Of a stretch of 64,000 bases of DNA, positions 1 to 64,000 are shown in pieces. The translations under genes were made by a program, and so were the position numbers. The notes under the pieces are model-generated. The model was not told the DNA's origin. It saw nothing but the letters and a program-made list of their open reading frames with translations, and searched no databases. Position 1 is the stretch's first letter. Each line of letters opens with the position of its first letter. This DNA comes from Colwellia psychrerythraea 34H (GTDB taxonomy: Bacteria; Pseudomonadota; Gammaproteobacteria; Enterobacterales; Alteromonadaceae), in assembly GCF_000012325.1 (NCBI RefSeq), contig NC_003910.7, positions 3,100,001 through 3,164,000 on the forward strand, given 5' to 3'.

Positions 1-23
1 TAGCGGCACCATATAATATGAAG

Positions 24-58
24 AAGCCGTTTTACTTTATTGTAAAGCGGCTTTTTTA
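24..58 (+). terminator. Rho-independent terminator
   Basis: A 12-bp stem (24-35 with 42-53, one G-T pair) is followed by a run of T. It would end a rightward transcript entering from outside the window. Confidence 0.75.
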
Positions 59-170
59 TTGCCTGTCATATCAAGATGTTAGTCACTAACCCTTGTTCCC
101 AAATAGCTAAATAACTAATACCCTATCACTGAATACTTAAGAAAATTCTCTCAAAGGATCTCCAATTTAC

Positions 171-207
171 TACGGACGTCCGTAATTGTCACTACGGACG
201 TTTTTAT
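171..207 (+). terminator. Possible terminator with an alternative hairpin
   Basis: ACGTCCGTA (176-184) pairs with TACGGACGT (193-201), followed by TTTTATT, giving a terminator-like hairpin. A second upstream copy TACGGAC (171-177) forms a self-palindrome TACGGACGTCCGTA (171-184) that would compete for the same middle strand. The rest of 59-299 shows no gene. Confidence 0.4.
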
Positions 208-299
208 TAGCCTTCAAATGAAATACACGAAATATATTTGAGGCTAAACTTTAACAAATACAAACAAAGTAAAACACCTTAGTAAATGTCATGAGTTGC

Positions 300-365
300 C
301 ACATTCGAGACATTAGCTTTTAAAGACAATCAATACTTCGGATTAGGTTTTGTATCGATAACGCC
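300..365. repeat. Distal border of cassette array 1
   Basis: This segment matches 58485-58551 at its two ends and in the middle: CACATTCGAGACATTAG, then CGGATTAG, then TTGTATCGATAACGCC, with a diverged interior. In both places it lies immediately beyond the last attC of a leftward cassette array. It is therefore the shared distal edge of the two arrays, possibly the outer half of an attI-like site. Confidence 0.7.
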
Positions 366-430
366 GTAATAAGCGGAAAATTACTGTTGGCTAAAATGTT
401 TGAGGCACGAAAACAGCCAACTGTAAATTT
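356..430 (-). repeat. attC site, outer half (split by IS)
   Basis: The core ATAAC at 358-362 is followed by GCC and the self-complementary arms GTTGGCT and AGCCAAC, typical of the attC hairpin. The site is interrupted after position 430 by an IS3-family element and resumes at 1700. It belongs to the UPF0158 cassette, whose gene reads leftward. Confidence 0.75.
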
Positions 431-464
431 TGATCTTCCCCCGATAAAACGGACACATTTTATT

Positions 465-1352
465 TTACGCTGCCAGGGCTTCATATTCTATTGGAGAACA
501 ATAGTTTATCCCTGAATGCATCCTCGAAACATTGTAGTATTTGTTAATGTAGTTGCCAAGTGTTCCGCGCAGTTCTTTATCACTTTTAAACACATTACCA
601 CGAATAACTTCCGTCTTCATTGAATGGAAAAATGACTCCATATGCGCATTATCAGTACATTTTCCAGCTCTACTCAAACTATGAGTGATCCCATGTCGTT
701 TCAATGCTTTCTGGTAAATGTGCCCACGATATTCTACGCCTCTATCAGTGTGGAGCATTAAGTCACCGGATGGTTTGCGTTTCTTAACTGCATTTTGCAA
801 TGTACGCTTGGTCACTTCCATCGTCCTACTTTTATCCAAACTCCAGCTAATAATGCGCCGTGAATATAAATCCATGATGACCGACAAATAACGCCATACG
901 CCTTTAACTTTCAAATATGTGACATCAGCTACCCAGACCTTATCTTTAGCCAATGGGACTTCGCCATCAGGTCGTAAGTTTTTACCTGTCGTTAGGAAGC
1001 GTTTATAAAAGGCTGAACGTGTCGTCACGCGCATCACTCTGGCAACCAAACCAAGCGCACGATACAAACGTTCGACACGTTTTTTACCTATGTTGTACCC
1101 TTGCTTTTGTAAGGCCTTAAATATTCGAGGGCTCCCATATCGTCCTATATTCTCTTTGAAAATTTGCTGTATTTTATGTTTAAGCTCAACATCTTCTATG
1201 GCTATAGCACTCGGTTGGCGCTCACGCCAGTCATAATAACCACTTTTAGATACATCAAAAAACGTCAGTAATCGCGTAACTTTTATGTCGGCTCTGAGTT
1301 TTTCGATGAATCGATATCGACTTGATGTTCCTCTGCAAGAAACCGTTGCCAC
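465..1352 (-). CDS. IS3-family transposase OrfB (DDE integrase domain)
   Basis: This is the catalytic half of an IS3-family transposase, 295 residues. It has an HTH_21-like N-terminal region followed by an rve DDE domain. The catalytic residues are visible as VADVTYL, LHTDRG and MESFFHSMK. The first codon is a GTG directly after the slippery A6G run, so the protein is probably made only as an OrfAB fusion by -1 frameshifting rather than from its own start. No frameshift or stop interrupts the frame, so the element could be active. Confidence 0.92.
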   Translation of the reverse strand: MATVSCRGTSSRYRFIEKLRADIKVTRLLTFFDVSKSGYYDWRERQPSAIAIEDVELKHKIQQIFKENIGRYGSPRIFKALQKQGYNIGKKRVERLYRALGLVARVMRVTTRSAFYKRFLTTGKNLRPDGEVPLAKDKVWVADVTYLKVKGVWRYLSVIMDLYSRRIISWSLDKSRTMEVTKRTLQNAVKKRKPSGDLMLHTDRGVEYRGHIYQKALKRHGITHSLSRAGKCTDNAHMESFFHSMKTEVIRGNVFKSDKELRGTLGNYINKYYNVSRMHSGINYCSPIEYEALAA

Positions 1353-1645
1353 TTTTTTAGGATATACAGCTCCTCCTTGAGTGCTTTATTTTCACGTTCA
1401 AGTTGCTGTTCTTTGGTCAGTACTTTTTTGGCTTTTGATTGCCCTGCCACTTTTTTTCGTTTATCCACCACAATGATCCCTTCACGATATTCTTTTCGCC
1501 ATCGTGACAGCATAAATGGGTGTATGTCGAGTTTTTCAGCGACAGATTTGATTGTGACGCCGACAACAAAACTCAGTTGAACAGCATTGACTTTAAAGTC
1601 GTTTGAATACTTCCAAGTTCGTCTTGGATTGTTGTACTTTGGCAT
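1283..1645 (-). CDS. IS3-family transposase OrfA (HTH DNA-binding)
   Basis: A 120-residue protein with an N-terminal helix-turn-helix of the HTH_Tnp_1 type (the region around DIHPFMLSRWRKEYREG) and a C-terminal leucine-rich coiled coil (EQQLERENKALKEELYILKKW) that overlaps orfB. The ATG at 1645 is preferred over the upstream in-frame codon at 1657 because GAGG lies a few bases upstream. The frame-0 reading through AAAAAAG gives the short OrfA; slipping back one base enters orfB. Confidence 0.9.
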   Translation of the reverse strand: MPKYNNPRRTWKYSNDFKVNAVQLSFVVGVTIKSVAEKLDIHPFMLSRWRKEYREGIIVVDKRKKVAGQSKAKKVLTKEQQLERENKALKEELYILKKWQRFLAEEHQVDIDSSKNSEPT

Positions 1646-1699
1646 AAGACACCTCATCTTTAGTTAGATTTTGGTGTCCGTTAAAGCGGGGGAACTTCA

Positions 1700-1726
1700 T
1701 TGTCCTTGTTAATGCGCTTGTTAGCT
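1700..1726 (-). repeat. attC site, inner half (split by IS)
   Basis: TTGTCCTT...CTTGTTAGCT matches the end of the intact attC at 2167-2269, with core GTTAGCT at 1720-1726. Together with 356-430 it makes one complete attC. Confidence 0.75.
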
Positions 1727-1731
1727 GCTGA

Positions 1732-2139
1732 TTATATAATACCTTGCTCTGTACACCATTCTCGTAATGCATCTTCAGTGTGCTTTGCATCAAATTTATA
1801 CCACTCTTCAATTTTACCAGCGCTCTCTAGTAAAGATTTAAACCTTGCATAGGCACCTTTACGATTGAACATTGAACGTACTTTTTCATATTCTGTCGGT
1901 AAGTATTCTAGAGTAAAATCGAAAGCGAGATTATTGCCAAGATTCAATTCATTTTTATGAGGAATGGTCAAATATTTTTCATCATTAATATCGTCTGGTA
2001 GTTCCTCTTCATTGTCACCAAATTCAGAATAAAAATACGTTCTTCCTGACTCTTTACAAATATACCCCTCATGATCGAACGGAGAACCAAAATTAACTAA
2101 CTCAAATAGCTCTAAAACATCGTTAAATTTAATATTCAT
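1732..2139 (-). CDS. UPF0158 family protein (gene cassette)
   Basis: A 135-residue soluble protein that I recognise as UPF0158. The family pattern is visible: acidic GDNEEELPDDIND, then IPHKNELNLG, then RKGAYARFKSLL, then EWCTEQG near the C terminus. No function is established. The start is supported by AGAGG seven bases upstream. The gene lies between two attC sites in the orientation expected of an integron cassette, with a short leader of about 28 bases after the recombination core. UPF0158 genes are common cargo of chromosomal cassette arrays, which fits the location. Confidence 0.8.
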   Translation of the reverse strand: MNIKFNDVLELFELVNFGSPFDHEGYICKESGRTYFYSEFGDNEEELPDDINDEKYLTIPHKNELNLGNNLAFDFTLEYLPTEYEKVRSMFNRKGAYARFKSLLESAGKIEEWYKFDAKHTEDALREWCTEQGII

Positions 2140-2166
2140 GCCGACCTCTGATTGATTTCACTAAGC

Positions 2167-2269
2167 AGCTAACGCCTAAATAACAGGCTAAGTAATGGTT
2201 GACTAAAATTGTGTAGCGAAGCGAAACGTAGCCAACCATTACGTGTCCTTGTTTATTTACTTGTTAGGT
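2167..2269 (-). repeat. Intact attC site
   Basis: AGCTAAC (2167-2173) and GTTAGGT (2263-2269) are the two outer cores. The interior folds on itself through AGTAATGGTTG and CAACCATTACG with an imperfect loop. Total length is about 103 bp. In cassette orientation (minus strand) it follows the lipoprotein gene and precedes the UPF0158 cassette. Confidence 0.85.
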
Positions 2270-2547
2270 TAATTACTAGGTACAAACAGATCCAAAAGAA
2301 ATTCAACCCAAATAAATGTAGTTTCCTTTTTATTAGCATCGGCTCTCAAAGCATCTTTTTTAGCCTGACATTGAGAAAATATTGCATCTGCATCATTACT
2401 TAAAGAGTCATTCTGATTACCATAAGCTATTTTTCTGCATTCATTTATATCAGCTGATTCATTACCAACACTTGCACAAGAAGTAACTAAGAATACAGCA
2501 CATAATAAAGTAGCTTTAATTGAGATAGATCCAAAAGAGGATTTCAA
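2269..2547 (-). CDS. Small lipoprotein, hypothetical (gene cassette)
   Basis: A 92-residue protein of unknown function with an N-terminal hydrophobic segment ending in LVTSC, a lipobox, so it is likely lipidated at that Cys and periplasm-facing. Two further Cys occur in the mature part. The start is a TTG with AGGTGA six bases upstream. That Shine-Dalgarno is part of the attC core GTTAGGT itself, so the ribosome site lies at the recombination junction. The stop codon touches the attC on the other side. I do not recognise a family. Confidence 0.65.
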   Translation of the reverse strand: MKSSFGSISIKATLLCAVFLVTSCASVGNESADINECRKIAYGNQNDSLSNDADAIFSQCQAKKDALRADANKKETTFIWVEFLLDLFVPSN

Positions 2548-2555
2548 TGATATTC

Positions 2556-2630
2556 ACCTAACGCCTCACTAAGAGGCAAAAAATTGTTGGCTAAAATAAG
2601 CGACGAAGGAGCAAAAGCCAACTTTTTTTG
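2556..2630 (-). repeat. attC site, outer half (split by IS)
   Basis: ACCTAAC (2556-2562) starts the site; GTTGGCT and AGCCAAC form the hairpin arms. It is interrupted after 2630 by the second IS3-family element and resumes at 3910. Confidence 0.75.
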
Positions 2631-2664
2631 TGATCTTCCCCCGATAAAGTGGACACCATCCACT

Positions 2665-3552
2665 TTAATTCACCGCCAATTCAAACTCAGCAGGTGTTTT
2701 ATATCCTAAACTTGAATGCAATCGTTGTCTATTGTAAAAATAGTTCATGTAACCTTTTAATTTTGAATGTAATTTATCAGTAGTCGCGAAGACATTCCCT
2801 CTGATTAAATCAGCTTTTAATGAATGAAAAAATGATTCAACTTCAGCATTATCAGTACAACAACCTGGACGGTTCATACTCGCCGTAATGTTATGTTTAA
2901 CTAAGAACTGCTGCACTACATGTGCTCGATATTCAGCGCCTCTGTCAGTATGAAATAACAAGGGTTGTGTCGGTTTACGCTTCTTTATTGCTAGCTGCAG
3001 CGCTTTCAGTGTCAGCGCTGTTGATTTGTTCTGACCAAAAGCCCAACCAATGATACGACGTGAAAATAAATCTAATACAACGGCTAAGTAATACCAGCGC
3101 GATCCTACTTTCAGGTACGTAATATCTCCCGACCATTGCTGATTGATAGCATCAGGCTTACTTATGTTTTTACGATTGTTTTTGATCGCTTTATAAAAGA
3201 ACTTCACCTTAGCTGGCCTGCTATAAGTCTTGAGCGCTCTAGCGCGTAAGCCATTTTCTCGCATCAACCGTGCAACACGCTTCTCACTCGTTGTAATACC
3301 TTCACGCTTTAATGCATGAAATACGCGTGGGCTGCCGTAGGTTTGATGATTGTTATTAAAGACTTGTTTGATATTTAAAAGTAAATCCGCATCATTAATA
3401 GCACGCATTGAACGTGGACGTCGTCGCCATGCATAAAAGCCACTACGAGAGACATCAAGCCATGAGCAAAGGTATTTAACACCTAAGGCTTCTTTGTGTT
3501 TTTCGATGAATCCAAATCGCTCTGATGGACTTCCGCCAGATACCGTTGCCAC
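2665..3552 (-). CDS. IS3-family transposase OrfB (DDE integrase domain)
   Basis: A 295-residue catalytic subunit with the DDE triad in SGDITYLKV, LFHTDRGAEY and EVESFFHSLK. It begins with GTG immediately after the A6G slippery run at 3552-3558, so it is most likely expressed as an OrfAB fusion. Same length and layout as the OrfB of copy A at 465-1352 but clearly diverged in sequence. Confidence 0.92.
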   Translation of the reverse strand: MATVSGGSPSERFGFIEKHKEALGVKYLCSWLDVSRSGFYAWRRRPRSMRAINDADLLLNIKQVFNNNHQTYGSPRVFHALKREGITTSEKRVARLMRENGLRARALKTYSRPAKVKFFYKAIKNNRKNISKPDAINQQWSGDITYLKVGSRWYYLAVVLDLFSRRIIGWAFGQNKSTALTLKALQLAIKKRKPTQPLLFHTDRGAEYRAHVVQQFLVKHNITASMNRPGCCTDNAEVESFFHSLKADLIRGNVFATTDKLHSKLKGYMNYFYNRQRLHSSLGYKTPAEFELAVN

Positions 3553-3857
3553 TTTTTTAGTAAATCATTTTCCATTTTTAAACGGTCGTTTTCTTTTTGC
3601 AGCTGTTTAATTTTATTTAGTTCTTTCTTTGTGGGGATTTTACTCATGAGTTCACTATTGCTCTGATAGTGTTGGTTTTTTTTAAACTTCCCTTCTCGGT
3701 ATTCTTTACGCCAACGGCTTAGCATTAACGGGTGAATATCCAACGCTTGAGCAACATCCTTAGATAACATGTCGTTTCGTAAGCTTAGCTCGACAGCTTT
3801 AATTTTGAAATTAACAGGGTAAAACCACGTCTTTTTAGGTTGGGTATATCTAGGCAT
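3483..3857 (-). CDS. IS3-family transposase OrfA (HTH DNA-binding)
   Basis: A 124-residue protein with an N-terminal helix-turn-helix (DIHPLMLSRWRKEYREG) and a C-terminal coiled coil (KQLQKENDRLKMENDLLKKW). The ATG at 3857 follows a strong GAGGAGG five bases upstream. That ribosome site is inside a perfect hairpin (3863-3884), which would limit translation from transcripts entering the element from outside. It overlaps orfB by 70 bases across the frameshift window. Confidence 0.9.
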   Translation of the reverse strand: MPRYTQPKKTWFYPVNFKIKAVELSLRNDMLSKDVAQALDIHPLMLSRWRKEYREGKFKKNQHYQSNSELMSKIPTKKELNKIKQLQKENDRLKMENDLLKKWQRYLAEVHQSDLDSSKNTKKP

Positions 3858-3862
3858 TTTAG

Positions 3863-3884
3863 CCTCCTCAATGTTATGAGGAGG
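3863..3884 (-). promoter_or_regulatory. Hairpin sequestering the orfA ribosome site
   Basis: CCTCCTCA (3863-3870) and TGAGGAGG (3877-3884) are perfect complements around a 6-base loop. On the minus strand the second arm is the Shine-Dalgarno of orfA. Readthrough RNA would fold and hide it, while a promoter starting within the hairpin would not. This is a known style of IS self-control; here it is inferred from sequence only. Confidence 0.6.
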
Positions 3885-3909
3885 TGTCCACTAAAACGGG
3901 GGAACTTCA

Positions 3910-3935
3910 TTGTCCTTTTAAGTGACTTGTTATGT
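3910..3935 (-). repeat. attC site, inner half (split by IS)
   Basis: TTGTCCTTTTAAGTGACTTG followed by core GTTATGT (3929-3935). With 2556-2630 it makes one attC. The stop codon of the RDD gene lies within this core. Confidence 0.7.
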
Positions 3936-4529
3936 GCCTGTGTAGCTGACTTTTGTTTTAGCCAAGTAGTCATGTAAGCAACGTCTTTGCTTACCAAAAA
4001 TAAACAGTGGATTTACAATGCCTGATATAAACTGTCCAAAAGATGGTATTAAACCGATCAATTGCATTGGTAACATCCGTTTAAAATAAATAGTAGCTAA
4101 ACTTGCTTTTGTACCATCTAAGTTTTCAATACGAATAGACATATAATTTTTGCCAATTGTTTGTCCGTAGTAATATAAAAGATAGCCGTGTAATACCATC
4201 GTAACGAAAACACCATATATAAACAAAATCCCCAGCAGAGATAAAGATGGTTCTTTGAATGAATCAAAGCCTACATAAAATATAACTGGCACTAGTGATA
4301 TGATTCCGATAACACCATCTATAATTGCTGCCATTAACCTATCAGATTTTGTAGCTTTTTCTCCGATATCTTTGGTTGTATCAATTTCTTCAGGAAATTC
4401 AGCTTCTTTTTGACGAATCAAGCCATCTATTTCTTTTGCTCTTTCAGGATAAACATCTCGATCTATTGATTCTGCGGAAGAATAAAGATCATTTAGAGAA
4501 TATGATGAAAAATCTATTTTTGAATCCAT
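3930..4529 (-). CDS. RDD family membrane protein (gene cassette)
   Basis: A 199-residue inner-membrane protein of the RDD family. Residues 1-60 are a charged cytoplasmic region. Transmembrane segments follow at about 65-85, 95-120 and 150-175. The family hallmark is seen as RLMAAIIDGVIG at the first segment and GKNYMSIRIENLDG in the loop. Function is not established for the family. It is the first cassette of array 1; its leader contains AAGGAG but the spacing to ATG is long. The stop codon overlaps the attC core. Confidence 0.75.
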   Translation of the reverse strand: MDSKIDFSSYSLNDLYSSAESIDRDVYPERAKEIDGLIRQKEAEFPEEIDTTKDIGEKATKSDRLMAAIIDGVIGIISLVPVIFYVGFDSFKEPSLSLLGILFIYGVFVTMVLHGYLLYYYGQTIGKNYMSIRIENLDGTKASLATIYFKRMLPMQLIGLIPSFGQFISGIVNPLFIFGKQRRCLHDYLAKTKVSYTGT

Positions 4530-4549
4530 GCTTACGACTACTCCTTGTC

Positions 4550-4703
4550 ACATAACCGCTTATTATGGAGACTTCTCAGTAATGTCCGTCCCATAAATTT
4601 AATTTTATGTGCATTAATATCCCATATTTTCAGTGTCTTATAAACTAAAGATATTTTATTTTTGTTAGGTTTTGGATATTACTGAGACTTCTCAGTAATA
4701 TCC
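4550..4703. repeat. Proximal border of cassette array 1
   Basis: This segment is homologous to 63253-63404 at the equivalent end of array 2. Shared landmarks in order are ACATAAC, TTATTATG, AGAC-TCTCAGTAAT, ATTAATATC, and GGATATTACTGAGA. It lies where attI would be expected in an integron reading leftward. GTTAGGT at 4664-4670 resembles an attC/attI core. No integrase gene is present nearby. Confidence 0.65.
4674..4703. repeat. Palindromic repeat GGATATTACTGAGA
   Basis: GGATATTACTGAGA, a two-base centre CT, then its exact complement: a 30-base perfect palindrome. Shorter copies occur at 4771-4794 and 63381-63404, and half copies at 4567-4583 and 63271-63285. Confidence 0.8.
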
Positions 4704-4770
4704 AACATAGAATTAAAGGCTATTTCAAACAATATCAATTAGTTAGGGTTTAGAAAGATTGATTTGGGTT

Positions 4771-4794
4771 TATTACTGAGACTTCTCAGTAATA
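4771..4794. repeat. Palindromic repeat, second copy
   Basis: TATTACTGAGA + CT + TCTCAGTAATA, 24 bases, perfect arms, about 97 bp from the previous copy. The 340 bases that follow, up to 5134, hold no gene I can support. Confidence 0.8.
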
Positions 4795-5134
4795 TGACAC
4801 AGTCAATCCATTAGAAAATATATCGCAAATATTTTGAAGCTAACTTCCGCTCTGCGCACTGAGGAGTCTTTAGCAACGGTAAATTTTGAACGCGTTTTAT
4901 ATTCACTGTTGATACGAAAGCTTACCTTTCAGGCTAAAAACGGTCGTTGGTAGAGACTTGTCTATAAAACCAGAAACGGGGGCACTGTATCTTGACTGGG
5001 ATTATGCAACATAAGGTTTTAGGTTAAAATCTGCTTCGGATGTTTACTGACAATAAGCGTTTAGCATGTACTGAAAATTAAGGTTAGATTTCTGCTATAG
5101 GAAATCCACCTTCAAACATTATTGCTATTAGAGA

Positions 5135-5656
5135 TTATAGAATTTTACTGCGAGAATAAAATACGCCAATCATCGACAGCAATAATAGAGACAACGTACC
5201 AGGTTCAGGTACGCTAGCGACTTGTACTTGACCTCGAATTTCACCACTAGGCGAAGTGTCTGTATGGATATTGATGTACCACAATCCAGCTAACAAATCT
5301 GCTGCCTGAGCAGTATTGATAGTGTCACTGCCTGACGTTGGATTAGACAACGTTGATATAGCTACTTGCACTCCAGCATTCTGGTTTAGCAAAGCGGGCC
5401 CATGAAAGTGTGCCGCTGTGACATTACCAGTTAAGCCCGACCAGCTTATATCCCAGGAAAATTCATTACTCAGATCATCAAACAGTATGTTTGCCACCCC
5501 CATTCCCAGACTTCCCGTTCCCGTTCCCGCATTGGCTTGAGACCCGTCAATGTTGGCAGTGAATGTAATAAGACCAGCTTGGCTAGGCGGTGAAATTGTG
5601 ACTAGCATAAAGATAAATGTACAAACTAATAGGCGCAGAGGATGTGTAATTTTCAT
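5135..5656 (-). CDS. CHRD domain protein with PEP-CTERM sorting signal
   Basis: A 173-residue exported protein. Residues 1-27 are a Sec signal peptide ending near SQAG. The middle is a CHRD domain, with the typical LTGNVTAAHFHGPA and SGEIRGQV. The C terminus is a PEP-CTERM signal: VPEPG, a hydrophobic stretch, then SRS and basic residues. Such proteins are processed by an exosortase/archaeosortase-type enzyme, which is not in this window. It stands alone, between array 1 and an unrelated gene. A perfect inverted repeat lies about 120 bp upstream of the start (5775-5804). Confidence 0.85.
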   Translation of the reverse strand: MKITHPLRLLVCTFIFMLVTISPPSQAGLITFTANIDGSQANAGTGTGSLGMGVANILFDDLSNEFSWDISWSGLTGNVTAAHFHGPALLNQNAGVQVAISTLSNPTSGSDTINTAQAADLLAGLWYINIHTDTSPSGEIRGQVQVASVPEPGTLSLLLLSMIGVFYSRSKIL

Positions 5657-5774
5657 AATAATTCTCTTTTAATAAAAGTTAGGGGAAAATTGTTACTTCA
5701 TTAGGAAAATAGCCCGTGGGCCTCCAAATTGGCGTTAAACATTACTGGTGAAAAAACAAGCATGTTTTATGCCG

Positions 5775-5804
5775 AACTTATTAATGTATACATATTAATA
5801 AGTT
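5775..5804. promoter_or_regulatory. Inverted repeat upstream of the CHRD gene
   Basis: AACTTATTAAT (5775-5785) and ATTAATAAGTT (5794-5804) are exact complements around 8 bases. It may be an operator or part of a promoter region. Nothing else is visible in 5657-6047. Confidence 0.35.
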
Positions 5805-6047
5805 AACAAAAGAGCAACGGCCTTACTTGCATAACTGTAAAAAAACTCGACAATTACCATCAAGCTTTATCTTCTTTTAGCGACTAGTTGCTTAAAGAAA
5901 AGCTAATAGTTAACGTCAATAATGCGCACCAAGAAGGCCGTGGCAGCAGAACATCATCATGGTCGTTAAAGTTATTATCGAAGGTTCACTAAGGGAACGG
6001 TTAACACCAAAAATTTAAACGGCTTGGGATAGTTGCTTTATGGCTAC

Positions 6048-6713
6048 TTAAACGTTTAACCTGACTCTAGATTCATCATCAATACTAACTAATATTTCTA
6101 TATTATTTAATGTCAAAGCATCTTCGTTGTCGATAATCCTAATCCGCTCACGTATCGGAACCCCTTTTTTGGAACTAATCATTTTATATCCCACGGATTC
6201 CATTTGTTCGGTTAATTGAGTGAGAGTAAATTTAGGTTCAAGCGTTTTTTTTCGCCAATAAATCATTTTTTGTTCTGCGTTCTTTTTCAGTTTTAAATAA
6301 TATTCAGATCTTTTAATGGGGGATAAAATAAGGTTTTCGATGGTTACTGGTGAGTTGGCATTTTTGAGTGTGAAATATTTTCTCTTAATATCAAGTTTAT
6401 CTCGAATCATTTGATAAATATCACCAATATTAACAAGGACTGGTTGGTTAAAACGGCTTAATGTTGCATGAAGCACTGTGGCTTGCTCTCTAGCTTTGGC
6501 ATCTAACTTATAAGTTTTATATTCATCAGCAAATAAGCTTAGGAGGTTTTTTAAGGTGATTGCCTGCTCTTTATCAATAATCACAAGCTTACCTCTTGGG
6601 TTTTCAGAATAAACTGAAAATAGTGGTTCTAACTCATCTAGTGTCAACTCACATTGAAAGCCAGTTCTTAGCCATCTAGATCGAATTTGAGCAGCTCTGG
6701 TTCTGATGTTCAT
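6048..6713 (-). CDS. Hypothetical protein
   Basis: A 221-residue, Lys/Arg-rich soluble protein with no signal peptide or membrane segment. The upstream frame opens with TTG at 6779, but the ATG at 6713 (MNIRTRAAQIRS) is the more likely start; no convincing ribosome site is seen for either. The sequence reads as mixed helix and strand, with internal similarity between ENPRGKLVIIDKEQAITLKNL (about 35-55) and REVRIIDNEDALTLNNIEI-like residues near the C terminus, suggesting a duplicated motif (V/I-I-D-x-E-x-A-x-T-L-x-N). I do not recognise a family. Confidence 0.6.
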   Translation of the reverse strand: MNIRTRAAQIRSRWLRTGFQCELTLDELEPLFSVYSENPRGKLVIIDKEQAITLKNLLSLFADEYKTYKLDAKAREQATVLHATLSRFNQPVLVNIGDIYQMIRDKLDIKRKYFTLKNANSPVTIENLILSPIKRSEYYLKLKKNAEQKMIYWRKKTLEPKFTLTQLTEQMESVGYKMISSKKGVPIRERIRIIDNEDALTLNNIEILVSIDDESRVRLNV

Positions 6714-7054
6714 ATGCTTAGAGTCTGCGGCATAATATAAAATCCTGTTAATAATGTAGTTAAGTACTAATACTACCAATTAAAGCTTTTAACGTAGTGG
6801 CAAAATTAGGGGTTTTACGACTTCATTTGCCACTTTGAAGACAAAATCTATTAGCCGATGTTACTCAAAATCAGGTGTGTTATCGATAGGTAATCGGACA
6901 TAAATATTTGAAAGGTTATGCACGCTATATTCGCAAAGTTGACGTAAGCAATTGAATAACTTAGTGTCAGATAAAGCTTAACAATTAACCCTAACAGAGC
7001 CATCGTTTTGTAGAAATAGCCATCGGCTATAATGACGACAGTCGAAGAGAAATT

Positions 7055-8377
7055 ATGTCTAACCGACCGCCACAGCAATTAAATATTCTAGTATCCATGT
7101 ATCTGGGTTATGCCGCCATGATGATTTGTCGTCAAATGGTCACAATTCTCAGCCCTGCCTTGCTTGCCGATGAGTCCTTGGGGTTAACAAAAACAAACCT
7201 TGGTGATTTTGCGGCTTATGGCACCATAGGTGCATTGGTTGGCAAACTAATCTGGGGACCTCTTGCCGATAAGATTGGTGGACGCTTTACTTTTTTAATC
7301 GGCATTTTTCTTACTGCGGTGTTTGTCATTGCATTTGGGCTGTCACCCAATGTCATGGCTTTTACTGGATTTTCATTTCTGCTTTATTGCACTAAATCTT
7401 CGGGTTGGCCCGGTTTAGCTAAATTGGTCGGAGAGTGGTATCACCCTCAACATTATGGACGAGCTTGGAGCATCCTATCAACTAGCTCGCGACTTAGTGT
7501 AGTGTTAGCTACTCTATTTTTCGGTTGGCTGTTGAGCTTCATGCATTGGCGAACGGTAGCGTTTATCGCATCGGTTTTTTCACTCGTCATTTTAGTCGGC
7601 TGCTATTTTTACCTGAAAGAAAAACCAGATAACCCTAATTTCTTCAAAGAGAACGAAACCAATGCCGATAATTTTGAGCTGACCATTGCATCAAAACAGG
7701 CCATGAATAACAAATATAATCACCCTCTCCAAGGCACTGGCACGATTGATGGACTAGTGGCATTTGCAAAAAGCCCCAGAGTTTTGCTAGTGGTGATAAT
7801 GTTAATGGTGCTTACGTGCATGATGGCCTTTTTGGACTTTGTTGCGGTTTATCTTATGGAAAGCTACCGACTGACGCCCTCACAGGCAGCAATGGCATCT
7901 ACAGTATTTCCAGTTGGGTCTCTGACCGGGCTTTTAGCCTCTATTGCATTTTACGACCGCTTTTCAAAGCGGGGGATCAGGACAGTATTAACCCTATCGC
8001 TCATACTAAGTTTATTGAGCGTGCTTACCTTACAGTATTTACCTTTATTTAATTTAAGCGCTGAAATTAACTATTTAGTGGCGCTGGGAGCCATTTTTTT
8101 ATTCGCTTTTTCAATTTCACCAGCCTATTACCTACCCATGTCGATATTTTCTATTGAATTCGGCGGCCCCCATAGTGCGACATTGGTGTGTTTAATTGAT
8201 GCATTCGGCTTTGCGGCCAGTGCAACATTTGCTTTTATTGGGGGAAGACTGGCAGATAGTTCGGGTGGCTGGTCTAGCTTTATGAATATGCTAATCTTGA
8301 TTTCTGCCGTTGGGATCATATCCGTTTGGGCATTTATGCACTCAGAATATAAAGCGGCAAAACGATTAGATATTTAA
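7055..8377 (+). CDS. MFS transporter
   Basis: A 440-residue integral membrane protein with about 12 hydrophobic segments and a long cytoplasmic loop near residues 190-235, the usual MFS layout. The loop-2 motif is GKLIWGPLADKIGGR. The overall look is closest to the organophosphate:phosphate/hexuronate-type MFS permeases, but the substrate cannot be told. The start ATG has only a weak GAGA upstream. It stands alone with no clear partner, so the substrate is open. Confidence 0.85.
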   Translation: MSNRPPQQLNILVSMYLGYAAMMICRQMVTILSPALLADESLGLTKTNLGDFAAYGTIGALVGKLIWGPLADKIGGRFTFLIGIFLTAVFVIAFGLSPNVMAFTGFSFLLYCTKSSGWPGLAKLVGEWYHPQHYGRAWSILSTSSRLSVVLATLFFGWLLSFMHWRTVAFIASVFSLVILVGCYFYLKEKPDNPNFFKENETNADNFELTIASKQAMNNKYNHPLQGTGTIDGLVAFAKSPRVLLVVIMLMVLTCMMAFLDFVAVYLMESYRLTPSQAAMASTVFPVGSLTGLLASIAFYDRFSKRGIRTVLTLSLILSLLSVLTLQYLPLFNLSAEINYLVALGAIFLFAFSISPAYYLPMSIFSIEFGGPHSATLVCLIDAFGFAASATFAFIGGRLADSSGGWSSFMNMLILISAVGIISVWAFMHSEYKAAKRLDI

Positions 8378-8539
8378 GGACGGGTAATGCCACATAGAAT
8401 ACATTAGCGCTGCTGGACCATATAAAGCAATAAAGATAATTTAAGTTTTGACGGCAGATATGCGAAATCTATGGCCGTAACACCAGCAGACAAAGTAATT
8501 ATAAATTAATTAAATAATCTCAGATTCATACTTTAGATT

Positions 8540-8983
8540 TTAGGAGAAATGACGTTTTTTCTTCCTATACTCAACCTGCTCGCCCTTGCTGTCGATTTGC
8601 TCCAGAAGCTGCTCGAGTACGCCGCGGCGCTGCACTAGCCCCACCACTTTGCCTCCCTCAACCACTGGCAGTACCCTGCGATTGTTGTGCAAGAATTTCT
8701 CTGCGACATCGACCAAGTTAGTATTGGTACCGATCGATTCAACTTCGGTTGTCATCCGGTCACGCACTAACTCGCCGATGGTCGAGAAGTAGCCTCCCAT
8801 CAGCGCGCCGCGCATACAGTCAGCTTCGGACAGAAAGCCGATTAGATTGTTATCGCCATCAACCACTGGTGCACCGGACAGACTGGCGGTTAGCAGCTGG
8901 CGCAGGGCGACGATCACCCCGCTATCAGGGCGAAATGATAACGGTGAACGGTCCATGATGGTTTCAGCGGTGATGGTCTGCAT
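8540..8983 (-). CDS. CBS domain pair protein
   Basis: A 147-residue protein made of two CBS motifs, about residues 8-65 (ETIMDRSPLSF, GAPVVDGDNNLIGFLSEAD) and 75-130 (RMTTEVESI, RRVLPVVEGGKVVGLVQRR). CBS pairs bind adenine nucleotides and regulate partners. An in-frame upstream ATG at 9073 exists, but the start at 8983 is preferred: CAGGAG lies directly upstream, and a sigma-54 promoter sits inside the longer frame. The gene is visibly more GC-rich than its neighbours, which suggests transfer. The partner protein is unknown. Confidence 0.85.
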   Translation of the reverse strand: MQTITAETIMDRSPLSFRPDSGVIVALRQLLTASLSGAPVVDGDNNLIGFLSEADCMRGALMGGYFSTIGELVRDRMTTEVESIGTNTNLVDVAEKFLHNNRRVLPVVEGGKVVGLVQRRGVLEQLLEQIDSKGEQVEYRKKKRHFS

Positions 8984-9046
8984 GTTGTGCTCCTGAAGCG
9001 GTAAGTCGCTCGTTTGGGTATTGTTGATTGTTGTCGAATTATAGAT

Positions 9047-9062
9047 AGCAACAGCCATGCCA
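9047..9062 (-). promoter_or_regulatory. Sigma-54 promoter of the CBS gene
   Basis: On the minus strand the sequence is TGGCATGGCTGTTGCT. This matches the -24/-12 consensus TGGCACG-N4-TTGCW at all but one position, with the invariant GG and GC ten bases apart. Transcription would start near 9035, about 50 bases before the CBS start codon. Confidence 0.65.
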
Positions 9063-9179
9063 TCTATTTCCATTTAATAATTAACTGTTTTATTACAAAC
9101 AGTTAATTATTTATACGACAAAAAAAAGTAACCATTGTCTGGTAATCTATAGCGGTTACCGGGTTGAAGGGTTCTTCTT

Positions 9180-9195
9180 TGCACCAAAATGGTGC
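9180..9195. promoter_or_regulatory. NtrC-type enhancer site
   Basis: TGCACCAAAATGGTGC has perfect GCACCA/TGGTGC arms and equals the well-known NtrC (nitrogen regulator I) binding consensus. It lies about 130 bp upstream of the sigma-54 promoter at 9047-9062, a normal enhancer distance. The rest of 9063-9416 shows no gene. Confidence 0.55.
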
Positions 9196-9416
9196 TGTCC
9201 GTCGAGGCGTGCATGCGCGAGGGTAAAGCAATCCGTATCAGTCTATTGATGGCTGTTGAATCATGTGGGAGAAAATCATTCATATTGTGAAAATGCGGTG
9301 AAACATGTGCGGGAGCTGAAATACCCCAGAATTAGGCACTTAAACGATATGTAAGCGGACATTAATATCTAAAAGGTATCAGGGAGGTCCATATAGTGGA
9401 AAAAATTCTCTTTAAA

Positions 9417-10301
9417 CTACATTAATTCATCTACGAGCCAGTTTTTAAATGCCATGATACTTTTGCTGCGCAGGTTGTGCTCAGGAATCACTAGATAGTA
9501 ACTAAACCCGTCTATTTTTTTTCTATTCTCAGTAAAGTGATATTTAACTAACCAGCCTTGTTCTATTGCATTTTGAACAAGAAGGGAACTCACCAAAGCA
9601 ATACCTTGCCCAGCTAATGCTGCTTGAATAATATGGTGTTCTTGAGTGAATTGACGAGTTTTGTACACTAGTTCATGGTTATTATTGTCTTTAAATAGTG
9701 TATGCCAAGAAATCTCGGTAAGATTTTTATTGTCCCATTTAGTTTCTAATAGATTCGCACTTCCTAATAAATTTATGCTTTTAATATAGTAAGGCGTGGC
9801 ATATACACCTATTTCCTCAGTAGTTAATAATATTGAGTTTTTCAATGAATTATCATAAGTACCATATCTAATAGCGAGATCTATCCTTCTATCTTTTTCT
9901 AAGTCTTCAACTTGTTCACCTGTTTTTACTGCAACGTCAATGTCTGGATACAATTGATTAAATTTGCTTAAATTTGGCACCAACCACATTGCTGCAAAAG
10001 ATGACGTCGTACTCACTGTAATTATATTTTTAGTATTTGATATCTCACTAATGGTATTAGTCAATTGTTGTAAAATGTTATATGCAGTTTCGGCTAATAG
10101 TTTACCCTCTGGGGTTAACTGGATAACTCGTGTTTTTCGTACGAATAATAAAGTACCAAGCGCTTCTTCTAGTGTTTTAATTTGATGTGAAATTGCTGTT
10201 GGTGTTACGTGAAGTTCTTCAGCAGCTTTTTTAAAGCTTCCTAATCTAGCCGCAGCGTCAAACACTCTTATGCTATTTAAGGGGGGAAGTTGGGAATGCA
10301 T
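9417..10301 (-). CDS. LysR-family transcriptional regulator (GcvA-like)
   Basis: A 294-residue LysR-type regulator. The N-terminal winged helix-turn-helix is at about residues 6-65 (NSIRVFDAAARLGSFKKAAEELHVTPTAISHQI), and the effector-binding domain follows from about 90. The N-terminal wording (LPPLNSIRVFDAAARLGS) is that of the GcvA/AmpR branch. Start chosen at 10301, with GAGA upstream; the codon at 10313 is an alternative. It is divergent from the azoreductase-like gene at 10416, about 115 bp away, and is the obvious candidate to control it. Confidence 0.88.
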   Translation of the reverse strand: MHSQLPPLNSIRVFDAAARLGSFKKAAEELHVTPTAISHQIKTLEEALGTLLFVRKTRVIQLTPEGKLLAETAYNILQQLTNTISEISNTKNIITVSTTSSFAAMWLVPNLSKFNQLYPDIDVAVKTGEQVEDLEKDRRIDLAIRYGTYDNSLKNSILLTTEEIGVYATPYYIKSINLLGSANLLETKWDNKNLTEISWHTLFKDNNNHELVYKTRQFTQEHHIIQAALAGQGIALVSSLLVQNAIEQGWLVKYHFTENRKKIDGFSYYLVIPEHNLRSKSIMAFKNWLVDELM

Positions 10302-10415
10302 TTTAAATCTCATAGATAAGTTTTACTCATCTATAAGGTAGTATTCATCGTTTGTCAACAAGAAGTAATCCAACCAAAATAGGTCCACAAATTATTCAAA
10401 CAGATTAATGAAAAC

Positions 10416-11075
10416 ATGATTACACTACTACATATAGATACAAGTGCGAGAAGAACAGATAACGATGTTAAAGAGTACAATTCGATTTCAAAATCACTTG
10501 CAGCTCATTTTATGGATAAGTGGATTACTTTAAATAGTAAAGATAAAGTTATCTATAGGGATTTAGGGCTAAACCCACCTGATTTTATTAGCCAAGATTG
10601 GATTGCTGCTGTATTTACACCTGATGAAAAACAAAGTGAAGAACAAAAATCACTTTTGACTTTATCTGATACGTTAATTGATGAAGTGGATCAAGCTGAC
10701 ATAATTGTCATTTCTTCTCCCATGTATAATTACGGCATGCCAGCTGTACTTAAAGCTTGGTTTGACCAAGTGGTACGCATAAATAAAACATTTACTTTTG
10801 ATTTAGCCAGAGGTGACTTTCCTATTGAGCCAATAATGTCTGGTAAAAAGCTTATTCTTATATCTTCTAGCGGCGAGTTTGGCTTTGAAATTGGTGGCAT
10901 TAGAGAAAAGATGAATTACTTAGCACCACATGTTGAAACAGCAAGTAAGTATTTAGGAGTGGAAGAGTTTTACGAGATTAAATCTGAGTACCAAGAATTT
11001 GCTGATGCAAGACATGAGGAGTCTCTTAGCAATGCATATAGAGGTGTTGAAGAGTTGGTAAAACAGCTTGTTTAA
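10416..11075 (+). CDS. FMN-dependent NADH:quinone oxidoreductase / azoreductase (AzoR-like)
   Basis: A 219-residue flavodoxin-fold protein. The phosphate-binding loop is in LLHIDTSARR at the N terminus, and the flavin-contacting PMYNYGMPAVLKAWFDQVVR is at about residues 100-120, as in AzoR. Members reduce quinones and azo dyes with NAD(P)H and FMN; the physiological role is usually protection against electrophilic quinones. Length fits the family. It is divergently transcribed from a LysR regulator, a common arrangement for such inducible reductases. Confidence 0.85.
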   Translation: MITLLHIDTSARRTDNDVKEYNSISKSLAAHFMDKWITLNSKDKVIYRDLGLNPPDFISQDWIAAVFTPDEKQSEEQKSLLTLSDTLIDEVDQADIIVISSPMYNYGMPAVLKAWFDQVVRINKTFTFDLARGDFPIEPIMSGKKLILISSSGEFGFEIGGIREKMNYLAPHVETASKYLGVEEFYEIKSEYQEFADARHEESLSNAYRGVEELVKQLV

Positions 11076-11426
11076 GGTTTTAAGTACAAACTCGCCATTA
11101 TCAGATTGTTTTTTAACTCTAATAATAGGTCAGAAAGAGGTAAAAATTAGCTCTGTAAATCCAACCTATAATGACTACTCATGAGCCAATAGCGGAAGTT
11201 GGAACCTAACTTACTTCTAGCTTCCACTTTGAGCACAAAATGATCATTGATTTCATATGATTTTTTCTAATGAATAGGCTTAGTTAGTTTATGGTCAGTT
11301 CAGTAATGACTTTCGTCAAATGTAACACCAGAGGTAACAACGAGCACCCACAACAACAAAGAACCATATACAAACGTGTACATAGCGGAAACCGAGTCCC
11401 GTCGCAGCACCAAATTAGGGGTTAAT

Positions 11427-11480
11427 AACCTCAAAAAAAAACCGAAAAACCTTTATAAATAAGCTTTTCGGTTTTTTATG
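11427..11480. terminator. Bidirectional terminator
   Basis: AAAACCGAAAA pairs with TTTTCGGTTTT across a short AT-rich loop, with T runs on one side and A runs on the other. It can end both the azoreductase transcript and the leftward S4-protein transcript. The rest of 11076-11582 shows no gene. Confidence 0.7.
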
Positions 11481-11582
11481 TCTAAAGCTATCTCATGCTA
11501 TTTTTAAATTCACGGGAATTGAGTTGACCCCAATTAAAAAACTGCTATGTATTTTAAATGACTCTAAACTTTTAACAAATAA

Positions 11583-11957
11583 TTAAACTGAAGTAGGCTT
11601 TCTTTTCGGGCGTTCTTTCGATGAGTCACTGGCAGTGACTGCTGCAATAGCACGCGCCTTACTTTTAGCTCTTTTTTTAATTTTTGATTTATTATTCGCT
11701 GAAACAACGGTACTAATAAACTCTGCTGTTTTTTTATCCGGAGTATAAGCAACTTCAATCGTTTTACCGTCAAAATCGATAACATCGCCACGGCGAATTT
11801 TTTTACGCTTTTGCACTTCTACTTTCTTATTTACTAAAATTTTACCTTCGCTGATCAGGGTTTTAGCTTCGCCATCGCCAACTATATTGGAAATTTTGAG
11901 TAATTTATAAAGTTCTATAGGTTCAACACAAATGTCGATAATTGAGTGTTCAGACAT
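11583..11957 (-). CDS. S4-domain RNA-binding protein (YbcJ-like)
   Basis: A 124-residue protein whose first 75 residues are an S4-type RNA-binding fold (ELYKLLKISNIVGDGEAKTLISEG, then VNKKVEVQKRKKIRRGDVI). This is the pattern of the YbcJ/RNA-binding S4 family, usually about 70 residues. Here a basic, Lys/Ser/Ala-rich tail of about 45 residues follows, which is longer than in the enteric proteins and looks disordered. Function in RNA binding is inferred from the fold. It stands alone upstream of a convergent terminator. Confidence 0.8.
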   Translation of the reverse strand: MSEHSIIDICVEPIELYKLLKISNIVGDGEAKTLISEGKILVNKKVEVQKRKKIRRGDVIDFDGKTIEVAYTPDKKTAEFISTVVSANNKSKIKKRAKSKARAIAAVTASDSSKERPKRKPTSV

Positions 11958-12327
11958 GAAATACGCCTAATAATTTTAAATAGTAATATTGTTAAATTCT
12001 AACATATATAACGGTTATTGAATAAAGCTTATATTAAGGATATTTTAAAATACTGAGCTAAAATAAGCGCTAAATATGTGTGTAGTGTTAAAGTAAAACT
12101 GGCTACTGGTTTCTATTGAAGGCAGCATCTTTCCTATGGCTATTTCTGTAGTAGTCAATTAATGTACTTACATAAGATCTTTGGCGGGGTAATCGCTGAC
12201 TACTGGGCTTGAAAGAAACGATATTATTGGATATAGAGCATCGAAAAATGATCACTTCATTAGTGCAATTGGTATTATCAAACTGCTATAATTCCCGCCG
12301 TTAATTCACATCAATAAAGTAAAAAAC

Positions 12328-13272
12328 ATGACAGAAGCACAGCTAACCTTACCCACAACGAAACTATCGCCAACTCAAAAAACACAATTTATAAAATTAG
12401 AAAAGAAACTTAGGCGTAATGTTGGTCAAGCCATTGCGCAATACAACATGATTGAAGATGGCGATAAAGTGATGGTTTGCTTGTCTGGTGGTAAGGACAG
12501 CTATGCCATGTTAAGCATTTTAATGCTATTAAAAGAATCAGCTCCCATTCATTTCGACATCATTGCGGTTAATTTAGATCAAAAGCAACCTGGTTTTCCT
12601 GAGCATATTTTACCCGAGTATCTCGATAAACTCGGTATTGAGTATCATATTGTTGAAGAAGATACTTACGGTATTGTCAAAGAAAAAGTACCTGAAGGTA
12701 AAACGACTTGTAGTTTATGCTCTCGATTACGCCGTGCTGTTTTATACAAAGCAGCTAAAAAGATTGGTGCCACTAAGATAGCACTAGGCCATCATCGTGA
12801 TGACATGATTGAAACCCTAATGTTGAACATGTTTTATGGCGGTAAGATGAAAGCAATGCCAGCAAAGCTTGTCTCTGATAATGGTGAACATGTGGTTATA
12901 CGCCCTTTAGCCTTTTGTAAAGAAAGTGAGCTTATTCAATACAGTGAATTAAAACATTTCCCTATTATCCCGTGTAACTTGTGTGGCTCTCAGCCCAATA
13001 TGCAAAGACAAAATATAAAACGCATGTTAAACGATTGGCATGATCAATTTCCGGGGCGTATTGAATCTATGTTTACTGCAATGCAAAACGTAGTTCCTTC
13101 ACATTTATGCGACAGTAACTTGTTTGATTTTAAAAGCATTAACAGTACTTCGGGTATTATTAACGGTGGTGATACTGCCTTTGATGAAGTAGCGATTGAA
13201 GCACCACAAGACTTGTCTATGAAAAATCAACCTAATGCTGATCAGCTGCTCAATGTAGTTGAAGTAAAATAG
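12328..13272 (+). CDS. ttcA: tRNA 2-thiocytidine biosynthesis protein TtcA
   Basis: TtcA activates C32 of tRNA by adenylation and replaces the 2-oxygen with sulfur, using an iron-sulfur cluster. The PP-loop SGGKDSY is at about residue 54-60. The two cluster-binding pairs are seen as CSLCSRLR (about 130) and CNLCGSQP (about 220). At 314 residues it matches the family, with about 40 extra acidic residues at the C terminus. The start ATG has a purine-rich AAAGTAAAAA leader. It is monocistronic and ends at a strong terminator. Confidence 0.97.
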
Positions 13273-13322
13273 TTAATAGCAGTTGGATTAAGTTTTAACT
13301 GATTCGCTAAAGCAGCACAAAT

Positions 13323-13357
13323 AAAAACGGCCAATGTTTATCACATTGGCCGTTTTT
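13323..13357. terminator. Terminator after ttcA
   Basis: AACGGCCAATGT and ACATTGGCCGTT form a perfect 12-bp stem, flanked by A runs and T runs. It can work in both directions, for ttcA and for the convergent Bax-like gene. Confidence 0.88.
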
Positions 13358-13424
13358 TGTTTATTAATTTTTAAATAACTGAACTAAACGTTTGAAAGAT
13401 TATTTAGCTAATAAACTTAAATTA

Positions 13425-14306
13425 TTAATCTGCTGACGCAGTCTGTTGCTGACTAGCAGGCTTAACAAAGTAACGTTGGTTATGTCTTAACATGTCAGTT
13501 ATATCTAACACGTACTGCACACCACGCTCAGAATAAGGTAACAAGCCTGTTGCTAAAATTTCAGCATCAAGCGCCTGGTCTTGCGCTCTTAATTCAGCAC
13601 GAATCGTTCTAAACACATGATAAGCATTATGCTTATTTATATTATTAAAATAGCCCGAAACAGCAGCATCAACACTTTGAAATGCAGCTACTTCATGTTT
13701 GGCTCCAGTATTACGCCCTCCTGGAACCATGCCACAGCCCGTTCTATAACACCAAATACCGAAGAAGTTTAAACCTATACGGGCAAAACGTGATGTTCCC
13801 CAAGCAGACTCATTAGCAGCCTGAACCAATACCAATGAAGTAGGGATAATATCAACACGTATCAACAAATCATTAATCTGCTGTAAAGTTGAAGCTTCTT
13901 TATTAATACGATAAGCCTTGATAAGGGTTTGCAGTGACGTCTGTTCTTCTACAGTAAGCCCTAAACCAAGTGAGATCTGCTCATGCCAATGCTCAAGTTT
14001 CGATCTATCTTCAGCTAATTCATTATTTTTTGCTTCTATTGCTGGACGAACAAAACCAAAGAATTGACGTTTTTTTGTTGGAATATCATAAATAGCAGCA
14101 AAATCAGGTAAATTTACCTGATGTAATGGTTTCTCTATTACTTTTACTTTTTCAACAACTTGAACAACAACCTTATCAGTAACAGGTTCAACAGCGACCT
14201 CTACGATAGTAATTAAAGGTTTAGGCACTAAAAAAGTAAAAGGCGCGACTACCGCAATGACTAACGAAAAACATGCGATAAAACGAACGAATAACATTAT
14301 TTTCAT
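13425..14306 (-). CDS. Bax-like protein with glucosaminidase domain
   Basis: A 293-residue exported or membrane-anchored protein. Residues 1-30 form a signal/anchor. The C-terminal half is a glucosaminidase-type (LYZ2/FlgJ-like) domain: VQAANESAWGTSRFA at about 155, with the likely catalytic Glu, then NFFGIWCYRTGCGMVPG. This is the pattern of the enterobacterial Bax proteins, predicted peptidoglycan hydrolases. The segment between (residues 30-130) is charged and probably a linker. It follows the membrane-protein gene at 14331 by 24 bases, so the two are probably cotranscribed. Confidence 0.88.
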   Translation of the reverse strand: MKIMLFVRFIACFSLVIAVVAPFTFLVPKPLITIVEVAVEPVTDKVVVQVVEKVKVIEKPLHQVNLPDFAAIYDIPTKKRQFFGFVRPAIEAKNNELAEDRSKLEHWHEQISLGLGLTVEEQTSLQTLIKAYRINKEASTLQQINDLLIRVDIIPTSLVLVQAANESAWGTSRFARIGLNFFGIWCYRTGCGMVPGGRNTGAKHEVAAFQSVDAAVSGYFNNINKHNAYHVFRTIRAELRAQDQALDAEILATGLLPYSERGVQYVLDITDMLRHNQRYFVKPASQQQTASAD

Positions 14307-14330
14307 AAAAACTCCTTATTTATGATTAAA

Positions 14331-15158
14331 TTAGGCAGAAAAAGTATCATCTGAACCATTGTGATCAGAGTCTTTATTGGCGGAATGACTTAATGCCGTA
14401 TCAGTAGTCTTCTGCTCGGAATAAACACCAAATATTTCACGATACAAGACACCTTTAATGTTGTAATACCAAGGTGCTAAATAAGACAGACCAAATAAAA
14501 ACACCATAACGGCAAGTGGTGCCAAACTCGACTCGATCAATAATGCGATAGGAAAAGCTAACGAAATTAAAGCCAAAAACAGTACCGAATAAATAGCTAA
14601 TAGTGGCATTATCTTAAAGCGTAATGCTTTAACAGATAAAGCAATAGCTTGTACTGGGGTTAGATTCTTTTCTACCACTAAAGGTATCGTTAGTGACAGT
14701 AGTACGGCTAATAACACTCCGGGTATAATTAACAATTGAAAACCGAGACTAATCAATAAAGAGGTTAATAGCGCACAAAGTGCAACCCAACTTCCACGAT
14801 GTAAGAATGATAGTACCATGTTGATTTTTGTTGGTTTGCTCACTGCGTGGAATACACCCATCATTTCTATGCCAGCCATAAAAGGCCATACAGCAATAGT
14901 CACAATGACATTGATCAGTTGCAGCGACTGAGGGTCTTCGATAACACGCTCAATACCACCAAAAAAACTACTCGCAATAAACGACACTATCATACCGAAC
15001 ACAGTGACTAAAAGCAGACCTATATTGATAGACATTCTCGACTGTAATGTGTGCTGCCACGCTTCGGTTAAAATAGCTTTAACATTAATTGAGTACTCGC
15101 CTTTTACAGCACGCTCAACACTACCACCAATGGACACAATTATATTTTCTTCTGGCAA
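14331..15158 (-). CDS. Multi-pass membrane protein, unknown function
   Basis: A 275-residue protein with about six hydrophobic segments between residues 40 and 245 and charged, probably cytoplasmic, ends. Nothing catalytic is visible. The C-terminal 30 residues are Asp/Ser/Asn-rich. It lies 24 bp upstream of the Bax-like gene on the same strand, so an envelope role is plausible but not shown. Confidence 0.75.
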   Translation of the reverse strand: MPEENIIVSIGGSVERAVKGEYSINVKAILTEAWQHTLQSRMSINIGLLLVTVFGMIVSFIASSFFGGIERVIEDPQSLQLINVIVTIAVWPFMAGIEMMGVFHAVSKPTKINMVLSFLHRGSWVALCALLTSLLISLGFQLLIIPGVLLAVLLSLTIPLVVEKNLTPVQAIALSVKALRFKIMPLLAIYSVLFLALISLAFPIALLIESSLAPLAVMVFLFGLSYLAPWYYNIKGVLYREIFGVYSEQKTTDTALSHSANKDSDHNGSDDTFSA

Positions 15159-15290
15159 AGCTAACCCTTTTTAATTCATTAATACTACATTTGTCACCTA
15201 TTATACTGGAAATGATAACAGATTGCTCACAGCTCAATTTAACGGCAATTTGAAGAGACAAGCAAAGGTAAACTGAAAAATAAATAGCGG

Positions 15291-15977
15291 TTAATTAAGA
15301 TCACTTAACACAAGTTGAATCGCTAATAGCAATAAGATTAACCCCATAATACGGTCTAAAATATAGCCTTTACGCTGTAAAACGTAACGTACTCTCTCTT
15401 GAGTTAACATATAAGAGAGGAAACAGAACCATGCCGCTGTAGCTACAACTAAATAAGCACCATAAGCAATTTTGATACTCAATAGTGTTTCGGGTGCTAT
15501 TACTACGGAGAATAAACTCACGAAGAATAATGTTGCTTTAACATTTAAGGCGTTGATTAAAAAACCACTAAAAAATGCTTTTTTAGCCGATGGGTTATCG
15601 ATTGTCGTCTCGGTTTTTGTTATCTCGTTCTGCGTTAACGCATTATTATCAGGATCTTCGCTGGCAAAAGTTGATGACTCACTATCAGGTTTTTTAGACT
15701 TAAAACAGTGCCACGCTATATAACAAAAATAGCTCGCAGCAATATATTTTAATGCGGTAAATAAACGCTCATCACTGGCAATTAAAAGGCCTATGCCGAC
15801 CAAAGAATAAGTAACATGAACAATAATGCCCGCGGCAATACCGAAACTAGTATAAATGGCAATGCGTCTGTTATAGCGAATACTTTGTTTTAAAATAAGC
15901 GCAAAGTCAGGACCTGGGCTTGCCACAGCTAGAAAGTGGACCATAGCGATAAGTAAGAATTGTTCTAAAACGGGCAT
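15291..15977 (-). CDS. LysE/RhtB-family amino-acid exporter
   Basis: A 228-residue inner-membrane exporter. The family signature is near the N terminus: FLAVASPGPDFALILKQSIR. About six transmembrane segments are seen, with a hydrophilic loop of about 30 residues (KSKKPDSESSTFASEDPDNN) between the third and fourth that is longer than usual. Members export homoserine, threonine, leucine or lysine; the substrate here is not predictable. No ribosome site is strong (AGGAG is a little distant). It stands alone, and the 370 bp upstream (15978-16351) hold nothing I can name. Confidence 0.88.
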   Translation of the reverse strand: MPVLEQFLLIAMVHFLAVASPGPDFALILKQSIRYNRRIAIYTSFGIAAGIIVHVTYSLVGIGLLIASDERLFTALKYIAASYFCYIAWHCFKSKKPDSESSTFASEDPDNNALTQNEITKTETTIDNPSAKKAFFSGFLINALNVKATLFFVSLFSVVIAPETLLSIKIAYGAYLVVATAAWFCFLSYMLTQERVRYVLQRKGYILDRIMGLILLLLAIQLVLSDLN

Positions 15978-16351
15978 ATTTCAACAGGAGTATTTATGAA
16001 AAGTGCTTCATTTTACCTCAGAATTTGAATAAAGCGACCTTAGTCAACTAATACGCTATGCCTGCAGTGTAAGCAATTAGCTACTGATAGTTATACGTTG
16101 GATAGATTGCTGTACTAGAATGACGCGGTAAAACGCCCAAAGATCTTCAAAGCAATTAAAGCGATATTCTTTACCGTGGTAACTAGTTTTCATACGCTAA
16201 CCTATACATGTTATATAACGAACAAACAGTGTATAAGTTTCAACCAAAAAATAGCGTTAACCAAACGTAATTTAGCGTATTGATTGGTTATCTTTAAATA
16301 GTTTTCCGCAAAGCTGTTTTCAAAGCTTATAGTTTAGCTTTGAAATACAAA

Positions 16352-16939
16352 CTATTTTTGTGGGTGATTTTGATGTATGCGTTTTAAAACGTCTTGAAAA
16401 TAATTACTACCTTTTTGCTCCGCTAAGGCCATATTTTGTTCAGGTATTTTTTCAGGATCTTTATACACAGCTAATACTCTGGCCATACTTGCTTCGCGGA
16501 TAATATGCAGCATTGGATAAGGAGAACGATTGGTAAAGTTACTCGCATCATCAAAATCATCATCCGCAAAACAGTATTCAGGATGCATAGTTGCTAACTG
16601 GAATATACCTTCAAAACCTGAATCAATCAGCGAGTCATTGGCATAATCTACTAAATCGAGGTAGCGGTCGAAACGACGAAATCCTTCTGCAAAGATGATC
16701 AAAGTCGTCTCAATCTCTTCATGTTTTTGTAGATAATGGCATTGTTCTATCACTGTTTGTAAAGCAGGTTTAACTTGCTCAGCTTCCGATTTAAAATAAC
16801 AAATAGTGTTATTAACAAATTCTTTTTTCGCAAAAGGACAAAAATTCAATCCTATTATAATTTCATCTAACCATTGTTTGGTTGCATCAACTTCCACTGA
16901 TGATTGTTGGTCTGTTAATTGCTCTTCGTCTTTATTCAT
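16352..16939 (-). CDS. DUF1415 family protein
   Basis: A 195-residue soluble protein recognised as DUF1415 by WLDEIIIGLNFCPFAKKE near the N terminus, FRRFDRYLDLVD in the middle and FTNRSPYPMLHIIREASM at about residue 140. The NFCPF Cys and the conserved Arg/His suggest an enzyme, but no activity is known. It lies 57 bp downstream of the ABC exporter gene on the same strand, probably one transcription unit. Confidence 0.88.
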   Translation of the reverse strand: MNKDEEQLTDQQSSVEVDATKQWLDEIIIGLNFCPFAKKEFVNNTICYFKSEAEQVKPALQTVIEQCHYLQKHEEIETTLIIFAEGFRRFDRYLDLVDYANDSLIDSGFEGIFQLATMHPEYCFADDDFDDASNFTNRSPYPMLHIIREASMARVLAVYKDPEKIPEQNMALAEQKGSNYFQDVLKRIHQNHPQK

Positions 16940-16996
16940 AACGTTCTTACTCTAACATTGTTATTTGTTGTAGTTCATTTTAATGACTCGCTAGCG

Positions 16997-18805
16997 CTAA
17001 GATTGCTGTAGCTGCCACATTTTACTGTATTGACCTTCAAGTTCGAGTAATTGTTGATGATTACCCTGCTCAACTATTTCACCATGATTCATGACAATAA
17101 TATTGTCACTATCAATGATGGTTGATAGGCGATGTGCGATGACAAGGCTGGTTCTACTTTTAGTCACTTCATTTATTGCGGTTAAGATAGCTTGTTCTGA
17201 ATGACTATCAAGTGAGGAGGTTGCCTCATCAAACACCAAGACTTGTGGATTCTTTAAGATTGTACGGGCAATGGCAACTCGTTGTTTTTCACCACCTGAT
17301 AGTTTTAATCCTCGCTCTCCCACTACTGTTTCTAACCCATCAGGCAAACTGCTAATAAATTCAGATAAATGTGCTAGTTCAATGGCTTTTAATACTTCAT
17401 CTTCGCTGGCTGTTGGACAACCGTACTGTACATTATTAAATAAAGTGTCGTTAAAAAGCACAGTATCTTGCGGTACAATACCAATATGGCTACGTAGTGA
17501 TTGTTGACTCACTTGACTGATATCTTGCCCGTTAATCTGAATGTTGCCAGAGTCAACATCGTAAAAACGAAATAACAATTTTACTAAGGTTGACTTACCT
17601 GAGCCACTTTGACCAACAACAGCAACTTTTTCACCTGCATTAACTTTAAAAGAAATCCCTTTAATGATAGGTCGCTTGGCATTATAGGCAAAGGCAATGT
17701 TATTGAAAACTATACTCGCTTCAGTAACCGAACTATCACCCTGCTCTGCCAAATTTAACATTGCAGCGTCAGGAACATCTTGTACCTTAGGTGCTTTAGC
17801 TAATAAACCAAATAAGTTTTCAATATTTGCCAGCGAGCCCTTTATCTCGCGATAAACAAAGCCTAAAAAATTAAGTGGCATAAATAACTGCATCATAAAG
17901 GCATTTATCAGAACAAAGTCTCCAAGGGTCATAACATCTGCAGCAACATCACTAGCTGCAAGCGCCAGCATGGCAGTCATAGCTGCGGCTATAATGAGTG
18001 CTTGGCCACCGTTTAGAGCAAATAAAGATAAACGGTTTTTAATTTTTGCCTGTTCCCACGTTGACAACTGTTGATCATAAGCTTGCGCTTCAAATTCTTC
18101 ATTGGTGAAATACTTCACCGTTTCGTAATTTAGTAAACTATCAATAGCACGAGTATTACTTGATGAGTCTGCTATGTTGGCTGCACGGACATAGCGAGTT
18201 CGTAACTCAGTGGCAAAAACTGAATAAGCAATATAGGCAATAATTGAGGAAAGCGTTATAACCGCATACCATATGCCGTATTTCACAAATAAAATAGTCA
18301 CCACCATCACTATTTCAAGCAAGGTGGGTACAATGTTAAAGACCATAAAGCGCATTAAAAAATTGATGCCCGAAGTGCCTCGGTCTATATCACGAGATAA
18401 TCCTCCCGTTTGTCTATTCAGGTGAAAATCTAAATCAAGGGAATGCAAATGACGAAAAACTTTTAAACCAATGCGCCTTATAGCTCTTTCAGTAACTCGG
18501 CCAAATAGCGTATCTCTGATTTCAGCAAAAACTACGATGGATAACCGCACTAAACCATAAGCGGCCACTAAACCTAAAGGAACAATAATTAAAGCGGAAT
18601 CAGTACCTGTACTATTAGCGTCTAATGTATCAACGATATCTTTTAATATGAAAGGTAGGTAAACACTGGCTATTTTAGTAAAAACTAAACATGACATAGC
18701 AAACGCAATACGTTTTTTATATTCGAATAGGTAAGGTAAAATAAGTTTGAATGCTTGCCAGTTGATGGAACTGACTTCTTGGTCGGGATAACTAGAGCGG
18801 CGCAT
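16997..18805 (-). CDS. ABC exporter, ATM1/heavy-metal tolerance type
   Basis: A 602-residue half-transporter that would act as a homodimer in the inner membrane. Residues 30-330 are the six-helix ABC membrane domain, with the ATM1-like RDTLFGRVTERAIRRIGLKVFRHLHSL. The nucleotide-binding domain has Walker A GQSGSGKST (about 395), signature LSGGEKQR (about 500), Walker B VLVFDEATSSLD and the His switch in VIAHRLSTI. Family members export glutathione conjugates or sulfur-containing species linked to Fe-S supply and metal tolerance. Substrate here is inferred from the family only. Confidence 0.9.
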   Translation of the reverse strand: MRRSSYPDQEVSSINWQAFKLILPYLFEYKKRIAFAMSCLVFTKIASVYLPFILKDIVDTLDANSTGTDSALIIVPLGLVAAYGLVRLSIVVFAEIRDTLFGRVTERAIRRIGLKVFRHLHSLDLDFHLNRQTGGLSRDIDRGTSGINFLMRFMVFNIVPTLLEIVMVVTILFVKYGIWYAVITLSSIIAYIAYSVFATELRTRYVRAANIADSSSNTRAIDSLLNYETVKYFTNEEFEAQAYDQQLSTWEQAKIKNRLSLFALNGGQALIIAAAMTAMLALAASDVAADVMTLGDFVLINAFMMQLFMPLNFLGFVYREIKGSLANIENLFGLLAKAPKVQDVPDAAMLNLAEQGDSSVTEASIVFNNIAFAYNAKRPIIKGISFKVNAGEKVAVVGQSGSGKSTLVKLLFRFYDVDSGNIQINGQDISQVSQQSLRSHIGIVPQDTVLFNDTLFNNVQYGCPTASEDEVLKAIELAHLSEFISSLPDGLETVVGERGLKLSGGEKQRVAIARTILKNPQVLVFDEATSSLDSHSEQAILTAINEVTKSRTSLVIAHRLSTIIDSDNIIVMNHGEIVEQGNHQQLLELEGQYSKMWQLQQS

Positions 18806-18956
18806 GGCATTTCTTTAGCGGTAAAAACTTAATTTTAAATTAGAAAGTGAATTTAGCCTAATCATTAAGATAATTAGTTTACTTTAAAGCGTTAATTTTC
18901 CTTAAAATTCAATACGACCTCGTAATTATAATAAGTAAATTATTTTTTATAATAAA

Positions 18957-18990
18957 AATAAGCAGAATAACGGCCAAGTTATTCTGCTTA
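18957..18990 (-). terminator. Terminator after the phosphatase gene
   Basis: AAGCAGAATAAC and GTTATTCTGCTT pair perfectly; on the minus strand the stem is followed by a T-rich stretch. It lies 65 bp past the stop of the leftward gene at 19056. Confidence 0.75.
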
Positions 18991-19055
18991 TTCATTGGGT
19001 ATATACTTTATTAAGACTTACTTGAGGTACTTATTTCTGACTATAATATTGGGTA

Positions 19056-20771
19056 CTAATCCTTATCAAGTACTTTTTCAAGAATCTGCCCTTGGGCTCC
19101 TGATGGTGCTTTAATGCCGAGTACTGCTGATAACGTTACTGCGATATCGGTTGTACTCACTCGTCTATAGACCTTATCATCATCAATATTAAACCCTGCA
19201 AAAATTAGTGGCACAAAAGTATCGTACCCCCAAGGAGAGCCATGGGTCGCCGCAACAGTTAAGCCTTCCATATCGGCAACAAAACGATGGGCTTCAAGTA
19301 CAACATAAACATCGCCAGAACGGTTTTTACTGTGGTTATTAACTACTAAAGTGTGCAGATAATCTTGGGGAGTATTACCAGTTTCAATATCGCTGCTCGT
19401 TACAGCAAGCGCAACACCATCAAATTTTGAAACTTCCATAGCAACAGCTTTTTGAACTTGCTTTAACGACAGCTTACGTTCAGCAATTAAATCTCGGTCA
19501 AGGTATATGTAAGGATGAAAGTAGCTTTTAATTAACGCAGTATCAAAGCCAAACTGTTTCTTAAGGGCTTTCATACTTGGTGCTTTATCCCATTCTTTAG
19601 GAGCAACCACATCAGTTTTCATGCCTAATGACGATAAATATGCCGGTACTTCAGCAGCGCCATGATCGGCAGATAATACGATAAGGGTATTTTCTAAACC
19701 CACTTTTTTATCAATAAAGGTGAGTAAATTGGCTAACGTGCGGTCTAATCTCAGCATATTATCTTCAGCTTCTAAACTTGAAGGTCCAAAGATATGACTA
19801 ACATAATCTGTTGATGAGAAACTTACCGATAAATAGTCAGTAACTTCGTCCTGTCCTAGCTGTTCGTTATTAACCACTGCTTTAGCAAAATCTAACGTCA
19901 ACTCGTCCCCTGCAGGGCTTAAGGTTAGAAAAGTATTGAAATAAGCATTACTCATATCGCCGTATTGATGCGGAAAAGTTCGGCCAAAACCGGGGAATTT
20001 AGTTTCCCATGCTTGATCATCTTGTTTTGCAAATACATATTTAGCTTGAGGTTGGCTTAACTGCCACGGCTTCTGATGATATTTCTTAGTGGGTTTTGCT
20101 TCATTCCAATTTGTTACCCACTCAGGATATTTGTCATAATAATATTCACTGGTAACAAATTCTCCTGATTTTTTAGAGAACCAAAAGGCTTTACCCATAT
20201 GTCCTGCCATGGAGATAGCCCCTCGGTCTTTTACTGATACGCCAAAAACTTTAGCTTTACCATTTGAGGCAATCTTTAGCTCATCGCTAAAGGTAGAAAC
20301 TTGAATATTATTTGGGGAACGACCTGACGATTTTGCTGTGCGCTGTGTGGGATCAATTTCTGTTTTTTGATTAACCCCTGCATCTGCTGATAACAATGGG
20401 TAATTAGCATCTTCAACGTTATAGACTAAACGTTGTAATTTATCATCAAACCAGACATTACCTATCATGCCATGTACTGCTGGCAGTGCTCCGGTAGCAA
20501 GCGTTGCATGACCAACGATAGTTTCTGTATTAGCATGATTGTGATGAGCATCTTTATAAACTATGCCTTCATCGAGCAGATATCTAAAGCCGCCTTTTCC
20601 CATTTTATCTAGATAGGCGGTTGGCATATCCCCGCGGAGCTGATCAACGGTAATTTGTAAAATGAGTTTTGGTTTATCCGCTTGAGCTAATGCAACATTA
20701 CTGCCTAAAAGTGCTGCTGTGGACAATAAAAGTCCAAGATGAGTTTTATTTTTTGTCTTTACTGTTATCAT
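19056..20771 (-). CDS. PafA-like alkaline phosphatase / phosphodiesterase superfamily
   Basis: A 571-residue periplasmic enzyme with a Sec signal peptide (residues 1-29). It belongs to the alkaline phosphatase superfamily: QITVDQLRGDMPT near the N terminus carries a metal-binding Asp, NTETIVGHATLATGALPAVHG holds the predicted Thr nucleophile, SADHGAAEVPAY the second metal site and AATHGSPWGYDTFVPLIFAG the third. This is the PafA-type pattern (Thr nucleophile) rather than PhoA. It would release phosphate from organic esters. It shares the superfamily with the sulfatases encoded just to the right but is not close to them. Confidence 0.88.
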   Translation of the reverse strand: MITVKTKNKTHLGLLLSTAALLGSNVALAQADKPKLILQITVDQLRGDMPTAYLDKMGKGGFRYLLDEGIVYKDAHHNHANTETIVGHATLATGALPAVHGMIGNVWFDDKLQRLVYNVEDANYPLLSADAGVNQKTEIDPTQRTAKSSGRSPNNIQVSTFSDELKIASNGKAKVFGVSVKDRGAISMAGHMGKAFWFSKKSGEFVTSEYYYDKYPEWVTNWNEAKPTKKYHQKPWQLSQPQAKYVFAKQDDQAWETKFPGFGRTFPHQYGDMSNAYFNTFLTLSPAGDELTLDFAKAVVNNEQLGQDEVTDYLSVSFSSTDYVSHIFGPSSLEAEDNMLRLDRTLANLLTFIDKKVGLENTLIVLSADHGAAEVPAYLSSLGMKTDVVAPKEWDKAPSMKALKKQFGFDTALIKSYFHPYIYLDRDLIAERKLSLKQVQKAVAMEVSKFDGVALAVTSSDIETGNTPQDYLHTLVVNNHSKNRSGDVYVVLEAHRFVADMEGLTVAATHGSPWGYDTFVPLIFAGFNIDDDKVYRRVSTTDIAVTLSAVLGIKAPSGAQGQILEKVLDKD

Positions 20772-21060
20772 TTTTAATAATCCTTTATCGCCTATCAGTT
20801 AACAATTACAAAATTTTAGTCTAAACATTATGAGTAGATGAAAACCTAAGTTAGCATGTTACCCTATTGAATAATATGCAATTTCCGTAACACACAAAAT
20901 TCCATATTTTAAGTCACTTACAATGAATCACCACAAAGAGGATATCTCACATTACTAGGTTTCGACTCACGAGCACTTATTAAATCGCAAGAGTGTGTAT
21001 GGTGAACAAAATAAAAGTATGTCGTTCTCTACTAATGAGTAACAGATAACAGCTTATCTT

Positions 21061-22044
21061 TTAATTTTCTAGCTTAAGTCTTTTTAGTGTCGCAGAGGGT
21101 AACTCTTGAAAAAGTTGACGGTATTCACTTGCGAAACGACCTAATTCTATAAATCCCCAATCAAGTGCCACATCGACAATTTTATCTTTTTTACCGCGAT
21201 TAACTAATAAATCACGCCTGACACCATTTAATCGTAATAACCTCAAATAACGTATAGGCGTTACCCCTAAGTATTCTTTAAAACCGTATTGAAGATTTCG
21301 TTCACTTAATTTGGCTACTTTACACAGTTCAGGAATTGTTGGTATGTTCTGCCCATAATGGTGCAAGTAATCCATGACATGACGAACACCTTCACAACGC
21401 TTTGACTGGTTTACTCGTTTTTCAGTACAGGGTGTTGTGACTTTAAGAACATTATATGCCAGTCTTAAAATAGTATCATTTATCATACGTAATGAATTTT
21501 CGGTTTTTATAACCTCAGGCTTTGCTTTTATTACATTAATAATATTATTTACCCCTGTCGCATATTGAGTTAATGCAAGGGGATCTGTCAGGCAGGCTTT
21601 ACTAATTAGCCAATCATTTGGAATTTCTTGGCCCGTGAGCATGTGAATATCATGGGAAAATGTATCTCTATCAAAAACAGCGGCGATCACATTTAAATGA
21701 TTTTTAAAGTTGACATCCCAATCACCACCGGTGGCTTGGAGAATAGCGTTTTGTTCAATATGTTTACCACAAAAAGTTGTATCGTTTCTGTTTGAAAGCA
21801 ATGCAGCGAAAGGCACAAAGTTTTTCGCGGGCGTCGCCTCTATCAATGCGCCTACATTAAGATTTTCACGAAAGACCTGTAATTTCCCTAAATTGATCTC
21901 CAGGTAATCCCCTTGTAATTGCCCAGTATATAACTGGGTATAACGACGGTTCTTATTCTCTTGAAATAGGGCCAGCTCATCAATATCAGAGGTCGACATG
22001 CCTCTTATTTTTTTATCGCTGTGAATTGTTTTTTGAAGATCCAT
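21061..22044 (-). CDS. AraC-family transcriptional regulator
   Basis: A 327-residue regulator. The C-terminal AraC DNA-binding domain is at about residues 225-325, with two helix-turn-helices (KVAKLSERNLQYGFKEYLG and VDVALDWGFIELGRFASEYRQLF). The N-terminal 200 residues are the ligand-binding part and do not look like the sugar-binding cupin of AraC. It is divergent from the sulfatase genes that begin at 22407, with about 360 bp between, so it is the natural candidate to control them. Confidence 0.87.
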   Translation of the reverse strand: MDLQKTIHSDKKIRGMSTSDIDELALFQENKNRRYTQLYTGQLQGDYLEINLGKLQVFRENLNVGALIEATPAKNFVPFAALLSNRNDTTFCGKHIEQNAILQATGGDWDVNFKNHLNVIAAVFDRDTFSHDIHMLTGQEIPNDWLISKACLTDPLALTQYATGVNNIINVIKAKPEVIKTENSLRMINDTILRLAYNVLKVTTPCTEKRVNQSKRCEGVRHVMDYLHHYGQNIPTIPELCKVAKLSERNLQYGFKEYLGVTPIRYLRLLRLNGVRRDLLVNRGKKDKIVDVALDWGFIELGRFASEYRQLFQELPSATLKRLKLEN

Positions 22045-22406
22045 TGCTTATCAAAAGTCCTTTTTCTATAAACCATCTAGTTTATTTATCGCACTAACTA
22101 TAACTAAATCCTTTCGGAATTTGCATACTTAAATGTTAACCGAGTTAATATAATGTAGCAATAACAAAGCGACACTGCATTACTTGAACCTCGCTACAAC
22201 GCAATCAACGTAGATAAATCCACAGCTGAAGATAATCTCAGTCGATTATATAAACGCTACATTCTGAGTAATAATTAGCCTAAGTAAGTTTTTACGCTGA
22301 CGCTAAATTTGAGACTATAACCGACGTTTTCACTGGATACGTAAGATGCGTTACTGAGTTTTTCACCATAATAATTAGAATTTTGACTGTAACTAAAGGG
22401 AATACT
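22045..22406. other. Divergent intergenic region, AraC regulator / sulfatase
   Basis: It separates the leftward regulator from the first sulfatase. It should hold both promoters. No operator could be assigned by eye. Confidence 0.4.
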
Positions 22407-23975
22407 ATGGAAATGAATAATCGGCTTAAGAAGTTAGCACTAGGCATAGGTGTACTTGCCATCGCCACCAGTGCAGCAGCAACAACCAACAAAGCTAAGC
22501 CTAATGTACTAGCTATTTGGGGTGATGATATTGGTTATTACAATATCAGTGCTTATAACCAAGGCATGATGGGTTATCAAACACCAAATATCGACCGTAT
22601 TGCTGATGAAGGCGCTTTGTTTACCCATCATTATGCACAACAAAGTTGTACTGCTGGCCGTGCTTCTTTCATTTTAGGTCAAGAACCCTTCAGAACCGGT
22701 TTATTAACTATTGGTATGCCAGGTTCAACACACGGTATTCCCGATTGGACACCTACCATTGCTGATCTTCTAAAAGAAAAAGGTTACATGACTGCGCAAT
22801 TTGGTAAAAACCATTTAGGTGATCAAGATAAACACTTACCGACTAATCATGGTTTTGATGAGTTTTTTGGTAATTTATATCATTTGAATGCCGAAGAAGA
22901 GCCTGAAACTTATTATTATCCTAAAGATAAAGAATTTCATAAAAAATATGGTCCTCGCGGTGTTATCCATTCATTCGCTGATGGAAAAATAGAAAATACA
23001 GGTTCTATGACGCGTAAACGCATGGAAACAGCTGATGGAGAGTTTTTAGCGGGTACCTTGAAGTTTATTGATAAAGCGCATAAAGCCAAAAAGCCTTTCT
23101 TTATCTGGCATAGCTCAACTCGTATGCATGTATGGACACGTTTGCAAGAAAAGTATCGCGGTAAGTCAGGCGTAAGTTTAACGGCTGATGGTATGTTAGA
23201 ACATGATGATCAAGTGGGTATATTACTTGATAAATTAGACGATTTAAAAATTGCAGATAATACCATTGTTATTTATTCAACCGACAATGGTGCAGAAAAA
23301 TTTACTTGGCCTGATGGTGGTACATCACCATTTAGAGGCGAAAAAGGAACGACAACAGAAGGCGGTATGCGTGTTCCTCAACTCGTTCGCTGGCCTGGTA
23401 CAATCAAGGCAGGCAGTAAATTTAATAACATGATGTCACATGAAGATTGGATGCCAACACTATTAGCGGCAGCGGGTGAGCCAAACATAGTTAACAAGCT
23501 TAAAAAAGGTTACAAAGCTAACGGTAAAAAATGGAAAATTCATCCTGATGGTCATAACTTCTTACCTTTCTTTAAAGGCCAAGAAAAAGCATCTCCGCGC
23601 ACGAGTAAATTATATTTCAATGCTGCCGGTGATTTGAATGCTGTACGTTGGAATGAATGGAAAATTGCCTTTGCAGAAGAAGAAGGCGGAATTAGCACTG
23701 CATACCGTAAAGTCCCTGCATGGCCTACCATTACCAACTTACATGCAGATCCCTTTGAAACGGCTGCAAAAGAGTCAGGAATGTACTTACGTTGGTATGC
23801 GGATAACATGTGGTTATTTGTCCCGGCACAACAACAAGTTGCACAGTTCATGTCAACTATTGACAAATATCCTTTCCAAGAAGGTAGTAGTTTAAGTGCG
23901 AGTAATATTGGTTATAAAAGCATTAGAACACAGGCTGCACTAAAAAAAATACAACAACTAAGTCCTAACCGATAA
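22407..23975 (+). CDS. Periplasmic type I sulfatase, paralogue 1
   Basis: A 522-residue sulfatase. It would hydrolyse a sulfate ester in the periplasm after export (signal peptide residues 1-26, cleaved near SAAATT). The active-site CTAGR (about residue 75) fits the C-X-A-X-R signature whose Cys is oxidised to formylglycine. Metal ligands are visible in LAIWGDDIGYYN and YSTDNGAE. The start is the ATG at 22407 with AAAGGG upstream; an in-frame TTG at 22383 is rejected. It is the first of three tandem paralogues. The true substrate is unknown; marine relatives act on sulfated polysaccharides. Confidence 0.9.
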   Translation: MEMNNRLKKLALGIGVLAIATSAAATTNKAKPNVLAIWGDDIGYYNISAYNQGMMGYQTPNIDRIADEGALFTHHYAQQSCTAGRASFILGQEPFRTGLLTIGMPGSTHGIPDWTPTIADLLKEKGYMTAQFGKNHLGDQDKHLPTNHGFDEFFGNLYHLNAEEEPETYYYPKDKEFHKKYGPRGVIHSFADGKIENTGSMTRKRMETADGEFLAGTLKFIDKAHKAKKPFFIWHSSTRMHVWTRLQEKYRGKSGVSLTADGMLEHDDQVGILLDKLDDLKIADNTIVIYSTDNGAEKFTWPDGGTSPFRGEKGTTTEGGMRVPQLVRWPGTIKAGSKFNNMMSHEDWMPTLLAAAGEPNIVNKLKKGYKANGKKWKIHPDGHNFLPFFKGQEKASPRTSKLYFNAAGDLNAVRWNEWKIAFAEEEGGISTAYRKVPAWPTITNLHADPFETAAKESGMYLRWYADNMWLFVPAQQQVAQFMSTIDKYPFQEGSSLSASNIGYKSIRTQAALKKIQQLSPNR

Positions 23976-24009
23976 TTGCTGATTTCTTAACGTTCTGTCA
24001 GTAATGGCT

Positions 24010-24037
24010 AAAGCCCAATAATTATTGGGCTTTTTTA
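24010..24037 (+). terminator. Terminator after sulfatase 1
   Basis: AAAGCCCAATAATTATTGGGCTTTTTT: a near-perfect stem with a T run. It separates the first and second sulfatase genes, so each may have its own promoter. Confidence 0.82.
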
Positions 24038-24274
24038 TTTTCATTAACTTTTGTGATAATTAATCAAAAAACAACAAATATTCACATTACACCTATTATT
24101 AAATCAAGTGAACTAAATAACTAAATACTACGTATAAGTTACTGTTAAATTATTGCATTTATTATTAAATAACATCATATTAATAACGTATTTTTGGTAA
24201 TTTATACGGACATTGTTATTTTTGCAGATCAAAAGTAACCTGTTTCTTTGGTGAGCATAAGGAAGGAAGAAAAA

Positions 24275-25813
24275 ATGATTAAAAATAAACTAAAAATGTT
24301 GATGATGGGTGCAAGCTTGATAGCGACTGCATCCGCAACAGCAGCGGAAAAGCCAAATATTTTATTTTTCTGGGGCGATGATATAGGACGTACAAATATC
24401 AGTGCCTACAGCCACGGTATAATGGGTTTTAAAACACCTAACATCGATCGCATAGCTAAAGAAGGTATGATGTTCACCGATTATTATGCAGATCAAAGCT
24501 GTACCGCTGGTCGTTCAACGTTTATCACTGGACAATCAGGTTTACGTACCGGCATGACAAAAGTTGGCTTACCTGGCGCTAAAGAAGGCATTCAAGATAG
24601 AGATATTACTATTGCAGAAATGTTAAAAGCTAAGGGCTATACCACAGGTCAATTTGGTAAAAACCACTTAGGTGATAAAGATGAACATTTACCCTCTAAT
24701 CATGGTTTTGATGAATTTTTTGGTAACCTTTACCATTTAAATGCAGAGGAAGAGCCAGAAGACCCTGATTACCCTAAAGATCCTGCTTTTAAGAAAAAAT
24801 TTGGACCACGCGGTGTTATTCACTCTTATGCCGATGGTAAAATTGAAGATACCGGCCCTTTAACTAAAAAACGCATGGAAACAGCTGATGATGAATTTGT
24901 CGCTGCAGCCATGAAATTCGTTGATAAAGCAGTGAAAGCTAAAAAACCTTTCTTTGTTTGGGTTAATACTGCAGGCATGCACTTTAGAACACACATCAAT
25001 CCAAAACATGTGGGTCTTTCAGGTCAAGGGTTCTATAACGATGTGATGGTCGCTCACGATAATCATGTTGGCATGATGTTAGATCAACTTGATAAGTTAA
25101 AAGTTACTGACAGTACAATTGTCATGTACTCTACCGATAATGGCGTGCACTACAATACTTGGCCAGATGCCGGTATAACACCGTTTGATGGTGAAAAAAA
25201 CAGTGAAAAAGAAGGTGCTTATCGTGTTCCAATGATGGTGCGCTGGCCTGGTAAAATTAAAGCCGGTGAAGTTTCAAACGAAATGATGGCTCATTTAGAT
25301 TGGATGCCAACTTTAGCTGCCGCTGCAGGTGATACTAAACTCAAAGAAGACATGCTTAAAGGCAAACGTCGCTTTGGTAATAAGCAATCAAAAATTCATC
25401 TTGATGGCTATAATATGCTACCCCACCTTACGGGTAAAACAGAGAAAAGCCCACGCAACATTTATCATTATTTAAATGATGAAGGTTTCCCTGTTGCCAT
25501 TCGTATTGGTGATTGGAAAATGGTTTATGCAGAAAATCGTGGTAAAACCTTGGCCCTTTGGACAGAACCTTTCACTATGCTAAGAATGCCTAAAATCTTA
25601 AACTTACGTCGTGACCCGTGGAGTAAAGCTGAAGAAAACTCTAATTCTTACTACGATTGGATGATTGATAAAGCGCCGTATATCTATTTAGGTTTATCAG
25701 AAACAGCTAAGTTTTTATCAACCTTTAAAGACTATCCACCTAGCCAACCTACTGGCTCTTGGTCAGTTGAAGCGGTATATGATACTTTTTTGAAAAAATC
25801 TGAAGGTAAATAA
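24275..25813 (+). CDS. Periplasmic type I sulfatase, paralogue 2
   Basis: A 512-residue sulfatase with a signal peptide (residues 1-23, cleaved near ATAAE). It has CTAGR at the active site, a metal-binding FFWGDDIGRTN and STDNGVHYNTW. AAGGAAGG lies eight bases before the ATG at 24275; the in-frame GTG at 24248 is rejected. Much of the sequence is shared with paralogues 1 and 3, including GKNHLGDKDEHLPSNHGFDE. The HVWTR segment that is present in paralogues 1 and 3 is replaced by HFRTH here, next to the substrate pocket, so substrate preference may differ. Confidence 0.9.
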   Translation: MIKNKLKMLMMGASLIATASATAAEKPNILFFWGDDIGRTNISAYSHGIMGFKTPNIDRIAKEGMMFTDYYADQSCTAGRSTFITGQSGLRTGMTKVGLPGAKEGIQDRDITIAEMLKAKGYTTGQFGKNHLGDKDEHLPSNHGFDEFFGNLYHLNAEEEPEDPDYPKDPAFKKKFGPRGVIHSYADGKIEDTGPLTKKRMETADDEFVAAAMKFVDKAVKAKKPFFVWVNTAGMHFRTHINPKHVGLSGQGFYNDVMVAHDNHVGMMLDQLDKLKVTDSTIVMYSTDNGVHYNTWPDAGITPFDGEKNSEKEGAYRVPMMVRWPGKIKAGEVSNEMMAHLDWMPTLAAAAGDTKLKEDMLKGKRRFGNKQSKIHLDGYNMLPHLTGKTEKSPRNIYHYLNDEGFPVAIRIGDWKMVYAENRGKTLALWTEPFTMLRMPKILNLRRDPWSKAEENSNSYYDWMIDKAPYIYLGLSETAKFLSTFKDYPPSQPTGSWSVEAVYDTFLKKSEGK

Positions 25814-25830
25814 TACGCTATTTACCTATA

Positions 25831-25862
25831 CTTAAAAGCCCAATGTTTATTGGGCTTTTAAG
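25831..25862 (+). terminator. Hairpin after sulfatase 2
   Basis: CTTAAAAGCCCAAT and ATTGGGCTTTTAAG form a perfect 14-bp stem around a 4-base loop. The T tract is short but TTTT lies in the 3' arm. Confidence 0.7.
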
Positions 25863-26057
25863 TTTACTTTACATTACTGTTTAATTTTATAAAAAATGTA
25901 ATAAACAATAGTAAAAACAACTACTACGGCTACAAATTGACCTCTCATTAACAATAGATTTATCAAAAAATTTGTGTAATATTAGAAATGATACTAATTC
26001 GCATATTGCTCATTAACCGTTGAACAATATACTTATCCATTGTGAAAAGGAAAAGAA

Positions 26058-27566
26058 ATGGTAACTCAAAATAAGTTAAAGAAACTGGTTTTAGGTTTAA
26101 GTTTAATTGCTGCTTCTAGTGCAGCAATGGCAACAACCGATACCGCGAAACCTAATATTCTCGCCATCTGGGGCGATGATATCGGCCCATTTAACATCAG
26201 TGCATATAACCGCGGCATTATGGGTTATAAAACCCCTAATATTGACCGTATTGCTAATGAAGGCATTATTTTTACTGATTCCTATGGTGATCAAAGTTGT
26301 ACAGCGGGTCGCGCTGGTTTTATTACCGGACAACACCCTATGCGTACAGGTTTAACTAAAGTAGGTTTACCTGGTGCAAAAGAAGGGCTTAACAAAAAAG
26401 ATCCTACCATTGCCGAATTGCTTAAGCCCCATGGTTACATGACTGGCCAATTTGGTAAGAACCATTTAGGTGACCAAGATGAGCATTTACCGACTAACCA
26501 TGGTTTTGATGAGTTTTTTGGTAACCTTTATCACTTAAATGCAGAAGATGAACCAGAGCATCCTGATTACCCTAAAGACCCAGCCTTTAAAAAGCGTTTC
26601 GGTCCTCGTGGTGCTATCCATTCCTTTGCCGATGGTAAAATTACCGATACCGGCCCTGTGACTAAAAAACGTATGGAAACTATCGATGAAGAGTTTTTAG
26701 GCGCCGCACTTAAGTTTATCGATAAAGCTCACGCCGCTAAAAAACCATTTTTTGTCTGGTTCAACTCTACCCGTATGCATGTTTGGACACGCTTAAAGCC
26801 TGAGTCTGATGGCGTTACTGGCCAAGGTTTATATGCTGACGGCATGGTTGAACATGACGGTCATGTAGGTCAATTACTGGATAAAATTGATAAACTAGGT
26901 ATAGCTGAAAACACTATTATTATGTACACCACAGATAATGGCGCTGAATTAGCCTTATGGCCTGACGGTGGTTACACGCCATTTAGAGGTGAGAAAAACA
27001 CCAACTGGGAAGGCGGCTACCGTGTTCCTATGATGGTTAAATGGGCGGGTAAAATTAAGCCTAACCAAGTCTCTAATGAAATGATTTCATTAATCGATTG
27101 GATGCCAACTATATTAGCTGTTGCTGGTGATACAAACATCAAAAGTAAACTTAAGAAAGGCACGAACGTTGGTGGCACTAAATTCAAAGTGCATCTTGAT
27201 GGCTATAACTTTTTACCGCACTTCTTAGATACAACCAAAGAAGGTCCTCGTAAAGAGTTTATCTATTCTTCAGATACGGGTGACATTGTTGGATTACGAT
27301 ACGAAGATTATAAATTCGTTTTTAAAGAACAACGAGCACATGGTTTAGAAGTATGGCAAAACCCATGGACAACATTACGTGCACCTAAAATATTCAACTT
27401 AAGAATGGACCCTTATGAACGTATGGATCATGAGTCTGAAGGTTATGGTCAATGGTGGGCTGAACACATGTTTTTAATGGCCCCTGCTATGATGAAAGTT
27501 GCTCAATTTAAAGCAACGTTTAAAGAGTTTCCTCAGCGTCAAAAACCAGGAAGCTTCGTGCCATAA
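26058..27566 (+). CDS. Periplasmic type I sulfatase, paralogue 3
   Basis: A 502-residue sulfatase with a signal peptide (residues 1-25, cleaved near SSAAMATT). Active site CTAGR; metal-binding LAIWGDDIGPFN and TTDNGAELALWPDGG. AAAGGAAAAG precedes the ATG. It is closest in wording to paralogue 2 in the first half and to paralogue 1 around RMHVWTRL, so it has mixed similarity that could reflect recombination between copies. All three lack a lipobox and are expected to be soluble in the periplasm. Confidence 0.9.
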   Translation: MVTQNKLKKLVLGLSLIAASSAAMATTDTAKPNILAIWGDDIGPFNISAYNRGIMGYKTPNIDRIANEGIIFTDSYGDQSCTAGRAGFITGQHPMRTGLTKVGLPGAKEGLNKKDPTIAELLKPHGYMTGQFGKNHLGDQDEHLPTNHGFDEFFGNLYHLNAEDEPEHPDYPKDPAFKKRFGPRGAIHSFADGKITDTGPVTKKRMETIDEEFLGAALKFIDKAHAAKKPFFVWFNSTRMHVWTRLKPESDGVTGQGLYADGMVEHDGHVGQLLDKIDKLGIAENTIIMYTTDNGAELALWPDGGYTPFRGEKNTNWEGGYRVPMMVKWAGKIKPNQVSNEMISLIDWMPTILAVAGDTNIKSKLKKGTNVGGTKFKVHLDGYNFLPHFLDTTKEGPRKEFIYSSDTGDIVGLRYEDYKFVFKEQRAHGLEVWQNPWTTLRAPKIFNLRMDPYERMDHESEGYGQWWAEHMFLMAPAMMKVAQFKATFKEFPQRQKPGSFVP

Positions 27567-27624
27567 ACTTCATTAATAACTAAGTGATTTTATAACCACT
27601 TAATAATATTAATGTTGCAGAAAG

Positions 27625-27655
27625 CAAAGCCATCAACTGTTTTGATGGCTTTAAC
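27625..27655 (+). terminator. Terminator after sulfatase 3
   Basis: AAAGCCATCA (27626-27635) pairs with TGATGGCTTT (27643-27652), followed by AACTTTCTT. It marks the end of the sulfatase transcripts before the next gene. Confidence 0.6.
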
Positions 27656-27768
27656 TTTCTTACTTTATAGCTGTTCGTTGACTGTTATAAAGTAAGAATT
27701 TTTTCATTAGAATATTTAATTTCCATCAACTTATATCCACTTTACTTTAGTAAGAATCGACTGTTGTT

Positions 27769-28653
27769 ATGAACAAATTTTATATATTTTCATCGCCTTC
27801 ACTACGCGCTATTTTACAGTTCTCCATCATTACTAGCTTATTATTTGTAAGCCTAGTAGGTCATGTAAAATCCGTAGAAGCGTTAATAGAATCATCTGCT
27901 GATAAAGTTGAAAATAAAAATAAAAAACAACGGGTATTTTCGTTACCTAAACCAATGCTCGATGAGTTAATGAAAAACATGGTACTAGTTGAAGCAGGTA
28001 GCTTTGCGATGGGCTCTGACTCACCTTTAGCGAGAAACCGTGAAAAACCTGTCAGGCAAGTCAGTCTTGATGCTTTTTACATTGGGAAATATGAATTAAC
28101 TCAAGACCTGTTCGAGCAAATTATGGGGTGGAACAATAGTTTCTTCGCCTGTGATAAGTGTCCGGTAAATAACATAAGTTGGTTTAATATGCTTTTATTT
28201 ATTGAGCGATTAAATAGTGCTACTGGTAAAGAATTTAGTTTACCTACCGAAGCTCAGTGGGCATATGCTGCAAAAGGTGGCAATAAGTCTCAAAACTATC
28301 GATACAGTGGTTCAAACAATATTAACGACGTTGCTTGGTTTGCTGATAACGCAAAAAATAAAAGCCACCCTGTTGGCCTCAAAAAGCCTAACGAACTTGG
28401 TTTATACGATATGACGGGGAATTTATGGGAATTTTGTCTTGATGACATGAGCCGACAAGCTTATACCTTCACAGAGAGTCATAACCCTTTTATGGGTGAT
28501 AAAGAAAACCTTAAACAAAAAGCAATGAAAGTTATTCGCGGTGGCGGTTATGAGTTTTCCGCAACAGAAAACTTAGTATTCATGCGTGATGGCGCTACTA
28601 ATAATGTACGTATGGCAGACATCGGATTCAGATTAGTCATGAGCAAAAATTAA
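27769..28653 (+). CDS. Exported SUMF1/FGE-fold protein, catalytic Cys not seen
   Basis: A 294-residue protein with an N-terminal signal/anchor (residues 1-38). From about residue 75 it has the formylglycine-generating-enzyme fold: VEAGSFAMGSDSP, EKPVRQVSLDAFYIGKYELT, PVNNISWFNMLLF, LPTEAQWAYAAKGG, GLYDMTGNLWEFCLDD, RGGGYEFS and GFRLV. True FGE enzymes carry active-site cysteines in the segment between RGG and GFR; none is present here. It may therefore not convert the sulfatase Cys. It sits next to the three sulfatases and directly abuts the cytochrome gene, so a structural or chaperone role in the same system is possible. Confidence 0.82.
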   Translation: MNKFYIFSSPSLRAILQFSIITSLLFVSLVGHVKSVEALIESSADKVENKNKKQRVFSLPKPMLDELMKNMVLVEAGSFAMGSDSPLARNREKPVRQVSLDAFYIGKYELTQDLFEQIMGWNNSFFACDKCPVNNISWFNMLLFIERLNSATGKEFSLPTEAQWAYAAKGGNKSQNYRYSGSNNINDVAWFADNAKNKSHPVGLKKPNELGLYDMTGNLWEFCLDDMSRQAYTFTESHNPFMGDKENLKQKAMKVIRGGGYEFSATENLVFMRDGATNNVRMADIGFRLVMSKN

Positions 28654-30990
28654 ATGTTAAATAATTTCCTGGAGCATTATTTCCACATGATAAAATCACC
28701 AACAAACGCCTATTTTGGACTGCTTTTTTTAGTACTTAATACTTTTATAGGTCAAAGTTTTGCTCAAACTTTTGTTGGTTCAAAAGCCTGTATTGGTTGT
28801 CATGAAAAAGCCTATCAAGACTGGCAAGGGTCACATCATGATATGTCAATGAAACATGCCGATAGCAAAAGTGTTTTAGGTGACTTTAATAACGCCACAT
28901 TGGCTACCCAAGATAAAAAGTCTGACAAGCTGAATACCTTTTTTAAAAAAGGCCCTCAGTTCTGGGTCAATATCAAAGGTGAAGATGGTAAGTTTCATGA
29001 CTATCAAATTAAATATACTTTTGGTTATGAGCCACTACAACAATATATGGTTGAGTTCGATGATGGCCGAGTTCAGCTGATACCTTTCGCTTGGGACTCT
29101 CGAGTCAAAGAAGAAGGGGGACAACGATGGTTCAACCTTTACCCCGATATGACTGAAAAACATCAAGAATTCTTTTGGACCAATACTGGTCAAAACTGGA
29201 ACTACATGTGTGCTGACTGCCATTCAACCAATGTAGATAAGAACTTTGATATCAAAACAGATTCCTACAATACTACTTTTAGTGAAATTAATGTCGCTTG
29301 TGAGAGCTGCCATGGGGCCGCCAGTGAACATTTAACTTGGGCTAAGCAATCTAAAGATAAATCTGAAAACACAATAAATAACATGCCATTAGATGGCAAA
29401 GGCTTTAGCCGTGTTTTATCAAAATCAGTACAAAACTGGCAAGCAAAAGGCAATAAAAAAACCTTAACACCAAAAAGTATTGAACATAGCCAACAAGTAT
29501 TAGTGTGCGCGCAATGCCATAGCAGACGAACTCAAGTAAGTACTAACGACCATGTAAAAAGTAATGCCTTTGGTGAGCGTTATTTACTTGATTTAGTTTC
29601 AAGCACCAATTATCACCCTGACGGACAAGTCTACAACGAAGATTTTGTTTATGGTTCTTTTTTACAGTCAAAAATGTACAAAAATGGCGTGGTATGTAGC
29701 GACTGTCATAACCCGCACACTGCACAATTAAAACTTCCAATCGAAACACTTTGCTTGCAGTGTCATCAAAGTGATAACTACGCATCAACACAGCATCATA
29801 AACATCCTGAAAGCTCTACTGGCGCACAATGTGTTAATTGTCATATGCCTGAGACGACATATATGGAAATTGATGCCAGACGTGATCATGGCTTTCATAT
29901 ACCAACGCCTAATTTAGCCCAGAAATTAGGCACACCTGATACCTGTTTAAGTTGTCATGAGAATAAAGATAGCCAATGGAGTGCTAGCAAGGTTAATGCT
30001 TGGTATCCTAAATCAACGGTTGAAACTGAAAAAGACTTTGTCGCGGTTTTCTCTGCTATTAACTTAGCGTTAAATGAGCAACAACTTCAAGGCGTTTCCT
30101 CAGAGTTATCTCGCATTGCTCAGACTATCAGTTATGCTGGCATTATCCGCGCCTCTGCATTAACTAAAATGGCTAGCGTATCTAATACCAATACTATTAT
30201 CGCTATTGCTAGAGCCGTTAAAAACCCTGATGAAAATATACGATTAGGTGCAATCGAAGGGGCTCAAAATATGGCTGCTGCTGAAAAGTGGCGCATATTA
30301 TCACCTTTATTAAACGACAAAGTGTTATCGGTAAGAATCAATGCTGCTTTTACCTTAACCAGTTTGTGGCAAAACTTATCCGTACCACAAAAAGAACAAT
30401 TAACACCCGCCCTGAATGAATATATCGAAAGTCAGCATTTTAATAATGATCGTAGTTTTTCTCATTCTAATCGAGGAATTATTGCCGCCTATCAAGGACA
30501 ATACGATCAAGCCATTAAAGCTTTCAAACAAGGCATCGCAATAGAGAAACATTTTGCACGAACTTACCTTAATTTGAGCCAAGTTTATTATCAACGAGGC
30601 GAAAACCAAAAAAGTATTGAAATATTGCAGCAAGGAAAATCCGCAAACCCTGATGATGCCAGCCTGCCCTATAATTTAGGACTCGCGTATATTAGGGTTC
30701 AAGATAAAGTAAAAGCAGCACAAGCATTAGCCATTGCTACACAACTTGCCCCCCAAAATAGTCATTATTTTTATGTTTATGGCTTAAGTTTAGAGCAGCA
30801 GAAACCTAGTGCCGCTTATGGCGCTTTGTATCAAGCATTTCAACTGAGTAATAACCCGCAACATTTATATGCGCTATGTGACATGCAAGTCCGCCATAAA
30901 AGCGGTTTAGCAAAACAATGTTTAGCACAACTTGCCCCGTTAGTGCCCAGTAATGTGATGCAAACGCTTAGGCAACAGTTAAATCAATAA
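28654..30990 (+). CDS. Octaheme c-type cytochrome with HEAT-like and TPR domains
   Basis: A 778-residue exported protein. The signal peptide ends near FAQ (residue 38). Eight CXXCH heme-binding motifs follow between about residues 45 and 435: CIGCH, CADCH, CESCH, CAQCH, CSDCH, CLQCH, CVNCH and CLSCH. Residues about 480-590 look like helical HEAT-type repeats, and 595-760 contain TPR repeats (AYQGQYDQAIKAFKQGIAIE, YYQRGENQKSIEILQQG). The ATG at 28654 touches the previous stop; MIKSP at 28687, with GGAG upstream, is an alternative start. It may carry electrons or bind partners in the periplasm; the reaction is unknown. Confidence 0.88.
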   Translation: MLNNFLEHYFHMIKSPTNAYFGLLFLVLNTFIGQSFAQTFVGSKACIGCHEKAYQDWQGSHHDMSMKHADSKSVLGDFNNATLATQDKKSDKLNTFFKKGPQFWVNIKGEDGKFHDYQIKYTFGYEPLQQYMVEFDDGRVQLIPFAWDSRVKEEGGQRWFNLYPDMTEKHQEFFWTNTGQNWNYMCADCHSTNVDKNFDIKTDSYNTTFSEINVACESCHGAASEHLTWAKQSKDKSENTINNMPLDGKGFSRVLSKSVQNWQAKGNKKTLTPKSIEHSQQVLVCAQCHSRRTQVSTNDHVKSNAFGERYLLDLVSSTNYHPDGQVYNEDFVYGSFLQSKMYKNGVVCSDCHNPHTAQLKLPIETLCLQCHQSDNYASTQHHKHPESSTGAQCVNCHMPETTYMEIDARRDHGFHIPTPNLAQKLGTPDTCLSCHENKDSQWSASKVNAWYPKSTVETEKDFVAVFSAINLALNEQQLQGVSSELSRIAQTISYAGIIRASALTKMASVSNTNTIIAIARAVKNPDENIRLGAIEGAQNMAAAEKWRILSPLLNDKVLSVRINAAFTLTSLWQNLSVPQKEQLTPALNEYIESQHFNNDRSFSHSNRGIIAAYQGQYDQAIKAFKQGIAIEKHFARTYLNLSQVYYQRGENQKSIEILQQGKSANPDDASLPYNLGLAYIRVQDKVKAAQALAIATQLAPQNSHYFYVYGLSLEQQKPSAAYGALYQAFQLSNNPQHLYALCDMQVRHKSGLAKQCLAQLAPLVPSNVMQTLRQQLNQ

Positions 30991-31077
30991 GGTTTCCGTT
31001 ATGTAAAACAATTAGCTACTTGTTAGCTAACTGTTAGGAAATGAGCTAATTAAAGTGGAATAAAAAAGGATTGTTTT

Positions 31078-32076
31078 ATGAGTAGCAAAATGAATGACCA
31101 AGAGAGTAATAAGTCTAATGCGCTAGCGCAGTTACAATTATTAAAAACACAAATTGAGCAATCAGTTATTGGTCAGTCACATGTTGTAGACTCGCTACTT
31201 ATTGCCCTGTTAACTAATGGTAATATTTTATTAGAAGGTTTGCCCGGCACAGCAAAAACCCGTTCAATTAAAACCTTAGCACGCTCTCTTGCCGTAGATC
31301 TTGGTCGAGTACAATTCACGCCCGATTTATTACCCTCTGATGTCACTGGCACAGAAGTTTACCAAGAAGTTAACGGCAAACCCGTACTAACTTTTCAACA
31401 AGGTCCTATTTTTAATAATCTGTTACTTGCCGATGAAATCAATAGATCGCCTGCTAAAGTACAAGCCGCACTATTAGAAGCGATGGAAGAAAGACAAATC
31501 ACCGTTGCCGGTAAAACCTACAAATTACCTGAACTTTTTATGGTATTAGCAACCCAGAACCCAATTGAGCAAGAAGGTACTTACCCGTTACCAGAAGCGC
31601 AAATGGATCGATTCATCATGAAAATCAATCTTGATTACCCCGATGATGCTGCTGAAGGTGAGATCATAAAATTAGTACGCAGCGAAGAAAAGAGCGTACA
31701 AACTGTTGAGAATATTAGTCCTGAACATATTTTCACTGCCCGAGATGAAATCCATACCATCCATGCCAGTCAAGCCATCATCGATTACATTGTAGCCATC
31801 GTTATGGCAACGAGAAAACCCGAACGATATCCTGACTCTCCGTTGCAGCAATGGTTAACTGTTGGCTCAAGTCCAAGAGCGAGTATCGCCATTGATAAAT
31901 GTGCCCGCGCGCAAGCCTGGCTAAACGGAAAAGACTTCGTTGACCCTGACGATGTTCGATCTGTGGCTCATTCTGTTCTACGCCATCGCTTAGTACTCAG
32001 TTACGACGCTTTAGCTGACGGTATTACTGCTGATGCGGTAATAGATGAAATACTTAAACAGGTGGCTGTTGCCTAA
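31078..32076 (+). CDS. MoxR-family AAA+ ATPase
   Basis: A 332-residue AAA+ ATPase of the MoxR group. Walker A is GLPGTAKT (about residue 62), Walker B LLADEINRSPAKVQAALLEAMEE (about 118), sensor 1 ATQNPIEQEGTYPLPEAQMDRF and the C-terminal lid with PRASIAIDKCARAQA. MoxR proteins act as chaperones for metal insertion or complex assembly, working with VWA-domain proteins. It begins the run of seven closely packed genes to 38046 and lies 87 bp after the cytochrome. Confidence 0.93.
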   Translation: MSSKMNDQESNKSNALAQLQLLKTQIEQSVIGQSHVVDSLLIALLTNGNILLEGLPGTAKTRSIKTLARSLAVDLGRVQFTPDLLPSDVTGTEVYQEVNGKPVLTFQQGPIFNNLLLADEINRSPAKVQAALLEAMEERQITVAGKTYKLPELFMVLATQNPIEQEGTYPLPEAQMDRFIMKINLDYPDDAAEGEIIKLVRSEEKSVQTVENISPEHIFTARDEIHTIHASQAIIDYIVAIVMATRKPERYPDSPLQQWLTVGSSPRASIAIDKCARAQAWLNGKDFVDPDDVRSVAHSVLRHRLVLSYDALADGITADAVIDEILKQVAVA

Positions 32077-32085
32077 GGGGTTCAA

Positions 32086-33123
32086 ATGAACACCAACACA
32101 CCTCCTAATAAAAAAAAGTCTGCAGATGACTCTAAAGATAAGTCAGCAATTTACGTTGACTTAAATGAATTACGTCGTCTCAAGTATTTAGCTAAAGGCT
32201 TTTCGTTTACACCCAATCAGCCAGCAAACAGTGCCTTAAGTGGTAAGAACGTCTCTAAACTTCGTGGTCGCGGACTCAATTTTGAAGAGCTGCGCCATTA
32301 TCGTCCAGGCGACGATATTCGCTCTATGGATTGGAAGGTCACGCAAAGAACCGGAAAACCCCATATCAAGGTGTTCACCGAAGAGCGTGAGCGCAATGTA
32401 TTTTTAGCCATAGATCAACGTATGACGATGTTCTTTGGTAGTTCAAATAAAATGAAATCAGTGATTGCCGCTGAGCTTTCCGCTTTAATTGCTTGGCAAA
32501 TAAGTGATAGTGGTGATCGCATTGGCGCAGTTATTTATAATGATCAACAAACCAAAGTTATACCCGCTAAGCGTGGCAGACAACATGTTGTCAATTTACT
32601 CGCTGAAGTATTGAAGAAAAATCACGAGTTATCCATCGACCTGTCGAGCAAAGATAATGCTCACCAACAAGTTGACGATAGCGAGTCCTATAACAAAATG
32701 TTGGCAACCTTAAATAAAGTCTCAAGTCATAATGGTTTAATCATTTTAATTGGTGATGGCCATGGTTTTAACGATAAAAGCACCGATTTTGTTAAGCAAT
32801 TAAGGCAGCATAATGAAGTTATTGCCTGTCACATTTTTGATCCCTTAGAGCAGACCTTACCCAAAATGTCACAAATGATTGTCAGTGATGGTGTGCAACA
32901 GATCCAGTTTTCTTCAGAGAAAAAGCACGTTCAAAAAAATTATGAAGCTGAAATAGCTCGTCAGTTAGAGAGTTATGTCAAAGCGGCGAAAAAGTACCGT
33001 ATCCCGTTAATCGAAATAGATACCATTGCTCCTGTTGAGCAACAACTACGTAAAGCCCTTGGTCACAAAGCAGGAAGTCAAACTGGCGCTAAAACAGGAC
33101 ATACCACAGGAATTAAATCATGA
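32086..33123 (+). CDS. DUF58 domain protein
   Basis: A 345-residue soluble protein. The DUF58 signature is FEELRHYRPGDDIRSMDWK followed by TGKPHIKVFTEERE at about residues 65-105. The C-terminal half is VWA-like (VFLAIDQRMTMFFGS). The N and C termini are Lys/Ser and Thr/Gly-rich and probably disordered. DUF58 proteins are constant partners of MoxR ATPases. Its stop codon overlaps the start of the next gene (ATGA), so translation is coupled. Confidence 0.9.
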   Translation: MNTNTPPNKKKSADDSKDKSAIYVDLNELRRLKYLAKGFSFTPNQPANSALSGKNVSKLRGRGLNFEELRHYRPGDDIRSMDWKVTQRTGKPHIKVFTEERERNVFLAIDQRMTMFFGSSNKMKSVIAAELSALIAWQISDSGDRIGAVIYNDQQTKVIPAKRGRQHVVNLLAEVLKKNHELSIDLSSKDNAHQQVDDSESYNKMLATLNKVSSHNGLIILIGDGHGFNDKSTDFVKQLRQHNEVIACHIFDPLEQTLPKMSQMIVSDGVQQIQFSSEKKHVQKNYEAEIARQLESYVKAAKKYRIPLIEIDTIAPVEQQLRKALGHKAGSQTGAKTGHTTGIKS

Positions 33124-33806
33124 GTTTTGAAAAACCTTGGGGTAATTATTTACTCGAGGCCATTGTCGAAACAAAAGCACCAGACATGATTAGCTTTTGG
33201 CCTCAAACGATTGCTTGGCAACTACTTTTTATTTTATTGATAATGCTTATTATCAAAAAAGTTTATCTATCATGGAAGAATTATCAGGCTAACGCTTACC
33301 GACGCGAAGCCCTTGTTTGGCTTGCTCAATGCTCTCTTTCTAATGAAGAAGATATTAGGCAATTACCCGCATTACTTAGGAAAACGGCGATGCTCTCTAA
33401 TAATCACCAATTGAAAGAGGGTAACTCTTTTACTAACAAGAATAATGGTGGAGATAAAAGTAACGATGATACTGGCGAAAACCCTAATACTTCTTTTGCG
33501 ATAAAATGCAAACAAGAAATTACTGAGTTAAGGGGATTACCTTGGGTAAAATGGCTTGACCAACAGTGTAGTCAAAGTCATTTTCATGAAAAAGAAGCAC
33601 TGTCTTCATCAGATTATTACTCTTGTGAAAAATTATTAACTCAACTTCCTTATATGGCCAAAATAGATCTTAACAATGCTTCGTTTAATACAGGGCTAAT
33701 AGAACTGCGCCAACAAATAGAACTATGGATTAGGCATCATGAATTGCCCGTTGCAACTGAAGTAACACCAGCTTGTAGTGATACAGATGATGGAGTGGCA
33801 ACATGA
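33120..33806 (+). CDS. DUF4381 membrane protein
   Basis: A 228-residue protein with one membrane segment at about residues 30-50 (QLLFILLIMLIIKKVYLSW), then a cytoplasmic domain. RREALVWLAQCS and the later LRGLPWVKWLDQQ are typical of the DUF4381 component of MoxR/Bat loci. Overlaps both neighbours by ATGA. The middle 40 residues are Asn/Gly/Asp-rich. Function unknown; probably an assembly partner. Confidence 0.82.
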   Translation: MSFEKPWGNYLLEAIVETKAPDMISFWPQTIAWQLLFILLIMLIIKKVYLSWKNYQANAYRREALVWLAQCSLSNEEDIRQLPALLRKTAMLSNNHQLKEGNSFTNKNNGGDKSNDDTGENPNTSFAIKCKQEITELRGLPWVKWLDQQCSQSHFHEKEALSSSDYYSCEKLLTQLPYMAKIDLNNASFNTGLIELRQQIELWIRHHELPVATEVTPACSDTDDGVAT

Positions 33807-34897
33807 TCGAGTTCGTTTATCCCTGGGCGTTTGTATTGCTCATAGTCCCTTTTGCTGTAACGCTGTTTGCACCTGCTTATAAAGAACGAAAATCATCCAT
33901 TAAGGTGCCCTACTTTGCTCGACTTGTTGATGTAACCGGTGAAAAACCACAAAGTGGCGCGGTATTACTTAATCGCAATAACCTGCAAAGATTAATTGTT
34001 GCTTTCTCATGGCTGTGTATTGTCACTGCTATCGCTAAACCTGAAATGATTGGTGCACCGATTAATCAAGAAAAGTCCGCGCGTGACTTAATGATAGCAG
34101 TCGATTTATCCGGCTCTATGGCAGTCGAAGATTTCACCTTACCTATCGCCACCAATGAGCTAACGAATAGAGCAAAAAATGACACTGATTCTAGTGCAAC
34201 AAAAAGCAGTACAAACGACACAGGTAAAGGTGAGAAAGTTAATCGATTGGTCGCTGTTAAGCATGTGCTCAATGCCTTTGTTAAAAGTCGCGAACATGAC
34301 AGATTAGGTCTTATCCTGTTTGGTGATGCGCCATATCTGCAGGCCCCTTTTACTGATGACATAGCTACATGGCAAGCTTTACTGAACGAAAGCGATATTG
34401 GCATGGCAGGTCAAAGTACCGCTTTTGGTGATGCCATTGGCTTAGCCATCAGCGTTTTTCAACAATCTGACACCCAAAATCGTGTGTTAATTGTATTAAC
34501 TGATGGCAATGATACTGCTTCAAAAGTTCCGCCAGTAGAAGCCGCTAAAGTTGCTGCTGCACGAGATATTAAGATATATACCATCGCCATTGGCGATCCA
34601 AGCGCTGTTGGTGAAGAGAAAGTAGATCTTGAGGTTCTGCAAGCAATGGCAGAAATTACCCAAGGTAAAAGTTTTCAAGCACTAAACAGTGAAGAATTAT
34701 TAAAAGTTTATGCTGAGATTGATAGACTTGAGCCACAGCAATTTGACTCACTATCCTTTAGGCCAAGAGTCAGTATTCATCATTACCCTATCGTATTATT
34801 TGTCAGTATTTATCTGCTGGCTTTATTTATTGTTAATATTCGAATCCGCCTACAATTAGCCAAACAACAACGTAACGTGCTGAGAGGTAAATCATGA
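33803..34897 (+). CDS. VWA-domain membrane protein, BatA-type
   Basis: A 364-residue protein with two N-terminal membrane segments (about residues 5-25 and 62-80), a von Willebrand A domain (85-310) and a C-terminal membrane segment (330-350). The MIDAS metal site is complete: DLSGS, the later Thr in APFTDD and the Asp in LTDGND. An insertion of about 30 residues rich in Asn/Ser/Thr follows the DLSGSM strand, longer than in typical BatA. BatA proteins project the VWA domain into the periplasm and work with BatB and MoxR. Confidence 0.9.
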   Translation: MIEFVYPWAFVLLIVPFAVTLFAPAYKERKSSIKVPYFARLVDVTGEKPQSGAVLLNRNNLQRLIVAFSWLCIVTAIAKPEMIGAPINQEKSARDLMIAVDLSGSMAVEDFTLPIATNELTNRAKNDTDSSATKSSTNDTGKGEKVNRLVAVKHVLNAFVKSREHDRLGLILFGDAPYLQAPFTDDIATWQALLNESDIGMAGQSTAFGDAIGLAISVFQQSDTQNRVLIVLTDGNDTASKVPPVEAAKVAAARDIKIYTIAIGDPSAVGEEKVDLEVLQAMAEITQGKSFQALNSEELLKVYAEIDRLEPQQFDSLSFRPRVSIHHYPIVLFVSIYLLALFIVNIRIRLQLAKQQRNVLRGKS

Positions 34898-35883
34898 TTG
34901 ATGACCTATCGCTATTTTTTGATAACATGCAGCATTTTCACTTTCTGCGCCCTTATTGGTTGTTAGCATTCATCATTATTGTTTACATCATTCGCGCCTT
35001 TTCACTACGCGATGATAGTTTAGCGCAGTGGCGGTCTTTAATGTCGGCTCAAGTATTGTCGCACTTAACGGTGAGCGGTAATAATAACAACTGGTTGTCT
35101 CCACAGAAAATGTCCTTAATCTTAGCAGTCCCACTTTGCATCGTGCTAATGGGACCTACTTGGCAACAACAACCCTCACCTTTTAGTGAGAATAATGCAC
35201 CACTTATCATAGCACTTGATGTATCTAAAACCATGGAACAAGGCGACGTGCAACCATCAAGATTATTACGCGCAAAACAAAAAATCATCGAATTACTTGA
35301 ACTCAGGGGCGATAGTAAAACAGCGCTCATTGCCTTTGCTGGTAGTGCTCATGTGGTCATGCCAATAACTAATGACAGAGAAATGATCCGCCACTTTCTT
35401 GATGCATTAGATGAAAAAGTCATGCCTGTTGCCGGTAAATTACCAGAAACGGTTATCCCTTTAGTCGATAATTTATTAGCAACTTCTAACGTGCCTGGCA
35501 CCGTTTTATTAATAGGTGATGGAGCAACCAGTAATACGGTAAATAGCTTTAAAACGTTTTTTAACAAACAAGGAGCACAACTACTTGTTTGGGGCATAGG
35601 TAAATCAGCACAATCGGAAGAGAAATCAGCAACATTAACTGCTGATATTATTCCTTTACAACTTGAGCAATTGAAGGCATTAACGAGTGAGAGTAATGGT
35701 CGTCTGATATTAATGAGTAATGATAACAGTGATGTTAACCGGGTTAATAACTACATTAAGCACAATCTTGTTATTGTTGATGACAATAGCAGGCCATGGC
35801 ATGACTCGGGTTACCCTATGGTATTTGTTGTGGCGGGTATTTTCTTGTTCTGGTTTAGAAAAGGATGGACTCTGCAATGGTAA
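34894..35883 (+). CDS. VWA-domain membrane protein, BatB-type
   Basis: A 329-residue protein with two N-terminal membrane segments (about 17-35 and 70-88), a VWA domain from about 100 to 290 and a C-terminal membrane segment (307-322). The MIDAS first motif reads ALDVSKTMEQGD, so the last position is Thr instead of Ser. The second site is IGDGATS. Overlaps the BatA-type gene by ATGA. It is expected to pair with that protein in the inner membrane. Confidence 0.9.
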   Translation: MIDDLSLFFDNMQHFHFLRPYWLLAFIIIVYIIRAFSLRDDSLAQWRSLMSAQVLSHLTVSGNNNNWLSPQKMSLILAVPLCIVLMGPTWQQQPSPFSENNAPLIIALDVSKTMEQGDVQPSRLLRAKQKIIELLELRGDSKTALIAFAGSAHVVMPITNDREMIRHFLDALDEKVMPVAGKLPETVIPLVDNLLATSNVPGTVLLIGDGATSNTVNSFKTFFNKQGAQLLVWGIGKSAQSEEKSATLTADIIPLQLEQLKALTSESNGRLILMSNDNSDVNRVNNYIKHNLVIVDDNSRPWHDSGYPMVFVVAGIFLFWFRKGWTLQW

Positions 35884-36656
35884 AATTAATATCAACACTG
35901 TGGTTTAACTTTTCAGTACGAACCAATCAGCGAAGCTACCTTAATAAACGTTACGTTAATAAAAGTACATTAATTAGCATAGTAGTTATCGCAACTTGCC
36001 TTTTCGCCTATGTAAAACCACAGCAATTTGCTGATTTTTGGCTTACCCGTGATCAACAAGGACAACTACTGTTTAACTTGGGACATTACCAGCAGGCAAG
36101 TAACACATTTAAAAGTACTCAATGGCAAGCCTATAGTAGTTATGGCGCTGAGCAATATAAAAATGCAGCAACTCTATATGGGCAGTTTACGGATATCGAA
36201 AGTCAATTAGCCAAGGCAAATGCCCTTGCCCATGCACGTGAATACTTAAGTGCTCGTAACTTATATCAACAAATATTGACAATTGTTCCCCAAAATAGTG
36301 CCGCAAACACTAACATTAAAATCGTTCAGGCCATCATTGATGAAGTAAACCGTTTATCTGCTAGTCAGGCACAAGAAGACGGAGAGTCAATAAAAGAGTT
36401 AGGTGACGAACCACAAACTGGCGATGGGGCTGAACGTGAAGTAGCCCCCGAAGAGCAAGAAATAGAACAGCTCAGTGCAGAGCAACTTCTTCTTGATCCG
36501 AATCTAAATGAAATGTGGTTGAGACAAGTACAAAAAAACCCAGCATATTTTTTATCTCAAAAATTTTATATGCAGCAAGAAGCTGTTAATCATAAAAAGA
36601 TAACCACTGATAAAGATAATAATAAAGATGAGAATAAAGGAGTTAATGATGAATAA
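35877..36656 (+). CDS. TPR protein, BatC-like
   Basis: A 259-residue membrane-anchored TPR protein. One membrane segment is at about residues 30-50, then TPR repeats (LGHYQQASNTFKSTQW, AREYLSARNLYQQILTIVPQ), an acidic stretch (about 160-205, many Glu/Asp) and a Lys/Asp/Asn-rich tail. The ATG at 35877 is preferred because AAGGA is well spaced; the ATG at 35865 has its ribosome site too close. It overlaps the previous gene's stop by seven bases. Such proteins accompany BatA/BatB. Confidence 0.82.
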   Translation: MVKLISTLWFNFSVRTNQRSYLNKRYVNKSTLISIVVIATCLFAYVKPQQFADFWLTRDQQGQLLFNLGHYQQASNTFKSTQWQAYSSYGAEQYKNAATLYGQFTDIESQLAKANALAHAREYLSARNLYQQILTIVPQNSAANTNIKIVQAIIDEVNRLSASQAQEDGESIKELGDEPQTGDGAEREVAPEEQEIEQLSAEQLLLDPNLNEMWLRQVQKNPAYFLSQKFYMQQEAVNHKKITTDKDNNKDENKGVNDE

Positions 36657-38046
36657 AAAATTGATTTCCCTACTCACCTTCCTTGTTCTGATTTGTCAGC
36701 TAACGATAATACCAGTCGCGACAGCAGCACAAGATATAGAAGATTTAGTTAATCAAGGTAAGTTAACGATTAACTTGAAGGTTAATCGAAAAGAACAACA
36801 AATAGTCGGACAAGCTCTCATACTTGCGATCGAAGTATCGACAGTTCGATGGTTTGCAACAGGTAGCCAAATTCAACATTTCACCATGAAAAATGTCGTG
36901 ATGCAGGCAAACAATACGACAACAATAAATGGTAGCAAACGCATCAATGGTCAAACGTGGGCAACACAAACCCATGAAATCACCCTATATCCTTCGGTAT
37001 CTGGTACTTATCGAATTGAGCCGATTAATGTAGACATCTCCATTAATACTGAACACGATGGCATAGTCAGCGGCGAACTTAGTACCCAAGAAAGTAGTTT
37101 TACTATTGATTTGCCGAAAGCGCTTGAGGGTATTGAAAATTTCATCGTTTCGCCACAGGTAACGCTAATTGTTGACGGGCAGTTCGATGAAGAAAAGAAC
37201 TATGCGGTAGGAGAAGCCATCACGCAGACGATAACAATTACCGCCGATGACACACCAGCAATGATGATAAAGCCAATTAACTTGGTAGCGAATAATTTAG
37301 GAGCTACTGATCTAACACCGCATGATAAATCGACGGATAATAAGGTGGCGAGTAATAAAACCACGTTAGATGGAATCAGCATTTATCACAAACCTGCGCA
37401 AGTTTTTGATAAGTCTAATCGAGGTACGTTATTAGGTACTCGGGTAGAGTCTTTTACTTATATTTTTGAAAAGCCGGGACATTATTTAATCGATGAACAA
37501 GTTATCTACTGGTGGAATAGCCAAAGCAACACACTGGAGCGTTTGTTGATTCCATCATCCAAATGGACAGTTTCTGACGGGGCCTTAAGCAAAGTTAGTA
37601 CCGGTAATCCTTTAAAGTCATTTAATTTCACTATTAAAACAGTCATAAATTCAATCGTCATAATAGTGTTACTAATACTTATTTCGCTAGGGGTCACAAA
37701 GCGTCATTATTTATCCGCTTTATATAACAAGCTCACTAAACGCGAGCAAAGATTACTTCGTAGTAAATATTTAAATGCAGTAGCTGACAAAAATTACTTA
37801 ATAGCAACGCAATACCTCTATCAATATGCTTTATTAAAAAATAAGCAAACTTACGCAGCTGGTTGCGTGCAATCTTCTACATTAAATCAATTGGCTTTCA
37901 AAGAAAGTAACGCAGAAAACATACCGTTAAGCTTTTCTGTAAGCGATGCTAAGGTATTAATTAGTAAAATTGATGCTAGTACCTCTAAAAAAGAGGATGT
38001 AGCTAATTTTATTCCTAAAGAGCGAATCAACCTTAACAGTGATTAA
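36649..38046 (+). CDS. BatD-like protein
   Basis: A 465-residue protein with a signal peptide (residues 1-26, cleaved near ATAAQD), a large periplasmic part with beta-rich repeats (BatD/oxygen-tolerance domain), one membrane segment at about 330-350 (INSIVIIVLLILISLG) and a cytoplasmic tail of about 110 residues. The start is within AAAGGAGTTAATGATG; the second ATG (36649) has the better spacing. It closes the gene run and is followed by a terminator. The family name derives from Bacteroides aerotolerance, but that role is not shown here. Confidence 0.85.
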   Translation: MNKKLISLLTFLVLICQLTIIPVATAAQDIEDLVNQGKLTINLKVNRKEQQIVGQALILAIEVSTVRWFATGSQIQHFTMKNVVMQANNTTTINGSKRINGQTWATQTHEITLYPSVSGTYRIEPINVDISINTEHDGIVSGELSTQESSFTIDLPKALEGIENFIVSPQVTLIVDGQFDEEKNYAVGEAITQTITITADDTPAMMIKPINLVANNLGATDLTPHDKSTDNKVASNKTTLDGISIYHKPAQVFDKSNRGTLLGTRVESFTYIFEKPGHYLIDEQVIYWWNSQSNTLERLLIPSSKWTVSDGALSKVSTGNPLKSFNFTIKTVINSIVIIVLLILISLGVTKRHYLSALYNKLTKREQRLLRSKYLNAVADKNYLIATQYLYQYALLKNKQTYAAGCVQSSTLNQLAFKESNAENIPLSFSVSDAKVLISKIDASTSKKEDVANFIPKERINLNSD

Positions 38047-38114
38047 TACCATTAATCACTAATACTAAATTAATTAACCAGTGCTCCTTCACCTTTTAGT
38101 GTTATTTTATCCAT

Positions 38115-38153
38115 AAAAAACCCGTATTAGCTTTCACTAATACGGGTTTTATT
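38115..38153. terminator. Terminator between BatD and ihfA
   Basis: AAAACCCGTATTAG and CTAATACGGGTTTT form a perfect 14-bp stem with A and T runs on the flanks, usable from both sides. Confidence 0.88.
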
Positions 38154-38268
38154 ATTTTATTTCAGCAAGTACTGGTTCACCTACAGAATAAGGAAGTAAA
38201 AATGAATAATTAAATTATTCAGCTTAAATTAGCGAAATTAACATTCCTTATCTTAGTCGCTATATTTA

Positions 38269-38562
38269 TTAGTCACTATTTCCGTCTTCTACACGGCTTT
38301 TCAGTTTTTGGCCTGGTCTAAAGGTAACCACTTTACGGGCAGAAATTGGAATATCTTCACCCGTTTTTGGATTACGACCAGGGCGTTCGCTTTTAAGACG
38401 TAGGTCGAAATTGCCAAAACCTGAAAGCTTTACTTGATCACCGCTTTCTAAAGTTTCGCGAATTTCTTCAAAGAAGATTTCAACCATGTCTTTTGCGTCG
38501 CGCTTGCTCAGCCCAACTTTTTCAAATAAATGTTCTGCTACTTCTGCTTTGGTAAGCGCCAT
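38269..38562 (-). CDS. ihfA: Integration host factor subunit alpha
   Basis: IHF-alpha pairs with IHF-beta to bend DNA at specific sites in replication, recombination and sigma-54 transcription. The 97-residue length is standard. The DNA-binding arm [13 protein letters not shown] is complete, as is the N-terminal [21 protein letters not shown]. It follows pheT by only 3 bases, the usual pheS-pheT-ihfA operon. Confidence 0.98.
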
Positions 38563-38565
38563 TGC

Positions 38566-40989
38566 TTAGTCCCTCAGTGATGCATTTAGTTCTGTTTTTA
38601 ATGTTGCAACAACTCTATCAATGACATCAGTGATGTCTTTTTCTTCAAGAGTTTTACTGGTATCTTGTAATACTAGGGCTATGGCTAGACTTTTAAAACC
38701 GTCATCAATGCCTTGACCTTTGTATACATCAAATAAGTTTAGATCAATTAAATAATTTCCGCCAACCTTTTCAATAAGTTGTAACACATTTTTTGCATCA
38801 ACATCCTCTTTTACTACTATTGCTAGGTCACGGCGATTGGCAGGAAAGCGAGATATATCGGTGGCTTCAGGGATTTTTTGCACTAAAACTTCAGACAATA
38901 ATAGTTCGAAAATTAATGTTCTACCGTTTAAGCCTAATTTTCTTTCTAATTCAGGGTGTAAGGTTCCAACACAACCGACAAAAACGCCATTTTTAGTAAT
39001 TTGCGCCGTTTGCCCTGGATGTAAAGCATCAACCTCAGCTTTTGAAAACTCATAACCTTGTGCATCACAAGTCAGTGCTAATAAAGCTTCAACATCACCT
39101 TTAATATCATAAAAGTCGGTTGCCGCTTTTTCCATGCTCCAATGTTCATCAACACGAAGACCACTAATAACACCTGCAATCATGTTTTGTTGACGAACAC
39201 CGTTTTCTGCACTTTCATCTGGAACAAAACGTAAGCCAGTTTCAAATAAACGAATGCGGCCTTGCTGACGATTTTGATTGTAAACCATCGACTGTAACAA
39301 ACCGGTCCATAAACTTAGACGCATTACCGACATTTCAGAAGAAATTGGATGTGGTAGCGTCATCACCTCTTGTCCTGGGTGCAATAAGGCTTGTACTTTC
39401 GGATCAACAAAACTGTAGGTGATCGCTTCTTGGTAATCACGATTTACTAATGTTTGTTTCAGATTTGATAAAGAAAGGTTAGCTTCTTTTTGCTCACACA
39501 TTTTCAAAGTAGCTTTTGGCGCAATATTTGGAATATTGTTATAGCCAAAAATACGTGCCACTTCTTCAATTAAATCAACTTCGATTTTAATATCAAAACG
39601 ATATGCTGGCACAATCACTTGCCATACTTTAGCTTCGCCTTCACCTGTAGTGGTTACAGTAAAACCAAGACGCGTAAGAATTTCACTCACTTGTGCATCT
39701 TCAATATGATGGCCAATGCGACTATCTAACATTTTACGACGTAAGTTTACGTCTTTTGTTTGTGGAATATCTGCATCAGATTTAGCTTCAACAACTGGGC
39801 CTGCTTGACCACCAACAATGCTTAGCAATAATTCAGTCGCTCGTTCTATTGCGTCATGCTGTAACGTTGGGTCTATACCACGCTCATAACGATGTGAAGA
39901 GTCTGTATGTAAGCCGTATTGACGCGCTTTACCTAAGATAGCTAACGGTGCAAAAAATGCACTTTCTAAAAATAGATCAGTGGTGTTATTGGTAACACCT
40001 GATTCAAGTCCACCAAAGATACCTGCCATGGCTAATGCTTTGTTCTCATCAGCAATAACTAAAGTACCTTCTTTTAACGTGACTTCGTTTTCATCTAATA
40101 ATGTTAATTTTTCGTCTTTATTTGCGAAACGTACATTGATACCGCCGTCTAGTTTGGCTAAATCAAAGGCATGCATTGGATGACCCAATTCAAGTAAGAT
40201 GTAATTAGTAACATCAACAACAGGGTCTATTGAACGTGTTCCACAACGACGAAGTTTTTCTACCATCCAAAGTGGCGTGGTTGCGTTAGGGTTAATACCC
40301 TTAATAACACGACCTAAATAACGAGGACATGCTTCATTAGCCTCAATATTAATGGTAATAACATCATCAATTGTTGGCGCTACAGCAGTAATTGTTGGTT
40401 CACTAACTTCTAAAGAGTTCAACACACCTACTTCACGAGCTAAACCTTTAAGGCCTAGACAGTCACCACGGTTAGCTGTTAAATCGACATCAATAGTAAC
40501 GTCATTCAAGTCTAAATATTCACGGACACATTGACCTAATGGCGCATCACTTGCTAATTCCATAATGCCATCTGAGTCATCAGCTAAACCAATTTCAGAT
40601 TCACTACACAACATACCAAAAGAAGGTACACCACGTAATTTTGCTTTCTTAATTTTAAAGTCGCCTGGTAATACTGCGCCGACCGTTGCCACTGCAACTT
40701 TTAAACCTAGACGACAGTTTTTAGCACCACAAACGATAGTAACTAACTCGCCTTTTTCTACCGTAGTAGAACTGTAATCGCCTAAACTAATTTTTGTTAC
40801 TTGCAACTTATCTGCATCAGGGTGTGGGCCACATTCAACCACTTCACCAATAACAACACCACTAAATTCGCCTGCTACCGGATCAACACCGTCAACCTCT
40901 AAGCCAGCCATTGTTATTTGATGCGCTAAATCATCCGAAGAAAGTGCAGGATTAACCCATTCACGTAACCAAGATTCACTAAATTTCAT
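38566..40989 (-). CDS. pheT: Phenylalanyl-tRNA synthetase beta subunit
   Basis: The beta subunit of the alpha2-beta2 enzyme, 807 residues. The N-terminal tRNA-binding (OB) domain is at about residues 40-150, followed by the B3/B4 editing region (about 210-385), B5 (400-475), the catalytic-like core and the C-terminal anticodon-binding FDX-ACB domain (about 710-805, starting [14 protein letters not shown]). Length and order match gammaproteobacterial PheT. It follows pheS by 11 bases. Confidence 0.98.
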
Positions 40990-41000
40990 TATGAGTTTTC

Positions 41001-42351
<1,351 letters not shown>

Positions 42352-42585
42352 TTATTGCTCTTTTGCTTCGCTTTCACGTTTAACTAAAAGAAAGGTTAGA
42401 TACATTTTTGTCGGTAAAGAAAATACCAAACCAAAGGCAATACACATAGCACTAATAATAATGCCTGTTACGCCGAGTGACTCCATATAATCACTAAATG
42501 AGTGTAAATAAATCCCTAGCAGAATCAGAGATATTCCAATGCAAATAGAAATTTTTAATAGTAGAACTAAGCGTTGCTCTGACAT
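42352..42585 (-). CDS. Small membrane protein
   Basis: A 77-residue protein with two hydrophobic segments (about 7-27 and 38-68) and a short charged tail (KRESEAKEQ). No family is recognised. It stands alone between pheS and the YdiJ-like gene. Confidence 0.6.
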   Translation of the reverse strand: MSEQRLVLLLKISICIGISLILLGIYLHSFSDYMESLGVTGIIISAMCIAFGLVFSLPTKMYLTFLLVKRESEAKEQ

Positions 42586-42699
42586 AAATCACTCTGCAAA
42601 ACGTTAAAATAATATAAATATAATATATCAACATTAAACATCAGCACTTATTGAGCAAGATCATTGTCTTGTCCAATAAGTGCATTAATTTTCTGACTT

Positions 42700-45600
42700 T
42701 TAGCTTAAAGAATCCAAGATGGCCGCTACAGGATGTCTGGCTTTTAAATCACTAAAACGTTTCACTTGTGATCGACAAGAAAACCCAGTTGCTAATACTT
42801 GTTCACTCGCTAGCGTTTCTAACTTCGCCTGCCAGCTTAATTCAAATAAACCTTTCGAATTATCTAAGTTAGTTTTTTCATGCCCGTAAGTGCCTGCCAT
42901 GCCACAACAACCAACACTGACTTTTTCTAAGGCTAAACCGAAGTGTTCAAAAATTGATTGCCATTCATTTTCACTGTTCACTAAAGCTGTTTTCTCGGTG
43001 CAATGAGAGAAGAGTTTAAATGCCTGAGCTTTTGAGTGCTCTGTTGAGCTAAATGCCCCTTTAAAAGCCGTATCTTCTTTAATAAAAGTTAATAACCATT
43101 CATGAGCCAGTAATACCGAAAAATCACCACGTTTTTCTTGCAAGGTTTTCGCGTATTCATCGCGATAACACAAGACCATCGAAGCATCCATTCCCAACAT
43201 TGGAATATCGAGTGCCGCTAGTTGATTTAAAAAGTCACTGCTTGATTTTGCTGTTTTAGCAAATCGCGCTAAAAACCCTTTAACATGTTGCGCTTTACCA
43301 TTTGGTTTAAAAGGTAATAAAATCGGCTCTAAACCCAATTTTTTAATCAAGCTCATCATACTTTCTACCGTAGTAGCATCATAAAATGAGGTAAAAGGAT
43401 CTTGTACTATCAGTACATAACCTTTGCGTTGCTGCGTGGTTAACCGCTGTAATTTAGTTAAATCAAAACCAGAGAAGCCTGCTTTTTTCACTTGTTTTTT
43501 TAAGGTAGGCACTGATAATAATGGCGTATTAACATAACCAATAGTTTTGGCTGATAACTTGTCATAGAGCTTAGTGTTAAGTACCGCATTAACGATTTTA
43601 GGTGCTTTAGCCATTAACGGCGCAAGTATCTCCACGTTAGCGACAAGGTGATCTTTTAATGGTCTGGCATAACGAGAGTAATATATATTAATAAACCGTG
43701 ACCTAAAATCGGGTACATCGACTTTAATAGGACATTGGCTTGCACACGCTTTACACGCTAAACAACCTTGCATTGCCTCCATTACTTCATGAGAGAAGTC
43801 ACCATTACCATTTTCATCTTGTTGTGGTTTACTAATAAAATTAAGTCGAAGTTTATCAGCAGCATTCGTTAGTATCTCTTTAACCGACCAGATGCTTTTC
43901 GATGTATTAATGTTGTCTTCAAGTTTTAGAATATCAACGCCCTGCTTCTCTAATAAACGCAACCATTCACGCATTAAACCAGCGCGTCCTTTAGGAGAGT
44001 GACGTCTATCTCGAGTAATTTTACTCGACGGACACATTGGGCTATCGGCATCATAGTTAAAACACAAACCATTGCCGTTACAATCCATAGCGGCAGTAAA
44101 TGACTCTTTAACCGTCACAGGGATTTGTCTATCATAAAAACCGCGCTTGGTATCATCAACGCTCACCAATTGCTCGCTTGAGTCAAATGGTGTGCAAATT
44201 TTACCTGGGTTCATTCTATTAAGCGGGTCAAACGCTGCTTTGATTTTTCTTAGCTCGTTAAACAGGTGTTCACCAAAAAATTCAGGGCCATATTCACTGC
44301 GATAGCCCTTACCGTGTTCACCCCACATTAGACCACCATATTTAGCGGTTAGTTTAACGACTTTATCAGAGATGGTACGTAATAACTTTTCTTGCTCAGG
44401 ATCGCACATATCAAGGGCTGGGCGTACATGTAATACCCCCGCATCGACATGGCCAAACATGCCATAATTTAACTCGTAACCATCAAGTAGTGCACGAAAC
44501 TCACCAATAAAATCAGCAAGATTTTCTGGTGGTACGGCGGTATCTTCAGCAAAGGCTAACGGTTTTTGACTGCCTTCAGTTTTACCCAACAAACCAACCG
44601 CTTTTTTACGCATGGCATAAATTTTGTTAATACTGGCAAGGTCTGAAGTCACTTGATAACCAATGACGCCACGACTTTCTGATGACTTATCTAATGAACC
44701 ATCTTTGCTAATTAAAACATCAAGGCCTGAGGTGAGCTGTGCAACCTGAGCGGCTAAGCCTTCAATGCTATCGCCGTTATATTCAACAACATTAATGCCA
44801 TCCATCACTTTTCCTGGCACATCAGTGATTAAGTCACTGACACTGTGCCAAACAATATCTTGTTTCGCGAGATTTAATACCCTTGAATCTATCGTTTCTA
44901 CTGACGTTGCCTTGGCTTCAACGAGCGAAGGAGAGTGACGAAGTGCGGAATCAAAACTATCGTATTTGATATTAATGAGTGTTTTAGCAACACGAATAGG
45001 ATTAATGTTTAGCTTTGCTTCGCAAACAAATGCCAATGAACCTTCTGAGCCAGTGATCAAGCGTGATAAATCAACGCCAATAATGTCACCATCATCATTT
45101 GTTTTTAATACGTTCTCTAAATCATACCCCGTTAAAAAACGATTTAATCGTGGAAATGTCTTTAACACTAATTCGCGATTTTCAATACATGAGTCAAGCA
45201 CTTGCGCCATTATCCTTGCATGAGAAGTCGCGTGTGATGTTGAATGAGAGATCGTATGAGTTTGGGTTTGACTTTCGCCCTCAACAGTACTTTTCTGAGC
45301 TAAGTTTTGAGCTTGCGCTAATGTCATTGGCTCAGTATTTAAGACCTCACCATTAGCAAGTACCGACGTTAGTGCTAAAACATGATTAGACGTTTTTCCA
45401 TAAACTAACGAGCCTTGCCCAGAAGCATCGGTATTGATCATACCGCCAACAGTGGCTCGATTCGAGGTGGATAAATCAGGAGCAAAGAAAAAGCCATGGG
45501 GACGTAGAAAATCATTAAGCTGATCTTTAACCACACCCGCTTCGACACGTACCCACTTTTCCTCAACATTAATCTCTAATACTTTATTCATGTATTTAGA

Positions 45601-45909
45601 TAAATCAACCACAACACCTGGTGTTAAACTTTGCCCGTTGGTACCGGTACCGCCACCACGTGCACTGAATTTAATACTCAGATATTGCTCATTACTTGCT
45701 GTTGTAGCCAGTAAAACAATATCGGATTGAGTACGTGGTTGAATAACCAATTGTGGCAACTGCTGGTAAATGCTGTTGTCGGTTGCGACTGATAGTCTCG
45801 CGCTGTAACTGGCATTAATATCACCAGTAAAGTTTTTATTTTTTAATGAACTAATAAAATCATTATATAAAGGAGGAAGATGATTTTGATGACTAATATG
45901 GGGAAGCAT
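42700..45909 (-). CDS. ydiJ: YdiJ-type FAD/Fe-S dehydrogenase (D-2-hydroxyacid oxidising)
   Basis: A 1069-residue two-part flavoenzyme. The N-terminal half has the PCMH-type FAD-binding domain (about residues 50-290; SARGGGTGTNGQSLTPGVV, GGMINTDASGQGS) and the FAD-oxidase C-terminal domain (to about 590). The second half has a Cys-rich iron-sulfur region (CLACKACASQCPIKVD, about 680) and a C-terminal domain with GCCGMAGTYGHE. The layout and length are those of YdiJ, reported in E. coli to act on D-2-hydroxyglutarate; substrate here is by family only. It is a single gene with a long AT-rich upstream region. Confidence 0.88.
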   Translation of the reverse strand: MLPHISHQNHLPPLYNDFISSLKNKNFTGDINASYSARLSVATDNSIYQQLPQLVIQPRTQSDIVLLATTASNEQYLSIKFSARGGGTGTNGQSLTPGVVVDLSKYMNKVLEINVEEKWVRVEAGVVKDQLNDFLRPHGFFFAPDLSTSNRATVGGMINTDASGQGSLVYGKTSNHVLALTSVLANGEVLNTEPMTLAQAQNLAQKSTVEGESQTQTHTISHSTSHATSHARIMAQVLDSCIENRELVLKTFPRLNRFLTGYDLENVLKTNDDGDIIGVDLSRLITGSEGSLAFVCEAKLNINPIRVAKTLINIKYDSFDSALRHSPSLVEAKATSVETIDSRVLNLAKQDIVWHSVSDLITDVPGKVMDGINVVEYNGDSIEGLAAQVAQLTSGLDVLISKDGSLDKSSESRGVIGYQVTSDLASINKIYAMRKKAVGLLGKTEGSQKPLAFAEDTAVPPENLADFIGEFRALLDGYELNYGMFGHVDAGVLHVRPALDMCDPEQEKLLRTISDKVVKLTAKYGGLMWGEHGKGYRSEYGPEFFGEHLFNELRKIKAAFDPLNRMNPGKICTPFDSSEQLVSVDDTKRGFYDRQIPVTVKESFTAAMDCNGNGLCFNYDADSPMCPSSKITRDRRHSPKGRAGLMREWLRLLEKQGVDILKLEDNINTSKSIWSVKEILTNAADKLRLNFISKPQQDENGNGDFSHEVMEAMQGCLACKACASQCPIKVDVPDFRSRFINIYYSRYARPLKDHLVANVEILAPLMAKAPKIVNAVLNTKLYDKLSAKTIGYVNTPLLSVPTLKKQVKKAGFSGFDLTKLQRLTTQQRKGYVLIVQDPFTSFYDATTVESMMSLIKKLGLEPILLPFKPNGKAQHVKGFLARFAKTAKSSSDFLNQLAALDIPMLGMDASMVLCYRDEYAKTLQEKRGDFSVLLAHEWLLTFIKEDTAFKGAFSSTEHSKAQAFKLFSHCTEKTALVNSENEWQSIFEHFGLALEKVSVGCCGMAGTYGHEKTNLDNSKGLFELSWQAKLETLASEQVLATGFSCRSQVKRFSDLKARHPVAAILDSLS

Positions 45910-46027
45910 AACGACTTAACTTTTCTTTTAAACAGGACAATGCTTCGAGTATATCATGTTGAAAATGAATTTTTACTGCATTAAAAGGCAAATATTCAAT
46001 AATATCACTGAAAAATGAATATTTATT

Positions 46028-46337
46028 TATACCCGTTACCAATCAAGATGCAGGTTTCAGAGTGCTTGAACAATTTCAATTCAAGGCGCTGTGATGAAAT
46101 AATGGTTGTTCAGGAGAATATGCTCCTGCATTCTCTAATAACACCATCCATGTAGCGCCATTATAAATCACAGTAGCGATTAAGTGATGTTGCTCAAGCG
46201 CCTCTTCGATGGGTTTAAAATCATTTTATACGGCGTTAAATAATCAAACCATAGAATGACTATGCTTAAATTATCTTCCTTGCCTAAAGTGATTTTAATT
46301 CCCACTGAAATCCTACACTTTGAATGGTGACGGGTAT
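46028..46337. repeat. MITE-like repeat, copy 1
   Basis: About 310 bp beginning TATACCCGTTACCAATCAAG and ending GAATGGTGACGGGTATA, imperfect inverted ends of the same family as 54639-55060. Internal blocks match that copy: AGAGTGCTTGA, GGCGCTGTGATGAAATAATGG, AAGTGATGTTGCTCAA and TCGATGGGTTTAAAA. No transposase is encoded. The rest of 45910-46744 shows no gene. Confidence 0.7.
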
Positions 46338-46744
46338 ATAAGACTAAATGAACACTTCTGTTAATTCAGCAATGATCATGATTCAAAAAATTATTACACC
46401 AACCTTTGAGCAATAAGTAGAAGAGATAGATAATTCTCTACCTAAGTCTTTTGACGCATCTTGAATATCAGCCACCATTTCCTGTAAAAAATTGATCTTA
46501 AAGTAGGTGTTTTCAGTAAAATTTAATGAGTAATAATAAATTTTTGGATGAAATGCCTAAGTTAACACGATCGCTATTTTTACCAATGTCTGTGTTTTTC
46601 CCCCTCAAAGGTAAGTAATTTTGATTGAAGTACTATTCAATTAATTGAATTAATATCACAAAAAAATAAAAACATTGAAAGAAAAAGGCTTGAAAGGCTA
46701 TCTATATGCCCAATCGTACTATTAAAAATTTAAGAGAATTGAAC

Positions 46745-47203
46745 ATGAACATGATCATTAAAAATTTTACCGCATTCACCTTTATGAGTTGTTTGTTGTT
46801 ATTTACCGCAAGTGCCCATGCTGAATCAGAAATATATACAGAGTATTTCAGTGATCTTGCCGTTTCGGGTTACGACTCAGTCGCTTATTTCGAACAAGGT
46901 AAGCCAGTAAAAGGAGATAGCGACTATAGCTTTGAATACAAAAAAGCAACTTGGCAGTTTAGCTCTCAAGCCCATTTGGCACTTTTTAAAGCGAATCCAG
47001 AAAAATATGCGCCACAATACGGTGGTTATTGCGCTTGGGCTGCTGCAGATGGCCGTACAGCCAGTGGTGATCCTCTACAGTGGACAATAATTGATAATAA
47101 ACTTTACTTAAACTATAACGCTGCAGTTAAAGAAGATTGGTTAAAAGACGCTGAAAAATTCATTATTGAAGCCGATAATAACTGGCCTGAACTTTTAAAA
47201 TAA
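46745..47203 (+). CDS. YHS domain protein
   Basis: A 152-residue exported protein with a signal peptide (residues 1-27, cleaved near AHAES). The mature part is a YHS-type domain: GYDSVAYFEQGKPVKGDSDYSF then KYAPQYGGYCAWAAADG. YHS domains are linked to metal-handling proteins; the Cys in GGYCAWA may bind a ligand. The ATG at 46745 is chosen because the signal peptide begins there; the frame is open from 46706. First gene of a seven-gene rightward run. Confidence 0.82.
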   Translation: MNMIIKNFTAFTFMSCLLLFTASAHAESEIYTEYFSDLAVSGYDSVAYFEQGKPVKGDSDYSFEYKKATWQFSSQAHLALFKANPEKYAPQYGGYCAWAAADGRTASGDPLQWTIIDNKLYLNYNAAVKEDWLKDAEKFIIEADNNWPELLK

Positions 47204-47229
47204 CCGCCTAATAGAGAAAGAGAATAATT

Positions 47230-47733
47230 ATGAAAAATCGTATTATCCCCATTTTTAGTTGGGTCGTTGTCGCATGGACTTGTAAGGTATTTTTATCTTC
47301 ATTGCCATATAAATTTTCTGGTCATCCCGATACCCAACATATATTCGGTACCATAGGTGTATGGATGCAAGAAACAATAAATCCTGGCCTTGGCCAATGG
47401 TTTGTCGGCCATGGCGCTGTCGCTGTTGGCATATTCGAACTGACTGCATCGTTATTATTGTTATCTCCGATTGCCTTTTGGGCAGTAAAAAAACTCAATT
47501 TAGTAAAAAATGTACCATCACGCGCATTGATTCATACCCTTGGCGGCTTGTTGTCCGCTGGTGTCATGGCGGGTGCAATGTTTTTTCACTTAGTAACACC
47601 ATTAGGTATTGAAGTATTGCACAACGGCGTAAGCGACGGTGGTTCACTGTTTTATGCGGCAGTATCTATATTTATTGTAGGGCTTATTTCAGCAGCCCTA
47701 AATGGCGCCATTGTACGTAGTCAATATAATTAA
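47230..47733 (+). CDS. Small membrane protein (DoxX-like topology)
   Basis: A 167-residue protein with four hydrophobic segments (about 8-25, 57-80, 97-120 and 135-160). The general layout resembles DoxX-type quinol-related proteins but I see no decisive motif. AGAGAAAGAG lies upstream of the ATG. It is 26 bp after the YHS gene and 25 bp before the first ATP-grasp gene. Confidence 0.65.
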   Translation: MKNRIIPIFSWVVVAWTCKVFLSSLPYKFSGHPDTQHIFGTIGVWMQETINPGLGQWFVGHGAVAVGIFELTASLLLLSPIAFWAVKKLNLVKNVPSRALIHTLGGLLSAGVMAGAMFFHLVTPLGIEVLHNGVSDGGSLFYAAVSIFIVGLISAALNGAIVRSQYN

Positions 47734-47758
47734 CCAACAACTAAGGCTGTGTAGGTAG

Positions 47759-48604
47759 ATGATTATTCGAATATTACTTATTTTAAGCTACGTCGTATCA
47801 TGCATTCGATTGTGCGTTAAACCTTGGTATTACTTTCGATTAAACGCCCCTTACTTCAATGAAAGTAAGGGACTATTTTCTAAATTAGATATCGATCGTT
47901 TGATCCCTAATCAGTGGCGCGTGGAGCAATGGGTGGATGACGGCACGCGCGAGCCAACGGAATTTCCTGTATTTGTTAAACCCGAATGGGGTCAAAATTC
48001 ACGAGGGATATCTCGTGCTGACAACTTAATGCAAATTCAGCAATTACGCCTGCAACGCAAGGCAAGCAACATGCGTTATTTGGTTCAAGAGGCAGCGCGT
48101 GGTGCGATTGAATTTGAAATATTCACCATTGCCAACCATCAAGATTTAGCCAAACACGCGGTGTTATCGGTTACACAGGTGAATAATACAAGTTCAGATA
48201 AATTCCCTATCAATGGGATTTATAACAAAACAACGCAATACCATGACATAACGCCAAAATTGTCTCGCGAGCAGCTTGAAAAAATATCTCAACACGCGAG
48301 CGCCATTGGTAAATTTAAAATTTCTCGACTGGGTGTTCGTGCAAACTCAATAGCAGCGTTAGTGGCTGGGGATTTTGAGGTAATAGAAATTAACTTATTC
48401 GTGCCAATGCCGCTCGTTTTATTGTGTCAGCAGCGCCGAACGATTGACAACATACGTTTTGTTTTTAACGCCATGTACGCACTGGCAAATGTCACTAAAC
48501 AAATCCATAAAAATCAGCCTCATAAGGCAATATTTTTCAGAAAACTAGGGTTGATGCGTCAACATACCATAAAAGAAAATGAGGTTGGCAATGAAAGCCA
48601 TTAA
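47759..48604 (+). CDS. ATP-grasp family protein 1
   Basis: A 281-residue protein of the ATP-grasp fold. A hydrophobic N-terminal segment (residues 3-22) is followed by PVFVKPEWGQNSRGISRADN (ATP-contacting Lys), RYLVQEAARGAIEFEIFTI and, near residue 220, FEVIEINLFVP with the E-x-N metal-binding pair. ATP-grasp ligases join a carboxylate to an amine via an acyl-phosphate. The order matches D-Ala-D-Ala-ligase-like and related ligases but with no close family I can name. The next gene is a second ATP-grasp and the two overlap by 14 bases. Confidence 0.72.
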   Translation: MIIRILLILSYVVSCIRLCVKPWYYFRLNAPYFNESKGLFSKLDIDRLIPNQWRVEQWVDDGTREPTEFPVFVKPEWGQNSRGISRADNLMQIQQLRLQRKASNMRYLVQEAARGAIEFEIFTIANHQDLAKHAVLSVTQVNNTSSDKFPINGIYNKTTQYHDITPKLSREQLEKISQHASAIGKFKISRLGVRANSIAALVAGDFEVIEINLFVPMPLVLLCQQRRTIDNIRFVFNAMYALANVTKQIHKNQPHKAIFFRKLGLMRQHTIKENEVGNESH

Positions 48605-49499
48605 GAAATTTATTTACGCGTGGATCAGTCAAAAATTCATGGGTGGATGCAGCAGTTACAATTCATTAGAAACTCGCAAGGGCTGCCGCTCTAAAGAACA
48701 GGCGCGCGATGTCTTTTCAAAAGGCAGTATTCCTCATGCCCAGGGTAAAATATTCTTTAACCCTTGGGTTGCTCATCAATTTGCTAAAGAACATGGATTT
48801 CCATTAGTTATTAAACCCAATGTAAGTGGTTTCTCTCGTGGCAGTCATTTTCCTATTACTAGCTATGGACAATTATACAAGGCCATTTTTTTGGCTAAAC
48901 TGTGGTGGCCAACAACAGTGGTTGAGCAGTATTTACAAGGGAAAAACTACCGTGTGGTAGTCATTAAAGGCCAAGTAATGTCGGTGATTGAACGTTTTGC
49001 TCCCTTTGTTATGGGCGACGGAAAAACGACAATTCATCAACTTATTGATCAAGAAAATGTAGTGCGTGAATCAATGAAGCTGTTTCCGTGTATTTCACAC
49101 CTTAAGAAAAATGCCATCACAGTTAAGTTTTTGAAGAAACAAAACTTAACGTTAGACGACATTCCTGCTGAAGGTGAAGTGATCACTTTGTTTTATCGTA
49201 TTTCATTAGCACCAGGTGGTGTTGTTAAAACGATTGATAAAACAACTATATCGATGAAAAACACAGCGTTATTTTTAAAAGTACTAGACTTGTTTGACGC
49301 CAATATATTAGGCATTGATGTTATTTTTGAACACGACATTACCAAAGATTATAGCGATCAAAAATGCATATTTTTAGAAGTGAACTCACGACCTTATTTA
49401 AAAATGCATGATTACCCTCGTTTTGGTAAGAAAGAAGATTTAACACCCTATTTTAAGCAGCTTGAACAGCTTGATATTAGTCAGGCAGATATTTTCTAA
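48591..49499 (+). CDS. ATP-grasp family protein 2 (cyanophycin-synthetase-like)
   Basis: A 302-residue ATP-grasp protein resembling the ATP-grasp module of cyanophycin synthetase and related ligases. FPLVIKPNVSGFSRGSHF holds the ATP-binding Lys, RVVVIKGQVMSVIER the adjoining strand, APGGVVKTIDKT the loop, and FLEVNSRPYLKMHDYP the E-x-N metal site. It lacks the amino-acid-activating Mur-ligase half of cyanophycin synthetase, so it is not that enzyme. GAGG is seven bases before the ATG at 48591. Its stop codon overlaps the start of the MFS gene (TAATG). Confidence 0.8.
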   Translation: MKAIKKFIYAWISQKFMGGCSSYNSLETRKGCRSKEQARDVFSKGSIPHAQGKIFFNPWVAHQFAKEHGFPLVIKPNVSGFSRGSHFPITSYGQLYKAIFLAKLWWPTTVVEQYLQGKNYRVVVIKGQVMSVIERFAPFVMGDGKTTIHQLIDQENVVRESMKLFPCISHLKKNAITVKFLKKQNLTLDDIPAEGEVITLFYRISLAPGGVVKTIDKTTISMKNTALFLKVLDLFDANILGIDVIFEHDITKDYSDQKCIFLEVNSRPYLKMHDYPRFGKKEDLTPYFKQLEQLDISQADIF

Positions 49500-50698
49500 T
49501 GACGGGAGTTGCTCGGTTATTTTATCGCTTTGCTGGTATTCATTCACTATTAATAGGTTTGTTACCGTTTTTCATTCCCGTTTTGTTATGGCAACAAGGT
49601 TATCGATTAACTGAAGTTAGTGCATTTATAGCACTGACGGGTGTTGGTTTTATGATAGCCCTTATGGGCTGGAAAGCACTATATGATCGCCGCCATTGGC
49701 GCACTATTTTAATTGCTTCTTTTGTGGCTGAATTAGCTTTAGTTGCTAGTTTAATCCTAATAATCTTTTTAATAGAATCCAGCGTTACAGTATTTGTATT
49801 AGCAGCTTTGGTTAACGGTATTTACAATTGTTTTTATTGGATCACCCAACGTACTTTATTTAGTGCTATGACCCAATCTAAAACCGGCAGCCAAGCAGAA
49901 AATAAAACAGGAAAACAATTCGGTAACTTTCAGATTGTTATCGTTATATTTTTAAAAATAGGCATATTAATGGGCGGGTATTTTCTCGCACAGCAACAAA
50001 CACTGTGGTTATTGGTTATTAGTACCTTACTCTCAGTAGCGGCATATTATGGCTTATGTAAACAGGCTAAATATAACGAGAGTCAACTAACGCCAATTGA
50101 TAACGCTGCCATAATCGATTGGCGACAAAAAGTAGTCTTTACCATCGATGGTGTTTTTCTATTTTGTGAGAGTTATTTCTGGGTATTAACGCTATTTTTC
50201 ATCACGGACAACAATGTAATGGATCTGGGTTTGTTGGTGGTTGGATTGACGGTTGTATTAAGTATCATTTTTTGGGGAATTAAAAATACCATAGATAAGT
50301 TAAATCAACGCTACGTGTTCTACTCAGCCATCGTGTTATATGCCGTATCCTGGGTTATTAGAGGCAGTGTTACCAGCCTCACCGAACACTATGTTTTGTT
50401 GGCGAGCATTATTGTTATTGCCTTTTTAACCACTTTTTTTAGGTTGAGTTTTAACAAACAGTTTTTTGATGATGCTAATGCACAGCAACCCTTAGCATTT
50501 ATCATAAAGAAAAGTTATTTGTCTCAAAGAGGGCTTGTGGTGTTTTTTACGCTGTTGTCATTGGTTTTAATGATAATGGGTGAATCGGATAATACCTTAG
50601 CTTTATTTTATTGGTGTTTAGCGCCAATAGCAGTGTTGTATGGGATGTATCCCTTACGACATCAAACACATTTGCAGTCGGAATTGAATAATGAATAA
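49499..50698 (+). CDS. MFS transporter (candidate exporter)
   Basis: A 399-residue integral membrane protein with about 12 hydrophobic segments and a central loop near residues 185-205. The substrate is unknown. It overlaps the ATP-grasp gene before it and the DinB-fold gene after it by one to eight bases, so it is translated with them. Its place after two ligases suggests export of their product, which is an inference. Confidence 0.8.
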   Translation: MTGVARLFYRFAGIHSLLIGLLPFFIPVLLWQQGYRLTEVSAFIALTGVGFMIALMGWKALYDRRHWRTILIASFVAELALVASLILIIFLIESSVTVFVLAALVNGIYNCFYWITQRTLFSAMTQSKTGSQAENKTGKQFGNFQIVIVIFLKIGILMGGYFLAQQQTLWLLVISTLLSVAAYYGLCKQAKYNESQLTPIDNAAIIDWRQKVVFTIDGVFLFCESYFWVLTLFFITDNNVMDLGLLVVGLTVVLSIIFWGIKNTIDKLNQRYVFYSAIVLYAVSWVIRGSVTSLTEHYVLLASIIVIAFLTTFFRLSFNKQFFDDANAQQPLAFIIKKSYLSQRGLVVFFTLLSLVLMIMGESDNTLALFYWCLAPIAVLYGMYPLRHQTHLQSELNNE

Positions 50699-51227
50699 AA
50701 TAATTAACGGTAGCATCGAATCATTAGACCAAATGATAGACTTTATCACGGGCCTTAGCGATGAAACCTATATGATGGCGCCTAAGCCTTTATTTAATAG
50801 CTCAATTGGCCAACATTTACGTCATATTCTCGACGTTTATATGGCATTAATGAGCAGTGACAATTTAGAAAAAATTAATTACGATATCCGCCGCAGAGGC
50901 TTAGCGCTTGAGACTGTTCGAAGTGAAGGCCTTATTGAATTAAACGTGATACACCAGTGGCTTATGACATTCGATGCAGACTTGCTGACCTTGCCAACTA
51001 CCGTTCAAAGTGAAGTATCAGTGTGTAGTGAGCAATCAGCACAAATGGCATCATCCATGGGACGTGAATTATGCTTTGCCTCAAGTCATTTAACGCACCA
51101 TTTAGCGCTGATGGCAGCTATTGCAAAGTTTTTAGGGCATGACGTTAACAATGAATTTGGCGTGGCACCAACCACTGCCACTTTTTTGCGTAGCCAACAG
51201 CAAAAGAGTGATACATGTGCACCGTAA
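50691..51227 (+). CDS. DinB-fold protein
   Basis: A 178-residue four-helix bundle of the DinB superfamily. Three metal-binding His are in place: SIGQHLRHIL (about residue 42-45) and SSHLTHHLAL (about 130-135). Such proteins include thiol-dependent S-transferases and isomerases. It overlaps both neighbours in the operon. No DNA-damage role should be assumed from the name. Confidence 0.82.
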   Translation: MNKIINGSIESLDQMIDFITGLSDETYMMAPKPLFNSSIGQHLRHILDVYMALMSSDNLEKINYDIRRRGLALETVRSEGLIELNVIHQWLMTFDADLLTLPTTVQSEVSVCSEQSAQMASSMGRELCFASSHLTHHLALMAAIAKFLGHDVNNEFGVAPTTATFLRSQQQKSDTCAP

Positions 51228-51922
51228 GTTGGCTGGTTGATAACAATGATTATCATGTATTTTTTAACCGCGACGAACAACGAAGTCGCAGCTTGGCCAT
51301 AGCACCTAAGCCATTAAGCATAAATAATACCTCAACCTTAATGCCGATTGATCCCGATGGAAATGGCACTTGGATAAGCACTAATGAGTTTGGCTTAAGT
51401 TTATGCCTGTTAAATTATTATCAAGGTATTAAACCTCAAGGCGCTTTGATCAGCCGTGGACTATTAGTGAAAACCTTGTCAGCGAAAAAAACGCTACAAG
51501 AGGCGCATCAAGCACTGTCGCAGTCAACACTTAATGATTATGCATCATTTAGCTTATTAGCCTTTGGTTTCGATGCTAGTGGCCAATTTGTGCAACAAAC
51601 GTGGCAATGGAATGGCGAGCAGTTAACTAAAATAGAACTAAACAGTCCTTTTACTTCCTCATCGGTTGAATTTGAACATGTCAGTACGTCTCGACTAGCC
51701 CTCGCAAACCGAATGCCCATGAGGAGTGTTGCTGACTTAGCAATTTATCATCAAAGCCATCAACCTGACAAAAGTCATTTGTCTGCTTGTATGCACCGCA
51801 CCGATGCAAAAAGCGTTAGTTTTAGTCATATTCATGTCAGCCAACAGCAAAGTTTTTTTCATTATAAAAACGCATCACCCTGCTCTAGCCAACCATTTGA
51901 AACCTCTGAACTAGCTCGTTAA
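51215..51922 (+). CDS. NRDE/TANGO2 family protein
   Basis: A 235-residue protein of the NRDE family. It begins MCTVSW, leaving Cys2 at the N terminus after Met removal, as in Ntn-type acyltransferases, and has the family-naming NRDE at residues 18-21. DPDGNGTWISTNEFG follows. Family members have been tied to heme handling in eukaryotes; bacterial function is unsettled. It is the last gene of the operon and is followed by hairpins before ppsA. Confidence 0.88.
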   Translation: MCTVSWLVDNNDYHVFFNRDEQRSRSLAIAPKPLSINNTSTLMPIDPDGNGTWISTNEFGLSLCLLNYYQGIKPQGALISRGLLVKTLSAKKTLQEAHQALSQSTLNDYASFSLLAFGFDASGQFVQQTWQWNGEQLTKIELNSPFTSSSVEFEHVSTSRLALANRMPMRSVADLAIYHQSHQPDKSHLSACMHRTDAKSVSFSHIHVSQQQSFFHYKNASPCSSQPFETSELAR

Positions 51923-52016
51923 CAACGCTAAAGTACAAGATTAGTTTGTGTTCATGACTTGCCTGCCAAATCCAAATCTCTTAACTCATATCCCATAACT
52001 CATGATCTATAGACAT

Positions 52017-52056
52017 AAAAAAACACGTTACTCCAAAGAAGTTAACGTGCTTTTTA
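52017..52056. terminator. Terminator, convergent
   Basis: AAACACGTTA and TAACGTGCTTTTT form a stem with T runs on both strands. It lies between the NRDE gene and ppsA and can serve both. Confidence 0.75.
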
Positions 52057-52061
52057 GGTCA

Positions 52062-52093
52062 TCAGAAAAGTATTAGCCATAATACTTTTCTGA
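52062..52093. terminator. Perfect hairpin beside ppsA
   Basis: TCAGAAAAGTATTA and its exact complement, 14 bp, around GCCA, followed by CTTTTATT. It is close to the end of ppsA and may be a second terminator. Confidence 0.65.
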
Positions 52094-52124
52094 CTTTTAT
52101 TACTAAATGATAACTTACGGCTTA

Positions 52125-54512
52125 TTAGCTTTTTTTCGCTAACTGCTCTGCAAGGTATAACCATGTTGGTAATACGGTATCTGGGTTTAACGAGACACTA
52201 TCAATGCCCTGCTCTACTAACCAAGCAGCAAAGTCTTCATGATCTGAAGGTCCTTGACCACAAATACCAACGTATTTACCACGTGCTTTACAGGCTTTTA
52301 TCGCCATCGCTAGTAATATTTTTATCGCTGGGTCACGCTCATCAAATAAATGCGCGATTAAACCTGAGTCTCTATCTAAACCAAGCGTTAGCTGAGTTAA
52401 ATCGTTTGAACCAATAGAGAATCCATCAAAATAATCAAGGAACTGATCAGCTAATAGCGCGTTTGATGGTAATTCACACATCATAATAATGCGTAAACCA
52501 TTCTCGCCACGTTTTAAACCATGCTCAGCTAAAATATCAATAACGGCTGCGGCTTCACCTAACGTACGAACAAACGGGATCATTACTTCAACATTCGTTA
52601 AATCCATGTCGTTACGAACACGTTTTATCGCTTCACATTCAAGGGCAAAACAATCTCTAAAATCTTTAGAGATATAACGCGCAGCACCACGATAACCAAT
52701 CATAGGATTTTCTTCATGTGGTTCAAACGCTTCGCCGCCAACAAGGTTAGCGTACTCATTTGATTTGAAATCAGACATACGCACAATCACTTTCTCTGGT
52801 GAGTATGCTGCTGCTAACGTAGAAATACCTTCAGTTAGCTTAGCAATATAAAACTCAACAGGGCTTTCGTAACCCACGATAATATCATTAATTTCATCTT
52901 GTAATTCAGCAGGCTGAGTATCGAAATTAAGCAGTGCTTTAGGGTGAATACCAATCATTTTATTGATAATAAATTCTAAGCGCGCTAAACCAATACCAGC
53001 ATGAGGTAAACGGGCAAAAGCAAAAGCTCTGTCTGGGTTACCAACATTCATCATGATTTTAAGTGGTAACTCTGGCATATCATTAATTTCAGACGTTTTC
53101 ACATCGTAATCTAGTTTGCCACGGTAAATAAAACCGGTATCACCTTCAGCACACGAAACTGTTATGTTATCGCCGGCTTTAATAAGCTCAGTCGCATTAC
53201 CACAACCAACAACCGCAGGAATACCCATTTCACGTGCAATGATAGCAGCATGACAAGTTCTTCCGCCGCGATTAGTCACAATCGCTGAGGCGCGTTTCAT
53301 GATAGGCTCCCAATCAGGGTCAGTCATATCAGTAACTAATACATCACCCGGTAGGATTTTGTCCATTTCAGCCAGTGACGATAAAACTTTCGCTTCACCG
53401 CTACCAATTTTATGACCAATTGAACGTCCTTCACAAACCACTTCTAAGTTGTTATCAGCTTTTAATTGGAACTGTTCCATTACATTGGCATTTTCACGAC
53501 TTCTCACCGTTTCAGGACGTGCTTGAACAATATATAGCTTGCCATCTAAGCCATCTTTGGCCCATTCAATATCCATTGGATGGCCGTAATGGTTTTCAAT
53601 AATTACTGCTTGTTTAGCTAGTTCTTCAACTTCAGCATCGGTTAATGAAAAACGGTTAGAGTCAGCTTCATCAATATCAACAATTTCAACTTGCTTAGAA
53701 TGTTCTTGGCTATCTGAGTACACCATTTTAATAGCTTTGCTACCAATATTACGACGTACTACTGCAGGTTTTCCTTTAGCCAATGTTGGTTTATGAACAT
53801 AAAACTCATCAGGGTTTACCGCGCCCTGCACCACCATTTCACCTAAGCCAAAACTTGAGGTGATGAAAACAACTTGGTCAAAACCAGATTCAGTATCAAT
53901 AGAGAACATAACACCTGAAGCCGAAATATCACTACGCACCATTTGCTGAATACCAGCAGATAACGCAACACCGCGATGGTCATAGCCTTGATGAACACGG
54001 TATGAAATAGCACGGTCATTAAACAATGAAGCAAATACATGCTTAATAGCAACCATCACTGAATCAAAACCACGAACATTTAAAAAGGTTTCTTGTTGGC
54101 CGGCAAAAGAAGCATCTGGCATATCTTCTGCTGTGGCAGAAGAACGTACCGCAAAAGAAGCATCGTCTGAGAAGTCACCGGCAAGTTGTGCGTAAGCCGC
54201 TTCAATATCAGTCTGCATTTGAGGAAGAAATGGCGTATCAATAATCCATTGACGAATAATAGCACCACATTTGCCAAGCGCACTAATATCGTCTACATCT
54301 AAATCATCAAGGAGTTGGTAAATTTTTTCATTAATACCGCTTTGTTCTAAAAATTCATTAAATGCAAATGACGTAGTCGCAAACCCAGTAGGGACTTGCA
54401 CGCCAACATTAGCTAAGTTCGAAATCATTTCACCAAGCGATGCATTTTTACCACCTACGCGGTCTACATCGTTCATGCCTAAGCTTTGATACCAAAGAAC
54501 ATTTTCTTGCAC
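52125..54512 (-). CDS. ppsA: Phosphoenolpyruvate synthase
   Basis: PpsA makes PEP from pyruvate with ATP, releasing AMP and phosphate, at the start of gluconeogenesis. The 795-residue protein has the ATP-grasp-like N domain (to about 345), the phosphohistidine domain with the catalytic His in [21 protein letters not shown] (about 425), and the C-terminal PEP-binding barrel ending in [10 protein letters not shown]. It is divergent from ppsR, the usual pairing, but the intergenic region is enlarged to about 590 bp by MITE insertions. Confidence 0.98.
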
Positions 54513-54638
54513 GTCACTTCTCCAATTAAAAAATAAATTTGATTATTTGTTTATCTATTTATTTGTCGCTGAATACATTCTACACTGCCAGTTGTACAAA
54601 CTAAAAGACAAAATAAAATATAACTTAAAAGTTTTCAT

Positions 54639-55060
54639 TATACCCTTCACCAATCAAGATGTAGGTTCCAGAGTGCTTGAGCTATTTCAATTTATGGCGC
54701 TGTGATGAAATAATGGTTATTGCATTGTATACCCGCTCCACTTGAAGATGCGAGTTTGAGGGTGACTGAGCGATTCATGATCAAGACGCATCTTTTTATT
54801 AAGGGTTGTTCCCTTAAAAATAGATGCAACGAAGCGCATGATTTGCTCAGACATCCCCAAAGGGCTGGTTTAGAAACGCTTTATGCTACGTTATTGATTT
54901 TGAGAAGGGAACAACCATTCTCTTCAATCAATGCCTTGCCTAAAGGCGTTTATAATTCCAGCTGAATCCTGCATCTTCAAGTGGAACGGGTATATATCAC
55001 AGCAACAATGAAGTGATGTTGCTCAAATGTTTCGTCGATGGGTTTAAAACGTTCAAAACA
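54639..55060. repeat. MITE-like repeat, copy 2, interrupted
   Basis: The left end TATACCCTTCACCAATCAAG and the right block AAGTGATGTTGCTCAA...TCGATGGGTTTAAAA match copy 1 at 46028-46337. The middle is split by another element at 54728-54994. The exact right end is not clear. Confidence 0.65.
54728..54994. repeat. MITE nested inside copy 2
   Basis: About 267 bp with inverted ends TATACCCGCTCCACTTGAAG and CTTCAAGTGGAACGGGTATA. An inner pair GGTTGTTCCCTT (54804-54815) and AAGGGAACAACC (54905-54916) adds a second stem. It encodes no transposase; the 81-codon frame inside is not a gene. Confidence 0.8.
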
Positions 55061-55103
55061 ACACCAATACTTATAAATAACGATTCAATAAGAAGAATTA
55101 ATT

Positions 55104-55913
55104 ATGCGATCAGCTTTTTACATTTCGGATGGTACCGCCATAACTTCAGAAGTTTTTGGTCACGCACTACTATCACTTTTCCCTACTGAATTTGAGCACC
55201 ATACCATTTCGTTTATCGAAACCACTGAGAAAGCGCTCGCTGCAAAAGAGCGGATTAACAAAGCAACCAGCCGCGGTGGTAAACCTGCGTTAGTGTTTCA
55301 TACCTTTGTAAATAATGAGAACCGTGAAATTATTGAGAGCTGTGATGCCGTCCTGTATAATTTTTTAGAACCGTTTGTTGCCCCACTTGAAAAAGAGTTA
55401 GCGATAAAAGCTAAACCTACAACCCATAGAACCCACAGCATTCACGAAAAGAGCTACGATTACCGAATTGAAGCGGTGAACTATGCGTTAACTAATGATG
55501 ACGGTTCAAACGTCACCAACTATGAGGAAGCAGATGTTATATTGGTAGGGGTTTCACGCTCAGGTAAAACACCAAGTTCACTCTATTTAGCACTGCAATA
55601 TGGCATCAAAGCAGCAAACTATCCGTTTACCGACGATGATATGGAAGAACTTAAAATCCCTTCCTTTTTAAAGCCTTTTCATAAAAAGTTATTCGGGTTA
55701 ACCATAGATGCACAGCGCTTAATTGATATTAGAGATGGCCGAATGGCTAACAGTAAATATTCCTCAGCAAGGCAATGTCGTATGGAAGTGAGAGAAGTAG
55801 AAAAACTCTATAAAAATGAGCAGATACCTTTCATCAATACCACCAAGCTTTCCGTAGAAGAAATAACCGCTAAGATACTGACTGAAACAGGCTTACAGCG
55901 TTACAAATATTAA
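55104..55913 (+). CDS. ppsR: PEP synthetase regulatory protein (bifunctional kinase/pyrophosphorylase)
   Basis: PpsR switches PpsA off by ADP-dependent phosphorylation and back on by phosphate-dependent dephosphorylation. The 269-residue protein (DUF299) has the P-loop GVSRSGKTPSSLYLA at about residue 152 and the C-terminal YSSARQCRMEVREVE. It is divergent from ppsA. AGAAGAATTAATT precedes the ATG. Confidence 0.97.
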   Translation: MRSAFYISDGTAITSEVFGHALLSLFPTEFEHHTISFIETTEKALAAKERINKATSRGGKPALVFHTFVNNENREIIESCDAVLYNFLEPFVAPLEKELAIKAKPTTHRTHSIHEKSYDYRIEAVNYALTNDDGSNVTNYEEADVILVGVSRSGKTPSSLYLALQYGIKAANYPFTDDDMEELKIPSFLKPFHKKLFGLTIDAQRLIDIRDGRMANSKYSSARQCRMEVREVEKLYKNEQIPFINTTKLSVEEITAKILTETGLQRYKY

Positions 55914-56126
55914 ATTAAATAACGAATAACAGTCTTATATCAATTTATCGATGAGTTATTCAGCTTTTATTACTTCTAATGAGTAATAACAGTTCACATT
56001 AGCGACTAATTTAGCTATGTTATCGCGCATAAATTACTTTATGTATGCGCGATATACGCGGCCTTCTGTTAACCTTTAAAGAAGCCAAAGTAAACCAAAC
56101 TTAATCTAACGATATATTAGAATTTC

Positions 56127-57179
56127 ATGACCATTAAAACTGATGAATTACGCACCACGCTAATTGAAAATTTAGTCTCCCCTGCACAGCTTGCTGAAGA
56201 AATTCCTTTAAGTACGGCAACTGCAGATTTTATTATGCAAAGCCGCAAAGAAATTGAAGCGGTCATTAGTGGTGAAGACAAGCGTTTATTAGTCATTATC
56301 GGCCCTTGCTCTATTCACGACACCACAGCTGCAATTGATTACGCTAAAAAACTCACCGTATTACGTGACAAGTATAAAAATGAATTACTCATTGTTATGC
56401 GCGTTTACTTTGAAAAACCACGTACTACCGTTGGTTGGAAAGGTTTAATTAGCGATCCTGATTTAGACAAGTCATTTCATGTTGCCAAAGGGTTAAAACT
56501 TGCCCGTAACTTATTAGTCGAAATTAATGACTTAGGACTACCTGCAGGTACTGAATTTTTAGATATGGTTACCGGTCAGTATATTTCTGATTTAATCAGC
56601 TGGGGCGCTATTGGTGCGCGTACAACTGAAAGCCAAGTTCACCGAGAATTAGCTTCTGCGCTGTCTTGCCCAGTTGGCTTTAAAAATGGTACTGACGGTA
56701 ATGTTAAAATTGCCCTTGACGCTATTCAAGCTTCAAGCGTTCCACACGTATTATATTCTCCGGATAAAAGTGGTCAAATGTGTATTTACCAAACCCATGG
56801 TAATCCATTTGCTCATGTAATTTTACGTGGTGGCAAAGTACCTAATTATCATGCTGCTGATATTAAAGATACTCGCCAGAGACTTGAAAAAGCATCATTA
56901 CCGCAAAGTATTATGGTTGATTGTAGCCATGGTAATAGCTATAAAGATCACAATAAACAAATTGATGTTGCGCGCTCTATTGCTGATCAGATAAGCCAAG
57001 GTGAAGACAGCCTTTTTGGTGTCATGATTGAAAGCTTTATTGAAGAAGGTAATCAAGCAGTAAAGGCTGGTACGCCGTTAACCTACGGAAAAAGTATTAC
57101 TGATGCTTGTATTGATTTAACTGTCAGTGACACTATATTAGCGTTATTGGCTGATTCGGTGAAAACACGTTTCGAATAA
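56127..57179 (+). CDS. 3-deoxy-7-phosphoheptulonate synthase (class I DAHP synthase)
   Basis: It condenses PEP and erythrose-4-phosphate, the first step of the shikimate pathway. At 350 residues it is the AroF/AroG/AroH type. Visible signatures: VIIGPCSIHD (metal-binding Cys, about 61), MRVYFEKPRTTVGWKGLI, GARTTESQVHRELAS and MVDCSHGNSYKDH (His). Which aromatic amino acid inhibits it cannot be told from sequence by eye. It is adjacent to the PEP-forming ppsA/ppsR pair; co-regulation is not shown. Confidence 0.95.
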   Translation: MTIKTDELRTTLIENLVSPAQLAEEIPLSTATADFIMQSRKEIEAVISGEDKRLLVIIGPCSIHDTTAAIDYAKKLTVLRDKYKNELLIVMRVYFEKPRTTVGWKGLISDPDLDKSFHVAKGLKLARNLLVEINDLGLPAGTEFLDMVTGQYISDLISWGAIGARTTESQVHRELASALSCPVGFKNGTDGNVKIALDAIQASSVPHVLYSPDKSGQMCIYQTHGNPFAHVILRGGKVPNYHAADIKDTRQRLEKASLPQSIMVDCSHGNSYKDHNKQIDVARSIADQISQGEDSLFGVMIESFIEEGNQAVKAGTPLTYGKSITDACIDLTVSDTILALLADSVKTRFE

Positions 57180-57207
57180 ATGTAAATCAGTTTACCTTTA
57201 TTCAAAT

Positions 57208-57240
57208 AAAAAACCTTAGCCAAAAGCTAAGGTTTTTTTA
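57208..57240. terminator. Terminator after DAHP synthase
   Basis: AAAAACCTTAGC and GCTAAGGTTTTTTT around CAAAA, a strong stem with A and T runs. Confidence 0.88.
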
Positions 57241-57345
57241 TTGTGGTGTTTCTTTATTATGGTGATATGCGGTGATAAAAGATCGCACTCATCTATTGCT
57301 GTTAACAGAAAAGATTAACTAATAGCTAAAGCTAGGCGGACAGAT

Positions 57346-57813
57346 TTATATTTTTTCTAATAAACCATCACTTGCTGCTTCCACTAGATCTAGCACATAA
57401 TCAAAACCTTTAGCGCCGCCATAATACGGATCTGGCACCTGATCTTCTTCATGTTCGCTAGCAAAATTTAGCATTAGCTGTATTTTGTCATGCATCGCTG
57501 GTGGCGCTACTTTTTTTAGCTCTTCAACGTTGTCATAGTCCATTGCTAGAATAAGGTCAAAGTCGGTAAAATCTTGCACCGTCACTTTACGTGCTTTAAT
57601 GCCATCAAAAGAATAACCGCGCGCAACGCCCGCTTTTTGAGCGCGATGATCAGGTTTTTGTTTCGCATGTGCACCCACAGTACCCGCAGAATCAACTTTT
57701 AATGCCAAACCTTTTGCTTGCATTTTATGTCTAAAAACAGCTTCAGCACTGGGTGAACGACAGATATTGCCCATACACACAAACAAAATACTACTTATAT
57801 CTTTATAATTCAT
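57346..57813 (-). CDS. Low-molecular-weight protein tyrosine phosphatase
   Basis: A 155-residue cytoplasmic phosphatase. The P-loop CMGNICRS is near the N terminus (Cys and Arg catalytic), and the general-acid Asp is in VPDPYYGG near residue 130. The ATG at 57813 gives the normal family length; the frame extends to 57846. There is no exopolysaccharide gene beside it, so it is probably a stand-alone housekeeping member. Confidence 0.9.
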   Translation of the reverse strand: MNYKDISSILFVCMGNICRSPSAEAVFRHKMQAKGLALKVDSAGTVGAHAKQKPDHRAQKAGVARGYSFDGIKARKVTVQDFTDFDLILAMDYDNVEELKKVAPPAMHDKIQLMLNFASEHEEDQVPDPYYGGAKGFDYVLDLVEAASDGLLEKI

Positions 57814-58090
57814 AAACTTATATACCAATTTCCATGTATTTAACATGTGATTCTTTAGTGTTTACACGCTAACAAAATCAATGACTTATGTTTTATTTTG
57901 TATTTTTTATGAAACTATTTTGAGCTGTTTTAATAAAAAGGTAAAGGATAATTTTCTGTAGATAGTTACTTTACATCAAACTAAAGTAATTAATTAAAAC
58001 CAACGAACAAAATTATTAGTCATTAAAATGAAATTAGACTAGTTTTAGATTGGCATAGTCTGACTGGCTTATTATAAAGTTACCTGCACT

Positions 58091-58104
58091 GTCACCTAGG
58101 TGAC
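58091..58104. promoter_or_regulatory. Palindromic operator-like site
   Basis: GTCACCTAGGTGAC is a perfect 14-base palindrome 58 bases before the remnant gene at 58162. A second inverted repeat AGTCCAAT/ATTGGACT spans 58129-58156. Both probably belonged to the promoter of the original acyl-CoA dehydrogenase. Otherwise nothing is seen in 57847-58161. Confidence 0.4.
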
Positions 58105-58161
58105 ACCTTTTACTCGTCATTATTATACAGTCCAATTATGATTTTTTGATTGGACTATATT

Positions 58162-58515
58162 ATGTCAGCACCTATTCTTAACCGCTGCGATATTGAGTTT
58201 TTCCTTGACGAGATGTTTGACGTGGAATCGTTAACTAATCGTGAGAAATACCAAGATCATGACCGAACGACTATCAATGGTGCAATAGACACCGCTCAAT
58301 CGATAACTGACAATAAAGCGGCAATATTACAAAATCATGGCCTATTAACAGTCGGTGAAACGGTCGAGTCAGCCGTGTGGTGGTTTATTGCAATGGAACG
58401 ATGTTCCCAAGCTCAATTATTAGCACAAGCGGCAAAAACACCAAAACTAACATGTCTATCTGCTCTGAGAATGCTACCTTATATCACATTCGAGACATTA
58501 GTACTAAAGGGCTAA
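58162..58515 (+). pseudogene. Chimeric remnant: acyl-CoA dehydrogenase N terminus joined to class II aldolase fragment
   Basis: The first 50 or so residues (SAPILNRCDIEFFLDEMFDV, then REKYQDHDRTT and AIDTAQS) look like the N terminus of an acyl-CoA dehydrogenase. From about residue 52 it reads NKAAILQNHGLLTVGETVES and AVWWFIAMERCSQAQLLAQA, which is a middle piece of a class II aldolase/adducin domain. The two are joined in frame and both are incomplete, ending at the border of cassette array 2. It is open for 117 codons but is unlikely to be functional. Confidence 0.7.
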
Positions 58516-58551
58516 GACTAAATCCGGATTAGAGTTTGTATCGATAACGCC
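58485..58551. repeat. Distal border of cassette array 2
   Basis: The counterpart of 300-365, identical in its first 17 and last 16 bases. It overlaps the last codons of the chimeric remnant. Confidence 0.7.
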
Positions 58552-58573
58552 CAGCTTTAGTCACTAGTTATGC
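58541..58573 (-). repeat. Collapsed attC
   Basis: CGATAACGCC and GTTATGC, the two outer ends of an attC, are only 33 bases apart; the central hairpin is missing. It lies just past the YdeI-like gene. Confidence 0.5.
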
Positions 58574-58583
58574 CGAGTCATAC

Positions 58584-59159
58584 TTATTTGGGCTTTTCTT
58601 CGTGAACAAGCATATTCATGAATTTTTCAAACCGCCTTAGTCTAGTTTCGGGCTTCTTTGCACTTATCAATCCGTAAGCGATAACATAACGACTGGATTT
58701 ATTGAGCGTTTCAAAAAACGCTTTAGCATTCGACTTATTCTCCAGTGCCGCCAGGAAATCTGCAGGTACTTCCATTTCACTTACTACATAGGCGTTTTCC
58801 CAACGACCGTCCGATTTTGCAGCACGAATATGCACGAGTCCTGATTCCATCATCCGCTCTTCACTTATCAATCGTTCAGCATGCTCTGTGTTCCTTTTAG
58901 ACCAATTGCTTCGCATTTTTCTGGGAGTAATGCGCTGAAGATAGGCTTGGTCATCGATTGACTTCTTGATACCATCAATCCAACCCCAACATAGAACCTC
59001 GATCACGACATCATTCCAAGTCACACTCTCAATCCCAGTATTTTTTTTGTATATCTTCACCCATAGTTCTCTTTCAGAGCCATGATTCACCTTTAGCCAC
59101 TCACCGAGATCTTTCGGTGTGGTAAACGTCTTGATTCTCAATGGATCTGGTTCAGGCAT
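58584..59159 (-). CDS. YdeI/OmpD-associated family protein (gene cassette)
   Basis: A 191-residue soluble protein recognised as YdeI family: GEWLKVNHGSERELWVKIYK, VEVLCWGWIDGIKKSIDD-like residues and RITPRKMRSNWSKRNTEHAE. Called bacteriocin-protection in some annotations; biochemical function is not established. GAGGG is seven bases before the ATG. It overlaps the DUF2867 gene by eight bases, so this cassette carries two genes. Confidence 0.85.
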   Translation of the reverse strand: MPEPDPLRIKTFTTPKDLGEWLKVNHGSERELWVKIYKKNTGIESVTWNDVVIEVLCWGWIDGIKKSIDDQAYLQRITPRKMRSNWSKRNTEHAERLISEERMMESGLVHIRAAKSDGRWENAYVVSEMEVPADFLAALENKSNAKAFFETLNKSSRYVIAYGLISAKKPETRLRRFEKFMNMLVHEEKPK

Positions 59160-59673
59160 CTGAGCCCTCCGCTCGCTTAATGGATGAAGGTACTATTAAT
59201 TTATGCATAGGCTTCACGAACAACATATATAATTTACCAAGAAAATTATGAACATGCACCACAGTCGACATTGAAACTACATGGGGTTTACCCACTTCGG
59301 TATGCACGGAAACATTTACATCCAAATGTTTATCCGAATCACCTAAAATAATTTCATTATCACTTAAAAAAAGTAAGGTAAAGATCCCAACCCTATCACC
59401 TACTTGATATTCACAAAGTAGTTTATTTGCGTCTAAGTCACCTAAATGACCAATATTATTCAACCCAAACACTGATACAATTTTATTTCGACTGGCCATT
59501 AAAAAATTAACCCAACTAGGTACTTTAGATGCGTGGTCTATCCAAATTTGAAGTGCAACTCTGCCTGGTTTGCTTGAACAAAAAGAGTATGAGTCTGAGT
59601 AATAGGAACCGTTAAGAATTTTAAATACCTCACTGTTAATTGGGACACATACTTTCTTAACAGGAAACGCCAT
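59152..59673 (-). CDS. DUF2867 family protein (gene cassette)
   Basis: A 173-residue protein resembling DUF2867: YYSDSYSFCSSKPGR near the N terminus, GDRVGIFTLLFLSDNEIILG in the middle and VHVHNFLGKLYMLFVKPMHKL near the C terminus. Function unknown. It begins about 20 bases after the attC core and overlaps the YdeI-like gene. Confidence 0.78.
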   Translation of the reverse strand: MAFPVKKVCVPINSEVFKILNGSYYSDSYSFCSSKPGRVALQIWIDHASKVPSWVNFLMASRNKIVSVFGLNNIGHLGDLDANKLLCEYQVGDRVGIFTLLFLSDNEIILGDSDKHLDVNVSVHTEVGKPHVVSMSTVVHVHNFLGKLYMLFVKPMHKLIVPSSIKRAEGSDA

Positions 59674-59692
59674 AGTCAGATACTCTGTTGAT

Positions 59693-59792
59693 GCCTAACG
59701 GCCCAATAAGGGGCTAAGAATTGTATGTTAAAAGTGAAGCTGAACGGAACCGAGCAAACGGTGAGCAGTCCCGCTTAATTGGCTGGTTAGCA
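59693..59792 (-). repeat. attC site
   Basis: GCCTAAC (59693-59699) and GTTAGCA (59786-59792) are the outer cores, 100 bp apart. The interior is weakly self-complementary and diverged from the other sites in this window. Confidence 0.75.
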
Positions 59793-59798
59793 ATACGG

Positions 59799-60374
59799 TT
59801 ACATGCCAACAAGGGTTGCATACAAACCGAAAACAGCCAAGAACCAAAATACAACTCCTAATGCTAACCAAAAATAATTTAAGCCCGTTAGATTGCTATT
59901 TGATTCGCCATGTACATCTTCACCAGCAAAGTTTGCCAAAGATTGCGCTTGATACAAAACCCAACACGATACAGGTAGAATTAATAAGCTAAAGTAAAAG
60001 GTTATTGGGTTGCCGTAGCCATTATCTGAAAATTGACCAAAAATTTGGCAACCAATAGTAAATACCACATATATGGTTGCCAAATAATTAATGCTTTTAG
60101 GCTTTTCTCCAGTTTTGTTTGTGTATTTCATTTCGAATAAAGCAAACAAAGAATGAGTAAAGAAGATAGAAAATATTCCCCTCATAATTGGCCACATATC
60201 TTCATTCGCACTTTTTTTGTATTGGCTCCAATGTTTAAAGAACCAATAAACGGTATATAGACTAAATGTGCCGATGAATAAAATTAAGAATTTTTTTGGG
60301 GATACTACATAAAATTCCATTTCATTTGATTTAACTTGAGATTCAGCTTCAGAACTTTCGTTACTTGCTTGCAT
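59799..60374 (-). CDS. Hypothetical membrane protein (gene cassette)
   Basis: A 191-residue protein with a hydrophilic N-terminal part (about 20 residues) and about four or five hydrophobic segments. FYVVSPKKFLILFIGTFSLY and TVYWFFKHWSQYKK are at its start and resemble DUF4234-type proteins only in general. AAGGAG is six bases before the ATG at 60374; the upstream in-frame start at 60404 has none. Function unknown. Confidence 0.7.
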   Translation of the reverse strand: MQASNESSEAESQVKSNEMEFYVVSPKKFLILFIGTFSLYTVYWFFKHWSQYKKSANEDMWPIMRGIFSIFFTHSLFALFEMKYTNKTGEKPKSINYLATIYVVFTIGCQIFGQFSDNGYGNPITFYFSLLILPVSCWVLYQAQSLANFAGEDVHGESNSNLTGLNYFWLALGVVFWFLAVFGLYATLVGM

Positions 60375-60395
60375 TGCTACTCCTTGCTGATGTAT

Positions 60396-60467
60396 TGCTA
60401 ACACTTGCTTAAGCAGGAAATATAGTTGGCTATAATGTTTGAGGAACGAAAAACAGCCAACTGTAGA
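60396..60467 (-). repeat. attC half-site
   Basis: TGCTAAC core and the arms GTTGGCT and AGCCAACTGT are present, but the other core is missing: the YidC-like gene's stop codon falls where it should be. Probably truncated. Confidence 0.6.
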
Positions 60468-61118
60468 TTAAATCGCTTTATTGATTTCTTGTTTTTGAAA
60501 ATAGTTATTAAGCACCAATGATTGCAGTAAACTTGTAACGCTAGATGTTGCCCAATATAAGCCGATAGCTGATGGGAAACTGATTAAGGTAATAATACAA
60601 ATAATAGCGGGAATAATAAATAATAAGGTGCTTGTTTGCTCAGCACTACCAGGCATCATGATCATAGAAAAATAGGTAATAACTCCGACCAATAATGCGA
60701 GTGCAACATCTGGCTTTGCAATATTAGCAATCCAAGCAAACTTACTATTAAACACTATCTGTTGAAGAGCTTGGAACATGCCAAAACCAAAAACGCCCTG
60801 ACTGGCGATATTAATAACACTCTTTTTATCTAGAATTTTAATGTTGTTCTTTTTATATAACGCCATTGTAGATTTGGCTATTTCATTAGGTTTATCTTTA
60901 TGTATAACTTTTATTTTATCCAATTCTGGTTTTAATGCTGATATTGCCTTTTTATTTCTATACATATTCGCCATAGCTAAAAGATTAATTGGCATTAAAA
61001 CCAAGCGACCTATCAGAGTGAACAAAATGATTGCCACAGCCTCACCAACACCCACTTCGTGGGTCAAAAACGCTATAGACTGCACAATAAAACTTGTAAA
61101 AAAATTCCAAATATCCAT
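60468..61118 (-). CDS. YidC/Oxa1-family membrane insertase paralogue (gene cassette)
   Basis: A 216-residue inner-membrane protein of the YidC/Oxa1/Alb3 family. AIILFTLIGRLVLMPINLLA carries the conserved Arg of the hydrophilic groove, followed by the cytoplasmic hairpin KKAISALKPELDKIKVIHKD and ALYKKNNIK. Three or four more membrane segments follow. It lacks the large periplasmic domain of proteobacterial YidC, as in Gram-positive or accessory forms. AAGGAAG before the ATG at 61118 favours this start over 61139. It has its own promoter with twin operators. Confidence 0.82.
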   Translation of the reverse strand: MDIWNFFTSFIVQSIAFLTHEVGVGEAVAIILFTLIGRLVLMPINLLAMANMYRNKKAISALKPELDKIKVIHKDKPNEIAKSTMALYKKNNIKILDKKSVINIASQGVFGFGMFQALQQIVFNSKFAWIANIAKPDVALALLVGVITYFSMIMMPGSAEQTSTLLFIIPAIICIITLISFPSAIGLYWATSSVTSLLQSLVLNNYFQKQEINKAI

Positions 61119-61131
61119 TTCAACTTCCTTT

Positions 61132-61177
61132 TTTGACATATTATGTCAAAAATAACCAGTAAGACATATTATGTCAA
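61132..61177 (-). promoter_or_regulatory. Promoter with twin palindromic operators
   Basis: GACATATTATGTC (6-1-6 palindrome) occurs twice, at 61135-61147 and 61163-61175. Read on the minus strand, TTGACA (61172-61177) and TATTTT (61149-61154) lie 17 bases apart as a -35/-10 pair. One operator covers the -35 and the other the start region, a clear repression layout. Confidence 0.6.
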
Positions 61178-61244
61178 GTGATTTTTATTGGTACTTTTTG
61201 ATACTGAAACATGTTGAAATTATAAAACCGACAGTTTTAAAAGC

Positions 61245-61346
61245 ATGTAACGCACCCCAATAAACGGCTAAAAATTGTTTACTAAAATATTTGAATCACG
61301 AACAACAGCCAGCTGTTATTTGTTACTTTAGACACCCTCTTAGTGC
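61245..61346 (-). repeat. attC site with degenerate core
   Basis: ATGTAAC (61245-61251), a fold-back TTGTTTACT/AACAACAGCCAGC region and TTAGTGC near the other end. The second core has lost its leading G. It lies between the YidC-like and DUF1993 genes. Confidence 0.6.
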
Positions 61347-61348
61347 TG

Positions 61349-61876
61349 TCATGCCTCCCAGCTAAATCCCTTTGGATACTGGTGTATTCCATCGAAATCA
61401 CCTTTTGTAACTGAAACACCATTGTTCTTTGCAATAGCATATACCATGCTGATATGAAAAAAGAAATTGGGGAGCACAAATGAAGACATATATTCTGAAG
61501 CTGGCATAGATATTTCTTTAAACCCAGCAGTGTCTTGAACGTTGAGGTTTAGCTGTTCTAATGTTGGTTCAGATAATTTATTAATATAATCAATTGCGGT
61601 TACAACATACGTTTTAAGTCCGCAAAAACTATCAATATCACCCTCTAACTCTTTATATTCTTTACCAGATAGAGGACAACAAGCTCTTAAAGCAAAATTT
61701 GTTGCGATTTTTGCTTGTACGTTGAATGGAAACATATCATCAACAAGTCTTGCATTAAGCAACTCTGATTCATTTAAAGAGCTATCTTCAACTTTTTCGA
61801 TAAGCTTATGAAGAAGCTCTAAATGCTTCAAAAATATATCTCGATGTTTAATATACAAATCAATTCTCGATAGCAC
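61349..61876 (-). CDS. DUF1993 family protein (gene cassette)
   Basis: A 175-residue protein recognised as DUF1993 by ELLNARLVDDMFPFNVQAKIA at about residue 38 and by PNFFFHISMVYAIAKNNGV near the C terminus, a DinB-like helical fold. Function unknown. The GTG at 61876 gives the normal length, but it lies only two bases after the cassette junction (G|TTAGTG), with no ribosome site of its own. A later TTG is possible. Confidence 0.75.
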   Translation of the reverse strand: MLSRIDLYIKHRDIFLKHLELLHKLIEKVEDSSLNESELLNARLVDDMFPFNVQAKIATNFALRACCPLSGKEYKELEGDIDSFCGLKTYVVTAIDYINKLSEPTLEQLNLNVQDTAGFKEISMPASEYMSSFVLPNFFFHISMVYAIAKNNGVSVTKGDFDGIHQYPKGFSWEA

Positions 61877-61972
61877 TAACGCTTGATTAACAGGAAAAAA
61901 ATAGTTGGTTAAAATAAGCTACGCAGGAGCAAAAACCAACTGTTATTTGTCCTGCTTTAACAACTTTTAGCT
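61874..61972 (-). repeat. attC site
   Basis: CACTAAC (61874-61880) starts it; arms AGTTGGTT and AACCAACTGT form the hairpin; TTTAGCT (61966-61972) is a degenerate second core. Total about 99 bp. Confidence 0.7.
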
Positions 61973-61976
61973 TTGA

Positions 61977-62489
61977 TTAGAAATAAAAATTTAATCCTAT
62001 TGCACCGTAATTTGTATCTGACGCCACATTAAATTCTGATTTTATCTCAATCATTTTATTGAACTTATATGAAAGGCCTGCTCCAAATAATACTCCTCCA
62101 CTTGAGTCGTCTGAAAAGTTATTTGTAATTGGAACTGCCGTTACATCACTACTTTGGGAAAAATAGCCTAGTTTTCCTATAAGATTAAAATTCCCGATAG
62201 GATATGTATAAAGTGCTGAGAGTGAAATTGCATCACTATCGATTGAGTATTTCACATTAGACTTGGTCGTGTCATAACCACCTAGATCTAGATAGCTTGC
62301 TTCAACAGCAAACGATGAGTTTATTTTGTACCCCAAGTGAACCTCATAGCCTGAATTATATTCAGACTCTCCAGCTAAGTCAGTTTCAGCACTTAAAACT
62401 GATGCACCTGCATAATATCCTGATGTATCAGCTAAGACACTTGTTGTGAATAGAGTACCTAAAATGGCAGATATAATCCTTATTTGCAT
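61977..62489 (-). CDS. Outer-membrane beta-barrel protein (gene cassette)
   Basis: A 170-residue exported protein: signal peptide residues 1-20 (cleaved near VLADT), then about eight alternating amphipathic strands and a terminal Phe in GAIGLNFYF. This is the small OmpA-like/opacity-type barrel. AAGGAATAATAA precedes the ATG. No binding partner can be named. Confidence 0.8.
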   Translation of the reverse strand: MQIRIISAILGTLFTTSVLADTSGYYAGASVLSAETDLAGESEYNSGYEVHLGYKINSSFAVEASYLDLGGYDTTKSNVKYSIDSDAISLSALYTYPIGNFNLIGKLGYFSQSSDVTAVPITNNFSDDSSGGVLFGAGLSYKFNKMIEIKSEFNVASDTNYGAIGLNFYF

Positions 62490-62532
62490 TTATTATTCCT
62501 TTAGTTAATTAAATACTACAGTTTGATTTTAA

Positions 62533-62561
62533 AGTTAACGCCTCTGAATGACTTGTTATGT
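62533..62561 (-). repeat. Collapsed attC
   Basis: AGTTAACGCC and CTTGTTATGT, the two ends of an attC, are 29 bases apart with no central hairpin. The stop codon of the next gene lies in the second core. Confidence 0.5.
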
Positions 62562-63236
62562 TCGATGAGCACCAACTTCAAAAAACTTCACTTTCTCAGA
62601 GATTTGCTTTAACACCCATGGAGGAGTAATAACTGAAATATTAGTTACTCCCAATTCTATGAGACTATCCAAGGAATAATACCAACCTACATATCCTTTA
62701 TTGCCATATAGGTTTTGATAATATTCTGATTGCCCTAAAGAAGATATTTCACGGTTAACATTTATTTTTTTATAAAATTGGATTTCTCTTTGACTTGATT
62801 TTTCAATATATTTTTTTACTTGTTTTTGCTGATTTTCAGGTAAAGTTGATATTTGAGAAGCAATATTAGCTAAACCACCATGAAACCCAACTATTCCTGT
62901 GTTACTCAAGATTTTATTTTTACCTGCGGGAAATACGTAGTTAGCGCATGATGAAAGACAATAATCTAAAACCTTAACGTTTAATTGGTTTTCAAAAATA
63001 AACTCGGCCAAATCCATGCCGTTATTAACGTCACCGCCTTTGCTTTTAATCACTACAGTATCAGTAGTTTGGTGGTTTTCTTTATATAATGAAAACAATT
63101 CAATATTGGCTTCTTTACGTATTCCACCATCATAATGAATTTCATTTCCCTGAACAAAAACACTTGTTATTTCTTCAGAGAAAACATTAAACGATAATAA
63201 TAGCGATAATAAAACCACTTCTCGTAGATTCAACAT
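62556..63236 (-). CDS. Secreted ClpP/crotonase-fold protein (gene cassette)
   Basis: A 226-residue protein with a signal peptide (residues 1-20). The middle has a ClpP-like serine-protease fold as in COG3904 proteins: VVIKSKGGDVNNGMDLAEFI, DYCLSSCANYVFPAGKNK (candidate Ser) and GIVGFHGGLAN (candidate His). Activity is not shown. AAGGAG is eight bases before the ATG. First cassette of array 2. Confidence 0.75.
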   Translation of the reverse strand: MLNLREVVLLSLLLSFNVFSEEITSVFVQGNEIHYDGGIRKEANIELFSLYKENHQTTDTVVIKSKGGDVNNGMDLAEFIFENQLNVKVLDYCLSSCANYVFPAGKNKILSNTGIVGFHGGLANIASQISTLPENQQKQVKKYIEKSSQREIQFYKKINVNREISSLGQSEYYQNLYGNKGYVGWYYSLDSLIELGVTNISVITPPWVLKQISEKVKFFEVGAHRT

Positions 63237-63252
63237 ACTAACTCCTTTTAGT

Positions 63253-63404
63253 ACATAACAGTTTATTATGTAGACGTCTCAGTAATAACGCCCGTTGTTT
63301 ATATTTGATTTACATTACATTAATATCACATAATTTCAATAGTTTAGAAACTGAAAATTTTTATTTTGTTAAAACTTGGATATTACTGAGAAGTCTCAGT
63401 AATA
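63253..63404. repeat. Proximal border of cassette array 2
   Basis: Homologous to 4550-4703, with the same order of blocks, ending in the palindrome TATTACTGAGA-AG-TCTCAGTAATA at 63381-63404. Confidence 0.65.
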
Positions 63405-63410
63405 TAAAAC

Positions 63411-63773
63411 ATGCAACCCAATACAATTATCCATATTATCAACACCCCCAAAGCAAACAACTATTTATACGCAGCGAGTAAAGCGGCAATTATTCAAATG
63501 ACACATCACCTTACTGCTGATTTAGTGAAAGACAATATAAACATTAATGCGATAGCTCCGGGGTTCTTCCTAAGTAAGTTAACTAAATATATTGTTAACG
63601 AACAAGAAGCACAATTTGATAAAAAAATGGTGCCAAAAGAGCGTTTAGGTCAAACAGAAGATATTGCTGACGCTGCCATATATTTATCCTCACAAGCATC
63701 AAGTTGGATGACGGGACACACATTAGTACTAGATGGCGGTGTTATTGCAAACAGTGGTTATGGTGAGTTTTAG
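63411..63773 (+). pseudogene. Short-chain dehydrogenase lacking its N-terminal half
   Basis: 120 codons that match the C-terminal half of an SDR: YAASKAAIIQMTHHLT with the catalytic Tyr and Lys, NINAIAPGFFLSK, RLGQTEDIADAAIYLSS and GHTLVLDGG. The NAD-binding TGxxxGxG region and about 130 residues are missing; the frame starts seven bases from the array-2 palindrome. Most likely the array replaced the front of the gene. Confidence 0.8.
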
Positions 63774-63803
63774 ACGCTATGTTCTAAACGCTCAATTGAT
63801 TAA

Positions 63804-63953
63804 TTACTTTTTAAGTGCTTTCCATCTATATACTGCGTAAATAGTGACAATAGCTAAGACTACAGCGCCTAGTCCTGAGAAAAAACTACCAATAGTGGCT
63901 AGCTCGGCCGCTGAAATAGTTGTTGTTTCGGTCACTTTAGCGGTTACTTGCAT
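63804..63953 (-). CDS. Small single-pass membrane protein
   Basis: A 49-residue frame: MQVTAKVTETTTISAAELAT followed by one hydrophobic segment (about 20-42) and a basic end (RWKALKK). AAAGGA lies eight bases before the ATG. It is too short for database-style recognition by eye, but the ribosome site and membrane pattern support it. No function known. Confidence 0.55.
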   Translation of the reverse strand: MQVTAKVTETTTISAAELATIGSFFSGLGAVVLAIVTIYAVYRWKALKK

Positions 63954-64000
63954 CGAGATAATCCTTTAATATAAGAGTACATAATACTGTTATAATCAGC

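Follow-up and report, generated by a model that had tools for sequence, protein, structure and literature searches.

Two integron-type cassette arrays on the chromosome of Colwellia psychrerythraea 34H carry different genes and share both of their borders, which raises the question of how the same pair of borders came to enclose different contents. Arrays without an integrase are usually read as decayed integrons. Comparison of the window (the whole analysed stretch of 64,000 nucleotides) with the rest of the genome and with related genomes indicates instead that one unit, from which the integrase gene (intI) had been deleted, has probably multiplied as a whole.

Two arrays with common borders in the window

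The presence of two arrays with shared borders, first proposed from the sequence alone, was confirmed in the window; both are minus-strand arrays. Positions 4540-4715 were similar to 63241-63412 (76% identity, E = 9.1 × 10−26), and positions 285-370 to 58485-58551 (78% identity, E = 2.2 × 10−7). The roles of the borders were revised: the right-hand border is the head, on the attI side, the left-hand border is the tail, and the head of array 1 reaches approximately 4859. A covariance model of attC, built in this analysis from 13 attC-like sites, identified seven sites in the window, all on the minus strand and all within the two arrays (three and four sites, respectively); five of the 13 were taken from the window, and these match by construction because they are model seeds. 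No integron integrase was seen among the window's open reading frames, which were read and not scanned, in agreement with the initial description, and no tni genes were seen in the same reading. Both arrays combine an attI-like head and attC sites and lack intI; intI, attI and attC were found together only in relatives, for example at locus L109.

Unit 1 (297..4859, minus strand) was delimited by the copies and the pairing of its head and tail, and by the stopping of inter-copy homology near the outer motifs. It begins with an outer left end, GTGCGC...GAAGTTAGCTTCAAAATATTTGCGATATATTTTCTAATG (4809..4859; a match at 3104809-3104847 of the chromosome), and the second full palindrome of the head, ATTACTGAGA..TCTCAGTAAT (4772..4793). 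The attI-like head border (4551..4703) contains a palindrome that folds as a 9-bp hairpin (4678-4699), a degenerate palindrome (about 4567-4583) and an attI-type core, AAGCGG/TTATG, with the predicted crossover between 4556 and 4555. The first cassette gene encodes an RDD-family membrane protein (3930..4529; PF06271, E = 1.5 × 10−17); two other cassette genes, of 92 aa (2269..2547) and 135 aa (1732..2139), were without a Pfam match. The attC-like sites lie at 2559..2636 (69.9 bits), 2170..2258 (73.0 bits; a model seed) and 359..436 (56.8 bits). The last of these directly abuts the tail and is, as read, interrupted by an insertion sequence, and the site at 2559..2636 is interrupted by a second one. 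The tail border (297..362) comprises the core GTTATCGATACAAAACCTAATC at 341-362 and the outer right end CTAATGTCTCGAATGTGGCA, which closes the unit at 297. No sigma-70-type promoter was found in the head of unit 1, with 1.8 expected by chance, which gives no support for a cassette promoter there. The outer ends of the unit fold little better than shuffled sequences (z = −0.19 and −1.38).

Unit 2 (58482..63412, minus strand) consists of a head, an array and a tail. No outer left end was found for it, and its head borders, as read, a fragment of an SDR-like gene. The head border (63241..63412) includes a palindrome at 63382-63403 and a predicted crossover between 63259 and 63258. Seven cassette genes follow (58584..63236), encoding, from the head, a 226 aa protein (no Pfam match), OMP_b-brl, DUF1993, 60KD_IMP, a 201 aa protein (no match), DUF2867 and OmdA. 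The attC-like sites at 61877..61962 (89.5 bits), 61253..61335 (65.7 bits), 60399..60483 (65.7 bits) and 59696..59781 (64.2 bits) are all model seeds. The tail border (58482..58548) contains the core at 58527-58548 with one mismatch, and no match of the attC model abuts it.

The head, intI-B and a common junction

The head matches the stretch between intI and the first cassette (attI and palindromes) in IntI-B, a less common integrase lineage of Colwellia. In loci of relatives, it lies divergently beside intI-B (L107, L108, L109/L167, L168, L174 and L175; L174 is a truncated copy, 55-65% identical), and in L107, L108, L109, L168, L174 and L175 it occupies the position between intI and the first cassette, with the L108 contig ending at the head. 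The same layout, palindromes included, stands beside intI-B in relatives, a place that the sequence-only reading had proposed to look for. That reading had also proposed an attI-like site split by loading, which is favoured by the full-length intI beside the head in relatives; the empty site that it would predict was not seen. Borders joined without cassettes, the lack of which that reading had named as a refutation, were found in 0 of the 39 genus genomes at up to three mismatches, and the exact head-tail junction in none of the sequences of genome_contigs and viral_contigs; these searches used consensus patterns, which diverged junctions would escape. The missing empty site does not disprove that the borders are attI halves, because a working attI may seldom stand without cassettes.

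In this genome, the one clear integrase match is a fragment of IntI-B with an internal stop (4197959-4198351), approximately 1.03 Mb from the window. Two further matches (37 and 22 bits) were at or below the strength of tyrosine recombinases in the control genomes. As only a fragment of intI-B is left, loading has probably come to a halt.

In L109, L175 and L113, the outer left end follows immediately beyond the 3′ end of intI-B, and in two relatives intI-B or its remnant is situated between the outer end and the head; at L113, an intI remnant and a tail were detected but no head. No outer end was found past intI in four intI-B or B-like loci, namely L107, L108, L168 and L112, the last with an integrase only about 58% identical to B. 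A type-1 palindrome was present within 120 nt of 57 of the 90 subterminal anchors and absent from this interval in 33. Its distance from the anchor was 15-17 nt in 53 of the 57 and exactly 16 nt in 48. That 53 of the 57 type-1 heads without an integrase have this junction in common, to within one base of 16, suggests a single deletion and its subsequent copying. Outer ends led into an intI-B-like region in 50 of 66 cases and into an intI-A-like region in seven (two over at least 185 bases, five over only 38-68 bases), with nine leading into neither.

Copies of the unit and their boundaries

Heads were found at 14 separate places in the genome (E = 3.1 × 10−9 or better; one is only 34 bases long). 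Behind nine of them a tail completes the unit, and five have no recognised tail. Tail cores numbered 10 at up to one mismatch and 16 at up to three, compared with 0 for the reversed pattern. With these counts, coincidence does not account for the pair of borders, and further units with the same ends exist. The copies are scattered or arranged head to tail; at the serS locus, a head lies near the place where several relatives have an intI-A integron. Across the genus, head matches were present in 34 of 39 genomes; in the family, 48 of 395 genomes, from 11 of 52 genera, contained the tail core. A tail followed in the same unit for 43 of the 66 outer ends examined (one tail being counted for two outer ends).

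Within loci that were fetched because they contain heads or tails, an attC site on the same strand was found up to 3 kb downstream of 61 of 81 heads, compared with three heads with one on the opposite strand. An attC match on the expected side accompanied 54 of 70 tail cores, directly abutting 39 and lying within 2.5 kb of 15 more. No attC was found near 20 heads, two of which have fewer than 450 bases of downstream sequence, or near 16 tail cores. The inner parts of the borders are thus associated with attC, whereas the outermost motifs, at head and tail alike, are also found away from arrays, elsewhere in the genome; border matches outside arrays, which the sequence-only reading had named as a refutation, were therefore encountered in part.

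The flanks of closely similar heads (at least 88% identity over at least 140 aligned bases, including pairs between genera) were unrelated in 72 of 73 pairs when compared 100-900 bases outside. Twelve of the 32 heads in this comparison follow another unit, which then forms part of the flank; with heads that follow a tail left out, the flanks were unrelated in 25 of 26 pairs. Near-identical heads at unrelated places make the spread of a unit bounded by these ends probable. Both proposals of the sequence-only reading hold in part: the mobile unit that it envisaged gains from this result and is weakened by the occurrence of the outer motifs outside arrays and by the lack of target-site duplications, of which none was found in 28 unit pairs, with no offset enriched.

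The point at which homology between copies stopped lay no more than 20 bases from the outer motifs in 26 of 36 pairs of heads and in 573 of 613 pairs of tails, the latter being pairs whose homology was required to reach within 25 bases of the motif. In 10 of the 36 head pairs it ended more than 15 bases inside the motif, and the head boundary is therefore less sharp than the tail boundary. The copies share a feature of transposons with terminal inverted repeats and of MITEs, namely multiple copies whose homology ends at a common boundary. The left and right outer ends resembled each other in inverted orientation (profile score 10.15, reached by 0 of 2000 column shuffles with a mean of 3.6). 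The score in direct orientation was close to this (9.0), which indicates partly self-palindromic ends and not clean terminal inverted repeats. The single locus that was compared with near relatives, at a TetR-like gene of this genome (1698719), differs by a 35.5-kb segment and not by one unit. Tn7-like genes beside a unit cluster (1679893-1684825 of this genome; TniQ domain PF06527, E = 3 × 10−7; a TnsA-like match below the cut-off) were considered as the mover and set aside, with no link claimed; between 1678500 and 1688500, the outer left motif had no match with fewer than six mismatches.

Origin of the units and their place among integrons

In the sequences compared, the borders are repeated, the head lies beside intI in relatives, the deletion junction is common, near-identical heads have unrelated flanks, and homology ends near the outer motifs. 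We consider it fairly likely that each of the two arrays represents a copy of a dispersed integron unit that lacks an integrase, descended from an intI-B ancestor through a single-junction deletion derivative that multiplied end to end in several genera. Such a unit would read, in order, outer left end, attI-like head with palindromes, cassettes with attC, fixed tail and outer right end; the tail would be the far side of attI before loading, and the outer right end would be related to the outer left end. In the ancestor, intI-B would have stood between head and outer left end, and the derivative, with intI deleted at one junction, would have been copied over its full length, both outer ends included, to positions that are scattered or head to tail, across several genera. 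Integrase supplied in trans may load and shuffle cassettes at the attI copies, and the unit may be a non-autonomous element, whose ends would be used for its movement by an enzyme that another locus encodes.

The usual account of such clusters, in which one former large chromosomal integron was broken into fragments by rearrangement and decay, appears unlikely. It would suit the degraded state of several borders, the five of 14 heads without a recognised tail, the loss of full-length integrase from this genome and the occurrence of the same attC type in the main intI-A integrons of relatives. Rearrangement, however, splits one attI and one end and cannot yield 14 heads and at least 10 tails, or heads more than 90% identical in unrelated places and different genera. 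Heads with unrelated flanks also outnumber what one ancestral array could provide, and neither a tail nor an outer end nor a type-1 head was found in 12 stretches of main intI-A loci (L238-L249, arrays partly covered). Homologous recombination, by gene conversion or by transformation, could instead have spread head and tail from array to array, with the outer motifs as short homologies; we regard this as rather unlikely, as near-identical heads have unrelated flanks and the common outer motif is only about 20-35 bases, which is short for RecA-type exchange, even though outer motifs are found elsewhere in the genome and heads of two attI lineages with the same outer end and tail are what swapping would give.

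Spread driven by the integrase itself would require the tail-linker-head stretch between tandem units to act as an attI-ending cassette, inserted by IntI at cassette or genomic sites, for which the delta-attI-type cassette described in PMC12901181 is a model. Tail, linker and next head are directly consecutive in tandem clusters, and the stretch has G/TT core sites on both sides, but 46 of 66 outer ends had no tail match within 400 bases upstream, isolated heads mostly lack tail sequence in the upstream flank, and the homology of heads breaks off close to the outer motif instead of continuing into a tail. We judge this route very unlikely. Separate arrival of every unit as a complete intI-B integron, followed by independent losses of intI, is highly improbable given the single junction described above, although the outer end does lie next to an intact, stop-containing or gutted intI-B in three loci.

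As probable copies of one multiplied, intI-deleted unit, the arrays resemble several known systems in part. Tn402 and class 1 integrons have tni genes, 25-bp IRi/IRt and 5-bp duplications; in the units, no duplications were found, and no tni genes were seen among the window's reading frames. A Tn402-like integron with flanking MITE-like structures was reportedly described by Gillings in 2009 (cited in PMC8618304). The integron mobilization unit (IMU) is a mobile integron with MITE-like ends (Poirel 2009, via PMC13367494), and the natural IMU-bounded elements considered in that article are likewise without flanking direct repeats. Like MITE-borne integrons, the Colwellia-type units have an integron-type array between two ends related to each other, lack a transposase and may be moved in trans. 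They differ in that most of those examined have no intI, probably in their ends, which are partly self-palindromic motifs of about 20-35 bp, and in being present in marine bacteria as numerous chromosomal copies, with clusters arranged head to tail. With the sedentary chromosomal integron of the genus (the intI-A lineage), they share the attC type; the intI-A attI has a layout similar to the head, with palindromes on both sides of an AT-rich gap and, in many copies, a core like AATAAnCTGTTA. Unlike the units, the intI-A integron carries intI and long arrays, and the 12 stretches examined contained neither a tail nor outer ends.

Clusters of attC without an integron integrase are termed CALINs (Cury et al., cited in PMC8618304 and PMC9024848), and the window units are like these in having attC arrays with no nearby intI; a cluster takes at least two attC sites, and the two arrays have three and four attC-like sites. 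They depart from CALINs in having kept a head that resembles attI together with a fixed tail, each of which recurs many times across the genome. The relevant part of PMC8618304 derives CALINs from off-target insertion, intI loss and rearrangement, and does not list whole-unit copying. Sites of attI outside class 1 are described as poorly characterised (PMC9024848), and no paper describing such units was noticed in a literature search of open-licence PMC texts.

The units look like elements spreading as a whole, in contrast to the decayed-integron reading of such leftovers, and would represent a whole class of integrase-less clusters with their own attI, fixed end and copy history. Through these ends and the numerous natural copies, the origin of CALINs can be put to the test. 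Should the units be mobile, arrays of cassettes would be able to travel with no integrase, and a single integrase could act at many sites per cell. More tentatively, and with rather less confidence, we see a possible distributed integron, in which a transposable integrase-less unit of attI and array has multiplied in several marine genera, its outer shell combined with the attI of two integrase lineages, and would offer many landing sites per genome for an integrase in trans to load, shuffle and carry, complete with their arrays, to new places and hosts.

Shared borders and their copies

The genome of C. psychrerythraea 34H is a single contig of 5,373,180 bases, of which the window covers bases 3,100,001-3,164,000. 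The sequence-only reading that two integrase-less cassette arrays in the window share both of their borders (unit 1, 297..4859; unit 2, 58482..63412) was confirmed. The right-hand borders were 76% identical across ~170 bases (E 9.1e-26), and the left-hand borders 78% identical across 67 bases (E 2.2e-7). The cassette genes and attC-like sites of both arrays were on the minus strand; this makes the right-hand border the head and the left-hand one the tail. A covariance model for attC, trained on 13 sites of which five come from the window, identified seven window sites (five being model seeds), all within the two arrays and in a single orientation.

Two different insertion sequences, which we take from their ORF pattern to be IS3-like, were present in array 1 at about 430-1715 and 2630-3925, each with ORFs of 124 and 295 amino acids. 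Both appear to be inserted within attC sites, at equivalent positions and with ends that match each other (repeats D9 and D10), and may represent an attC-targeting group. Just beyond the unit 1 tail, window 1-290 (minus strand) contained ACGGACGTCCGT palindromes, together with an AT-rich part similar to an outer end, the motif that closes a unit; this stretch is possibly a remnant of another head type.

The borders of the window arrays belong to a family of repeated borders. The head was present at 14 separate places in the 34H genome (E 3.1e-9 or better; one merely 34 bases). The tail core GTTATCGATACAAAANCTAATC was found 16 times when up to three mismatches were allowed, compared to none for the reversed pattern; ten of the 16 had at most one mismatch. 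A tail followed within the same unit for 9 of the 14 heads. Scattered single head-tail units comprised both window units and those at 375-378 kb and 3629 kb, and head-to-tail clusters were located at 206-211 kb and 1676-1698 kb. Head matches (E 0.001 or better) were found in 34 of 39 genus genomes, 34H included; across the family, 48 of 395 genomes, representing 11 of 52 genera, contained the tail core.

The scanned loci contained 66 outer left ends. For 43 of them, a tail was present further along the same unit at a distance of 649 to 4995 bases (one tail being shared by two outer ends in this count), and for 20 of the 66 a tail match lay no more than 400 bases upstream. One unit of ~13.2 kb in another genus of the family (G045; loci L288 and L282) had 22 matches to attC and none to IntI. 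In loci fetched for holding heads or tails, an attC match directly abutted 39 of 70 tail cores, with attC within 2.5 kb of 15 more and none at 16; same-strand attC was present within 3 kb downstream of 61 of 81 heads, and opposite-strand attC at three.

The head and the intI-B integron

Judging from the layout beside intI-B in relatives, the head is an attI-like region. In 31 of the 39 genus genomes, the integron-integrase model exceeded its cut-off. Two lineages, A and B, were present, A being the common one. All 27 loci L077-L103 matched an A query at 56% or more, and IntI-B was about 41-46% identical to IntI-A, in a comparison of the longest frame per locus that just 11 of the 27 A loci entered with an IntI-like match. 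The intI-B gene divergently adjoined the head in L107, L108, L109/L167, L168, L174 and L175, the L174 copy being truncated and 55-65% identical. In 34H, intI-B was present only as a fragment with a stop, 79-82% identical to the intact copies. The lineage A counterpart of the head was a differently worded sequence of similar layout. Outer ends led into a B-like region in 50 of 66 cases, an A-like region in seven (two over at least 185 bases, five over just 38-68 bases) and neither in nine.

In several genus genomes (e.g., G004, G006, G014, G027), intI-A was directly downstream of serS; the same side of serS in 34H (2867255-2869168) carried a head without integrase. Two genomes of another genus (L283:2084-4179 and L291:6967-8286) carried a gene for a tyrosine recombinase, with 26-29% identity to IntI, starting ~100 bases beyond the attI core of a head. 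In L283 it was followed by a gene resembling an IS91-type transposase gene, and a similar gene pair was present among attC sites in L278. In 34H, Tn7-like genes (1679893-1684825; L025/L026) separated two units within the cluster at 1676-1698 kb, with TniQ identified by Pfam, a TnsA-like match below cut-off, and TnsB and TnsC by reading alone.

The outer left end was located just beyond the stop of intI-B in L109 (intact), L113 (with stops) and L175 (gutted). In L109 and L175, the head was on the opposite side of intI from this end; in L113 no head was detected, just a tail at some distance. Where units lacked the integrase, this outer left end ran straight into the palindrome of the head. That palindrome was present within 120 nt of 57 of 90 subterminal anchors, at a spacing of exactly 16 nt in 48 of these and 15-17 nt in 53; none was found within this distance of the other 33, whether through a different head type, decay or chance. 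The near-constant spacing points to a probable single deletion of the integrase, with the resulting unit copied afterwards. Past intI, no outer end was present at four further intI-B or B-like loci (L107, L108, L168, L112).

Probable spread of the unit

Comparison of flanks and breakpoints indicates that the unit has probably spread. A recognisable outer end was present at 55 of the 80 heads compared, and flanks were tested over 800 bases starting 100 bases outside it (E 1e-5). Among 73 head pairs that were at least 88% identical over 140 bases and had usable flanks, 72 showed no detectable flank similarity; in the between-genera pair L288/L291, the heads were 94% identical and the flanks unrelated. 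As 12 of the 32 heads in this test come after another unit, whose cassettes form part of the flank, these were also left out, giving unrelated flanks in 25 of 26 pairs. Homology between tail copies stopped within 20 bases of the outer motif in 573 of 613 pairs, counted only if homology came within 25 bases of that motif. For head copies this was 26 of 36, with a wider scatter (-53 to +31).

Several results did not fit a simple transposon. A head joined directly to a tail was not found in 39 genus genomes (up to three mismatches) or in genome_contigs and viral_contigs (exact), and 28 unit pairs showed no target duplication. The outer left and right ends scored 10.15 when inverted (shuffles: mean 3.6, s.d. 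0.5, 0 of 2000 higher) and 9.0 in direct orientation; the direct score being almost as high, the ends are partly self-palindromic. At the one locus comparable with near relatives, the left neighbour to right-hand homology measured 219, 367, 447 and 1681 bases in four relatives versus 35.5 kb here, which is taken to show that the region is variable rather than that a single unit arrived.

Nor were the outer motifs confined to arrays. In 390 kb of the 34H genome chosen for its units, whose ends are included in the totals, the right outer motif matched 32 times versus 9 in one sequence shuffle, and the left 19 versus 3. The right motif occurred without a head or tail core at 722362, 2514276 and 3444405, among others, and the left at 716586, 1666897, 1667375 and 3105911, among others. 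A lone outer-left motif, GTGCGCATTATTGACGTTA, was observed outside the arrays at window about 5911-5929 (minus strand). The stretch from 1666893 to about 1667290 (~400 bases) contained both motifs and several perfect palindromes, with neither a head nor a tail core; it may belong to the same repeat family and lack cassettes.

Proposed origin

Most likely, the ancestor was an intI-B integron whose two outer ends were related; after a single loss of intI, the integrase-less form would have multiplied as a non-autonomous element, its cassettes loaded and shuffled in trans by IntI proteins while such proteins were present. The sequence comparisons give good support to the first half of this history; we infer the unit's means of movement and the trans-loading.

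CALINs, attC clusters without an integron-integrase, are already known: IntegronFinder 2.0 tallied 2961, alongside 2760 complete integrons (PMC9024848), and the origins given for them include off-target insertion, loss of intI and rearrangement (PMC8618304). The attI sites outside class 1 are described as poorly characterised (PMC9024848), and resistance plasmids are known to carry integron mobilization units (PMC13367494). In searches of open-licence PMC papers, we noticed no report of an integrase-less unit that starts with an attI-like head and is repeated many times in a chromosome; it may be a further form of these known kinds.
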